From Morinoia aosen (Eukaryota; Arthropoda; Malacostraca; Amphipoda; Talitridae): DNA of 64,000 nucleotides. Location of the stretch: contig CM059569.1 in NCBI GenBank assembly GCA_030386875.1, forward strand, positions 46,353,842-46,417,841. Reading direction: 5' to 3'. Both the position numbers and the translations under genes were made by a program. Below are positions 1 to 64,000 of the stretch, piece by piece (the stretch's first letter is position 1; each line of letters opens with the position of its first letter). The notes below the pieces were generated by a model. The model searched no databases, had not been told where the DNA came from, and was given only the letters and a program-made list of their open reading frames with translations.

Positions 1-231
1 TCCAAAGAACTCAGGACGTTTGTTCACGTTTTAGTTACATTTTTAACCGAATAATTTACAGTCTGGACTACCTGTAGCATTTAATTTAGTCCGATCGCTA
101 CTAATTGGCAATTAAATCTTCAAAACTTACATTTGTCGCAATCGGTATTGTGATAAAACTTTAGTGTTTTAAATGTCAGAGCTCTGTAAACAAAACAGTT
201 GGATATGTTGGTCAACTATCAAATGCATCAT

Positions 232-420
232 CAGCTACTAGGTGCCAAATGCCTTCATTTCATAAAAATGATATCATCTCAACATGTACGGAAATCAGTA
301 GCTGGCTCTCAAATGTCGTCATTTTATTAACACAAAGCTATCTCAACATGAGTGGCTACCAGCAACTGGCTCCCAAATGTCTTCATTTTATCAAAATAAA
401 ATCATCTTAACATGCATACG
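232..420. repeat. Short tandem repeat, about 64 bp, 3 diverged copies
   Basis: Three diverged copies of a unit beginning near CTCnCAAATGTCTTCATTTT and ending near ATCATCTCAACATG occur at about 241-290, 301-350 and 366-415. No coding signal is seen here; the short minus-strand frames over 402-673 have no recognisable domain. Confidence 0.6.
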
Positions 421-1294
421 AAATCCCAAAAAAGGAAAAGTGACGGCAGCAATGGAAGTAGAAATAACACCTGAGCTGATCTCCCGAAGCAAGATCTGCT
501 GAATGCTGGACGAGTGCATGAGTTAAGAAACAAAGGTGACTCATGCAGAAATATTGATGGCAAGCTGGAAACATTGATGAAATGATGCATCTTACAAGCA
601 TGGTGCTTATTGCAAAGGAACTGAATAACTTCTGTGTTAGAAAAGACTCAGAATGGGATTTCATTGATGACACTTGAATTCAACAGCCAGAAGTTAAATA
701 CATGAGGTAATAATTAATATGAGAAATGCAAAACTGTCGCTGAATAGAATAAAAACGATGTTGAGTCATAATTTTCCTGAATTTCTCGATTCGTTTAAAG
801 GAGAAGGTTATGTGAAGGAAAAATCTTATTTCTCTAGATCACGTTCCAATGAGATGCAGATGCGCAGATCTACACTATCTTCTCCCATCTCCCGAGAGAG
901 CGCACTTCTTTTAAATGAATGTGTGTGTAGTAACAAAAATAACTTTTTAAGAGATACGACTGTCAGGATTTATGATGTGAGCGAGAACGCGACTAACTAA
1001 TTTAATGAGAAAATTTACTACGGGAAAAATTCAATTTGTCCTGAAATGAGGCAAGAATTTTTTTTTTTTGAATAGGGCTCATACGTTGACTGAATATTCT
1101 CACTAATACTCTCGAAAAAAGCTAGTTCTTTTCCCGAATTCAAACGAAAAATAAAATGCATGAATTTACTCGAGGTTGTACGTACAGAGGCCAAGCAAAC
1201 AAATTTAAAACATGAACCTTCAAAAGAGTTCGACGCAGAACCCCGGAATTAAAGCAAAATCCATGGCATCAGAACAAAATCTAACTTTTCGCTA
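421..1294. other. Non-coding stretch, nothing recognised
   Basis: AT-rich sequence with only short open frames such as 719-1000 plus. No domain, repeat or RNA gene is recognised. Confidence 0.5.
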
Positions 1295-1370
1295 CCTGTA
1301 TGCATGTTTTTCGTCGCCTAAGTGATTTAATCGCTTAAATCACTTAGGCGGCGAAAAACATGCATGCAGG
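1295..1370. repeat. Inverted repeat (hairpin), 35-bp arms, 6-nt loop
   Basis: The left arm 1295-1329 and right arm 1336-1370 are reverse complements with about two mismatches, around the loop ATCGCT at 1330-1335. The arms contain GCATGTTTTTCG and its complement. This would fold into a strong hairpin; it may be a miniature foldback element or a snap-back duplication. Confidence 0.8.
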
Positions 1371-2815
1371 CGGCGAAAAAGTTATACTGGGAATCAGCCA
1401 TCAACCGCGTGTCCGTACTCTTATTATTGAATTATCCTCAAAAAGACGAATCAGAGCTGACCAGAACCATGACACGAGGCCGTAGAGTTAATAATAGTTG
1501 TTTTGACCTTCCAATTCCCAAAGCTATGTTAGTAACGTCCTCTAGAATTTTTTCACTCTAACCTTCTGGGGTACAACATGTTTTTTGGCATTTTCTTTCA
1601 GCCTTCGTATAAAGTTTACAGTACATGATATGTATACTTTTATGAAATGAATGATGTAAGGATTCAAAATTATTCAGGTGATACTTGATGACAAAAACTA
1701 TGTTTACTTTATTCAACTTCTCGTAACGGTTACTAACACGCAATATTTTTGCTGAGAAAAGTTTATCCATGGTTATGAATAATTTTAGCTTTGATGCACC
1801 TAACAATGTTAGGTTCTGTGTGAAAGTCTTTTTGAAATTCGCTTTGATTGAAAATCTGAGCCTTTAGAACGGATTGTGCTCAGAATTCATATTCTAATAG
1901 TAAAACGCGTAAATTTATGCGAAGGGGATAATAAATTTCTTGCCTCACAATTAATTGAGATTTAATATTCTGAAACAGCTGTCTATCTACATAGTAAGTG
2001 GGTTTTACTCACATTTCCTCATAAAATCAGTTTGACTCGGCATTCCTTTCCGCCATATTTCTGTGTAAGACCAGCATCTCAAGTATAGCTCAACAGTAAG
2101 CAAAACTTTTCTCATGACATTAGTTCCTTTTAAAATTTATCATTAATAGCACCATTATATTCCTGGTTCCACCAATGTGGGAGTTTTCGAAAGGAGGGAA
2201 TCGCAGCCTGTGCAATAGACGAGCCGTGTTACGTAACCCAGCATCAGCACAACTATATAGAAAATTTCTGCCCCCAAAATTGGCTCAATTGATTAATTTT
2301 CCAGGCTTGTTGACGCCAAAATATCAGTGTAAAACTCCCTTAACATACAACCGACACTTGTAGGAATTTTGTCTAATTTTATGCATATAACATAAGTATT
2401 TATTGGTTTTTTATTGGAAAAAAATAAATATACTACATCTTCCGTAATATTATTTATTTCTTAACTTCAAAAAGATAACTCATTTTATAATGGGAAATAC
2501 CAATAATGTCCCTCACAGATCACAAATAGATTTGAGCTCATTTTTCAGTCGGAAATGTCGATGAAGTCACGTACAGATCTCCATAAAATACAAATATATG
2601 TTCACTTTTTAATAAGAAATGCAGGGGAAGTCATGTATAAATTCTCATAGAAAACTCTGCTAATTTACGGTTCCAAGGTACGGATTAAGCAGTAAAAGTA
2701 TGATATGTCCATCAAATACGTAAAAATATCTTTCAAAAGCTAAAATATTCTTTCGTGAAGTTCAAAATTCATGTAACTTCCTGACTTCTCCGAAATTGAG
2801 GACTTATCGTTTTTA
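1371..2815. other. Non-coding stretch
   Basis: AT-rich with no recognised gene. Two or three weak copies of a roughly 68-bp motif (TTTTATAATGGGAAATACC-like) occur around 2485-2650. The longest open frames (2175-2363 plus, 1558-1806 minus) show no domain. Confidence 0.45.
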
Positions 2816-3215
2816 GAATTTCAAAGAACACTTTTTAGTGAAAGGTGTAATATTCACCCCAAAAACGGAAGACAGTACTCGAACAAAACAATCTCATGTT
2901 TTTTATTTCTATTTTCACGCTTAGCAACGGAAGCTAGACGTTAGCATTTTTAAAACTTCAAAAAATAGTTTTTAGTGAAAGGTGTGATATTTACACTAAA
3001 ACAAAAAAGACTACTCAAACAAAACAATCTCGAATTTTTTTATTTTTATTTTCATAGCTTAGCAACGGAAGCTAAACGTTAGCATTTTTAGAGTTTCAAA
3101 AAACAATTTTTTGTGAGAGGTGTAATATTTACACCAAAACAAAAGAGACTGTACTCGAACAAAACAATCTCTAATTTTTTATTTTTATTTTCATAGCTTA
3201 GCAACGGAAGCTAAA
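2816..3215. repeat. Tandem repeat, about 138 bp, 2.9 copies
   Basis: Three consecutive copies share AGTGAAAGGTGTAATATT, ACAAAACAATCTC and CTTAGCAACGGAAGCTA. The last motif starts at 2920, 3058 and 3197, giving periods of 138 and 139 bp. No coding potential is apparent. Confidence 0.85.
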
Positions 3216-4700
3216 AAGAGCGAGGCTTTTTCATTGAGTGGGTGCATAACCCTGCTGTGGGAGTATCGATTATTTTTAATAAAAATTGTCGTCCTTAACA
3301 ACAACAACTAAAATTGTGAAAGAGCTGAGAGGCGACCAAGGTGAAAAATGAGTTATTTCAACACTTTGTCAATGAATGTGTCAATTTGGAGAGAAATGAA
3401 AGATTTGTTTTCACGGGAACAACAATTTCAGTGTTTTTGCAATGAACTTCCCATCACATCGCATGTAAAAGAGCTCAATTTTAATATTTTTGGGGACATA
3501 CTGGAAATACTAGGTGGCTGAAATCAATGTCACTGATTGGATCATAGTAACCAGTTAAACTATCAAAGGAAACATCAGGTACAAATGGTACCATGTGGCA
3601 TTATTCTCTCTCATTAAATTTTACCTGGACCTTAAGACAACATCTTAGGCATTTCAGAAAGCGAGCAAACTCATCTTGACTGATGCCAATGGTTATGTGT
3701 TGTGGCTAAAATTTCCTCTTTCCAGTACTAAACAAACGTCACTCACGACTCCCAAGTTTCAGCCATCGCTCTAAATAAAAATTTGTAGGATGCGAGAAAT
3801 TGGTCCAATGGTATTCAAATGAATGTGTGTGGCAACGAGCATATTTGGTACCTGTGATCCGAGCACATCTTGGTGGTCATACAGACGGGTAGGTGAAAGG
3901 TGAGTGTATGGTATAGGATAAAACTTTGAGTGAACCGTTGAAATATGACTTATTTTACACATGCATCATTGGTCCGAACGAGGTTTGGTTGTACGTTAGC
4001 GTTTTGCGTTGCAAAACTAGAAAAAACGTCATTTGTTTTCCAAAAAGAGAATTATCATCGTATCATTGCATTAGTCTCTTCGATAATTTTTGAATGAGTG
4101 ATTTCTGAATCTAGCAAATCTTCAGTTTCGGTATAATTGATTTTCATTTTTGGCACTATAATTACCTATTCAACGGAAATAGCGGAATGATCATTATTGT
4201 ACAACATATCCCGCTCAGTAAAAGTAAGATTCAATGAATGCTTTTTGTTCTGAAATTAATTCTTGACTTCTTGACTTCTCTCAAACCAGTGATTACATTT
4301 ATTTAAAAAATCATTACTCGACTCATATTTATCACACGCACCTCACTAGAATGTCTATTTTTATGTGTGGAAAAGAGTTAAGCTTCCCTAAAAATTCAAG
4401 AAGCATGAACAAATGAAGAAATTATACAAAGTTAAGAATTCGCTATTCTTAATGTAATTTTCTACTTTTATCAATTCAGCTGACACATTCATTTTAAAAT
4501 TTAGGCGTTGCTGATCTTTTCTCACTCCATCGACTTAACGAATATTTTATCAAAAGAAAAGATTTTAGCTTCTCTGATACACAGTCCAACGAAAGCTAAG
4601 ACTCCCTTCACTCAAGCTAAAAAGAACACAAATATTTTGGGATCTTCGAGAGTTATCCGATACCGAACACTTCAGAGTAGAGCGTCGAGGTTCTTGACTT
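3216..4700. other. Non-coding stretch
   Basis: AT-rich with no recognised gene, RNA or mobile element. Open frames are shorter than about 75 codons and have no domain. Confidence 0.45.
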
Positions 4701-4798
4701 CGTTCTGGAATGCATCAATCAATTTCTAGTGCCTTTGTTCTGAATGCGACAATCAATTTGTACTGCGTTTGTTCCGAAATGCATCAATCAATCTGTGG
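4701..4798. repeat. Short tandem repeat, about 41 bp, 3 copies
   Basis: Three diverged copies of a unit containing TTCTGGAATGCATCAATCAA followed by a short T/G-rich spacer lie directly in tandem. Confidence 0.7.
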
Positions 4799-7700
4799 TG
4801 AAAGAACCTCCAATAAAATCATGGGATCGAAATTTTAGTTTGCCACAAGTTTTGAATAACTTGTAGTCCCACTGACTCTCTCTCAACTTCTGGCCAGGTG
4901 TTTTCCGAGGTGATGTATAATCACATAAACTCATAAACTTCATTAATATTGTTATAGCGACAACTCTCATCGACGTCGCTTTACGCAAATTGGATGCGAT
5001 GGCGCGTGCGAGCTCGCCGTGCATTCATAATTAGGCAATATTCCCTCGTGATCCTGCAATGCTCAAAACCTCTTCCAAATCCCAGAATAGTTTTCGAGAA
5101 CTCCATCTCAACTTCAGAATAACTTGCGACGTCAGATTTGATTAGCCTTGGCAGAAGAAATCGCCAAGTTGGTTCATTCGAAGTTAGTTGTCGTTGCAAT
5201 AACAATGTAAGAAAATTACTAATTTATAGTTCGTCTTCTGCAACTATGAGATGATAGGAAAATGAAGAATTTTTGTTAAATCAGCCCACCTTGAATGTTA
5301 GATAAATTGTGTGTGTCAGTTAGAGGGGGAAATAATAATATCACAGTCAGAGTTGGCACGAACAAATATTCCTAAAAAACATAGATTTGCATTAGCTTTT
5401 AAAAAGAACTGGAATCTCTTTTAAAAACTGTATAATTTTGCAGTTAATTATTCGTAGTCTTCCTGTCATACGCTATGCAATAAATGTTATAAAAGTAACA
5501 AATATGTGCATCATTATATCATTTACCTGGATTTATTCAAGCCTTGGCTCATTTGTTCCACAGTTTACTGAGATGAAAAAAAGTCGAAAAGTTCCCTCAT
5601 TAATTTGGGTCGCCAAACCGATGTTCGCTTTGTTTAAATCACGGATTCATCAAAAATTTAAAAAAGAAGAAAATGCTAATTAAATTAGTCATTTTTTTCA
5701 AAGAATTGAAAGCGTGTCGTAACGTTTGAGGTCGCCAGAATTACCAACATGCTTCCCTAAATGAATTATCTAACAAAGGCTTTCAAATGGACTGAGCTCT
5801 GCCTTACTCTACATCGGAAAGAATACTTCGAAATCAAAGTCAATTACTCGTCGTACAAATGATGATTTAAATGCAAAAAATTCATCAGTGTCTATGGCTT
5901 GTGCGCATGAACCACGTGGTTGACGCTTTCTTTACTGAAATAATGAAAGAGTACCAAGGGAATTGAATGTTTGCTGACTGAGCATGCTATAGATATATCG
6001 TATAAATTGATAGTTGATGACACTTTAACCACGATGCACAATAGGCACATCTTAAGTTGTCGAAGAGTCAATGTCGCAGCATGGTTTGCCAATTCATGCT
6101 GAAAAAGTGAAGGAAAAAGTATTTAACAAATGTATAAAGATGCCACCTCAGACTTTGTTTCAGCTACACTACGAATAGTATGAAAATAGTAATCTGTATT
6201 CTATAATATCCATTGCGCTTATGTTCGTGGCGAATTGACGAAGTAACTTGATTTTAAGCAAAGTTGGAAAAACTTTGCGTTTTCACTGTCAACATTCATT
6301 CCAAGCTTTAGGTACCTCTGGTCGTCCCTCTGAAGATATAATTCTGAGAAATTGCGACTTTCGAAAATCATTCGTAAAAAACTTGTTATCAAAAGGTAAA
6401 GATGCGAGAGGGAAAACATATTTACTGTCACCAAAGAGGCTTGCAAAGTAAAGCTTATATGTAATGATGATTATTATTGAAATATTTATCGTTGCTGCAT
6501 TGATACAGATATTTTGTTTTTTATAAAACGTTTCATATGAAACTTGTAATTTCTCATTTTTTTGCCTTATATTTGTGCAGGATTTACAATTTTTTTATAA
6601 TAATATATCAGGAGAAACTAAAAAATATACAAGATTTCGTTGAAATTTTGAAGAAAATTGAATTTCGCTTTGGCTAACAGCTCAATTTGTATCTGAATCA
6701 TGTTTATTTTCCTTTAATGGATAACTATTTTTTGAAACAGAAAAGACTCCCGAGTTTATTCGGGAAAAGAATCGTTAAGTCTCTCGGCACGAGTACTACG
6801 CCATTTAAATCTTAAACTTAATTTAATTTCAAATGGCCTAAGTGCATCACCGTCGTCCTGTTCTAAGTTGTCCTCCTTTTATGCCCTTAATATGGCTCTT
6901 CATAGACTGAATTATGAAAAATTACATAAAATCTATTTCCTAACAGCAAACCGAAGCGAAAGAATTTAAACCTTTTAACCAATGAAAATTTTTCCATGGT
7001 TGTCATATGAATGAGGTGAAAGCATTCGCTATCAACGCACTACACACACAAAGTAAGTTTTGCAACACACGTGAAGAAACTCTAACCCAAGAACAACAAC
7101 GAACAATTCAACTCCTAAAAGGGAAAACCCTTTCACGGTAAACGTCAAAGACTTCATCCAGGTTCTGAGACTTTGATTGCTCTTTTACTTTCTGCCACGT
7201 AAAAACGAAGACGCGTTTTCTCGATCTTGTACCCTTTAAAATGGATTCAAGAGTTCCTCAAATTTCTGTAAAACACTAAGTGAAGATCTGAAGAACAACT
7301 GAAAGATCGGCTTTCCTTAGATTACAATAAACGCTTCGTTGTGTGATGCTTTACTTAACTTTTCTGCAATATTTACCGACCTATTGTACCAAATCAAAAC
7401 AGGAGCCCTCGTAACCGATCGAAAGTGAAGAATAAGAGCTCGTACTATGGCATGGCGGACTAATACTTCCGAGAAGTATGACAATTTTTATTGTTATTAT
7501 AGAATTCAAATGATTTATAAATTCCCACAGCCAAATCCAGTTATGAATTATCAACAAGCCACAGTAATACACGATGTCGAATTTTCATGACATTCTCAAT
7601 TTTATAAAATTTACCATGTAACATTTGGTCTAACTCACGCGCTATCGTGAAAATGATTTGTTCATGCAAGCGCACGTTTGCTTTTAATATAAGTACAACA

Positions 7701-10700
7701 GGCCAAATGTCACATAACTTTAAATTGATAATCTGTTGAGGTATTATGGCGAAAATCTGCTGGAAATACGTACAAATTTTAAATTTCTCAAATGATAACA
7801 GTATAAGTCTTTTGTAGGTGAAAGGTTGAGTATTGTAAAAAACCAATCATTTACAAGAAATATTTTTCCACTGTAATATAATGTTAGTTTGTTGTTTAAT
7901 CCCTATGAGATTTTCACTGAAAATCATGAGTATAAATCTGTCACAGTGCACTGAATTGCTGCAGAATGTCATATTACTATTGGAAATAGCTTTACTCTTA
8001 TAAAATTAAATCTTACAGAATTTTCGATGTGACTCGTTAGCCTTCAATACAACGACGTCTGTACTTCTACTCTGGAGAAAGAGACTTGTGTTGTCTAGGA
8101 TGCATGCAAGCTGCAACTATGGGAGTTAAGAGTCAAAAGAGCGAACTAAAATCTGCTCAAGAGCTCACAGCAGTCGCTGGATAATGGAGCAAGACTTCGT
8201 GCCGTCGAGAAGTGCGATTCTTTTTCAACAATTTGCTCTACGCAAGTAATGGCGCCTCAACACAGGTGCTCAGACATGACAGTGAGATTATTTCGACAGG
8301 AGTCTTCTTATTCTGGCAAATTTTTTGAGGATTATCTGCTTTTAACCAAATATTAACTTGCACTGCTTGAAAGTCTGTTTATAACAAAATTTTACTTTAA
8401 CAATGTTTAAAATAAATTCTGGTCGAGTGATGCATTTCTGCTTATCAGATTTCAATCAAACTTTATTTTAATTTGTGTTTCCCAAGCTGGTCAAAATAAA
8501 TACAGTATATAACAATCATTCCAACTATGCTTGACTAGAAAATCGAAAATTAAGCTTCGTTTTGAGAGTTTTGCGGGAGAGTTGGTTCAGGAGTGAGATG
8601 TATCTCTGTGTTCAATTTAATCCATGCAAGGAATGCAAGCCCAGCGAACTATTTTTTGGACGGAAGCATGAAAATTCACATCACGTGAATACCATGAAGA
8701 ATTCGATGAATGAAATAATTTCAGCTTTGCGGGTATTGTGACAAGGTGTAAAAAATAGGTTGGGCACTGGAAATAATTGATGATTGAGGAATTGAGCTGA
8801 AAATGTTCATTAGTAGAAAAAAGATATAAATCAATAGAATGGTCAGAAAAATGGAACCGAACGCAAAGAATTGTGCAAGACGAAATTAGCTGGGAACTGA
8901 GAATATCCGATGAGACTACTTTTTCTCGTGGTATATTTTGTGAAAAATTCGCATGTACTTCCGATGATCTCAAGATCTTTGTCCTGTCATGCCCGTCTGT
9001 CCGAATACAGGCACGCCCCACAAAAATACAGCCTGTGAAGGACAGCTGAATATTGTGCTGGTGAATCCCTTGGAAATACTCGTTTACACTTTTAGTCCTT
9101 AAATAGGTGTGAATTTAAAAAACTAGAGGTTTAATTGTTCATAAATATGAATTTCAATTACAAAGTCACCCCCAATGCTTTTCGAAATAGCATAACAATG
9201 CAATTTTTGCTGTCTTTTGTTCCTTCCTTTGGAACGGAGAACAATTATGTAATGAAAATTAGTGCTGGGATCATAGAACTGCATCAATATCTCTTTGAAA
9301 TGAGGTGTCGACTGAATGATCAGAATAGGTAAACTTGATAATCTTCTTGATTTTTCGACAAAAAAATTTACAATATGTTCATAACTTAGATTGTAATTAT
9401 AAATCATTTGTATGTATATTTTACTTTTATAAATTCAATGAATAAATCTAAAATATTATTTCATTTGATTTCTACTAGTTATTTCTCATTTTCAACTTAT
9501 AATTTCAACTTGCGATCTAGTTTACATTTTATTCATTCATGCACCATACTCAACACGAACTCGTTAAGCAGAATATTTTAAAACTAGAGCTGCACTTTGG
9601 TGTGATGCGTCTATAAATAGAAGATAAGTAAAGTACGAGTATGATAAACACCGCAACTTTATTTGATCATTTCAAAAAGACGTTTCACCATTATTCTAGG
9701 AGCAGACATCTCAGGAAATAAGATTCAACCGGAAGTAATCACAATATTTTAAAGTCTGTGGCGCTTTACGCAAAAATTCTTCATCTTGGACGAGTCCCTA
9801 CAAGAAAAATTTACCTGGAAAATAAGAAGAATTTCCCCGTATTATCTGGAGAGAAAGCCTGGAATTTAAGAGCAAGGTGCACTTAGATGTGCTCCGTAGG
9901 GCTTCCCAGAGGCCTTCAGCGTAAACAATTTCAAAAATACCCTAAAAATGAAAAGTATATGTACATCGCAGAATATTTTTTCTGAGATTCGCAGAACTCC
10001 AATTTGTTTGTTCGAATGTGAGCACGCACAATTTAATAAATTTTTACTGAAAATGGGATTATTTGATGTAATCATTTATGCAAACGAAACTCACGAGCGT
10101 GAATATAATTGGTAATGCTAATAGCACTGACAGATATAAGTTTAAAGTGATTATTTTTCTATATTTTGTGCGCTTAACATGGTATTCAAATAAGGGAAAG
10201 TTTTTATAAGTCCTTGGGCAAGATTGTTCTTATGCGCACACTCATAAGTAAACGTCGCATATACCTTAGCACAAATTCTTCTATTCCCAATTGAATCATT
10301 CAGTGAACAACTCAAATTTTTTAATAGTTTGTTGTTCAAAATTAAATATTTTCTCAACTGCAGGCGCCCAAAATTTTTTTCGAGTAAAAATTCATCAATC
10401 TCAAATCAAACGAAAACGTAGTAGTCGTCGTTCAGGGAAAGAATTAGAATTGTGTAGTGAAGAACAAATCAAATTACTGTTTCTATTACGAAATCTTCTA
10501 GGCTCTGAGGTAAATACCAGAAAAATTGAAAAGTATTTTTACAAATGCAACGACAATTTGCAACAAACAATGCAAAATTAACTCTGTCAGAAAATTTAGA
10601 TGTAATAATGCATACCATTGGACCAAAATGTTCCAAAACAATTAACATTCTAGGAAAATCTATGATAAATTTGTGGGAACTCTTCCAAAAAAGTGCATTA

Positions 10701-10836
10701 TTATTTCCATTAATTAAAATTTTTTGGACTGCTGGCATATATCTTTATAATTTACTTTCAATTGATAATTCCAGTTTCTTCAGGTGTCTCAAAACTTCTT
10801 GTCCACCACCTGCAAATGTTAGTTCAACTTAAACTC
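4799..10836. other. Long non-coding stretch
   Basis: About 6 kb of AT-rich sequence with no gene I can support. The longest open frame (8617-9021 minus, 134 codons) matches no family I recognise and has no flanking evidence. A plus-strand segment at 10362-10581 starts after an acceptor-like sequence (CTCAACTGCAG) and stays open to a stop, but I could not find partner exons. Confidence 0.4.
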
Positions 10837-10959
10837 ATATCGAGAGCTCAAAGTCTAGTCACCCCCAGAAACAATTGAAGAAGCTGGTACGGGAAGACAC
10901 TGCTTCCACAAGGTTTTTTTCAAATGAAATAAATGTACGAGGAGTTCGTGGACTCGAAC
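10837..10959. repeat. Direct duplication, copy 1 (with 11101-11224)
   Basis: A segment of about 123 bp beginning ATATCGAGAGCTCAAAG and ending GTGGACTCGAAC is repeated at 11101-11224 with only a few differences. Both copies end inside a tRNA-like B box, so the repeat probably reflects two copies of one SINE, the first with its tRNA head and the second cut off. Confidence 0.85.
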
Positions 10960-11020
10960 TCAGGACTAGAGATCACCGCGCCAACACGCTATCGACTGCG
11001 CTATCGATCACCCTAAAAGG
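10925..11020 (-). repeat. tRNA-derived SINE head (minus strand)
   Basis: Read on the minus strand, this contains an A-box-like TAGCGCAGTCGATAGCGTG and a B-box-like AGTTCGAGTCC at about tRNA spacing, as in the RNA polymerase III promoter of tRNA-derived SINEs. The downstream body is the duplicated segment at 10837-10959. The acceptor stem does not look well paired, so a functional tRNA gene is unlikely. Confidence 0.65.
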
Positions 11021-11100
11021 TGACCGAAGCACAACGAAAGCAATGTTTGGCACAGTGAAAGCAGGCGCACTGTCCTGACAGATATTTTTATTCCCATTTT

Positions 11101-11224
11101 ATATCGAGAGCTCAAAGTCTAGTCACCCCCAGAAACAATTGAAGAATCTGGTACGGGAAGACACTGCTTCCACAAGGTTTTTTTTCAAATGAAATAAATG
11201 TACGAGGAGTTCGTGGACTCGAAC
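11101..11224. repeat. Direct duplication, copy 2
   Basis: Second copy of the segment at 10837-10959, ending at GTGGACTCGAAC. The sequence then changes, without the tRNA-like head that follows the first copy. Confidence 0.85.
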
Positions 11225-11572
11225 ATATCTTTAGCCTTCAACTCATATTTCTAGCTCTAAATTTAGTATGTATAACATTATTCGTCAATATTTGAGAATA
11301 AAATAAAATTTTGTATATCCGGGAATTTCATTCTGTCTCTCCAGCAAAGTGTGCGTATTCCACCCCACCACATGCATACGACATGCATTCGAAGAACTGC
11401 TTCAAGCATTCATTATTTAAGGAAACGCATAGAGTTAGTAATAGTGCTGCTCATATTTCAGAGTTGTAAACTTATTTTTGAAGTTCCTATCTACAAAGAA
11501 TGGATGAATATTTCTGTCTGGTGACGTGCGATGTCAAAGGGAAAGACTGAATAACTACTCTCTTCCAACGTC
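11225..11572. other. Non-coding stretch
   Basis: Nothing recognised; it separates the SINE pair from the 29-bp minisatellite. Confidence 0.4.
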
Positions 11573-12070
11573 CTCAGGCAATACTTATCCAATTCCAGGC
11601 AATACTCAATACTTATTCAATGCCCAGGCAAAACTCAATACTAATTCAATGCCCATGCAAAAATCAGTACTTATTCAATGCCCAGGCAATACATAACACT
11701 GATTAAATACTCAGGAAATATTAAATACTCAGGAAATATTCAATACTCATTCAACGCCCAAAGCATAACTCAATACTTATTCAATGCCCAGGCATAACTC
11801 AATACTTATTCAATTCTCAGGCAAAACTCAATACTTATGCAATGCCCAGGCAACACACAATACTAATTCAATGCCCAGACAACACACAATACTTATTCAA
11901 TGCTCAGGCAAAACTCAATACTTATACAATGCCCAGACAACACACAATACTTATTCAATGCCCAGGCAACACACAATACTTATTCAATGCCCAGGCAACA
12001 CACAATACAAATTCAATGCCCAGGCAATACTCAACACTTATTCAACACTCTCACACAATGCAATGCTCGC
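11573..12070. repeat. 29-bp minisatellite, about 17 copies
   Basis: Tandem copies of a unit like CAATACTTATTCAATGCCC plus AGGCAAcACA, with point variation. Because 29 is not a multiple of three and the unit has no stop codon, all three forward frames stay open over part of it. The overlapping frames at 11784-12151 are therefore repeat artefacts, not genes. Confidence 0.92.
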
Positions 12071-12829
12071 AGGCATAACAGAATCGTAGCTGTCTCACAT
12101 TACCGTATCAAGGATACTCAAAAAATGCTTCAATATGTTGCAGTTTATTAGCAAAAATTTCATAGATGCATAGAAAATAAATCCATAATAGCAAAAAATA
12201 AATTAGTTAAAGTATTAATGCAAAGCTCATCTGGTTTCTTGAAATCCTAACTTATACAGCTAGAAGGTGCAGAATTCGAACACAATTCCTAATTCAGGCG
12301 ACTACTCACTCTTAGTTATCAAGAAGAAGCTTTAGGCTTCAACGATTTATTTTTAAGCAGATGTTAACTCACAACCTAAAACTTGAATAGAAAGTGCGAA
12401 GTGAAGGTAGCGTAGTCATAACATCAGCTGCAGCGTGGGGAAAACATTTGCATTAACGCAATCAAGACACCTGAAATAATCTTATCAAGATATCTTCATG
12501 CAATAACACAATCCTAATTTTTGCGAAAATGCAATGAGAATATCTGTAGTAACGCAATTGGAAGACTTGCAATTCGAGCAAAGGAATTTTGGGACACAAA
12601 TAAAATATTTAACTCATTAAAAAATCATTTGTTTAATTTAACACCGATGGATTAATTTCTTTTGATACGAAATGTTTTACATGAGACTCAGCAGCCACGT
12701 TAGAATGATTAACAAGAACAGACCACTAATCAAATACTAAAGTTGAGTGCAAATGACAAGATTTATTGATATGTGTTAAGCATGTGCGTCTCGGCAAAAA
12801 ATACACGGAAATTTAAATCGCTCACACTC
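12071..12829. other. Non-coding stretch 3' of the small-HSP gene
   Basis: No gene is recognised. A minus-strand AATAAA at 12762-12767 is the nearest canonical poly(A) signal I see downstream of the small-HSP stop codon (about 510 bp away). Confidence 0.45.
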
Positions 12830-13185
12830 CAGGAAGAGCATGCCTCGTAAAACAAGAATTATAAAACTTCATAATCCATGAAGTATAAAATCACATCAAA
12901 CATAAAAAGTAAAATTTAATGATATAGGAAGAACAAAACCTCATATTACGAGAAACGTAAAACCTCATGTTTCGAAAGAGTAAGAACTCATGATTCTTGA
13001 ATTGGACAACCTCGTACTCCAAGAAGCGTAAAAACTTCTGCTCCATTAACAGCAAAAACCCATGACGCAGGAAGCATATAACCTCACGACACAAGACGCG
13101 TAAGGCACTCATGCACCATTAGGATTAAGAACCCACAACCCAGGAAGCATATAAGCCCATGCTCCTAGAAGGATAAAACCAGGCC
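12830..13185. repeat. Degenerate tandem repeat, about 28-30 bp
   Basis: Roughly eleven diverged copies of a motif like AACCTCATGnnnCnnGAAGCGTAAA follow one another, right beside the 3' end of the small-HSP coding region. The minus-strand frame at 12891-13112 is the translation of this repeat. Confidence 0.65.
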
Positions 13186-13275
13186 CACAGGGTACGAGAG
13201 CGTCACTGGTATGAGCCTGACGCGAGACACGGGGCGACGCAGCTGTGCCAGGCATAGGAGGCGCTCGCGCCGGGA

Positions 13276-13347
13276 TCACAGAGCACTCTTCCTCTCCGTC
13301 TTGAGGATGGGCACTTCCCTCTCTGAGGGCTTTGGTGGCTCCGGCGG
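13276..13347 (-). CDS. Small HSP exon 5 (C-terminal tail)
   Basis: 24 codons including TGA, starting after [27 protein letters not shown], then TERKSAL and stop. The V-P-I triplet is the C-terminal anchoring motif of small HSPs. A likely branch point (ACAGTAACAC) and a short pyrimidine tract sit between this acceptor and the 7-bp minisatellite. Confidence 0.92.
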   Translation of the reverse strand, partial: PPEPPKPSEREVPILKTERKSAL

Positions 13348-16300
13348 CTGAGGGGAGACACAGTGTTACTGTGTTGCGTGTTGGGTGGTACGTGTTGCGT
13401 GGTGCGTGTTGCGTGTTGCGTGGTGCGTGTTGCGTGGTGCGTGTTGCGTGGTGCGTGGTGTGTGTTGCGTGGTGCGCGTTGCGTGTTGCGTGGTGCGTGT
13501 TGCCTGGTGCGTGTTGGGTGAGACGCTTTGCGTGATACGTGTTGCGTGGTGCGTGTTGCGTGTTGCGTGGTGCGTGTTGCGTGTTGCGTGGTGCGTGTTG
13601 CGTGGTGCGTGTTGCGTGTTGCGTGGTGCGTGTTGCGTGTTGCGTGGTGCGTGTGGCGTGTTGCGTGGTGCGTGTTGGGTAAGACGCGTTGCGTGTTGGG
13701 TGAGACGCGTTGCGTGTTGCGTGGTGCGTGTTGTATGGAACTTGTTATGGTGGTACTTGTGTTACATCGGCATATCTTACCGGAACACTTAGCACTGAAA
13801 CAGTGTAAAAAATTAACTAATTCTTGTGTGGAGAGTTATTAATTTAGATTTTTTGATACAAAATTTCTGACAAAAAACTTAAGTTAATTGGTGTGATAGT
13901 GAAAAATACAATCTAAAATCGCAATTTTTTCAATTTCTTTTAAGCCATTTTCATTTTATCTGTACTAAAGCTTACATCTAAGAATCTGGGTAACATCTTG
14001 TACATAAAATTGGGCTGTGTAAACAATCATAGTGAAAGACTTCCATTCTTAGTTGACTGCAAATCACTCCCTAAAGTAACGAGCAAAATAATATTTTAAA
14101 ACGTACCTGAACTGAGTTGCTCACCAGGTCAAAGAAACAATTGTTTCTTTGACCCAGGAGCACTTCGGACCCAGGTGTTTCTTTGACGTAGGATTTACCA
14201 ATGAAGCACTCCGTTAGAAGTTCAGGAATAACTGAATCGATCTTCCCTTTATTTAACCTGCTCATCGGTTTTCTACGAAAATATATTTAAAAAATTATTT
14301 TTCTGAGACATTAAGGGTCTTACCTTGCGAGGTGTCTCTACGGTGAGCACTCCATCTGGTGACAGGGACGAAGTTACCAACTCGACCATAGCGTCGTCAG
14401 GCAGACGGTATTTCCTGCACGAACAGACAGGTTTGTTTCACCAGATCTACCTAAGCGTCATTAGTCAGACGGTATTTCCTGCACGAACAGACAGGTTTGT
14501 TTCACCAGATCTACCTAAGCGTCATTAGACAGACGGTATTTCCTGCACGAGCAGACAGGTTTGTTTCACCAGATCTACCATAGCGTCGTCAGGCAGACGG
14601 TATTTCCTGCACGAACAGACAGGTTTGTTTCACCAGATCTACCTAAGCGTCATTAGTCAGACGGTATTTCCTGCACGAGCAGACAGGTTTGTTTCACCAG
14701 ATCTACCATAGCGTCGTCAGGCAGACGGTATTTCCTGCACGAACAGACAGGTTTGTTTCACCAGATCTACCATAGCGTCGTCAGGCAGACGGTATTTCCT
14801 GCACGAGCAGACAGGTTTGTTTCACCAGATCTACCATAGCGTCGTCAGGCAGACGGTATTTCCTGCACGAGCAGACAGGTTTGTTTCACCAGATCTACCT
14901 AAGCGTCATTAGTCAGACGGTATTTCCTGCACGAACAGACAGGTTTGTTTCACCAGATCTACCTAAGCGTCATTAGACAGACGGTATTTCCTGCACAAAT
15001 AGACCGGTTCGCTTTTTCATCAGATTTACTATAGCGTCGTCAAGTAAGAAAGTTTATAATAAAAATTTTAAAATTAAAGACATTTCAGTACACTACTGAT
15101 GAATTTTTATTACTTTCATGGCAGGTGCACAGTTAATGAAATGTGTAATTTAATTTTTGAGATAGATGGTTAATTTAATGGCTTGTAAGGGAGAAAAACA
15201 TAGTTTGCAAGATTACAGCACATTGTTTCAACCTTTCAGGCGCTGACCACATCTTATAATAACAATTTAGCTACCAGCACGATTCGTTAATTAAAATTCA
15301 ATTTGAAACGGAACTCCTTCTCACTGGCGAAGCTGAACGGGATGTCAAGTTTTCGAGACAATTGGTAGAAATTTATGGAATAAATGGACGGAATTGAAGT
15401 TGACAATTGACGGAAAAAGGCAACTTACAAACATTCCGAGATGCATGTTCCAACTTCCCTCATGACTTTCCAGAGATAGATTGACTATGCAATTCAGGAG
15501 GTCATTTGCATCATTTTGAGAATGATTTTCCAAGTCTACACCTGACTCACCTGACCCCAACAACGCTAAAACAAGTCCACAGAAAGTTGCTATGAATTTA
15601 AAAAGAAAACACTTGCAGCCCTTTCCGCATCCTATTCCAACTCTTCACATAATCTAATTGATACTATGAAAGCTGAGGCGAGATAACCTGATATGAAGCC
15701 ATTCTGACCTCACGAAATGTCTGGAAATAATCCCGTGCTCGTCCACTCGCTCTTCGTGCTTGCCTTCGACTTCGAGCAGTTGACCTTCTTGGCTCACCCT
15801 CACCTTGAGTTCGTCGGGCGTGAACTGGGGCACTTCTATGCTCACCTGAGGCACGAAAAACAAAACGACTGATTAGAGCAGGCAACTCAAGTGCTCACTG
15901 AAACTGAGACACAGCACTTTTGGTTCAAGAGCGAATAAAAATAAATTCTCAAACATCGTCTGTTCTAACAGAAATTCTCTTTTTGTAGAAATTTTGAGAG
16001 GCAACTCAACTGCTCTCTGAAACAGAGACCTTGGGCTTAAGAGCGAATAAAATAAATTTTCTAAAATAGTTTAGTCTGCCAGAAATTTTATTTTTATGAA
16101 TATTTTGTTCTGTCGGATCGCTGTCGCTTTTATTACCTTCCTTGAAATTCTCTCGTGAGTTGTTAATATTATTAAGCGAGTATTATTATCGTTACCCTTT
16201 TGCAATGAAAAGCATTTATCCCGCACAAAGTCAGGAGCTTTTTAGATTTACATTATGTTGATCAATATTATGCATAGAGTGAAAAAATCTGTCAAAAGAT

Positions 16301-19127
16301 GGGAAATCGGAAACACATTCATGAAACGATTTGGTTCTGACGTCGTCCATGTTATTTAACAGGCATGCTATTTATGCTAATTTTCGAACCATTTTCATTT
16401 ACTTGCCGAGAATTTTTCAGGTGTAGGATTAACACTTGACACTCCGGACTTCTGTATGGGCCCTCGCCTGCTGCGGTGGTACAAGCTCGACGTGCCCGCG
16501 TTGGTGTCTTCGGGAAACAGTCCGCCGCCAAAGTTCTGAACCGTTGAATGGATTTTTGAAATAAGTGAGTGGGGAAATTTTTAGAAATAATAATAATAAT
16601 TTGACGATTACATTCTCTTATATTGTAGTTATTGGTTTTATCATCTACGAAATAAGCCTTAAAATGAGACATTACTTCGGTTTCAATGTTAGATGTAAGT
16701 GAAAGAAGCACAAAGAAAAGCAGAAAAAGAAAAAAAATCGAAGGTAATAACATAGTGAACCGCATTTTATGAATTATTTTGAAAAACGGGTAGGTCCTGT
16801 GAAAGAATGATGTGGATAGTAATTGAAAAATATCTTACATTGTAAACTAAAATTTATCAGAAATGTTTCAATTAAGTCATAGCATGTAGTAAGTTTATAC
16901 TTCAGTTTCTATACACAATAATCGAAAAAAAATATCTACGACCAACGTGCTCATTCTCAAGAATATATGAGAAAATTTTACATCGTAAGGACATATTTCG
17001 TTAAATTGGCGACTGGGATGGAGATATTCGTTATGTTTCTGAAACACATATTCCTGCTCGAATGTTTTTGCGCAGAAAGGCAAAGAAGCGCTAATTTTGG
17101 GTGTCAACACAGAATGTTCCTTATGGTCAACAATAAATCTGGACTGTTTCGTATTCATAACATAGATTCCTTCCTATTAATAATTCTTTATAATTCATCA
17201 AAATCCTTCATACATCTTCAAAATTCATCTTCGTATCCTTCGTATTCATATTCATATTCCTTCGTATTAATAACATATGTTCCTGCTCGAACGTTTTTGT
17301 GCAGAAAGGCAAAGAAAAGTTAATTTCGCGTGTTAACACCGAGTGCTCCTTAAGCCCATCAATATATCTGCACTGCTTTGTCTCCCACACACCCCTTGAC
17401 AGATGGAACAGAGGAGAATTTAATAATATCCTCGCTAAGTGTCAGAGGGAAGGCCACCTAAATCATTTCTTACGCTCAGGGTTTGACTCGAAAAATAATT
17501 AGTGGGCTCACCGCACATACCGAGCATAAAAAGCACTTAAAATGAACATTCAACCCTGTCGCAATATTGCATAAATTAGGATCTGATTCTACAATTCAAA
17601 GGTGAAACGTGCTTCTCCTCAATTTCTTTAAATAACATTTATCGCCAAGAAAGACGCTGACTAATGCTCTTGTGAACCAAAAATTTGAGAAATAGTTCAA
17701 TGAACATGACACTCAGCTGCTTCTGAGCTCCTCCTCCACTTTTTATTTTGAACACGTGTTGGGACCTTAATTACCGATCTGCCTGAATTCATGGCCATAA
17801 CTTTTTGCACAGTACATGACACATTTTGGCATTACGAATTTACACACGGCTTTCTATACATTTTAGGATAAATATGTAAGTAAGACTGCTGAAAATGCGG
17901 GCAATCGCATTACAAAAATGTGAAATAGCTAAAAATGGTGAGATGTTTTAAGAAAAGATCAGCAATTTTTTTCAAACATCCGTTGAGTTTGCCCGCGTAT
18001 AACTGATTGCGGATGGCAGAGTTCAAGTTACTGAATACGTCCGTTCTTCGAGAACTTTTAACAACTCTTTTCATCTCGAACAGCGTGAGGTTATCTCAGA
18101 CGATGTATCGGGATGTATCGCTGCCTCCACTCACGGAGTGTAAGCCATAATTTTTCGCTACGAAACTTGTTAAAGTTGCCCAAAGTTTACAGACAACCAT
18201 TTGCAGCTATACATAGAGGTAGGTTAAATGTTCCGATCGATTCCATATCGTACTTGCCAATAGAAACTAGTGAAAAATCAATACGAGTATTCAATTGAGG
18301 TTCAATTACAGAATTTGATTATCCATTTCTTCAAGCCCTTAAAAAAAGAAAAATATGAAAATGTTATATTTCATATTTCTTTCCCCATTCTGCGTCACAT
18401 CAAACATAGTTAGCCGTTATGCAGCATCGAAATTACGAATAATTGCAATTACCGTCCGTTCATGTCATTGCTCCCGCGTGTGTGGCCGCTATCACAATTG
18501 CATGTTTTCTTGAATCCAACAATCACATCATACTAATGTTCCCATAACATATTCACCATCATGGCAAATTAATTTATGATTTTAGTTTCCCATAATGATT
18601 TTAAAACATATTAGTTATAATGACTAATTAACATTATGGTTTTAGGCTTCCATAATGATTTTAGATAGCACAACCAACCTACAGTTCCTGAAAATACTTT
18701 AAACTTGACTCTCACTGAACTTAGGTTCCCTGATTTTAGGTTATACCACTTCCATTCCCTGAAAGTCCTTTTAACTTGACTCTCGGTTTAAGGCTCCCAT
18801 AAATATTCTAAATTGCACAACCTCCAGTACCTGAACATCCTTTTAACTTGACTCTCGCGTCGCACAACGTCGTTTTCTTGAGATATTTTTAACTTGACTC
18901 AGAATACATTTACCCTCCCATAATGATTTTACGTTACACAACCTCCATTCCCTAAAAATCCTTACAAGCCCCACCTGATCGAACAGCTTAGTGGGCACAC
19001 TGCCCTCCCATACCGGCAGCGGGCCCGCGGAGCGGCTGCCGCCAGTGGCGGGTCTGTCCCCCCAGAAGTCGCGCTCCAGGTCCCTGAAGAACGGGTCCCG
19101 GCACAGCAGCGGGATGTGGCGACTCAT
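13276..19127 (-). CDS. Small heat-shock protein (alpha-crystallin family), five coding exons
   Basis: ATP-independent holdase chaperone of the alphaB-crystallin / l(2)efl type, expected in the cytosol as large oligomers. CDS = complement of 18975-19127, 16407-16535, 15709-15845, 14324-14414 and 13276-13347, giving 193 aa; all splice phases fit. The N-terminus MSRHIPL plus DPFFRDLE is typical of metazoan small HSPs. The alpha-crystallin domain covers about residues 90-170 ([48 protein letters not shown]). The C-terminal tail carries a V-P-I version of the IxI motif at 182-184. The conserved Arg equivalent to human alphaB R120 is residue 140, and its codon is split by intron 3. Introns: GT-AG for 1, 3 and 4; intron 2 is best read as GC-AG. 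A CCAG acceptor 6 nt before the ATG suggests a further 5' UTR exon. Three introns carry minisatellites. The family call is firm; the subfamily is not. Confidence 0.93.
13371..13733. repeat. 7-bp minisatellite (GTTGCGT / GGTGCGT), about 50 copies
   Basis: Tandem GTTGCGT and GGTGCGT heptamers with a few variants (GTTGGGT, AGACGCG). It is strongly G/T-rich on the plus strand and stands out from the AT-rich surroundings. It lies in small-HSP intron 4 and starts only about 23 bp from the exon-5 acceptor. The Cys/Val/Arg-rich open frames here are repeat artefacts. Confidence 0.95.
14127..14154. repeat. Perfect 28-bp palindrome in intron 4
   Basis: GGTCAAAGAAACAA followed directly by its exact reverse complement TTGTTTCTTTGACC. 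A further partial copy (GTTTCTTTGAC) lies at about 14177-14187. It lies in small-HSP intron 4. Confidence 0.9.
14324..14414 (-). CDS. Small HSP exon 4 (second half of alpha-crystallin domain)
   Basis: 91 nt, starting after CTGTTCGTGCAG; the first G completes the split Arg codon. It reads [13 protein letters not shown], then [16 protein letters not shown], and is followed by donor GTAAGA. Its first part and its acceptor are the source of the 64-bp tandem array that runs upstream into intron 3. Confidence 0.95.
14401..15042. repeat. 64-bp exon-boundary minisatellite, 10 acceptor-bearing copies
   Basis: The motif AGACGGTATTTCCTGCAC starts at 14403 and then every 64 bp exactly to 14979 (ten copies), with a degenerate partial unit after that. 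On the minus strand each unit is the splice acceptor TGTGCAG/GAAATACCGTCTG or TCGTGCAG/GAAATACCGTCTG plus the start of small-HSP exon 4. The copy at 14403 is the real exon edge; nine copies lie in intron 3. Two unit types exist, one matching the exon (CCTGACGACGCTATG) and one changed (ACTAATGACGCTTAG or TCTAATGACGCTTAG). Confidence 0.97.
15043..15708. other. Remainder of small-HSP intron 3
   Basis: Unique-looking intronic sequence between the 64-bp array and exon 3. A 72-codon minus frame at 15345-15563 shows no homology I recognise. Confidence 0.5.
15709..15845 (-). CDS. Small HSP exon 3 (first half of alpha-crystallin domain)
   Basis: 137 nt, starting after TTTTTCGTGCCTCAG with [15 protein letters not shown] and ending HFV plus AG of a split Arg codon, followed by donor GTCAGA. 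It contains the strongly conserved GKHEE and DEHG motifs of the alpha-crystallin domain. Confidence 0.96.
16407..16535 (-). CDS. Small HSP exon 2
   Basis: 43 codons, starting after CAACGGTTCAG with [10 protein letters not shown] and ending EKFS. The frame fits exon 1 in phase 0. Ending the exon at TCG before GCAAGTAAATG gives a phase-0 junction EKFS/VSIEV that aligns gap-free with other small HSPs. No GT donor nearby gives both a correct phase and a good alignment, so a GC-AG intron is inferred. Confidence 0.87.
16536..18579. other. Small-HSP intron 1, proximal part
   Basis: AT-rich intron. It contains a diverged direct duplication of about 115 bp (17047-17160 and 17279-17390, both starting TTCCTGCTCGAA) separated by TTCGTATTCATATTC-type simple sequence. 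No gene is seen. Confidence 0.55.
17047..17390. repeat. Pair of about 115-bp direct repeats
   Basis: Copies at 17047-17160 and 17279-17390 share TTCCTGCTCGAAnGTTTTTG, GCAGAAAGGCAAAGAA and a following stretch with a GTnAACAC motif. They are diverged and lie in small-HSP intron 1. Confidence 0.75.
18580..18965. repeat. Imperfect tandem repeat, about 75 bp, 4 or more copies
   Basis: Diverged copies of CCCATAATGATTTTA, then CACAACCTCCATTCCCTGAA, then TCCTTTTAACTTGACTCTCG lie in intron 1, ending right beside the donor of small-HSP exon 1. Confidence 0.75.
18975..19127 (-). CDS. Small HSP exon 1 (N-terminal region)
   Basis: 51 codons from the ATG at 19127 to GATCAG, followed by the donor GTGGGG (phase 0). 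It encodes the variable N-terminal arm ending in KLFDQ; FDQ followed by a glycine-rich N-F-G start of exon 2 is usual in this family. On the minus strand a GTTGTTGTCCAG acceptor lies just before the ATG (AG at 19135-19134), so this exon is probably not the first of the transcript. Confidence 0.92.
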
Positions 19128-19139
19128 CCTCTCCTGGAC

Positions 19140-22100
19140 AACAACAAAATTGTGGGTTTTTCAACTGCTTCTTTCATTGTGTTTAGTTTGAATTTGTTTT
19201 CCAAGCCTGGCCGCTCGCTTTTATCTGGCCATTAAGGGTTTATCAACTGCTTTTTTTTGTGTTTAGTTTGAATTTGTTTTCTAAATTTGGCTGCCTTGTT
19301 TTGTCTTACAAACTTATCCCAGCTTGTCCTTGTGACTTGTATCAGGCCATCTAGGTCTCGTCGTTTGCTCATGTCCACCTTGTTCTTATCTTCCATATTT
19401 GGCCACTTTAGTCTCGTCTTGCGTACTTGTTTACTTTATCCTTGCCTTTCAATCTTGTCCACCTTGTCCGTGTCTTCCAAGCTTGTCCACAGCTTTCGTA
19501 CCTGTTCATTTTGTCATTGTCTTCCTCGCTTGTCTCCCTTGTCCTTAACTTTCGTGTTTGTCAACTTTATACCTGTCTTTTCTCAGTCTTTTTCCCACAA
19601 TGGGCATAGCTCATAAATATAAGTAAAACCTTTCGGTTCTACACTTAACAATTACAAGTTTCTACTCCGCCATACATGCATATTATACGCACTGCCATCA
19701 GAAATTTTTCAATGCCGTTGTGCAAACTAACTTCTGTGCCATGCTTCCAGGTTTGCCTTAGCGGCTGTCATTTTCTCACCCTAGAAATCTTGCGTCCGTG
19801 AATCGTAGGCTTTTGATGCTCCAGCTGACGTAAATCAGAACGTTTACACCAGCTTATGAATTCCCACTGAGATACGTACGTTCGTTAACTTAATTAGCTT
19901 GCCTTCAAGAACCTGAATTTCACGACGTTCTAGTCGTCCACATTGCCTTATTTACCTCGCTAACTGTACATCTGAACCGAATGCTTGCTTTTAATTAGTG
20001 AAGTGAAGCTCTGCGAGTGTCTGAGTACATTATTGGTGTGTTTTTGTCTGTGTTCTTGTGTTTGGATCTCGATACGCCAGGACAACAGCGCGCAGCCGAC
20101 TTCGTCTTGTAAGACTTAAACAGGTCACAAAAATTATTGATACAAGCTATTTAGCTTCCATTTACTACCTATTTTACATTATTTAATATACACATATAAT
20201 AGTTATTAAAATTTACTACAATATTTGTACCAACATGGATGTTCATTATTTGTGATAAGTAGCGTGAGGGTAATTTCTGTACAAGATGTTCACGCTGAAC
20301 TGAAGATGGTTCCTTGCTACTTTCCGCAAGATATGTTTTGATAAGACAGTAGTTGTACAAATTAGCTGAAAAAATCTTCAAGACAATGCAGCATTGCTTA
20401 ATTAACTTCTCGTCACTCAGAATATGGATTAAAATAGGCAATAAAATGACAATTTTGATTGTCATTCATTGAAAATCAATTTCGTAGCTACACGTAAAGA
20501 CTGCTGATTCTGAGTACAAGCGAATTATTTCGATGTTGTGCAATACTTAGTCACTGAAACAGAATTGATGAATAACTTGGCAAAGTCATTATTGTCATGG
20601 AAAGAAGTTAAAGAGACGGCTTTTGGACATCTAGAATTACTTCCAACTCCATTTGTACGTACTTCCTTGAAATAAGCTGCATTGATTTTCCACAAACGTC
20701 CGTCAACATTTCGAAGCATGTACCAATAAGCTACTAGCTTACTCTTAAGTCACTCAAGTTAATTTTCCTGTCATGACCTCTGAAAAGTTCAGCCAGTCCA
20801 GAACCTAAATTTCAGTGCCAGAACCCAAAAATAAAACGTGCCATCCTCTTCCTTTCATGCACGAACCTTGACATGAAAAAAAAACTTGTTATCTTGAAAG
20901 AGATTCTCCCACCAACCGGACGGATTCAACCAGTTTTTGGATTGGTTCCTTAAATGTTGTTATGCCCTTGTCGGTGTCACCTCTCAACTCAGACCATAAG
21001 TTTTCATGCTCTCCCGTGCTAAAAAGTACTTTATTGAAGACAAACAGCCTCAACTGAGCATTAATCTTCAATATACTCGTAGGCGTATGAGCCCTGTTCC
21101 TCGTATAGCAAACTTTCAATAACGTGTTTCTTGTACAAACATATGGTCACACTGTCACAACTGTGGCAGTCAAACGCTGTCAAAGCTATGTTTGCTCACA
21201 GCATTAAGATTTCCTCTCTGTACGATATACTATCCATTTCAAACTCGAATTCTAATCTACATTTCCGTGTATTTGTTGCCTCGCTTTAACTAGATTCTGT
21301 CACTTGATTCTGGGGAACTGTGATATTTTCTTCGTATCTTGGGTGTGTGTATTCAACGCTGAGTCAACCTCGTCTAAGACGTTGTTTATCAACATTTTGC
21401 CCCACGGCCAAAAGCACAGTCACCCCTAAAATTAGAACCTCATTGATTGTTTTCCACACTTTGAGTAAAGAATTTGCCTGCTATTATATGGAATGGAACG
21501 AGCTATTATATGAAATAGAATGCAAGGGTCACATTTAAATAAGTACAATGTTTTCAAATTTTAACTGCTTGAATAAAGAAAATTGTACCATAAATACCCA
21601 TTCCCTTTGAAAATTTCCTGATTAATCTACGAGGTAAAATCTTCTACAGATCCATGAGCACAAGAATGCAATACTCGCACGGTAAAGCCATGTCCTAAAA
21701 GTAGAGTTTTATAAATGAGACACTCTCGTTATCGACGAACATGAAAGCCTGTGAGAGCATTAGAGCGAATCTAATTCGCTTCAACACTTTTGGCGAGCTT
21801 CATTGCAGGATAAATGATCCGCTGTCCTTTGGATTCCATTAACGCATGAAAATGGTGTTTCATTCCATTATAGAATGACTTGGGGTGTCTAACTAAGGGA
21901 TAACTATACCTCATCATACAGAAGTTTTGGATTAGAAGCCAATTCAATTCTTTACTTTACGCACTCGTTAAGTCAAATTCAATCTTGAGAAAAATAACTC
22001 ATGTGAAATTCGTTTTTCGGTTAACACAGAAATTGAGTATATTTAAAGGGTAAATTCATGCTTGTTCAATCAGATATTGCATTATTATTCCAGTTCGCAA

Positions 22101-22975
22101 TTCAAGAGACGCTCTTGAATTTATTGCAGGATTCAGTGCAGCCACTTTGTTGGAACTTGTAGCCACGTCTGCATTTACATATGTTTCCATTCTACGCTTA
22201 AACAACTTTAAATTAATGAGCTAGAAGTGAAGGAATAGTAGAGTGTTTTTGTAGTTCTGTTGCAAAAAGTACTTGTATTGTAATGGTCAATACGTTTTTA
22301 ACCATTCACAGTCATTATAGTTGTATGATGCAGCAGCAGCTTGATTCATAGTTAAATCAGATAAATTAGGTTAAGCCTCCACCAGCATCTTGCTAACTTA
22401 ATCTTGAGGTACAATTCATTTAAATACATGTAACTTAAAGGCCTTACTTTGATTTCAATTCAAAGAAATTGCCGCGCTTTCCAAAGGAGAACCCGTTTCA
22501 AAGGACACAAATTGACATCGAAACATCTCTGCATGTAAACTGAGAGAGCCCTACACACTTAATTTCCACTTCTCATTTCCATCATAATTCAGAGTGAATG
22601 TATAGTATTCAATTCTTTTTCAATGAACGCTTTCAAACCCGTCTTAAAAATAAATTCCCAGCCTTAGCTGCTTTCTTCTCTAATCTAATCTGTGCCTAAA
22701 ATTTCCCTGAGCGCAAAACGTTTTAATTAAACTATATAAAGCAGTCATGACTGAATATTTGAACACTCTATATGAGCAGCAGCCAGCATAAAAACAATCG
22801 CAGCCATTAAGATATTGTGGCTGACTGGTAGCTTCTTCCCGCAGCGATTGCAGTTATATTTGTGCTCCAGTTTAAATAATAATGACAGCCGCGCCGCCTC
22901 GCTGAATTGAACAGCGGAAATATTCCTCACAAGTATAAATTCTTTTATTGGCTAATTTCTGGTAAATATTTATCG
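19140..22975. other. Non-coding stretch upstream of small HSP
   Basis: This may hold the small-HSP 5' UTR exon and promoter, but I found no clear heat-shock element array. A duplicated motif (GTGTTTAGTTTGAATTTGTT) occurs at about 19178 and 19259, followed by C/T-rich imperfect CTTGTCC repeats to about 19600. No gene is recognised in the remainder. Confidence 0.45.
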
Positions 22976-23195
22976 GGGAAGAGTGGGGAGGAGTGACGAG
23001 AAGTGGGGAGAAATGGGGGTAGTGGAGAAGAGTAAGGAGTGGGGAGAAATGGGGAAAACGTGGGAAGGAATAGAGTGGAGTAGGGAGGAGTAGAGAGGAG
23101 TGGAGAGGAGTGGGAATGAGTTTGGAGGAGTGGGAAAAACGTGGGAAGGAATGGAGTGGGGAGGAGTAGGGAGGAGTGAGGAGGAGTGGGGCGGC
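22976..23195. repeat. Purine-rich minisatellite (GGGGAGGAGTR-like)
   Basis: About 220 bp of almost pure A/G on the plus strand, built from variants of GGGGAGGAGTGG, GGGAGAAATGGGG and AAACGTGGGAAGGAAT. The frames through it (22872-23253 minus, Pro/Ser-rich) are artefacts of the repeat. Confidence 0.88.
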
Positions 23196-26100
23196 AGCAG
23201 CTTGCCAAATGTAGCTCGGATGTGTCATGGTGCCACAACACTGCCTGCCTCACATCTGAGCGCTACGCGCTCAGCACTACTTTTTAAAAGGATTAAAGGC
23301 TAATAAAACGCATCAGAATTTACGGTGTAGGAGATACAAAATAAAATTACCACTGAAAATTAGTGGATACATTATTTTGGATACCCTGTACATATTTTAT
23401 ATGTCAAATTTTTTTTAACGATTTTACTGTTCAAGCGTTTGTCCGAGAGGAAGACATTGAAAAAAAACAGAATATTTTTCAAGTTTCTGTCAAGTTTTCC
23501 GAGAATCGATACCTTCACTTTCATGGTCCTGGAAAATATGAACAGCTCAAGTCCTTTTGCTAAGGAGCATTAATTAAGGAACTTTTGGAAGTTTGTAAAA
23601 CTTGTGAACGATCGCGCATACACCGAAGCTGCGGCGAGGAATCGATCGCAATATTGTGTGCTCGGTATTCAAGGTACAACGCTTTTTGGCATGGGTAAAA
23701 AAAACACTGTGCACCACATATTTTGGCAGTAATTTCTACGATTCTACTTATCTCGTTTTGCAGAACTACACCGAATTTTTGAACTGAAATTCGAATCTAT
23801 ATATATTATAATATGAGCCTCGTCCGTCCGTCCGTCCGTCCGTCCGTATGTCACACCCACCAGCCGAAAGTGTGTGATGAGCGTATCTGTGATACAAGCT
23901 TCATCAGCTACACAATTTTCGGTGAATTAAACCCAGCGGATTCAGAGTTGGAAAAAATATCCCGTGAAGTGGTAGGTTAGATTAGGTTGTATAGAGTATT
24001 CGCAGTCGAGACTTAGGAAAGTATAAGAAAACCATAGAATAGCATGAGAAATCATGGGAAAACCATGGTAAAGCTCATTTGGTCCGATATCTAATCCCGT
24101 CATTTTTGACGGGCCGTGTGCACTAGTAGAAATTAAATCAAAAAACGAATTAGTGCATTTTGTTGGTGTGTATATTGTTAAGCTAAACAAGCGCTTTCGT
24201 TTCGTTAGTTTGTGATGTGTAAGTGTCAATTTGTAATTCCGTGTATTGGTGTGTTTTTACAACGAGTGCTTCTAAAGGAATGATTCACGTGTTAGTGGAG
24301 TTTACACCGATGAATAATAGCTATACATATGGCCCAAAAACTAGTGTTACACATATGACAATTGAACTAAGAAAATGACCAAAGATCAAGAAAAAGTTAT
24401 TAATGTCCTGTAAAACGTACGAGATTGACGGAAAAAAAATCAACTTAGCAACTGCTTGCTGCTGCACAAAAAGTCCGCTTTAGTTTATTTCGAGTCCACT
24501 TTGCATTTGTGTTTTAATTTCGAGGAGAAAGTTAACTGATAAAAGCTTTGAAATGAAAGACTTGAACATCGTCTAAATTAAAACCCATCTCATTTAGACC
24601 TAACCTAGCGGAATGCAACCACAGTTGTTCGCAGAGATGACTCATAACACGTGACAAGGTTTAAATTTTGGAAATCATTACAAAGCAAAAATCTTTGTGC
24701 GCGATGAAATTCCAGCGTAGGCTTTCAATAACAAAGAAAACGCAATGAAGGCTGCCTGTGATCCTAATAAGCAGTCCAAAATTCCATCCCATGAATAGAA
24801 ATTAATTAACACCACAAGACTCTTCAGATACGCAAAAATCTAAGTCATTTGATTAGAGGACATGATCTGGACTTGAAATATGAAAATTCGAATTCTTCGG
24901 ACGGAGAATATTTTCAGTGTACCTGCAAAAGTATCGAATAGAAGAATAAAAACTGATTGATGATTTTCTATGTACACCTTGAGTAATGAATTGGCCTACT
25001 AATTTATGAAATGGAACGTTAGAATCACGTTTTAATATAAGCACTGAATAAAAATTCCACCTGCTTGGATAAAGAAAGTAGGACCCAATGTCGCAATCGA
25101 CCATTCGCAACTGTATGAGCGCATGTTCTCCACCGATATTATGTTAATTCATTGCTTCTCAGTACAATAATAAAGAAATATTTCAGTATAATACTATTGC
25201 GCGGTATCATAGATACATGATATTATAAATACTCGAAATCAGCAATAAAAATCAATAAATATTTTATGTACATTTTTTGGTACTTCAAATATTTGGAGTC
25301 TTAATCACTAACCGCAGTCACAAATTTGCTCATACTTCAGATCGAACACTCTTCAATGTTCAATCGCCTTATGAAAAGCTTTCCCTTAGAAAATTTCACA
25401 CACTGACTTTTTCAAAATAATTAATTGTTTACAAAGTAGAGGCATAATATAGAACTTTCGCAATCTATAGAGCAGCATTAAACTAATAGGTTTATTTCCG
25501 AACAGTAGTAGATCAGATTGATAAATAGTGTTTAAAGCAGGTTTTAAAATGTTTTAAATGTATTTTCACTCCTCATATAACGTTTAAATGTTCCAATATT
25601 CCTGATTAAACTACACAAAAGCCGTTCCAGTAAAAAAATCTTTTCACCTTACCTTTTTCGAAACTTCAGTTAACGAAAACTTTACCAATGTGGAATTGAT
25701 TAGCTCTAAAAAATGACGACGTTATCGACTGCAGAAACAAAGCACCTTTGTGCATTACTTGGCAATTTTACACCTCCTCTTTTCTGGTATGCACACTACA
25801 GCACACAAATATATCTGAGACAGTGAAATTTTGATGCAGACGCTCTCGTAAGTTTGCTCAGGACACGAGACTGCCAGACGCACACACCGGCCATAAGCTG
25901 GCACCCGCATCAGACGCCAGGCTTTATAACCCCGAGGAACTCTAACTGCTAAGAATATCCGCTAGACTCATGATTATTTTTATCTTTGCCCAGAGCCTAG
26001 ATCATTCTGCAGCGTGGGAGAAGCAGAGGATGAGGAATGCAGCATTTGGAGGTCTATTCATGATGAACAGCTGTTATTGCATCACATTTCTTCTTTCATT

Positions 26101-28908
26101 GCTCTTTGATTAGTTCTCTACAGTACGTGATTCAATTTTACTCCGCCCATTTTATCACAAATCGTCGAGTATGTCTGTTAAATCCTCGACAATCAATAAG
26201 CGAATGATAGTAAAAACAAGTAAATTAATCCCACGACTCTTTTTATTGTTGTAAACAAGACTAACATCGTTCGTAATTGGCTTTAGAGTTGTGGAGCAGT
26301 TTGAAGTCAATTAAACGTGAAGAAATGATAAAAAAATATTTTTTTAGAATTTTTACCCGATATTTTTTGTTATCGTTATGAAACAAGTTAGAAAATCACT
26401 ACATTCAAAAAGCAAACTATATTCTAAATAACCGTATCACGAGCTTGTTGAGTTATTCAAAAATGTATTAGTAAGATTTATCCACACAAAATGTAAATAG
26501 TTAACCCCGCTTGTAACATATCTATTAGAGTAGGAAAAATGCAGCATCAACAGCATTTATTTATCAACTCTTAGGACGGAAATTAGTTGACTGGCTTCTA
26601 AAATTCCTACTCAGCCAATAATAGCTTCAGACGAACTATGCAGCCTGTTGAAATGATGTTTATGAAAAGTCAAAACTTCCGCTTGACTCGCCAATGCCAA
26701 ATGTGTTCCGAAGATGAAAGTAATGAACTCAAGCGCAAAAATAGACGGAAATTGCGCGTTTGGTTCATTTTACCGATGAAACAAAAAAATCCATCATATC
26801 AGTTTTCCATCATCGGGATATGCAGCTAAATTAACTTTGAACTAACGTTCCTACGAAAGGAAACGCGAGCGCTTCAGATATTTTCCGCGTGACGTATCAG
26901 TCCGGAGATGGCAATGCACGTGCGCTTCAAACTATGGCCGTGAGAAGAAAAAGCAACACGTTAGTACACCACCTTTTCTCATTGAAAGTTAGGCAACAAT
27001 TAATAGATTTGGAGGAAATTCATTTCTCAATGAAAAGTCAGCAAAATAGACACGGCATGAAAATGCTCAAAGTTCTTTAGAACGTAAAACCTCATTGCAG
27101 TTGAAATTGAGATAATAAGCAAAACGGCTCAAGCACTAGTTATCAATAAACAAAAAGAAAACAACAATACAAATATGTGTGACATGAGGAAGGTGTTGTT
27201 GCTTTTGAATAAGAATGTTGCTAATGAAAAATTCAAAATAAAAAACGCAGTACAACAATTTGTTTGAATGATCACAATGGGCAAAGAAAGCAATTATAAA
27301 ATATATTTTTCTGTCCCGGAACGAAGGTATATGTTGATTATTCATGTCACCTTTGTATATACTACTATTTTATTTAACAGGGGCACATAACGAACTTGTA
27401 GAATGTATGCTTAACATAGACAGGCAACACAGTTATCGCAACTCGCGTCAAAGAAAATAGAATGGAGCATTTTGTATTCTTTGCTAACGCTATTAAAACT
27501 TTCAGCACATGACATTCTGCGTGAAATTATGAGTGACTTTCGCGCAGAAAGCTGGGGAGACCCACAGCTATGACAAAGTTTGTGATGTGTCAGAGGTGAA
27601 AACAAGTAGCAGAAGGAGCTTTTCAAGTAGATGGACTGGAAGAAAAATTTGAAAGAGAAGTATAGTATGTGTTATCATTTGATTCGTAGGTTCATTACAA
27701 AAATTAATTACGGGATTAAGAGCGTCAGGGATTTTTTTTCTTAATTTAATTTGAAATCATTCATGTGAATTTTGCTTTCTTCGCAACTTGTGGAGTTCAG
27801 AAGAACGTTCTTTCAATCGTTTTACATCTTACATGGTTAATCCAATTTAAAAGCTATATTTTATAAATAAGAATTATTTGCAACGCAAAATTCTGCATCT
27901 TGTTATTTCACATGCATAATGAACAAGTTTCAATTATATCATCTCATGAACGCTATCTGCGAACATAAACAAGTTTTCCACAATTTCCTCAGAAACAATT
28001 CAGTTCCGTATATTCCTAAATTACCAAATTGTATCATTTTGGTTTAGTAATCTGAAATATTTCATTCAATTATTCACGTAATTCTCTGGATCCACAAACG
28101 CATAATATAATCTCTAAACATTAGCTCATTATATATCATCAACTCTCAAACACCGAGAGCGTAACTCAACTTTTTATTTGGAGCTCCAACTGGTTTCCCG
28201 AAGGCGTTTTTTTAATTCTGTTTTTAAAATGTTCGACGTGATGAACTTTCATGCCCTGCGTAATTCGTAAACAATTAAACATTTTCTGGCTTGCTTTTAA
28301 TTGACACGTGACATGTTTTCAACCCGTAAGAATTTCATTCAGAACTTGAGCAATATCGGACTTATTATTGTACTACTAGTTTTATTTGTAGATGAACCTT
28401 GAAACACGACTTCTCATGTGATTTTGCTCTTCCTTGAACTTTTTTCGAAAACTTTTTGTGTTCTGCGAGTTAGAGTAGTGCACATTTAGAACTTTGCACA
28501 GCATTTCTTTTAATTTCCCAACGCTAATTTCACTATTTGTGGCAATATTTTTAAAAGCTTCAACAATTAACATTGCACCACGCAACGCTACTCTAAATAA
28601 CCCAGCACAACACAACAATCGACTACACTGCGCAACAAAAATTTAAGACTTCGCTATATTTCACAAGATTTACAACGCACCGCTCCGACGTTCTAATAAA
28701 TTCAACACTTTACTATATTGCTCTACATTCTGATACATTCAAAAAGCCAAATTGTTATTCATTATTAAATTGGTGATCGATGCAATCATCGTACGTCCTT
28801 CTCAGCGATACGAAGCTTAATTCGTGTCACTTCCAACAGCTGCTTTCAAGTCTCCAAGCTCCACACCGGGCCTCATTTGTGATCTTGCTCGCCCCAGTTC
28901 CCGGGGCA
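23196..28908. other. Long non-coding stretch
   Basis: No gene is recognised. It contains a short (CCGT)n tract at 23819-23848 and a diverged repeat shared between about 21440-21600 and 24955-25085 (TTTATGAAATGGAACG and TGCTTGgATAAAGAAA motifs). Open frames are short. Confidence 0.4.
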
Positions 28909-29144
28909 TCTGATCGTCGTGTTTGTAATTCAGTGCATTCAGTATTACGCTAAAGTTGTTGAAGACTAACGTACGTGTTCCTCATTCAGGAACACATGTA
29001 TTGAGACGTTCTGAAAATCCAGATCCAGGGCATCTGATCGTCGTGTTTGTAACTCAGTGCATGCTAGTATTACCTTAGTTGTTGAAGACTAACACACGTC
29101 TTGCTTATTAAGAAACATATATACTGAGACATTCTGAAAATCCT
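28909..29144. repeat. Tandem duplication, about 124-bp period, 2 copies
   Basis: Copies at 28909-29026 and 29033-29144 share GGGCATCTGATCGTCGTGTT, GTTGTTGAAGACTAAC and GAGACnTTCTGAAAATCC. Confidence 0.85.
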
Positions 29145-32100
29145 TACAATTTCACATTATTTGTTTGAATCTTAGTAACTGAAAGAAAAAAAAACATGAA
29201 ACTTTAGACAGTCAGAGATTTTTATTGTTGATTTAACAGACCAGGAAAACGAAAGTTTTAATCGATACGACCGCGTTCAGCCATGATCGCAGCTGTAATG
29301 CAAATTTTAGCGAAAGTGTTTAATCTATTTTCTGAATGCAAAAGAATATTTTTAAATTGTTTCAAATACATAAACTCCAACGAACATTATGTGTGTATAT
29401 CTGAAGATCGGCTTAAATGAGACAGTTATTATAGCTAAAAACACTTTATAATTCAAAGTACTCAACTCACGATCAGTTTAGTTTTCCCTCATCCAACCAA
29501 TAAATTAGATTAAATATTGTACTACGACGCCTAACTTTTTTGACACAACAAATCTGCCACCGAAATATTTAACTTCGCTAATGGAACATACCGTGCATTT
29601 TAAAAGTGTATTCATTATCTCAGAGTTTGCATCGCAGAGGCTGGAGAGCGTAACGGGCTCGGTCGTGATTAGCCCACAAATAAGCTTCGGTTAGCTTAAG
29701 AAAAATTCATGAATGGCAAAAAATTGCAGAGCAAAATGTTAACAATTGAATGAAATTTCTTGAATTTTACGGTTTTACTCAAAAATTAAGTTTTTATTTG
29801 CAATTTATGACATGGGGTGTCAGTTTTTTTTTAGAAATCTTCATCGATATTGAAATTTATCTCGATGAAGCGGTGTGTCGCTGCGATTCACTCCGTCACT
29901 CGCTCTGGTCCGCTCAAATTAACTCGTTAACTGTGTTTCGGCACCTGCTACGGTCGCTTCGATTAAATTGGAAGCAGCAAAATTGAAACACCGTCTATAC
30001 TGCTTAAATACATTTTTTACTTTCTCTAAGAAGAGGGAAAATATAATTTAACGATAACACTTTAACTGGATCACTATAGTCTAACTTAAGTAGAGGTAGT
30101 AAAATAATTGAAATTTCATTCATTGATACTGGAGTGCAAATTAGCAATTTAAGTAGTGGTACACATGCGTACCGGCAAGCTGTCAACGTGTTAAGTCAAA
30201 TAATTGCACTACGTTTAATGTGTAGTTTCCAAGCCTTTACCTGAACCTTTGACACTCACCTCCAGAGTGTTTTGCTATTATTTAATCATGTGATCACGAG
30301 AAAAATAGAGCATTAGACGATGAATGGCTATGTCGACATCAAAGATAATAATGTCAAAATATGTACCCCAAACTAAAAGTGAAATCCCCTTAACATAGCC
30401 CTAGCAGTTCAATGTAAAAAAGATTTCGTCCAATTTTCTAGGTTCATGAAAAACAATCTAGAAAGTAACATGAGTCTTAAGCAGAGCTGAAAACTACCTG
30501 GCTGGAAATGAAAGGTTAGCCAAATGAAATTTATATATACCTCAGAAAAGGTCAGAGCGATGTCATTTTCCCCAGAGATATTCTTAAAACGTTACAGAGA
30601 CGTAATCTGTCCCAGGAGAATGAGTTCATTGAACCATTAGAACGAGGGAAATTTACGTAAATGTTCCTTGCCTTGGTGTCCAGTAAAAACCGTCCAAGTT
30701 TTAATCTTGGTTAAGACGTTGTGGGTAGCGCTTTCATTTTTTTATTTCTCAGCGGGACTTTACCAGAAAGGAAATTTTGTGCTTTGACTTTGCATTCAAA
30801 ATGAGAAAGCTGTAGAATTTCAAAGTTTTGACTTTACTTTCAAAATGACAAAGTACTCTTGAATTTTAGAGCGTTTATTTTTCATTTGAAATGTAAATGT
30901 ACTTGAACTTAACAGTATTTATTTTTGTATTAGAAACATGAAGGTACTCTTGAATTTTGCGAGTGTTTGTATTGGATTCGGAATAGAGATTTTCTTTTTA
31001 ATTTTGAAATTATTTCTTATTCACTGTAAGTACAATAATACCAATTTTTAAACATGGAAGTACATTAGGACCGGAAAGCATCTTGCACAAAAAACTCTGC
31101 ATTGCTTCAATGATTTCTTTCAATGGTCTCACTCTATAGAAATTAGCAATTCAGCTATTACGTACGACAACAAAATACCCCCTACGTTTAACTTCATTAA
31201 ACTGTCCATTTAATGCGGTAGGTACGCACCCGACGAGTTGTAGTTCGAGAACTCACATAAAGATACTTAAAGCAAAAACGCTACATTGTTTAATTTTTAG
31301 GCCAATTTCAAGTTTACATTATACTTTTCAAAAAACTGTGAATAAACTTTGAAACTTTGAATAAACTGCATCAAATTTACGCCCAAAAACCTGAATTTAA
31401 CAAGACGTTTGATCAAAAGTAGAGATATACTCATACTTTGCATAATTTTGTGTCGATAGCAAGCTACTGCAAGCAAATAAAAAGCATTTATAGAGTTTGA
31501 TAAAAATAAAATATACATAGGGTTAGGTGCATGAGCTTTTCCAATGAACTCAACACCGATGAAATCCACTAACAAATCGACAATAAACATCGGCGAGTCC
31601 ACTTTGGTATCACCGTAGGCAATGAAAAAATATCTCGTCACCAGTATTTACCACATGTACACCTGAAAAATTCACGGCTACTTTTCAAAGTGCGGTACCA
31701 ACAAACTCAGAAAATCTATAAGGAACCATTCATCATTCCTAAGAAGAAACTGAATTTTGTTCACCCCTAGGAATCGCCTTAGGACTCGCCAGGGCCTCTT
31801 TTCCTTGTATTTGAACTTGGCTCAACGCGATGCAATTTGACCTTCTTTCAACGAACTCCGCTGTTTGTGGGACAAACTGAACTCTTTTCTGAGCTTCCAA
31901 TGCCATTATAAACATGAGGCAGCGGAGGTGACGTCAGAACAGGAAAACGATACGACCGATCGAAGGTTTTGCTGGATACGGCAAATCGGAGAAGTTTTCT
32001 TAGAAGGCAGGGGATTTTAAAATGCACTGATTGATGGCCCTTAATTATAGGCATATCTAACTCCCCAAAAACTCATCCACGTAGCTAAAAATATTCTATT

Positions 32101-32769
32101 TTTTAAAATTAGCTAAAATTTTCAAGTTTTTTAGGCTTAATTTAGGCTTCTATAGTTTCAGGCTTCACCGGAAGGTGTTCAAATTTATCTGCAAAATGGT
32201 ATAAATTTACAAGAATTGAATTTAAATCAGAAGTGAATTGTCGAAATGCGAGTTAAAAAGAGTACATAATACAATGACATCATATGTTAGTCGGTTTAAT
32301 TTTTTATGAACAGCATTGATGAATCAAAAGATGCCCATCCGTGCTTCATATTTTCAAAACCGGCTTTGCTGAACAGAATACTCCATGAAATGAAATTAAC
32401 GTTTTTAATTAAGCAGTAAAGATTTTAACAGGCATCCTGCATTCGTTTTTCACTCATGAGGTTCCATTCAGGCGTTTTCATGCCATGATTCAGTGAACAT
32501 TTATCAGAATAATAAAATAAATTGATTGTACGGCAGAGCTCCAACGGCTCGAAGAACGAAGCGTTACGAGATCTTGAACATGTCCCAGAAACGTTAACTT
32601 GTGTTTTGAACCTATTTGTTCTTTCAATAGCCTCAGTATTCTACCTCGAGAGATGTTCCTTAGCCTGTTTTTTTATATTAATGAGCTAGTTGGTTTGTCC
32701 AAAATAATTTTTGCTTCGATCCAGTGAAAACACATTATCTTGTAGATTTATTTTAATAACTCATTACTC
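29145..32769. other. Non-coding stretch
   Basis: AT-rich; no gene, RNA or named repeat is recognised. The minus frame at 31297-31641 (114 codons) has no domain I know. Confidence 0.4.
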
Positions 32770-32950
32770 ATGACTTATACCTCCAGTCAAGCAGGTATCC
32801 ATATCCGACCCCTGGGACAGGGGGAATTATGGCATAGTTCTTCCTTTTATAAACGGGAAAACACCAAGGTGATGTTTCTGAAAATTGAGCAAATGAACTT
32901 GGAAGGCCAGCACTCTTAATCGCTAAGGCACAGTGGCTAATCACTACATC
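32770..32950 (-). repeat. tRNA-derived SINE, old copy (minus strand)
   Basis: On the minus strand, a tRNA-like A-box region (TGTGCCTTAGCGATTAAGAG) is followed by a body that matches the SINEs at 49.6-50.1 and 59.5 kb, including a CCCGTTTATAAAAGGAAG-like segment and a stretch pairing with CCTGGGaCAGGGGGAATT. It is more diverged than those copies. Confidence 0.65.
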
Positions 32951-33428
32951 TCATAATTCTAAATCTAGTACAAATAATTTTTCGAAATACTGCAGAGATA
33001 CTTAAACATGAGATGTAAACGCCGTAGATTGAATGAGATTTTTTTCAACTGAGAGTATTCGTGTGCAATTTTCCTTCGTTAACATATTGTGGCAAATGTT
33101 ATTATCCTTTTAATCACAGATTTAGCTACATTGAGGAAGTGCATTACTGATTTTAATGAAGGAGGTTGCCTTCATAAGACAAAACATTCTTACCAATCCA
33201 AACAAAACGTTTTCCCCTGATCGAGCTTTCGTTATTGCATGGTCTTGGGTAACAGTTGGAGGACCACGAGCATACTATTGAACTATTGAGTATTGATGGA
33301 CAATGAGCTCCTATAGAGTGGCCAGATCCTCAATATTCACCAACAGGAAATGGGGCGGTAATTGTTGAAAATGCAAGGGGGAAATAACCTAGCCATGCGT
33401 AAAAATTATACTATCAGTGAATGTGTTT

Positions 33429-34830
33429 GTTACCTGTGGAACTGCGAAAGGGAAAAAATAACTTTTGTCTTATTTCTGCTTAAATCAGTGCACTTTAAAT
33501 GAAAAGCCAACAAAGCAGTGCTGGCAAGGGTTGTGAAATGGTGTGTTCAGCCGGGTCTCGAACGATAGGCCTGAGTGAAGTGTGAAGGGGCCTTGTTCCC
33601 TCAGTCTCCCCTCGCCGAGCCCGCACCCCCCCCCTTTCCGAGCCCGCACCTCCCCCCCCCCCCTTTCCCGTACACCTGCTTCCCGTCTTCTGACCGTTCA
33701 GAGCATAGCATGGCAAATCCTGAACTTTTTCCGCTTCAAGCAACCAAAGAAATTACGTGTGCTTTGATCAATTTTTGGCAATGTCAAACCTCTCAGTTTC
33801 AGTTTTTGCCACTTCCTACGTGGCCGAGACGGCAAATGTGCACGAAAGAATTATTGTTTTCCGTTTGTTACCATCGAACATGGATGTTGAAAAATTTCTA
33901 ATGCACACAATCAATTATTGATTCACCAAATTAGCTTACATTATTATCATGTTCTTTTGATGGACAATTTTGGTTAACTAGTGACGTTAAATGTGAGAAG
34001 GGAAAAAACTTTTTCTCTGAAGGAACTTTTAAATTCAAAAATTGAAAAAACTTGATCCAGCAACGTTCGGAAATAATTTGCCATGTTAAAAAAAATAGAA
34101 AAAAAAAGAAAGGGTACTCTGGTAATTTCGCATCTTTTGGGAAAATAACAGTGACCATCATTCGTGAACTATTTCTATGTTACAATAGAGCATGAATGTT
34201 GAAAAATCTCTAACGCACACAATCAATTTCTGATTCACCAAATTGGCTTACATTATTGTCTTGTTTTTTTATGGAAAATGTTGGTTAACTAGTGACGTAA
34301 AACCTGAGAAGGATAAAAAACTTTTTCATCTTCGGTTTCTCTCATCTCTTATTGCAAAAAAAAAACATCATGTTGAGTGTATATGACGCTACCTGTGGAA
34401 CTGCGAAAAGAAAAAAAATAACTTTTGTCTTATTTCTGCTTAAAACAGTGCAATTTAAATACGAAGCTAACAAAGCAGTGCTACCAACACGAAGGAAAGG
34501 TGTGCTCAGCTCAGCCCAGTCGCGACCTATGGGCCTGTCTGTCTGAAGTGTCCTTGTCCCCTCAATCACCCCTCACCGAACCCGTTCACTACCCCCCCCC
34601 CCCCTCTTCCCGTACCCCTGCCTCCCGTCTCTCCGACTGTTTAGAGCATGGCAAATCCTGATGAACTTTTGCGCTCCAAGCAACCAGAGAAATTACGTTT
34701 GATTTGATAAATTTTTGGTAATGTCTAACATCTCAGTGAAGTTTTTGTTCACTTCCTACGTGGCCAAGACGAAAAATGTGCACGGAAGAATTATTGTGTT
34801 TCGTACCTCCGTTTCCCTACTGACACCGAA
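33429..34830 (+). repeat. LINE 5' region: repeated monomers
   Basis: Two large diverged copies (about 33429-33866 and 34388-34807) share ACCTGTGGAACTGCGAAA, TTTTGTCTTATTTCTGCTTA, a C-tract, GAGCATGGCAAATCCTGA and CACTTCCTACGTGGCC. Between them a 145-bp sub-unit occurs twice (33867-34020 and 34188-34330; shared TGGTTAACTAGTGACGT). Tandem monomers in a LINE 5' UTR usually carry the internal promoter. The short Pro/Ser-rich frames here come from the C-tract. Confidence 0.75.
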
Positions 34831-34868
34831 TAGTTTAAAACATCATAGCTATACAATTACAACGCACG

Positions 34869-35534
34869 ATGATGCATCACTACGAGACTCGCCTCGCAGG
34901 CCGGAAAGTGCCGTTCTCTGCACAAATGTTGCCCTACACAACATCCCGAAAAAATGGTTCTCTCAGGGGCAAAAATACGACTTTACCAAGCAAAGTGCCT
35001 GCAAGTAGGGGACCTACATCCTCTCACGCACAAAATTCTAATGCTCAAAAGACGGGAGACTTGTTAACAGCTGCCAGTAACCCCGTCAACGAATGTGTGT
35101 CACCTTCCGAAGCAACGTCAGTGAAGACTATGCAATCAATATCGCCGGATGAGGGAAAACATGTCTGCCAAACCTCCAGCAATCATTTGAAGGTTCGAAG
35201 CAGTGAAGTCTCAGCCGCAGCACCACAACCACCTGCTCCTCATCTGAACAAGCAAAACAGCGTGCCAGCTCCCCAGCTCTGCGTCAACAACAACGCTCCG
35301 AACTGTCCGCCAGCGGCGGGGACACAAACACCATCCTCATCAGTGGTACAAGAAAAAATAGTTTTTACCAATAAGGACATTTCAAGCGTGGTAGACTTTT
35401 CTCATTCTCCAGATAATATGTTCGATAATTTTCGCGCACAAACCGATACTGGCAGTAAATCACCCCAGAGCGCAAGCTGTGAAAACAAAATAAAATTTCC
35501 AGTACAGAGCAATAAAAATAACACTGTTGCTTAA
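34869..35534 (+). CDS. LINE ORF1, first segment
   Basis: 221 codons from ATG 34869 (an in-frame stop lies upstream at 34836) to TAA 35532-35534. It is rich in Ser, Asn, Gln and Pro; no zinc knuckle, RRM or PHD finger is visible. It is in the same reading frame as the next segment, which has no ATG of its own until inside its SGNH-like domain (35931). The TAA is thus either a disabling mutation in this copy or a read-through site. Its context TAA-TTT is not a known leaky one. Confidence 0.7.
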   Translation: MMHHYETRLAGRKVPFSAQMLPYTTSRKNGSLRGKNTTLPSKVPASRGPTSSHAQNSNAQKTGDLLTAASNPVNECVSPSEATSVKTMQSISPDEGKHVCQTSSNHLKVRSSEVSAAAPQPPAPHLNKQNSVPAPQLCVNNNAPNCPPAAGTQTPSSSVVQEKIVFTNKDISSVVDFSHSPDNMFDNFRAQTDTGSKSPQSASCENKIKFPVQSNKNNTVA

Positions 35535-37262
35535 TTTAATGGCTACTTGCACCCGCTTCAAATAACATGCTCTCAAAAAATTCATGAAATTATTCACAAT
35601 TTGTCTCTAACAAGAGCGTTTTTCAATAAATCCCTAAGACAACGTGAGCCTCCTAGCCCGTCGTCGATTTTCTCTACAGTATCAAACATTCAGAACCTAA
35701 CCGAACAGCTTTTTGCTTTAAATTCACATATAAGTTCTCAAGACCTTGCACCTGTGGTACCTGCTAGTATCTCTTGTGAAATCGACTCCAATTGTCGAGA
35801 ACCTTACGACACTTTGCTGCTAGGTGATAATATCCTAAGCACGATCAGAAGAAAGGACATCGATCGCTCGTGCTGGATCAAAACTGTTCCATCAGGGCGC
35901 TTCGATGACCTTCTCCATACTGTAAATTGCATGCCTAGATTTAAAAATTATATACTAAGTTTTGATGGTCTCTGCCACTCGCCCTCAGACCTTGCTCGAA
36001 TCAAACAACAAATTGTAAGAAAGTACGCACTTTCTCGCATTTATATTGCCAATGCTTGCAGTGCAAACGAATTCAACAAAGCGAGGCATTTTTGCAAAAA
36101 CCTGGGTTTAAACTTGATTCAATTTCAAACTTACCCAGAAAATGAAAATGGTGACGCACTCAATAACTTTCAATGGCCTCGGACCCAGGAAGAGAACTTC
36201 TGTTTTCTTCAACAACTTGCAATGAAATCAACATTGCGAATCACCGTGCCACATTGTCCTCGTTTCAACAAATGTCAAGCAATAAATGGAATTGTAGGTC
36301 ATTCCAATGAATCGAAAAATTCACGGAATGAGACAAATAGTCTCACATTAGACTTTCAAAAAGAATATAAGCCTATGCATATCACTGCACATGGTACACC
36401 AAATCCTTCAAAATTGATTGCGACATCAAGCAGAGGTCTGAGTAACTCACTCGCCCACTGCATGAGGAACGTAAATAAGCCTGAGCCTTTCCCTGATTCG
36501 ATCTCAGACAAATATAATGTCAGTACGAAAAATAAATTTGCGTTACTTGCTTCCGACACAAATAGTGATTGCGACATGCCCTCCTTTTCAACCAATTCTC
36601 AACTTTCCAGTGAGTACGCAGGAACCAAGGAAAGTCAAGCAAATACCGATATTCAAAACTATTCCAAAGAAAATCAAATTATTCGAAAAAAATCTGATGC
36701 CTCTGCCGGGCCTCCGTCGAACGACCAAACTAATACTGCTACCGAAAAACCAACAGTGAATCAAATCTGCACACGCGTTGCACACACACTGGACGACTTA
36801 AAACGATCGCTCAAATTGGAGCCTGCTTACACTGTAGGTGACGGACACTGTCTCCTCCACGCCGTAACGACGCAGCTTGCTTCACAACAAAAATCGAAAT
36901 GGAATTATATATCTCTGAAAAAAGCCATCAAAACTGAGAGCTCCAGAAACAAGGACCAGTATGCAAAATTCGTTGACAAGAACAGTGGCAGTTTCGAACA
37001 ACTCATCGATAAATACATCGATAGAAAAGTCTTCGATCACGCAGTTGGAGACCTCATACCCCAAATACTTTCTAATGTAACGAGAACACCAATTCACGTA
37101 TTTGATGAAAGAGACAATGGGATTTGGAAGACGACAATCTCCCCTACATCAAATGCTCTGATAAACTATCCTCCGGTAAACATACACCGGAAACAGGACC
37201 ACTATAGCGCCCTCTTGAAAATGCGTGATGAAAATCGTGTTGCTCCCTCCCCCATTTTGTGA
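35535..37262 (+). CDS. LINE ORF1, second segment: SGNH-like plus OTU protease domains
   Basis: Open from directly after the TAA to TGA 37260-37262 (575 codons). Numbering from the TTG at 35547, residues about 85-230 resemble an SGNH/GDSL esterase, the ORF1 esterase known from CR1-type LINEs, but the nucleophile block reads LLLGDN instead of GDS, so hydrolase activity is doubtful. Residues about 420-565 form an OTU-type cysteine protease domain: GDGHCLLHAV with Asp432 and Cys435, the VGDLIPQIL/IHVFDE block, and HYSALL with His552, so the catalytic triad is intact. The middle (about 250-400) is low-complexity. Calls rest on motifs alone. Confidence 0.75.
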   Translation, partial: FNGYLHPLQITCSQKIHEIIHNLSLTRAFFNKSLRQREPPSPSSIFSTVSNIQNLTEQLFALNSHISSQDLAPVVPASISCEIDSNCREPYDTLLLGDNILSTIRRKDIDRSCWIKTVPSGRFDDLLHTVNCMPRFKNYILSFDGLCHSPSDLARIKQQIVRKYALSRIYIANACSANEFNKARHFCKNLGLNLIQFQTYPENENGDALNNFQWPRTQEENFCFLQQLAMKSTLRITVPHCPRFNKCQAINGIVGHSNESKNSRNETNSLTLDFQKEYKPMHITAHGTPNPSKLIATSSRGLSNSLAHCMRNVNKPEPFPDSISDKYNVSTKNKFALLASDTNSDCDMPSFSTNSQLSSEYAGTKESQANTDIQNYSKENQIIRKKSDASAGPPSNDQTNTATEKPTVNQICTRVAHTLDDLKRSLKLEPAYTVGDGHCLLHAVTTQLASQQKSKWNYISLKKAIKTESSRNKDQYAKFVDKNSGSFEQLIDKYIDRKVFDHAVGDLIPQILSNVTRTPIHVFDERDNGIWKTTISPTSNALINYPPVNIHRKQDHYSALLKMRDENRVAPSPIL

Positions 37263-37265
37263 CTA
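37260..37265 (+). promoter_or_regulatory. TGA-CTA: candidate stop-codon read-through site
   Basis: The ORF1 stop TGA is followed directly by CTA, the best-known leaky stop context (as in several read-through genes of animals and RNA viruses). The frame stays open on both sides. ORF2 has no in-frame ATG until 37452, which lies past the first endonuclease motif, so read-through is the simplest way to make a complete ORF2 product. Function is inferred. Confidence 0.55.
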
Positions 37266-40226
37266 AATAACAGTGATCAAATTGAATATGAAGCTGAAAT
37301 CACAAACAATGAACGCGGCAATAAAGACCTAGAGACGAATACTAAATGCCCTGCTAGACCTAAAAAATGCAATAACTCCACTAAAGATCTGCCTATTGAG
37401 GTAAATAATATCAAAATATTGCACATAAATGCTCGCAGCCTCAATGGTAAAATGGATGACGTAGGAGTAATGTTGATCACTAACGATATCGATATTTTAT
37501 GCGTATCTGAAACATGGTTCGATTCACGAGTCGAAAGCTCATATCTCAGCATTGCCGGGTACAAATTGTACCGTTATGACGGAGTCAAGAGTAAGAGAGG
37601 TAGCGGTTCATGCATTTTCATCAAAGATGTCTACTCTACATCCTTAGTTCCGATAAAAGAAAAATGCGAAGACATAGAAATGGTTTGGCTCAATGTTCAA
37701 GTAAACAAACAGAAGTCTTTCATTATCGGCAGTCTTTACAGACATCCGTCAGCATCTCTTCGTCCAACATTAGATTTCATTGAAAATACGCTTAGATCAA
37801 TCTCTGCAGCCAAAAAGTCTTTCTATGTTTTCGGAGATTTTAACGTGGATCTGACAAATAAAAACAATCAGCTAAGCAAGATGCTGCACAGACTTAATCT
37901 TTCTCAAATGGTCCAAGAACCAACGCGAATTACCAACACTTCTAAAACTCTTCTTGACCTAGCAATTACCAACAATCCCCAAGCAGTACTCAGCACAGAA
38001 ATCTTACCGTCCTTTTCTGATCACCATTCGGTAGAATGCCAAATCAATATTGCAAAAGAGAAACAGAAATCTAGTTACATTACATATCGCATGAAAAACC
38101 ACTACTCCCCTGAAATATTTCAAGAAAAGCTATTAGACAGATGGAGTGAATTTCAAGGCATGGAAAACACCGATGATGTCAATCTACAAGTTTCGCTTTT
38201 CAACGAAAATTTCGTATCAGCTCTTAACGAATGCGCACCTTTCACTACGAAGAAAGTTAAGCCAAGAATTTCTAAATGGATAACAGATGAGATAAAACAT
38301 TTGAGCAGAGCTAAAAGAAATTTGCAGCGTGAGTACAAACTGAATAAATCAGACAGTACGCGTCGAAAATTATATAAAGATCATGAGAAGATCCTACGAA
38401 GAAAAGTTAAGGAAGCAAAACGGGACTACTTCCACAAAGAACTCTTGGCGGCAAAACAAAACCCTAAAAGAACTTGGGAAATCATTAGAGAAGCTGCTCA
38501 GTATAAAAATTCAGACTGCAAAAGCACTTTTGACAACCCCTCAGAAATGGCGAATGACTTTAACACTTTCTTCTCAAAAGTTGGCGAAGATGTTTTCAAT
38601 GAAGTATCCAGGACAGTTTCAGACACATCTACAGAGGCAAATCTGAGCGATGTTTCATCCCCAAATAGTAGCAACAAGTGGAGACCAAAGCCAGTTAGCG
38701 TCATAGAGATACGAAAAATCTTATACTCACTAAAGAATACTAAAGCGACTGGACATGATGGCATAAGCCTCCAACATATTAAAGACAGCTTCCCTGTCAC
38801 AGCACCCTTTATTCGCTTGATAATAAATACATCTATAGTCACAAACAAGTTTCCCGATCAATGGAAACTATCCATAATTAAGCCATTACATAAATCTGGT
38901 GATATCGACATAGCGTCAAACTACAGACCAATCAGTCTCCTGCCTGTTATGTCCAAAATATTAGAAAAAGTAATAACAAACCAGCTCTCGTCTCACATAG
39001 ACGAGTCACATCTACTGCATCGCAATCAATATGCTTACAGGAGGAATACCAGTACTCAGGACGCCCTGTTAAACATAACAAAAAAAATTTACAAAGATAT
39101 TGACCAAAAAAAATTAACTCTCTTACTATTGCTTGATCTCTCCAAAGCTTTCGACAGTGTTGAGCATAAGAAACTTCTAAAAAAAATTTCAAACCTCAGA
39201 ATAGACACTCAGTGGTTTGAAAGCTACCTACGAAACCGCTCTCATGCAGTGTGCTTGAATAACAAAATGTCATCATTCATACCAAATAACTTTGGCGTTC
39301 CTCAAGGTTCAATCATCGGCCCACTCCTATTTTCAATTTTCATCAACGATTTCCCCACCATGCCGGCAAACACAAAAATCTCAATGTATGCTGATGACGT
39401 ACAAATTGCCATGACAAGCTCAACAGCGGATTTAACAGAAACACAAGCCAACGCTGAAAACCTTCTGAGAAATCTGAAATTGTGGTATGACCATAATGGC
39501 CTCAAACTTAACGCAAGTAAAACGCAATGCATTATTTTTGGATCACAGAATGCGACTGAAAATTTACCACCATTCCAGCTAACATTTGGAGACGATACAA
39601 TTAAACCAGTCGATAAGGTTAAAAATCTGGGTGTTTGGTTTGACAAAAATATGACTTTCAATTCACACGTCGAAACAATGTGCAACAAAATTAACGGAAC
39701 CTTAATGTTCTTTCATCGTATAAAGAACACACTTGACGAAAAATCTAGATTATTAGTGATTCAGTCTTTAGTTTTATCGCGTCTGGACTACTGCAGTCTT
39801 GTGTGGGGAGACTTACCTAAATGTCGTCAGGAAGAGTTGCAAAAATGTGTAAACTTCGCCGCCAAGGTGGTATGCAAAGGAAATTTTAATAAATACGATC
39901 ATGTCACCCCTCTTTTAAGAAAACTCGACTGGATCCCAATACCGAACAGATTCATGATCCAGAAAGCTCGACGAGTATTCTCCTCTCTGTACCTCCCCCA
40001 AAGTAATGCAGAGGTGGTAAAATTTTTTCCATCTAATATCCCAAACGAAAGACCAAACCGGAGGAACGATGTTTTAGTCAGTTACCGTTCATCTAACGTG
40101 GGACAAAAAGCTCTCTCAGTTTCTGGAGCTTTTTTGTGGAACAAGCTTCCCCAGCATATCAAAAACTCTAAAACTGGAAAAGAATTTAGAGTAAATGTGT
40201 CACGTCATTTTACATCTCTGTCATAG
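37263..40226 (+). CDS. LINE ORF2: APE endonuclease and reverse transcriptase
   Basis: 987 codons open from the ORF1 TGA to TAG; the conserved part starts at about 37413. It nicks target DNA and reverse-transcribes the element RNA. Numbering from the TTG at 37419: endonuclease motifs HINARS (Asn4), SETW (Glu31), LYRHP (Tyr107), GDFNVD (Asp140, Asn142), LLDLAIT (Asp180) and SDHHSV (His202/203) are all present. RT motifs: NYRPISLLPVMSKILEKV, LDLSKAFDSVEH (Asp579), VPQGSIIGPLLFSIFINDF and YADDVQI (Asp659, Asp660). The C-terminal part has the conserved LSRLDYCSLVWG segment. No RNase H domain is seen. All catalytic residues are intact. Confidence 0.95.
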   Translation, partial: LNNSDQIEYEAEITNNERGNKDLETNTKCPARPKKCNNSTKDLPIEVNNIKILHINARSLNGKMDDVGVMLITNDIDILCVSETWFDSRVESSYLSIAGYKLYRYDGVKSKRGSGSCIFIKDVYSTSLVPIKEKCEDIEMVWLNVQVNKQKSFIIGSLYRHPSASLRPTLDFIENTLRSISAAKKSFYVFGDFNVDLTNKNNQLSKMLHRLNLSQMVQEPTRITNTSKTLLDLAITNNPQAVLSTEILPSFSDHHSVECQINIAKEKQKSSYITYRMKNHYSPEIFQEKLLDRWSEFQGMENTDDVNLQVSLFNENFVSALNECAPFTTKKVKPRISKWITDEIKHLSRAKRNLQREYKLNKSDSTRRKLYKDHEKILRRKVKEAKRDYFHKELLAAKQNPKRTWEIIREAAQYKNSDCKSTFDNPSEMANDFNTFFSKVGEDVFNEVSRTVSDTSTEANLSDVSSPNSSNKWRPKPVSVIEIRKILYSLKNTKATGHDGISLQHIKDSFPVTAPFIRLIINTSIVTNKFPDQWKLSIIKPLHKSGDIDIASNYRPISLLPVMSKILEKVITNQLSSHIDESHLLHRNQYAYRRNTSTQDALLNITKKIYKDIDQKKLTLLLLLDLSKAFDSVEHKKLLKKISNLRIDTQWFESYLRNRSHAVCLNNKMSSFIPNNFGVPQGSIIGPLLFSIFINDFPTMPANTKISMYADDVQIAMTSSTADLTETQANAENLLRNLKLWYDHNGLKLNASKTQCIIFGSQNATENLPPFQLTFGDDTIKPVDKVKNLGVWFDKNMTFNSHVETMCNKINGTLMFFHRIKNTLDEKSRLLVIQSLVLSRLDYCSLVWGDLPKCRQEELQKCVNFAAKVVCKGNFNKYDHVTPLLRKLDWIPIPNRFMIQKARRVFSSLYLPQSNAEVVKFFPSNIPNERPNRRNDVLVSYRSSNVGQKALSVSGAFLWNKLPQHIKNSKTGKEFRVNVSRHFTSLS

Positions 40227-40535
40227 GGCCTGCAGCATCTCGGTGTGAACTTCCCATCTATCAGAAATTTTAATTTTTCCTGAAATTTCTGTTAGAAATT
40301 TAGAACCCAGTTCATTTTACGTTTGCTAAGCGATTCGTACTCGTTTATTCATCTTACTTATTTCTGTCGACAACAATGAGCACCACAGCCGTCAGTTCAG
40401 TGCAGCAGAACGAACGTTCTTTCCATAATTAGGAGTATTTCCTCATCTTTATTTTGTTATTTCTTTCTCTTTTCTGTATTAATATTCAACGTCCGTATGA
40501 CAAATATACCATGAAATACATTTTGTGTGTACGCC

Positions 40536-40541
40536 AATAAA
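40536..40541 (+). terminator. Poly(A) signal AATAAA of the LINE
   Basis: AATAAA lies 310 bp past the ORF2 stop and is the probable 3'-end signal of the element transcript. Confidence 0.5.
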
Positions 40542-40550
40542 CAGGTTTAT

Positions 40551-41693
40551 AGACGTGAGGGTTGTGCAAAGTTTATAATGAATTAAATTTTTGGCTAACG
40601 TTGTCTCGCTATTTCAAAATCATTCTCGAAGATGTTTTCAATCGATTTTCGGCTGAGCTGGAGGGAAAGGGGTAATTTAAGCATTGCATTTAGTCTTTTT
40701 ATTTTTTTTTATTTTCGTGCGTTCAGCGCACACTAGCACTGAACTTTCAAATCGGAAAAAATTCTAAATTTCTGTAATCAAAATTATCATTTTGGATCAA
40801 GGCCTAATCTTCCTATATGTGCCTATTTTGTGAATATTCTCCACTCAGATGTGATATCCGGCCACAATGTTACTCCATTTTATCCCACGTACACATGTCC
40901 CTATAATGCTGAAGAGTTGTGTTGCTTCTTGACTATAATCTGATTTTTCTTAAAAATTTCTGTGAAGAAATTAAAAAACAGCTCATTTTTATGTTTTTCG
41001 AAGTCTTCTCTTCCTTTTAGTTATTGTTTTTGCGAAAAATTTCTTAGGATTACAGTGAGCTCAGCTGTCATTTTCTGTGTAGTAGATGGTAGGTTGCTTC
41101 TATCTTTTATGTTATATATGTATTTTTTTTTTTTTTTTTTTTTTTTTCTAATATTTTATTTTCAATAAGTATATAAATTAATATGTGTGTGTACGTGTGT
41201 AGGTATATATATGTATCTACATAAATAGATATACATGTTTCTATTTCATTTCTTTACGCAAAAACCATTCGGTGAATAAATTTTATTGCAATTGCGAAAT
41301 GATTCAAAAATAGATCTAGCACTTCCCCAGAGGGCGTTTCTGTGAATCGAATTAATGTCATATATAATTAATGAAATAAAGTGCAATTTGAGCATATGAA
41401 TCGTAGTAAAATTATCTTTCTGTCCGTGTGTTGTACAAGCTATGAATTTTGATATTGAATATATGTTTGTTTACCCATTTCTACCAATATTTTGTAGATA
41501 TTTGTCAATCATGAGTGGTAACCGGCTTACACTGTATCTCTATTTTATCCCATGCACCCATGTCCGCATGATGTGGTGAATATCGAGAAGATACGAAATA
41601 TGTTTTTGGTGGTGATAGGGCTTTGCATATTTTTTAGGGCATATTTTTCATTTCTCATTCAACTACCCTTGACAGAGATAGACTATTGGCAAG
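40551..41693. other. Non-coding stretch downstream of LINE
   Basis: It contains a diverged echo of the LINE 3' region (AAAnTTTCTGTnAGAAAT at about 40955 versus 40285) and a short duplicated motif (ATTTTATCCCAnGnACnCATGTCC at about 40880 and 41545). A T-run lies at 41123-41147, followed by TG/TA microsatellite at 41180-41240. This may be the 3' end of further, older element copies. Confidence 0.5.
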
Positions 41694-42112
41694 CCACGTG
41701 TGGTTTGTCTATTAGTACGCCTCGTATATTTTGTCTATTAGGATGCCTCGTATGGTCTATCTATTTTGTACACCTCTGATAGCTTGTCTATTAGTACACC
41801 TCGTATAGTTTGCCTATTATTATTATGCCTCGTATGGCTAATCTATTTGTACACCTCGGATGGTTTGTCAATTACTACTCCTTGTATAGAACTTTTGTTA
41901 GACTACTAGCCCACCACGAATGGTCTGTCTATTAGTACGCCTCGTATATTTTGTCAATTAATATGCCTCGTATGGTCTATCTACTTGTACACCTCTGACA
42001 GTTTGTCTATTAGTACATCTCGTATAGTTTGTCTATTATTATGCCTCGTATGGCTCATCTACTTGTACACCTCGGATGGTTTGTCAATTAGTACTCCTCG
42101 TATGGAACATTT
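41694..42112. repeat. Higher-order minisatellite (about 27-bp unit in about 215-bp blocks)
   Basis: The basic unit is like TATGGTTTGTCTATTAGTAC plus GCCTCG. Units are arranged in a fixed order of variants (GTACGCC, ATGCC, GTACACCTCTGA, GTACATC, GTACTCC) and that order repeats as two blocks, 41694-41912 and 41913-42112. A third, partial block lies 17 kb away at 59330-59475. Confidence 0.9.
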
Positions 42113-43079
42113 GTTTTAGGATGCCCTATATTTAAGAAACTTTTAAAAGCCAATATGTTGGCATGTATCTCATGTGACAATTTGGAAATAAACATTTTTT
42201 CTTTTTTTCTTTCTTTTTTCATATAAAAGAGCGACGCTTTTTTTCTGAATTACAGCGGAAACAGAGAACAGATTCTACAAAATGTCATTTTCACATGAAT
42301 TGATTGAGCACGATAACAGTTAAGTTGTTATAAAATCTATCTTCCGAATTTTATTGAAGTATCTTAATGATATTAACCGTAATTACTCACAAAGATATTA
42401 CTAAAATAAAGCGTAGTTTTCCTTCCAAAAATGCAAAGGGTCAAATTTACGGTTCACCCGTCCTAACTCATTGCTCACTAACTTCCTGATAAGCAGAGCC
42501 ATCGATTTCGAACAAAATTTAGAGAAAAACATTTTTATTCATTTTTAGTACGTGCATGCATCATCACAAGCATGAACCACAATGGAAATAAATTGAAATG
42601 TAATGTTTGTTTCAGTGTCGTGAAGGTACACTACAGAGATGGAGGAATCTCGAAGCATTCAACGGTTGTAACTACAACAAGAAAATTCTTCCCCGTAATC
42701 GGAACAGGAATCAGCCGTAATCAGTGAGTCAGTCAGTATTCCTGTTCCGTGATCCCAGTTCTGCTAAGTGTTGGTGAGCCTGCAAGCTCAACATTACGGA
42801 AACACATCGTTGATGGAATATGAACATTTTTGTGGAATTAACAGTGGCTAAGGAAATAAAAAACTTTTACGGGAGAAGAAGATGCTGAGACCACAGACGG
42901 CTTCGTTGAAACACGTCTGTCTCATACAAATATGAACCTTTAGAGGGAATAAGTTTCATTTGGGACATCATGAGATTCGTGGAGCGCACTGTGTTCTAGT
43001 GGTGACAAAGGACTTTGTACGGGAACATGTGACTTATGAAAAATGAGGAATATAATAACTTATAACAAACCTTGTATAT
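42113..43079. other. Non-coding stretch between minisatellite and Penelope element
   Basis: It begins with TTTGGAAATAAACATTTTTT and pyrimidine-rich sequence that also follows the 59.4-kb copy of the minisatellite. The rest is unassigned. Confidence 0.45.
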
Positions 43080-43124
43080 ACATTTATATTCAATAAAAAA
43101 GAGAGAACCAGGAAAATGGTATAA

Positions 43125-43730
43125 AACATTTTTCATTTTTCTAGTGGTTTTGTTGATTCTCAAATTAGGAAATTTTTAGATAAGAAATATGCAAATGTTC
43201 CGGGCTTTCAACAAGCAGCAGACTCTGTACGAACGCTCTCTCTGTGTTTCCCTTACTTTGGTCCTCAATCAGAATTAATGAAAAAACAAATACTGGAGCT
43301 ACTACAAAAATATTTCAGTAATGTAAAATTTAGAATAATATTGGTCAATAATCACAAAATTGAATCATTTTTTAGATTCAAGGATAGACTTCCTACTGAG
43401 ATGCAGGCATCCCTAATATACAAATATAGTTGTGCACTTTGTGCATCTGAGTATGTGGGCATGACTACCCGTACTCTGGGATGTAGGATTGCCGAGCATC
43501 AAGGTAGGAGCTACCGGACGGGAAACATTTTAGCAAGCCCATCTAACTCAGCCATCCGTAATCACGCTTTTGAATGCGACACAGCAGTCAATAAAAATAG
43601 CTTCAAAGTCATAGCCAGGGCAAAGTTGTGTTCAGAATTGCGGATTTTAGAGTCTCTGTTCATTTTTAAAACGAAACCTGTTTTAAATAATCATCTTAGC
43701 TCATTTCCTTTATCCCTAGTTAATAAGTAA
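43125..43730 (+). CDS. Penelope-like element protein, C-terminal part with GIY-YIG endonuclease
   Basis: The frame is open from 43125 (element-derived from about 43140) to TAA 43728-43730; the first ATG is at 43278 but homology starts upstream. The first part (IRKFLDKKY, CFPYFGPQSE) is the end of the reverse transcriptase / linker. From the ATG, residues about 50-130 form the GIY-YIG endonuclease: YKYSCALC, then YVGMTTRTLGCRIAEH, then the AIRNHAFEC and RILESLFI blocks ending in KPVLNNHLSSFPL. The paired Cys and His residues are typical of Penelope endonucleases. There are no internal stops, but the RT is missing, so this is not an autonomous copy. Confidence 0.9.
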   Translation, partial: NIFHFSSGFVDSQIRKFLDKKYANVPGFQQAADSVRTLSLCFPYFGPQSELMKKQILELLQKYFSNVKFRIILVNNHKIESFFRFKDRLPTEMQASLIYKYSCALCASEYVGMTTRTLGCRIAEHQGRSYRTGNILASPSNSAIRNHAFECDTAVNKNSFKVIARAKLCSELRILESLFIFKTKPVLNNHLSSFPLSLVNK

Positions 43731-43801
43731 TGTCATGCATTTTTTGAGTTGTTTTCTTTTTGTATTTTACAGATGACTTTTGTTCGAATTTGTACCTATT
43801 G

Positions 43802-43828
43802 CTGATGATGAGCGAAGGCTCGAAACGT
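43802..43828 (+). ncRNA. Hammerhead-ribozyme-like core in Penelope 3' UTR
   Basis: CTGATGA is followed by a four-pair stem (GAGC / GCTC with a GAAG loop) and then CGAAAC, the conserved hammerhead core order. Penelope-like elements are known to carry such motifs. Stem III and stem I are not convincingly paired here, so cleavage activity is uncertain. Confidence 0.5.
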
Positions 43829-43963
43829 CCTATTTTTTACGAGTCTTTTCACAGTCTCAAGAATACATTTTAATGAAAAATATTTTATACCATTTTCCTG
43901 GTTCTCTCTTTTTTATTGAAAATTCGAAAACACCGAAATAGCTGCTTCGAACATTTATATTCA

Positions 43964-46750
43964 TACCGTAGGAATATAATAACTAAGGGCTTATGGAAGA
44001 CAGAGAATATATATGACATTTATTTAAAGTAATGAAAAATTTTTATGTGCATAATAATTTTTACGAGCAATAACTTAAGGGAAACAAAACCCTTACAAAT
44101 GTAAATCATATTTTTAGAGTAAAAGGATTCTGTAAAAACAAAAAGCATGTATTGAAGCCCGAGGTTTTAACTGGAACATAAATCCTATTTGTGCACGAGG
44201 TCTTCAGGAATAAAATTATTTACTAACGTTACTAACTAATATTACGTTACTAACTAATCGTTAATTAGTAACGTTAGTAACATTAGAAATCTATCTACGG
44301 CAATAGATGCTTCTGGAAGTCCACTGGTGCTTCCCTCTGGAAAAGAGATTGTGATGGTGTCTGACTTTGAGATTTAATCTGCTTTCGGAAACAAAAATTA
44401 ATCTCACCATAACCATGCAAGCGATACACTATTTTGTCATTCAAACGCTTACCAAAATTACCTCATTTAAATCATTTTAAACAGAGATAAAATCAAACAT
44501 TTTCGTACACACTTGTTTCTTAAATCATATTTTATATTGAATAAAATGATCATCAAAAGCTCTTTAAAATGACCACGAATGCCGTTCAGGTCTTAACTTG
44601 CATTTCTCAATTTGCTGAACAGCCCCTTGAGGAGCACCATCTGCTATTTACTGACTTCAATTGTTTAAGTTGAGAGTGGACTCTTTACTCGACAACATCC
44701 TCGTGTCGTTCTGCAGACCAACGGCAATTGCAGACAGCTTTTTTAAACGACCATGCATGGCAACAAGCAAATCCTCGAGCGAGCGCCGCTGTAGAAGAGG
44801 CCAGGACAGTAGTTGTTTATTGTTAATTGAAAGTTGTTAATTCCAAGTCGAACTCGACTCATAAGTTCTGTTTAATTCTTCAGTTGCCATTTACGAATGT
44901 TTAATCAAAATTCTCAAGACTTCGTTTTGTATATTTTCGTAATTTTAGAAAATAGTTTGTGAAATTCTTTAGTTGTGACTCCCTAAAGTTTCGCTACTTC
45001 ATAAAAATACTACATTGATGACAATACAACAGTATTAAAAAAATTCAACATTGATGAATTTCTCGCTGCCTTTATTAGAAAATAACAGCATAACTCATTC
45101 AAATTCATGAAAAGCGCCAATAACCAAGTCGTAACACAATCGTCGACGAAATCCATTGAGGAAATTCGCGACTACAGCCCATAGAGAAATTTTCAATGAC
45201 TGCCAATCGAGAACTCGTCGACAATAGCCTTTTTAGAACTGTAATCTACTTTCATTCGGGAGCTACATATATACTTATAAGTGAATCAAGTATTCTAAAA
45301 ATACCGCTATGAACTTTCAAACTAGAAAAATGTTTTTCGTGAACTTAGTCATATATATTTGATTTTTTTAGTTGCAATGCAATATTTGATTGCAGAGAAA
45401 TATTTAAAATTTCAGAAGTAAAATTACCGAATCACTATCGAGAAAAAATAGCTCAAGATGCTCAATTTTTGTTCCGATCGTTAGGCTAGAGTAGTAGTAA
45501 CATAGGTTTGCTAGCGCTTCAGTTATTCAAACTATATCTATAGGCTAGAAATAAATTATCAATTGACTGTACGTCAAAGCTTACAGAAAAGCATGGAGGG
45601 TTTGTTTGTTTTTCGTTGTTGTATGAAATACTTAAATGAATAATGCAAAGTGTAGTTAAATAAATACTGAAGAGCGTCAGCTGTAGGATAGTAAAATATA
45701 CAATAACGCTATATGAGCTTGAAAAATCTAATATTGGATATCAAGCGGCTCCCCAGTGCTGACCTGAGCATAAGGACCTAAAGTGTCAATTGTTAATACC
45801 AATTTTTAAACCTTCACATTTTCAAGAAATTTTATTCATTTAGAAAGCACAAAAGGCCATAAAATTATTAACCAGTCAAGTCACATCAAAGCGAATAAGA
45901 GGAGAAAATATGAACTTGATGTGCAAGCGCACCACGTTAGTAACCAGTTTCAGACCAAGTAATAATCCAAAACAATGAAGTGAAAGCTACAACTGGTTAA
46001 TTTCGATCGGGTAATATGTATATTTAATGTTTTCAAATGAATATTAAATATTACTACATAGATAAATACAGGAGCAAATTCACAATGAGCAATATTGTCA
46101 ATCCGATAGATCGCACTTGCTTGATCCAAAAAATCTAACAAATAAAACGTTCACCTTTTGTGTTTCATGAGATAACTTCAGCGAGCACAGCGTTCCGATT
46201 TTGTTTCACTTTACTTTAATAAAGTTCCACTCTCTGGTTAGTGAACGTAAGGGTTTAGAGATAAAGGAAACAACTCTTCTGAGAACTAGATCTATTTGTA
46301 GGTCGTTCGATCATCAGAATTTTGTTGTACAATTGATTTTCCAGCGTCATAGCCTCAGAAGAGGAAGTGTGTCAGTGAAGAGTAAGTTCAGAGATGAGTT
46401 CCTATTTAACCAGTTCTACTTGCCGTCTCCGCTCACTATCAACACCAGAGAGCTGCTGTCTTGTGAAAATATTGCGGGCACCTTACCGGGATCGAACCAG
46501 GATCTTTTTTGTCCTAAGTCTGCTGTCCAACCCCAGCTTTGCAATTTTACTCACATCTCTAGTTTCCCATTCTTCTTGCCGCCCTTGTATCTCTTATATT
46601 TTCCAAGATTCAAATCTAGTTCGCACGTTTCTTCGTTACCTTATGCTTCTGAGCATGAGTTTTTGTTACCTCGTAGGATGTTTCAGTCTATAATTGCACT
46701 GTTGTCACTGAAATGGTTTTCATGCATGATCTGATATTGGTTTATCCAGA
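43964..46750. other. Non-coding stretch
   Basis: No gene is supported. A small hairpin of TTACTAACGTTACTAA versus TTAGTAACGTTAGTAA type lies at 44219-44280. A B-box-like GGTTCGATCCC occurs on the minus strand near 46495 without a convincing A box. The plus frame at 46201-46734 (177 codons) has no domain I recognise. Confidence 0.4.
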
Positions 46751-47125
46751 TTAGATTACAAGTTAGTTTAAGCCACCCGAACTCTAACATGGTGAACCAA
46801 AGAGAGAAAGATGAAGGTACCATTGAGTGTAGTTTCAGAAATGGGGAATCAATGCACAAAGTGTGTTGCCACAAAAAATCTCCAACGCATAAAAACCGCA
46901 AGTTAAGAAGTTTATGAAACGAGATGAAAGTTCACGCACAAAGTAGCAAGTGCTGAAAGATAGGACAGCTGTAGACCGAGAAAAGGCGGTTCTTAAAAAA
47001 CAAGGTACCTATTTTACTTCAACAATCGAAAAGCCTATTTTATCCTCAGCTCGAGATCTCATATTTTCCCCTTTGAAAACTCATTACCGTAGATACGATA
47101 CTTGTATAAACCTCAGAATTTGTTC
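46751..47125. repeat. 370-bp repeat family, copy 1
   Basis: Starts near AGATTAGATTACAAGTTAG and ends near CGTAGATACGATACTTGTAT. It contains the family blocks AAGAAGTTTATGAAACnAGA, GCTGAAAnAnAGGACAGCTG and CTCAGCTCgaGATCTCA. This is a diverged copy. Confidence 0.8.
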
Positions 47126-48002
47126 ACCTTTAGTTAATCCAAAGAAGAGGAACTAAAATAATTTGCACAACATTGACTGAGCAATCCGTTATCTTGATTA
47201 TCTCTAATAACAAGCTATGTCTCGTCTACGGCTACCCAAAATATATGACTCTCAATCACAAAATTCTAACGTGTTGTTTCATAAAACTTTCGTATGGTGT
47301 AAAGCCTCACTATATCACTATCACTGAATATCAAAAGGGCTGAATAAATTTGTGACAACCTTGAACCACTTTTAACACGTTCACCGCGTTTCCAAGGCTG
47401 TCAACGGTCGGTTTGATTAGGTTGTAAGTAGTAGACAAGGAAAACTGACTAACTGCTTGAATACATTTTTATTCTTCGTAAAAAACATGAAAAATACAAC
47501 TGCACGATAACATTTTACCTCGTAGGACAAGTTATTTGTTAGAAAGGTCGCGAGACAGATGAAATGTCATTTATTTATACCGGCACGTATATGGGCAATA
47601 TACCTATCGGTACACATTTGGGCCAATACGCGGGGACGTAAAGAGTTTAACCCGAATAAACTTTGATCTTCCTAAATATTAAGCATTGGAGCCACTTTGC
47701 GAGTTACATGTGGAGAACGAAAAACTAATGTTTAATTTTATTAACCAGCGCTGTACTCACAGCCTTTAAACTAACCTCAAAAATGATGAACCAAACAATT
47801 AGAAGAAAAATAACTCTAGCCCGCTCCCGAATCTGTTTTCTTTTCAAGTCGTCTTCTCTTTCTTGAAGGTTTGCAAAGGAAAAAATAACTCATGCATTCC
47901 TCCAAGTTATATTGAGAAAATTAGTTCTTGATTTCATCAGATAAAAATCCAATACCTAAAACCACATTCATTAAACAAAGGATGCTAGGCCTTTACATTC
48001 AT

Positions 48003-48335
48003 TCAATCGTACGCTAACAGTGACTTGGCTCCCGCTGTATCATGGATACAAACTATAGACAAATACACTCCCCCAGCATACAGATACTCACCTATATATT
48101 TATCTGCCACTTTGACCACTATGTACCAGTAAATATAAAGCACAATTGCCTCGTAAAGTACATCATAGTACAGGTGAGCAGAGAGAACATGGAAGCACAA
48201 AATTTCCCTCTCAGTATTTGGACTCTCATAAACGATACGAAATTTTTCAAATATATTCAACAGAAAACAATACATACTGATACCAATCATACACGGAAGA
48301 TATTCGCACAGGCCGTTGTTGCTTATATTGAGACG
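48003..48335. other. Unique spacer before copy 2
   Basis: Overlapping open frames on both strands (48042-48350 plus, 48003-48290 minus) have no recognisable product. 47126-48002 is likewise unassigned AT-rich sequence. Confidence 0.35.
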
Positions 48336-48710
48336 GATAGATTAGATTAGATGTTCGTTGAAGCCTCCCTAACCGCCTAAAAAAAAGCTTTCCAGAGAAA
48401 GGAGGAAGGCTCCATTTAGTATGGAGATAAGGAAACACGGTATCTATGCGGAAGAGGCATAAAAACAGTAAGTTGCGAAAGAAGTATATGAAAAAAGATA
48501 AAAGTTGAAGAAAAAAGTAGTATGTGCTGAAAAACAGGACATTTGTAAACCGAAAAAAGGTGGTCCTCAACATAACAAGAAACATTTCATTTCCCCAAAA
48601 AGAAGGCCTACCTGACTCTCAGATCGGGCCCCCACACATATTCCCCCTGCAAGCTCTAGTTTCCATAGATACAATGGTTGTATCCCCCTGTGGGGTATTG
48701 AGATGGATAG
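48336..48710. repeat. 370-bp repeat family, copy 2
   Basis: TAGATTAGATTAGATG start; GAAGCCTCCCTAACC, AGGAAGGCTCCATTTAGTAT, ACAGTAAGTTGCGAAAGAAG, GGTGGTCCTCAACATAAC, AAGGCCTACCTGACTCTCAG and CATAGATACAATGGTTGTAT blocks; ends CCCCCTGTGGGG. Confidence 0.9.
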
Positions 48711-48822
48711 GAGCAGAGGGAAGGAACGTCAACGTCTTTTTTGCTAGAATTAACATTACTATAATATTGCTTAGCTCAAAACTCCCTCGTTACAATGACG
48801 GTTATTCCCATGAGAGCAAAGA

Positions 48823-49160
48823 TTAGATTATATATTAGTTCATAGCTCCCTAACCACAACAAAAGCGTTTCAAAGAGAGAAGGCACCATTTAACATAGGC
48901 TTGAAAGAACGCAGAATCTATGCGTAAGGTGAACGGAAACAGTAAGTTGAGAAATAAATTCCTGCAACTAGATACTTATTGCAGAAGAAAGTAGTAGGTT
49001 CTTAAAAAAATGATACCAGCGAACCGAAAAATTTTTCCTAAACATACAAAAAACATTTCATTAAAAAAAAGCTAACCTAATTCTCAGTTCGGGACCTCAC
49101 AGTTTCTCCCGAGAGCGCTAATTCCCATTGACACAATAGTTGTATCCCCCTGTGGAGGAG
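48823..49160. repeat. 370-bp repeat family, copy 3
   Basis: AGATTAGATTATATATTAG start, AGCTCCCTAACCACAACAA, CACCATTTAACAT, ATCTATGCGTAAGGTG and AACCTAATTCTCAGTTCGGG blocks; ends ACACAATAGTTGTATCCCCC. Confidence 0.9.
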
Positions 49161-49174
49161 AGCAAAAAGAAACG

Positions 49175-49395
49175 ATTACCTGGTATGGAGCGTAGAAGGG
49201 GGATCTATGCACAAGATTGTTCTGACACATGATACTCTGCGCACATACATAGTAACTTATGAACGAAGAGGAAGAAAAGACAAAGAAGAGATGGCAAAGA
49301 AGACATAAGAACTAAAAGAAACAAAGTAAGCACAAAAGATAGAAGTCCCAAAAGCCTATCTATAGCTGAGGTCCGTTATTTTTTGGGACTTAATA
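49175..49395. repeat. 370-bp repeat family, partial copy
   Basis: Shares ACCTGGTATGGAG, GGGGATCTATGCACAAGATT and GTAACTTATGAACGAAGA with the family, then becomes A/G-rich and loses the usual end. Confidence 0.6.
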
Positions 49396-49628
49396 AGAAT
49401 ATCAAATCACCCGACACACTTCTTGAGCAAAACTTGTAAAAAATTCCCTAAAGCTGAGATTACGAGTTCGAATCACGTGACACACTTTCAAGAGTATAAG
49501 TATTGATAAGTATAAGTAACATAGATAAGTATCTAGGAAGTACACCTAGCTAGAAAAACATAAGGAAATCAACAGATATAAGGAAATACCTCACTCTGTA
49601 ATACAGCGTATCATATCACCCTGTGCAT

Positions 49629-49830
49629 TTAATTTTCAATAACCAACACCAGGACGCCATGACTGTTTCCCCCAGTCAAGCCGATACCCATTTCTAATAC
49701 CTGGGTAAAGTGGGGTATTGTGTTTGAGTTTTCCCTTATACCTAACGGGGAAAGTCGGCACGCAGCACCGGGATTGGAACCCTCGACACCTTCACGGAAG
49801 GGCGGGCTCTCAACCACTAGGCCATGGCGA
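49629..49830 (-). repeat. tRNA-derived SINE (minus strand)
   Basis: On the minus strand, TGGCCTAGTGGTTGAGAGCC (A-box region) and GGTTCCAATCC (B box) are followed by a body with CCCCGTTAGGTATAAGGGAA, CAATACCCCACTTTACCCAG and GTCATGGCGTCCTGGTGTT. It forms a head-to-head pair with the SINE that follows. Confidence 0.85.
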
Positions 49831-50076
49831 GCACTGTGTACTACTCGAACACTGTGCAAACCCGGGTTCGAGTCCCGGCGCTGGTGGCAATTTTCTCTGT
49901 TGGGTATAGGGGAAAAATTCCAAGCACAATACCCCACTCTACCCAGGTGTCTGAAATAAGTACCGGTCTTGACCGGGGGAAAGCGTCATGGCGTCCTGCT
50001 GTTAGTTAAAAGGCATTTGAAAATCCAGTGTACAATGTGATATGTATCAGGCTTGAATTGGAAATGAAGAATGCCT
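49831..50076 (+). repeat. tRNA-derived SINE (plus strand)
   Basis: B box GGGTTCGAGTCCC at 49863, body with TTGGGTATAGGGGAAAAATT, CAATACCCCACTCTACCCAG and GTCATGGCGTCCTGCTGTTA, and end TGTATCAGGCTTGAATTGGA. It is the same family as 59544-59842 and the inverted partner of 49629-49830; together they can form a stem of roughly 150 bp or more. Confidence 0.85.
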
Positions 50077-51200
50077 TCATTATACTAGTTCCAGAATACC
50101 AAAACTGGCAATTAAGATAGACAACGCAAGGCCAACCAGCAGCTAACGTATTTGGTTCATCACATGGAGGGCGGTAAACGCACGCACGATAGCATTTGAG
50201 TAGCTCTGCTGTATATCGTTTGTGTGGTATGACACTATGACGCTTGTAATTACAGAGCATTGGTAATCGGTGCTCATCAGAAAACACGTGATGAAACGTG
50301 GTGACTGAACAGTATAGTATTAACCATCTTCAATCCAAGATAAACAGAACGTTAACAAAGACAGTACGATAACATATTATTATCCGTTAAAATGTCTGAT
50401 CCTTGTAACGGTAAATAATTAATGGATAATAAGAATATTAAAATCATATCAGAAAACTAAATACAATAATTATCAAACTGTCAAAAGAGACGAACAGAGA
50501 ATATTCCGAACGTAAGTCGTAACAAGAGAGAGTTAACTTTTATCTTTCCTTAAGATTTCACCACAGATTGCACTATAACCTAGCATGGTCGCTCCTCCCT
50601 CTAAATTCCCAACTTAAATTTGGCATAAGGTAAAATTAAATTTGGCTTTATCTCATCAATAGCAAAAAATATCCGCCAAATAAAAATAAAGGCAGCAGAA
50701 GTAATTAAAATGAGTGAAAACACCATCATCACAACCTTAACTTAATATGGTCGCTCCTCCCTTAAAATTCTCATCTTAAATTAGGCAAAAGATTATCTTC
50801 AGATCTGGTTCTATCTCCTTAAACGAAAATACACATCAAATAAACATTAAGTTCGCCCGAGTTATTTAAAATGAGTACAAAAACCACGGCTAATATTTGA
50901 CTAGGGAATACCGGGAATTTTGAGTCTGAAGCAGGAGGTGGGATGTCAAGTTCATAAATAGTTTGCATTTGACGTGTGAGTTTTGCTTTGAAATAGTTAG
51001 GAAAATAGCATCAGCGTCCTTTGTTGATCGCTCGCAAAATCTTAAAACCGCGGAGGAGTGTGTTAAAGTGCTATGCCTGAATTTTAACATCCTCTCAAAT
51101 ACTTCAGGCCCCAATTTTAACGCCTTACGAAACGAGTTTATGCGTATTTAGCCTGCATGCCCAAAAGATCTGTCTATCAGCAAATCAGGCATTTACCCAA
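50077..51200. other. Non-coding stretch
   Basis: A diverged duplication of about 110 bp at 50575-50690 and 50745-50860 (shared ATGGTCGCTCCTCCC and CATCTTAAATTnGGC) is the only structure seen. No gene is recognised. Confidence 0.45.
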
Positions 51201-51232
<32 letters not shown>

Positions 51233-51585
51233 AGAAAGTTTTAGCCTCCCTTAAACACGACAAAGATGTTCCAAGAGAGGAAAGAGGAAGGCACCATTTA
51301 GTAGGGAGTTGAGGGAACGCGGAATCTATGCACAAGGTGCACAGAGACAGTAAGCTAGGAAAGAAGTTTATGAAACAAGAAAAAAGTTGAAGAAGAGAGT
51401 ATTAGGTGTTGAAAAACAGGACAGCAGTGAACAGAAAAAAGATGGTCCGTAACAAAACAAAAACCTATTCTATTTAAAAAAAAAAGGAAGCCTACCTAAT
51501 CTTTCGCTCAGGCCCTCACATAGTCCCCCTGGGAGCGCTAATTCCCATAGATGCAATACTTGTATCCCCCTGAGGGGGCATTTAC
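51201..51585. repeat. (ATT)n microsatellite and 370-bp repeat family, copy 4
   Basis: (ATT)n covers 51201-51230. It is followed by the family copy with TTTTAGCCTCCCTTAAACAC, GAGGAAGGCACCATTTAGTA, ATCTATGCACAAGGTGCAC, GAAAAACAGGACAGCAGTGA and ATAGATGCAATACTTGTATC; ends CCCCCTGAGGGGGCA. Confidence 0.9.
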
Positions 51586-51977
51586 CCAAAAGGTAATAGA
51601 CAAAAATAATACACAACCAACAGCGGATGGACACAACCGCAGAGATTGAATCGGATACACAGATCGTGAACACGGAGAGTCATTCATTATCGGAGAAAAA
51701 GTTGCACATGCATGAATGGTTGAACAGTGCAAACAATGACAAAGTCATTTATTCCAAGAGAAGAAAAAGTTAAATCAAAATTGAACAGCGTAGAGTGAAG
51801 GCTTGGAGACCTAGATTTCAAGTTAATTATAGAGTAAGTTTAACAAAGAATGTCCTTTCAAATGAAAACTTGTACACACTCAGTTTGAGACCCCCCGACC
51901 AGCATTGGGGGAATAAAAAAATCAACCACTTTGTCATTGCTGAGTGGCTAGGTAGAGGAAGGTCTATCTACACGACG

Positions 51978-52262
51978 ATCTAATTACATCAGTTAGTTTC
52001 AGCCTCCCTAATTACAACGAAGTGACCCAAAGAAAGGAAGGATGAAGGCACCATCTGGTATGAAGGTAAGAGAACAGAAATCTATGCACAAGATGAGTTC
52101 CTACGCACACAGCAGAAAGAAGTTAATGAAAAAAGACCCAAGCGTAAGAAGAAAGTAATGGGTGCTAAAAAACAGAACAGCGAACCAAAAAATAGTCAAT
52201 GAAACAAAAAAAAAAAAATTCTGTTTCAACCAAAAAATAAGCTACCTAATTTTCAGGTAGCA
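51978..52262. repeat. 370-bp repeat family, copy 5 (short)
   Basis: Has TTAGTTTCAGCCTCCCTAAT, GATGAAGGCACCATCTGGTA, AATCTATGCACAAGATG and GAACAGCGAACC, but the usual 3' block is replaced by a short tail after GCTACCTAATTTTCAG. Confidence 0.8.
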
Positions 52263-53314
52263 TTTACACGACGGTTATAGGAGATCATCAGCGCAGCAGC
52301 CCATGTAATGTTATTGTGATAGACAATATGAAAGAAAAACGCAGTCTATATAACAAATACAGGTAATACAGAGAGAGAAATATTGCACTTACTGGTATGT
52401 TCTGCACAAAACGTTAGTGTAACATCAATTTTTAGCATCTTGTGGCGATTAGCAGCAAATGTTCGTTCAAAAATATAAAAAATTCCTTTCCATTTCCAGC
52501 CAAGGCATAAAACAACAAGCTAGAGATTAGCTGCAGATACTCAAAAGTATCTGGTAGGCTGTAGAGACTTCAAAATTATAAAAACCCACTCAATTATAAG
52601 CCTTAACTGTTGAGGGAACTGCACTATACGAATTGAACTTCTTAAACTAATTTTCCCTAAAACGAGCCCAATCTAGGTAATTAGCTATAAAAATACTAAA
52701 ACAACTTTAAACCATGAAAAACTGATTGCTAGGAGTAAGTTAGAGTAAAAGTTTTTTTCGTAACAACATCCTTATTCTCAGCACTATTCACAACTCTAAC
52801 TTAGCTTCAGGAAAGATACAACGGAATAATTCTAGTGCCCACAGTTGTAAGAATGAAAAACAGTCACATTTCAAACACCAGCTGCGCACCCGTCAGCCCC
52901 GTTTGAATGCTACAGAATTTAAAGGAGGAAGTACAGGTTAAGGAAGCCAGTAAAGGTTAATTTCTTGCTCCGACACTAAAACTGGTGCACATAATCTCGT
53001 TTGTTTGGGCTTATCGTGAGAGTTTCAACCTGTAAATCTTAATGCACGAATAACTCAGTCAGTTTACAATGAAATAAAAATGTTTGTCATTCTAATATTA
53101 AAAAGTTCCTACAGTGACAAAATCAGTAGATAGTTTCAAAAGGTGCTGGTCGAAATAAAAACTGGGAAAAAATTTGGATGGTGATACATCTTCTCTCCCA
53201 AATTGCCTCTTAGCAACGCAGATCTGAAGCACGGACTTTGCATTGTTATTCATTGAATTTTGAGCTCAATGTGAAGATTAGGACTCAAAAAACATGGAGT
53301 AACAAAACAAGATA
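52263..53314. other. Non-coding stretch 3' of COMMD4
   Basis: AT-rich with no gene recognised. It lies downstream of the COMMD4 stop on the minus strand and may include its 3' UTR. Confidence 0.4.
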
Positions 53315-53402
53315 CTGCTTGTCATCATGGCTTTAATGTGGCCATGATTCTCCGGGCTTCTATGAGCTGCTGAAGTAGAACCTTGATTTGACAAATGGAG
53401 AG
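53315..53402 (-). pseudogene. Tandem duplicate of the COMMD4 C-terminal coding end
   Basis: An 88-bp copy of 53413-53500, 98 bp downstream in gene orientation. On the minus strand it still reads LSICQIKVLLQQLIEARRIM, then ATLKP and a stop, in one frame. Compared with the exon it has four conservative changes (V/I, R/K, I/V, T/A) and four silent ones, and no break. No strong splice acceptor is visible in front (the best is ACAAGCAG at about 53416), so it is either an alternative last exon or a decayed partial duplication. Confidence 0.75.
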
Positions 53403-53432
53403 AATCTTGACTTGACCAAACGCTGCTTGTCC

Positions 53433-53808
53433 TCATGGCTTCAATGTGGTCATAATTCTCCGGGCTTCTATGAGCTGCTGAAGTAAAATCCTGACTTGGC
53501 AAATGGAGAGATGAATGGAGGATTTGTTGCTGGGGGTCTCTAGAGTGGAAGGAGTAAAGGACAGGATGGCTACAGGCTCTATTTCACTCGCTACTTGAAC
53601 TCCTCTCACAGTGACGGAGGTCTTCATGTTGCCACTGCAGCAGTTGATGCCGTCGTTTTCCCGCAACTTTGCAAACATGGCCGGCTGCTTTTCTGCGTAC
53701 ACTTTGGTGATGGCTGCTGCGTGTTCTTGGGGAAGGCCGAGCTGCTGCAGCTCTTGGTTCAGCACATCACACGGCACCTTGGCACTGGTGGCACTGATCA
53801 AAATGTAC
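53433..53808 (-). CDS. COMMD4: COMMD4 exon 2 (COMM domain)
   Basis: Starts after TTTTGTTGCAG with G completing a split codon, then YILISATSAK, and ends TTLKP and TGA. It includes the linker and the whole COMM domain with its leucine-rich C-terminal helix. The last 88 bp are duplicated just downstream (53315-53402). Confidence 0.94.
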
Positions 53809-56800
53809 CTGCAACAAAACTATGCATCAGTATAAAAAGCAAAGCGAAAATCACTACATATGGTCATTTTTATTAAAAATGATCAAATAAAACTGAACGT
53901 TTTGGACAAACAGTCCATCTTCAGCAAAAGCTCTGTAAAACAAAACCAAAAGAGGAAAAATTAATTCCCAGATGAAGTATTTCTAGAAGTTTAAACTTTG
54001 AAAAACACAAACAATGGTGAAAAACGGTAAAAAATAAGAGGTAAAGGAAACCTCTCAAGCTTAGAAGCATCAATGCTGGAGTTATTTTAGATTTTGCACC
54101 AGTATAACATGAAGCTGGTATGTACCTTCTGGATTGAATTAGCTAACCTATGGGAAGTTTACAACTTTTTATGGTTATGGAAACTAATTCTTGTAAAATT
54201 TCCACAAACAAATAGATAAGGTACTTCCCCTATGAATTTTGGATGACAGTCAACACAATAAATAAATTTTCATGAAAATAACTTGAATAGTCAAGATATA
54301 ACTCTTCTTTTTTATACAAGCAGCTATCAATTTAATGGGAACTTTCAAAATAAAAATTATACAGCATGAAAAACTTATGCAATTCAAAAAAAATTTTAGC
54401 AGCTTTCTTTGGAATTAAGAGACAATCTCAGTGAGAGATATCAACATTTGCTACAAATTCTGGTTCAAGGTGCAAGTGACAAGACAGCCATGGCTTCTTG
54501 AAAACAAATTTGGCTGTTCTGATAAGATCAATGGGTTGTATCATCACTTCAGTAGCAACAAGTGACACATGCTTGAACAACTTTGTGGATTGATTATAAA
54601 TTAGTTTTAGCTGCCCTTTACCTGAAAAAAGATGTTTAAGGAGAGGAAGGATAACAAAACCATTTGGTATGAATTTAAGGGAACATGGAATCTATGCCCA
54701 AAGGGTGTTCCCACAAAGGGTCTTGTGCACATAGAAACAGTAAGATAAGAAGGAAGGTTATGAAACAAGATAAAAGTTCAAGAAGAAAGTTAGAGGGGCT
54801 GAAAAACAGGACAGCAGTGAACAGAAAAAAGATGGTCCTTAACATAACATAAAGCATTTTATTTCAACTAAAAGAGGGCCTACCTAACTCTCAGCTCAGG
54901 CCCTCATACATTTTCCCCCAGGGAGTGCTAATTCCCACAGATACGATAATTGTATCCATATGAGGGGCATATATTTCTAAAACCAATCCATTGCTTCCCA
55001 AATTATGTTTGTATGCACTCTCTTCCTATAACTTATTTTAGTGTACCAGAATCATTTGTCAATGCTTTTAAATGCTTATTTTTCAAGGTGTTCCAAAATA
55101 TTTTCATTTTCTAATAAATCTTCATGTGCAGACAATGAGAAAAATCAAAACATGTTTAAAGCAATAACCTTCCCTTTTATTATGTTTCTTCTTCGGTACT
55201 TGCTATAAAAATCTATTCTATTCCATTATATTGATTTCATTTACTGATCTTTCTTTCATTTTATCTAAACATATCACAAATTTGTAGCCTAATACTAATC
55301 ATAATTTTTCCATAGCAAGTTTTAAATAATATCAAACATAATGTCTAATGCTAATGCACATACAACAAACCTTGATACTAACAATAAATAAAATAGCAAG
55401 GATAGTCGCTTTTAAAAGATCCATTATCAGTTAGTCGTTTAATAAATAGAAGAACCTAAAATGATATATAAAATTGAACGTTTCGACTACAGGAGTCATC
55501 TTCAGCATTAACAAGATCTATGGAAGACAAAAAATACATTTTATTGAAAATAAGTGCAATAGTAAAAACAAATAAAAAGAAGTGGACGAAAAAGGATGGA
55601 GAACAATACTAACATGCTATTAACAGAGGGAATGACGATTCAGTTTCATTTAAAATAGGTTTGTCTTTCATGATAAAAAGAGATTCTAAAATACGAAGGT
55701 CTGATTGACTAGATGTGGTTCCTATTTATCTGGAAGTTGTCCAAGCGGACTAGCTGGTCGCACTTCTCGGCATGAGTGCGTACCGAAGAGTGAGGGGGAG
55801 AGGCAAGGAGCTTCCGAACCAATAATCCCCTTGCCTCTCCCCCTCACTCTTCGGTACGCACTCATGCCGAGAAGTGCGACCAGCTAGTCCGCTTGGACAA
55901 CTTCCAGATAATAGGAACCACATCTAGTCAATCAGACCTTCGTATTTTAGAATCTCTTTTTATCATGAAAGACAAACCTATTTTAAATGAAACTGAATCG
56001 TCATTCCCTCTGTTAATAGCATGTTAGTATTGTTCTCCATCCTTTTTCGTCCACTTCTTCTTATTTGTTTTTACTATTGCATTTATTTTCAATAAAATGT
56101 ATTTTTTGTCTTCCATAGATTTTGTTAATGCTGAAGATGACTCCTGTAGTCGAAACGTTCAATTTTGTATATCATTTTAGGTTCTTCTATTTATTAAACG
56201 ACTAACTGATAATGGATCTTTTAAAAGCGACTATCCTTGCTATTTTATTTATTGTCAGACTTTGCAAAAAGCAAAACTTAGATGTGTGCAGAAACCTTGA
56301 TACATTACTTGATGTTCCTCATTAGATAACATAAGTTATTTTAAGTTTTCCTTAGCACAACAATGGTGTTCCAAAGATGGGTAGGAGGGAAGCACCATTT
56401 AGAATCACGGTGAAGAAATGGGGGATATATGCACAAGGTGTGTTCTCATACAAGATCTCCTGAGCATAAAATGGCAGGTAAATAAACCAAGTTTCTGAAA
56501 CAAGCAAAAATATGAAGAAGAAAGCAATAGGGTCTGAAAAACACCACAGATGTAAACTGAAATAAAGACTATCTATAACAAAACAGAAAACCTCTTCTGA
56601 TTCAACAGAAAGAAGGCCTACTTAGCCTTCAAATCAGACCCACACCATTTTGACACTGAGAGCCACAATTCCCATAGGTACTTAATGTTCCACATTCAAC
56701 ACAAACTAAAATATTACAAATCACACAACACAAAGTTTTGTTACATTACAAATTAACAACCATTTTGAATAGCTCATTGAAAATTGAAAGACAAAGCAAA

Positions 56801-57289
56801 CACCAGAATTCTAGTCTAACAATTGTCAACATTACTCTAAAAAATTAGAATCCATTAAAATGGGTCACTGAAATTTTCATGCCAGTTGATAAACTTCACA
56901 TTGATATTGTAGAATTTTAGAGGCTTAACACATAAAGTTTACCAACATTTTTACACCTAAACTAAACTGTGTTGAAGATTCATCCATGATTACATGCAAA
57001 CTTATTAATTTTTTAAAATATAAATGGATCAAAAATGAAAAATACAGCTTCGCTTTCATGATCACCTTATACCACCAACTCTGGCATTAGCAGAAAGAGT
57101 AGAGGCAGCAGCAGTATCCAGACCAACAAACTTGGCCACCTTTTCTTTGTCTAGTGGCCGCCCCAGCACCGCGTCTGCAACGTGTGCTGCCAGCATGCGG
57201 AGCTTCAGGGAACTCATGGCAGACAGAGCCGCAATCTCAGCGAGCAGCCAGTCAGGGCAGTCGGTGCCCCAACAGAAGTGAAACCTCAT
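53433..57289 (-). CDS. COMMD4: COMM domain-containing protein 4, two coding exons
   Basis: Subunit of the COMMD ring in the CCC / Commander complex, which acts at endosomes in recycling of membrane cargo and is linked to NF-kB control. CDS = complement of 57066-57289 and 53433-53808: 199 aa, the length I recall for human COMMD4. The N-terminal helical domain starts MRFHFC and CPDWLLAEIAALSAMSSLKL, matching the family; the second exon has ELQQLGLPQEHAAAI and the COMM domain (about residues 120-199) ending LLQQLIEARRIM. The junction GGIR/YILISATSAK fits phase 2 with donor AAG/GTGATC and acceptor TTTGTTGCAG. The 3257-bp intron holds a Penelope tail, a Penelope palindrome and two copies of the 370-bp repeat. 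Confidence 0.94.
53860..53950 (-). mobile_element. Solo 3' end of a Penelope-like element
   Basis: On the minus strand it reads GCTGAAGATGGACTG, then a stem with TTT loop, then AAAACGTTC, closely paralleling the 3' UTR motif of the Penelope copies at 43.8 and 56.1 kb. It lies in the COMMD4 intron, 52 bp from the exon-2 acceptor. No coding part is left. Confidence 0.65.
54593..54972. repeat. 370-bp repeat family, copy 6 (in COMMD4 intron)
   Basis: AAATTAGTTTTAGCTGCCC start, AACCATTTGGTATGAATTTA, AATCTATGCCCAAAGGGTG, GGTTATGAAACAAGATAAAA, GAAAAACAGGACAGCAGTGA, GCCTACCTAACTCTCAGCTC and ATACGATAATTGTATCCATA blocks. This is the longest copy, with a GGGTGTTCCCACAAAGGGTC insert also found in copies 1 and 7. 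Confidence 0.9.
55379..56291. mobile_element. Penelope-like palindrome: two head-to-head 3' ends
   Basis: The arms 55381-55808 and 55829-56255 are reverse complements with only about six differences over 428 bp (one of them a one-base indel), around a 20-nt spacer. In the right arm the plus strand reads QSDLRILESLFIMKDKPILN, then ETESSFPLLIAC and stop, the last residues of the Penelope GIY-YIG protein, followed by the 3' UTR motif GCTGAAGATGACTCC and TCGAAACGTTC. AAACCTTGATAC at 55367-55378 and 56292-56303 may be the target duplication. The palindrome lies in the COMMD4 intron. Confidence 0.92.
56326..56690. repeat. 370-bp repeat family, copy 7 (in COMMD4 intron)
   Basis: ATTAGATAACATAAGTTATT start, GGTGTTCCAAAGATGGGTAG, AAGCACCATTTAGAAT, ATATGCACAAGGTGTGTTCT, AGAAGGCCTACTTAGCC and CAATTCCCATAGGTAC blocks. 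Confidence 0.85.
57066..57289 (-). CDS. COMMD4: COMMD4 exon 1 (N-terminal helical domain)
   Basis: ATG at 57289-57287 opens MRFHFCWGTDCPDWLLAEIA; 74 codons plus two bases to AAG before donor GTGATC. The start matches the family start exactly, so this ATG is well supported. Local G+C is clearly higher than in the flanking DNA. Confidence 0.94.
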
Positions 57290-57430
57290 ATTACTGGTGT
57301 TACAAGATGAACAATGAAGGTTGAAATTTTCTTACCACTGAGTTACTCTGAAAAATAAAAGAACTGTAGTCAACAAAACACAAAACCTTAATAAATGAAG
57401 CTTGTTAAATAATTCAACTGAATTATTTTG

Positions 57431-57978
57431 GGTAAATCTTGAGGATTAACCGGGAATCAATTTTCCACTTTTGGAATCCCAAACATAGTTAATTAGATCA
57501 AAATAAACAAGTTTTCTTTCATGCACTTTCCGTCATAAATAAGTATTTTACGAATTATAGCAGTAGGTTTAGTTTCGTCTTTGATGACGAATGCGTTCAA
57601 ATAAACAGCTACTCATCGATTTTTGAATTTTTGTTGCTTGAATTATGGTAATAACATCAAAATAAACTACTTTTCTTCTATAACCTTTTTGCGGCAAATG
57701 AGTAATTTACGAGTTACAACGGTAGGTTTAGTTTCGTCTATGATGACGCGAGCCTTGGAAGCGAGACTCCATTGCAGTGTTGCCATACCATAGGCTCGAT
57801 GAATTACTGCCCGCTTCAAACACTCAAGTTACGGTAACTAATTTACCGCTATAACTTGTAAAATACTTATTTACGATGGGAAGTGCAAAGAAGAAAACTT
57901 GTTTATTTTGATCTAATTAACTATGTATAGGCACCGAAAAATCAAATACCAATTCCCGGTTAATCCTCAACATTTACC
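57431..57978. mobile_element. Foldback DNA transposon (MITE) with 9-bp target duplication
   Basis: Flanked by a perfect direct repeat ATTATTTTG (57422-57430 and 57979-57987). The termini are inverted: GGTAAATCTTGAGGATTAAC and CCGGGAAT on the left, matched by the reverse complement of the right end (GGTAAATGTTGAGGATTAAC). The inverted similarity runs, with gaps, for about 120 bp or more per side (shared AGTTAATTAGATCAAAATAA). Inside, the segment with GTAGGTTTAGTTTCGTCT and TGATGACG occurs twice (57497-57589 and 57653-57747). No transposase. Long TIRs and a 9-bp duplication suggest a Mutator-like origin. Confidence 0.88.
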
Positions 57979-57987
57979 ATTATTTTG

Positions 57988-59329
57988 CTCTAGAAAGAAC
58001 AGCAGCCATTGTAGAAGATGTACAATTTTTTGAAAAATAATTACGTACTATAGCTTGATAAATTTGACAAACCTCTAAGAAGAATTGGAGGGCAAATATG
58101 CAAGTGTCCTAACCTACAAATCAGAGGTCAAAACTGGAGAATGTAGTAAGTGATAATTTCACCTCATAGTGGCGTAGATGTTTTCAGGCAGAGTGGCCTA
58201 GTTCCTAGTTAGTAATCTGGCTAGGAAAAGCCAGTTTGGCAACCCTACAATGAACCTTCAACTTGAGTGTCCTAAAATTTTGTGTTTTGTGGGTTAGGAC
58301 ACTTTGCATATTTACCCTCCAAGTCAACTCTCACATCTAAAATCCCAGATAACAGTATGATACGCTTTAACAAAACAAAATTACTCAAATTTATAAATTA
58401 AAAAATCTCAAGATTACCAGCCCATACAAAACACTTTCAAGAAAACTAAATTTTCATATGCAATTCTAAAACGTCCCTTTCAAATTGAAATCTTTTTTTT
58501 TAATTTAATGAATTCTGGCATTTGGAAAAGATATGAGACTGCTCTATTAGGCCTCAACACAATTTTAAACTATATAGAGTTTTGTATTTTTTATCAACTG
58601 TATTCCAGTCAGTATAGCAAAATTGAGCTACTTTTATATGTGTTTGACAAATTTAGTAAACCATATTATTATTGGTATGGCAATCTTGGAGAAACACCCT
58701 TCAAAAAATTAGATATGACCAAATTTCAAACGATGCCAATATTTGTTTTGTTGGCATCTGTTCCAAACACTAGTAAAGAAAGAGAAAGGCAAAATAAAAT
58801 GTTTTCTCAGTTTTTATTCTGGCAACATTTAATAATTGCATAATCAACGAGACATTTTTTCCAGGAAGATGGCAAGTTTCTCTTATATTACCATGTAAAG
58901 GCAATCACTTGACAAGATACAAATACCTCAAATGGCTCTTATTGTAAGAAATCAGTCTTGAAATACTTTAATAAAATATAAAAAAATGCATAGAAAGCAG
59001 TGCAATTGAGAAGATGGTATTTGACAGCATAGGTTTTATGTAAACCTAACTGAGGAGGCCTCACAGCCTCCTACCTGAGCTAGGGTAATTCATCAAATAT
59101 CGAACAGAAATCACGTGTGTCTAGAAACAACCTTCATAAATCGGTAACTTTTGCTCTGAATAACTCTTGCGGGCCTCAAGGTTATTCTTGAACAGTTGCT
59201 TTCTTGTTCTGTGATGTCGGTTGAAAGACAACGTAGATTATTGAAATGTATTTATTGTTCTAAAAATCGAATTCTTTAGTAACATAATTTCATCAATATC
59301 GAACAGGAATCGAACAAGAATTTTGATGT
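57988..59329. other. Non-coding stretch
   Basis: No gene is supported; the plus frame at 58508-58843 (111 codons) shows no domain. Confidence 0.4.
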
Positions 59330-59520
59330 GAACAGGATGGTTTGTCAATTAGTTCTCTTCGTATGGAACTTTTGTTAGACTATTAGCACGCCACGTATGG
59401 TTTGTCTATTAGTACGCCTCGTATATTTTGTCCATTAATATGCCTCGTATGGTCTATCTATTTGTACACCTCATGTGGCCACTTGGAAAATAAACGTTTT
59501 TCTTTCATTCTTTTTTCTTT
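59330..59520. repeat. Partial block of the 41.7-kb minisatellite with its pyrimidine-rich tail
   Basis: Shares the ordered variants TTGTCAATTAGTnCTCnTCG, GGAACTTTTGTTAGACTA, GTACGCCTCGTATATTTTGT and ATGCCTCGTATGGTCTATCT with 41694-42112. It is then followed by CTTGGAAAATAAACGTTTTT, as the other locus is near 42180. Confidence 0.88.
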
Positions 59521-59543
59521 GGTGCACTGGATTTTCTTGGAAG

Positions 59544-59842
59544 TGCTCGCGGTGGCACATCGGTTAAGGGATCGGACTTGTATGTTGGAGTCGCGGGTTC
59601 GTATCCCGGCGCTGGCGCTGCGATTTTCCCCGTTGGGTATAAGGGAAAGCTCAAGCACAATACCCCACTCGACCCAGGTGTCGGAAATGGGTACCGGCTT
59701 TACGGGGGAACCGTCATGGTGTCCTATATATAGTGTTAGTTATAAGACATTTGAAAAACCAATGCTTAAGATCATTTGTATCAGGCTTGATTGGAAATAA
59801 AGCATCCCAAAGATGCCGATGTTTGTTTTGTTTGTTTGTTTG
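59544..59842 (+). repeat. tRNA-derived SINE (plus strand), best-preserved copy
   Basis: The tRNA-like head has GTGGCACATCGGTTAAGGGA (A-box region) and GGGTTCGTATCCC (B box). The body has CCCCGTTGGGTATAAGGGAA, CAATACCCCACTCGACCCAG and GTCATGGTGTCC. The 3' end is TGTATCAGGCTTGATTGGAA followed by a (TTTG)n tail. This copy defines the family used for the calls at 32.8 and 49.6-50.1 kb. Confidence 0.88.
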
Positions 59843-59860
59843 AAATAACTGTCTCATTAC

Positions 59861-60140
59861 TTATTTTCAAGATGCATTTGAATGGAGAGTTATCAAAATT
59901 TGAATATGATGTCGATGTTTCATTTGCAGTGTTTGTTGAACCATCATTGTGATCATCAACCTGTGTGACCTTTTTTGGAGTAGAGTGTAAAGCACTCGTC
60001 AATGAATTATTATTGATGCTTGCATCAATTTTCTTGGCAAGGGATTGATCATCAGTAAATGTAGCCAGACGAATCATTGATGATCTTGAGGGCTTTGGAA
60101 CACCAGCAGATGATTGATAGCCCCTCACCAGAATTCCCAT
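59861..60140 (-). CDS. Possible coding exon, unknown protein
   Basis: On the minus strand an ATG at 60140 opens MGILVRGYQSS, then PKPSRSSMIRLATFTDD, and the frame stays open over 93 codons to a donor-like AAATAA/GTAATGAG. A candidate acceptor (CATTGAATAG) lies just before the ATG. The sequence is Ser/Thr/Asn-rich and looks disordered; I recognise no family. Beyond the donor the frame runs into the SINE. It could be the first coding exon of a gene reading towards COMMD4, or chance. Confidence 0.35.
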
Positions 60141-61574
60141 CTTCAACTATTCAATGTTATTATCAAGCGTTAATACAATATTTTAATGAAATGAAACAGG
60201 CGTTTAATAGATCGATTCAGTTATTTAAAAGAATTAAGAATCGATAAGCTTTGTTCGAGGCATAAATTCATGATTTTTAAGGAATTTTGATTCGAACACC
60301 TTTGTTCAGTATTTAATACTGACATGAAAAAGGAACTGAATGTCGAACATGGAATAATTATCAAGTTTTTAGCGGAAAAGAAAAAAATACAGTAACAGAA
60401 CATCATATGACAACACTACTCTCTAGTTATGACGGGAGGTTGACGGTGACCCAACAACAATTAAACCGTCGCAATTTTCCCGAGGTGCGTAAGATTTTTC
60501 GAGTGAAAAAATTCGACCAATTTGTAAGGGTCGTACAGAAAATGCGTTCGCAACAGCTGGTAGCAGTTTGCAGCTCACAGAAATGAGTTTTTATCACTAA
60601 AATAGGAGTTTTAGATGTAAGATCACTGGCACTGAGCAAGTTTGGATGCTTACTAAATTTATTACGCGCATATTTCTAAAGTTGTTCGATAATCAGTTCA
60701 GTTCGATATTTGATGAATTACCCTAGTGTGGAACTGGTCACTCCATTTCCTCATGTCAGGCGGCTCAAGCCCTATTTTACTTACTGTTGCATATGTCTTC
60801 TGAGGAAAGAACATGCAGACAGTGGACATGCAAAAGAATCATCTATTAGATTTGATTGAGAACTTTCAGAACAAAGTAAATGTTACTAAGAAAAATGCTT
60901 TTATATTTCAGAGAAGATCTTATAGGGATATAAAGTATGTAGTGCATCTTCTGACAGGCTTCTTATAGCTTGAGACATATGTTAGATTACATTTTTTAAA
61001 ATAAAATCAATGGAGAAAACAACATAACAAATCCTTCACAATGTAGAGCAGTTTAGTTTTACACTATTTCTTACTGATTATACTATAATCTGAAACACAC
61101 AATTTACATTCACAAAAGAAGAAAAACTAGGCGGCATGGTACAGACTGAACACTAAAATGCAGCAACTGATGGCCATAAAAATCTAAGTTTTTTCATTTC
61201 TTCAAGGAGAAAGGGTCTCTAACTAAGGATGAATCAAGTTTTGAGCAAAGGGTAGCATCGAATAAAAAAAATGAATGGTTCTCAGTTGTAGATTTAGTAA
61301 ATGGTGTTAGTTCGGCAATTCATTTCCAAACTTATACCAAGCTTGTTCTAAGTTGAATACAAATTAGTGCGAATATTTATCGTCACAAATCACTTCCAGG
61401 TTGTCAATTGAAGTATATGTTCAAGCTGCTCCGCGGCTAAACATAAATTTCCTTATGTCCGATCAGTGTTTTATCTTAAACAAAAGCTATGAAAATCTCA
61501 TAAAAGACAATTTAAAACCTAACATCATGTATTACGTGCATCAATTTTATCAGAAATAAAATAAATAATTTTTT
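60141..61574. other. Non-coding stretch
   Basis: Nothing is firmly recognised. 60420-60560 has higher G+C and could be a 5' UTR exon for the minus-strand candidate at 59861-60140. Confidence 0.35.
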
Positions 61575-62100
61575 ACCTTCTTGAACTTGAACTTGAGAGC
61601 CGACAGTGTCGGGGCCTTTGTAACGGCCTACAATTCCCTCCACAATTTTCACACAAAGAGTTCAGCGCCTGGTACCAGACTTGTCCACTAAACTACTCAG
61701 GATCTACGATCCTTGTCACAAGCCTCCATTGGAAGGCATCACCGGGACAGCCAGTGTGTCAAAACACCATCCCCCGGCACATTGGGTCATTACAGCCCAT
61801 TCTACCAGACTGGCTCATTCCAGTCACTGTCTCTTACTCCAGGCACGCACAAGAAACACTTTCATAGCCTCAGTGATACTCGCATTACACTCCTGATCCA
61901 ATCCAGCAAGACAGCTCATACCGCAATCATCTTCAGCACATCTGGCATTCCACTCATTTTCTCCATACTGCTCAGACACCACATTCATAAAACTCTCTCT
62001 CTCTTGCTCATACTTACTACATTCCAGCACAAAATGCTCAATTGTTTCTTCTTTTCTTCTTTCTTTCTTGAACGTACGAATTTGCACAATAAGATCTGTA
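61575..62100 (-). mobile_element. 3' end of a second, truncated non-LTR retrotransposon
   Basis: On the minus strand, 62087-61824 reads KEETIEHFVLECSKYEQERE and continues to a stop (AWSKRQ). The EETIEHFVLEC...YEQER pattern is the conserved zinc-ribbon-like end found at the C-terminus of many Jockey/I-type LINE proteins. It is followed by a 3' UTR with GGGGGATGGTG and CCCCGACACTGTCGGCTCTC, then a short TCAAGT repeat tail near 61580. The front half of the cysteine motif and all of the RT are missing. Confidence 0.75.
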
Positions 62101-63700
62101 GTAAGCGGAACAAGCCGAATGATCCATTCTTGAGAGACTCCAGAATAAGAGCAAAATAGTTTTGATCACAATTTATTAAAATGACATTTCTCCTCAATGA
62201 TAGTGAGTATCTCTTTAGAACTTGAAAAATCATCATGTCAAGAAATTTTGTGGGTCTGTACTTGGTTCTCATTAGTCACATCAGCGCGCACCTGCAATGG
62301 TCGCAATCATTCTAACTTAGAAAACCATCATGGCTCTAATATTATTTTCTGATTTATTTCCTAATGAAAGAACTTATAGAAGAAAAAATCTAATGCAATA
62401 GCAATAAAAATGACTTTCTGTGACTACTTGTCAATGTCTTGTGCTGGAGAAGCTTGACAGCATTCAGAATCAATTTAGATAAAATATTGTATCTCGGTTC
62501 GAAAACCAATTACGTAATTAACTCCATTCACTAATAATTAGGATTAAAATCATTCATTTCTTTCATTTATGCATCCTGCACGCCCATAAAAATTAGCGAA
62601 CACAAATGATTGAATACATTTTGATGCTAGCTCACATTAATATATTTTAAAAAGGTGGGGTATCTTGTAGCTACATTAATTCTAATCCTCTGATTACGTA
62701 TATTTTTATTCATTTATTCATATTTTGAAGTAAAGAACCACGCGACACTCATTGGAATAGCGATAACTCTCCTCTTGAAGTGGTGAGCCAGTGTACTAAT
62801 TTTATTTACGGAAATACCAAACTAATTTTCGATCGATAATTTAATAATTAATTGTTGGTCGCAGTGGGTCCGATAAATGTAGCCATTATGGTTTTCAGTC
62901 TTAAAGTTTCTTATTATGAAATGAGAAACTTCATTCTGCTACATTTGGTTACGACTGTATTGCTCTGGCTGTGGGCTTCAAAAAGTGATGTTTCAAATTG
63001 AAAATGCAAAGATGAGCTAGCTTCTAATTTCCTGATAGAAACATAGTGAACATTAAGTAACAGTCGAAACTATATAAACCTTGTAGGTTCCTCATTTTCT
63101 TTTTAATCGCAATAATAGTTCGCAAATATGTGCACATGAGAAGAAATATAATCAAGGTGACAATTTTATATCGATTAAAGGTAACCGATAGCTACAAAGT
63201 TTTTGCTACTCAGTTGAACCTAGTAGTGATTCCATGATCAACTGTGCTATAAAGGCTTAAAGAAATGCGGGATGGACAGTACTACCGAGTGGAACGACTT
63301 CATATAGAAAAAAAGAAAAAGAAAAAAAAAGAAAAACAGTATATTTCCAATATAGATGGTACAAAAGTACCATCATTGGTTTTTGAAATCTCTTAAAATT
63401 AATACACTTAGATGATACACACACACGAGTATTGTAAAACTCGTGTCACTAGTCGAAAATAAATGATTGAGGGCCATGTACTCCAAATCTTGCTTAATCT
63501 ACATTTGATAATACATGTAATGATAATTATAATAGACAACACAATTTCATGGACGATGCATTTTCATTGTGAGGTGAAAACACTTTTGACAGTTTACATG
63601 TACATGACATAAAACTTCGCAATTCTTGATGCCAGGAAATAATACATGAATCGCTTGTTTCGGCCAATGTTCAAAAGTGTCATTTTGAGGAAGCATGAAA
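62101..63700. other. Non-coding stretch
   Basis: AT-rich; a short A/G simple tract lies at 63305-63340. No gene is recognised. Confidence 0.4.
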
Positions 63701-63823
63701 AAAAAAATATATATATATAAATATACATCCGTATACATATACACACACATATATATATATTCATACATATATATACATGTACATATACACACATACATAT
63801 ACATGTATACACGTACACATAAG
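63701..63823. repeat. (TA)n/(CA)n-type microsatellite
   Basis: Compound TA, ACATAT and ACACAC simple sequence. The Tyr/Ile/Cys-rich frames across it are artefacts. Confidence 0.9.
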
Positions 63824-64000
63824 CATGAGGACCAAGAAGATAATAAGTTTTGTATTTCTAATCCAACAATTTCAACGTAGCGGTCATTAGTTGATAAGCA
63901 TTTTATTTAAACAAAAAGTGGATGATCGCACAACAAATGTATAGTTTTTACATGAATGCTTTACAATAATAAAGAGATGACGAGTTAGGTAATGTTACAA

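Follow-up and report, generated by a model that had tools for sequence, protein, structure and literature searches.

Tandem repeats that span an intron-exon boundary have been described in amphioxus as 'mirages', and the splicing of two of the genes that carry them, BflGb6 and Adh3, was reported to be undisturbed (PMC3087553). The same was stated for mirages of this type in TnC and, by the authors' inference, in PGBD5 (PMC3902484). It was also pointed out, in PMC3087553 itself, that the amphioxus repeats might act as cryptic splice sites and so yield alternative transcripts. In BflGb6, the repeat comprises the 3′ end of an intron and the 5′ part of an exon, numbers 6 units in one haplotype and 3 in another, and is described as having a homogenised interior and diverged boundaries (PMC3087553). 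Human internal tandem repeats in segmental duplications likewise have minisatellite units at exon-intron boundaries, where they can modify the structure of a gene and bring cryptic splice sites into use; according to the same report, alternative transcripts also exist for most (66%) of the intron modifications (PMC2812944), a figure that argues against treating arrays of this type as silent in every case.

The locus examined here lies in a window of 64,000 nucleotides (the whole stretch of DNA that was analysed) from the amphipod Morinoia aosen, in which a minisatellite repeats the intron 3/exon 4 junction of a small heat shock protein (sHSP) gene. All four structural features of a mirage that were looked for were found (4/4): a boundary-spanning unit, minisatellite-like length with tandem copies, splice signals together with an authentic copy retained at the gene junction, and a homogenised interior with a diverged edge. 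The amphioxus mirages of Adh3, BflGb6/BflGb9, TnC and PGBD5 are, as described by their authors, also minisatellite-like and boundary-spanning, and many of them have splice signals. BflGb6 is the closest known case: its unit, too, joins the end of an intron to the start of an exon, and its reported turnover pattern, homogenised inside and diverged at the edge, is common to both. The unit lengths differ (64 bp here, compared with published values of 150–160 bp in BflGb6 and 10–72 bp in Adh3), as does the host, a crustacean with nine decoy acceptors as against a cephalochordate; the sHSP array is known from the sequence of one assembly alone. The human repeats, as reported, are differences between paralogues in segmental duplications, whereas the sHSP array matched only its own locus in the assembly.

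Among the titles and abstract beginnings covered, mostly from journals open without subscription, we recognised no boundary-spanning minisatellite in an arthropod; the amphioxus and human cases were found. The array is a structure of a known kind and, within the literature scope searched, the first instance found in a crustacean, extending the mirage phenomenon, familiar from amphioxus, to a crustacean with a repeat-rich genome. We consider it likely that the array is a near-neutral boundary minisatellite of the mirage type, that the functional mRNA is made from the proximal acceptor, and that leak products are removed by nonsense-mediated decay (NMD).

The sHSP gene and the array at its exon 4 acceptor

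The five exons of the sHSP gene joined in frame to give an intact product of 193 aa when 14414 was used as the exon 4 acceptor. The frame holding exon 3 gave a Pfam HSP20 match (E=1.6e-7), and the HSP20 features looked for were all present, namely the alpha-crystallin domain, an intact frame and the conserved C-terminal V-P-I motif. The results thus confirmed the original prediction in its identification of a small HSP gene and of the exon 3/4 junction. By position, 180/193 residues were identical to those of a Trinorchestia longiramus protein, and splicing to 14414 therefore makes the conserved protein. Exon 4 was identical to T. longiramus at 31/31 residues (tblastn), the first of which, the junction Arg, was partly read from intron bases. 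Among the best matches listed, the nearest with a species name came from two amphipods, T. longiramus and Hirondellea gigas, in line with a talitrid amphipod as the probable host. AlphaB-crystallin aligned with residues 43–172 of an earlier sHSP model, the C-terminus of which was wrong.

An exon 5 reading KTDEQVK-stop directly after the exon 4 donor was rejected; the conserved C-terminus of the relatives led to the exon 5 given in the table. The introns are of the GT-AG kind, except for intron 2, which starts with GC (TCG/GCAAGT, at 16401–16412) and is a GC-AG intron. A predicted Hyalella azteca protein (P0010), available as a gene model only, diverges from the other relatives directly after exon 3.

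Table. Positions, in the window, of the sHSP exons and the adjoining repeats. A slash marks a splice junction.
Feature	Position	Strand	Remarks
sHSP exon 1, coding part	18975..19127	-	donor CAG/GTGGGG
sHSP exon 2	16407..16535	-	donor of the GC type, TCG/GCAAGT
sHSP exon 3, N-terminal half of alpha-crystallin domain	15709..15845	-	donor GAG/GTCAGA, phase 2
Decayed distal partial unit	14991..15044	-	B-like at five diagnostic sites; forms the upstream side of the 14990 acceptor
Nine decoy 64-bp units, intron 3	14415..14990	-	acceptor copy and at least 13 nt of the exon 4 start (B units 30 nt); A, n=5; B, n=4
sHSP exon 4, real copy	14324..14414	-	acceptor GTGCAG/GAAATACC, donor CAAG/GTAAGA
Second minisatellite, intron 4	13371..13733	-	363 bp, 7-bp units (GTGTTGC on the plus strand); stops 23 bp short of the exon 5 acceptor
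sHSP exon 5 and stop	13276..13347	-	23 residues, then stop

The sequence CAGACGGTATTTCCTGCAC occurs ten times at 14402–14978 (14402, 14466 and so on to 14978), and 9/9 spacings are exactly 64. Tandem Repeats Finder (TRF) reported the array at 14390–15009 with a period of 64, 9.7 copies and a score of 1030. On the minus strand every copy reads GTGCAG/GAAATACCGTCTG, which is the exon 4 acceptor with the exon start. The first exon base is 14414 in the real exon and 14478, 14542, 14606, 14670, 14734, 14798, 14862, 14926 and 14990 in the decoys. This count of copies and spacings bore out the ten-copy exact repeat, with nine decoys in intron 3, that had been predicted at 14401..15042; the array is present there, and the far end of its decayed unit lies two bases beyond that span, at 15044.

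When the first 192 bp of the array were compared with the 1.99-Gb, 29-contig assembly, four matches were obtained, all within the array, in a search that may under-count repeats. Tandem repeats are described as a cause of assembly errors (PMC6868369), and an array wrongly expanded or collapsed by the assembly was considered. However, the contigs are of chromosome size (29 for 1.99 Gb; 57–105 Mb in the 16 sampled), the array is about 640 bp long, and its units can be told apart by six variable columns, and we regard such an artefact as very unlikely.

Unit types and turnover of the array

The array has a homogenised interior, with 6/64 columns varying among the nine full decoys, and a diverged edge unit. 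Two unit types had been predicted to alternate, but the actual order, from distal to proximal, is A A B B B A B A A, followed by the real, B-like exon. Type B (4/9) equals the real exon over the first 30 nt, and the five sites that set type A (5/9) apart from B all fall within 14 bp; the changes in type A create an in-frame TAG and convert CTGAC to the branch-like motif CTAAT. The chance of such clustering was 0.006 for five random sites and 0.03 if the five may be any of the six variable columns. The clustered differences, together with CTAAT and the stop, could be read as a mark of selection. That selection favoured the A variant, with its CTAAT and immediate stop in 5/9 decoys, as a poison acceptor in competition with the real one, such that array length and temperature would set the sHSP output, is very improbable; if true, this chaperone gene would carry an array of 3′ splice sites that is tunable by copy number.

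The decayed unit aligned with type B at 43/51 bases with one 3-nt gap (gapped alignment; score 74, compared with a maximum of 41 in 1000 shuffles), and no acceptor of its own was seen within it. Since this edge unit is B-like at all five sites, B is probably the ancestral type, and A would have arisen inside the array. The real exon matched the B unit at 30/30 nt, then at 7/14 over +31..+44 (shuffle p=0.033) and at 4/20 over +45..+64. Because the likeness falls off in this manner beyond position 30, the original duplication perhaps included 30–44 nt of the exon. Each unit had been thought to carry the first ~45 bp of exon 4, a length that needs correction, as exact identity stops at 30 bp.

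In the mechanism that we favour, the intron 3/exon 4 junction of an intact sHSP gene would have been duplicated in tandem to give the minisatellite, and unequal exchange or slippage may later have expanded it and homogenised its units, each of which would constitute a complete 3′ splice module. It could also be argued that the birth of an intron or exon is in progress, with one of the central units on its way to becoming a new exon of 28 nt; a model of this kind is stated for the amphioxus globins in PMC3087553. In the A units, 28 nt do lie between an acceptor and a donor-like site (AG/GAAATACC...CTTAG/GTAGAT). Nevertheless, the donor-like site fits 6/9 positions of the donor consensus, as does the real exon 3 donor, whereas the exon 4 donor fits 8, and 28 nt break the frame; such a birth appears very unlikely.

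Decoy acceptors and the predicted products of their use

When exon 3 was spliced in silico to the decoys, five of the predicted products read HFVRKYRL(S/T)NDA-stop, and the other four ran for 26 codons after the Arg before reaching a stop. The original prediction, in which five decoys read K-Y-R-L-x-N-D-A-stop and four ran for 26 codons, was thereby reproduced, and its claim that every decoy acceptor yields a truncated protein agreed with the early stops obtained for 9/9 decoys. Truncation just after a conserved Arg fits as well: residue 120 of the alphaB-crystallin chain, which we take to be the disease residue R120, aligns with the Arg whose codon spans the exon 3/4 junction. The premature stops of the predicted products fall 127–639 nt before the exon 4/5 junction, the last one, so leak products should undergo NMD.

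Over -50..+30, decoy 14606 and the real acceptor have the same sequence. Seven other decoys differ from the real acceptor by 1 to 10 bases over that stretch, and the outermost decoy, 14990, differs by 32 bases in an ungapped comparison, a figure inflated by the 3-nt gap. Because decoy 14606 matches the real site over 80 nt, position or more distant sequence must decide the choice of acceptor, and on the same grounds the decoys could account for a sizeable part of the splicing. With ten like acceptors in a row, the locus is a natural splicing experiment. RNA folding of one 870-nt stretch, run to see whether the decoys are hidden, gave results in opposite directions, from which no conclusion is drawn: the real AG was the least accessible of the ten (0.01 unpaired; decoys 0.02–0.35), and the real pyrimidine tract was the most open (0.53; decoys 0.28–0.51).

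Poison exons and alternative acceptors coupled to NMD are a known class, and use of any sHSP decoy would likewise give an early stop, a likeness that is one of sequence. The array might be such a device, in which controlled decoy splicing, governed by copy number or a splicing factor, sets the amount of functional sHSP, for example under heat. That all nine decoys have acceptors resembling that of the real exon and lead to early stops is consistent with this, as is the clustering of the A-type changes; moreover, a branch-like motif conforming to the yTnAy consensus lies upstream of each acceptor (CTAAT or CTGAC at -47 in 9/10, other yTnAy matches in the tenth). The stops, however, are to be expected of a 64-bp unit that breaks the frame and are by themselves no sign of design. 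A scan of 13000–19800 for heat-shock elements gave no triplet and 8 two-part matches, none of them in the array, and the comparable amphioxus arrays are reported to leave splicing undisturbed (PMC3087553, PMC3902484). Taken together, we find a poison-acceptor function quite unlikely.

According to the mirage-type reading, the functional mRNA would take the acceptor that adjoins the exon body, and exon definition by the neighbouring exon 4 and its donor would favour 14414. Decoy splicing would then be leakage, the early-stop products of which would be cleared by NMD. The gene probably tolerates the array and does not use it as a switch. The original prediction had left the choice between a poison array tuning chaperone output and a near-neutral expansion; its sequence basis (the junction, the nine decoys and the truncation) stands, and the near-neutral half is the better supported.

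Tandem-repeat background and other features

In 200 kb of the genome, sampled as 20 hand-picked pieces of 10 kb from 16 contigs, tandem repeats with a period of at least 12 made up 8.8% of the bases, or about 6.7% without one piece that is half repeat (L018), and arrays of at least 5 copies made up 5.5%. The corresponding values for the window were 5.6% and 3.0%. A tandem-repeat content of 6.18% has been reported for the T. longiramus genome (PMC7062882). With tandem repeats this abundant in the host genome, it is not astonishing that an array should have landed on a splice site.

No exon copy was seen in the intron 4 minisatellite, which takes up much of that intron and was read by eye. Two successive sHSP acceptors, those of exons 4 and 5, adjoin minisatellites. 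In a survey of 16 HSP20 loci other than the sHSP gene of the window, with 1500-base flanks, the listed arrays overlapped the matched stretch, to which the count refers, in 0/16 loci; several loci had arrays in their flanks. On contig C3, HSP20 loci (L034–L037, L039 and L040) fall into two groups of three, one at 44.60 Mb and the other 1.39 Mb away at 45.99 Mb; as the two groups share like spacing, a segmental duplication or an assembly duplicate is suggested.

Elsewhere in the window, non-LTR retrotransposon-like frames occupy 35535–40223: the one at 37263–40223 contains a reverse transcriptase (RVT_1, E=6e-39) and an endonuclease, and the frame preceding it (35535–37259) gave a match to OTU-like cysteine protease (E=1.7e-7). 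On the minus strand, a frame at 53436–53819 encodes a COMMD HN domain (COMM_HN, E=1.1e-8), and a tandem duplication at 53315–53511 (108 bp, 1.8 copies) overlaps this frame.
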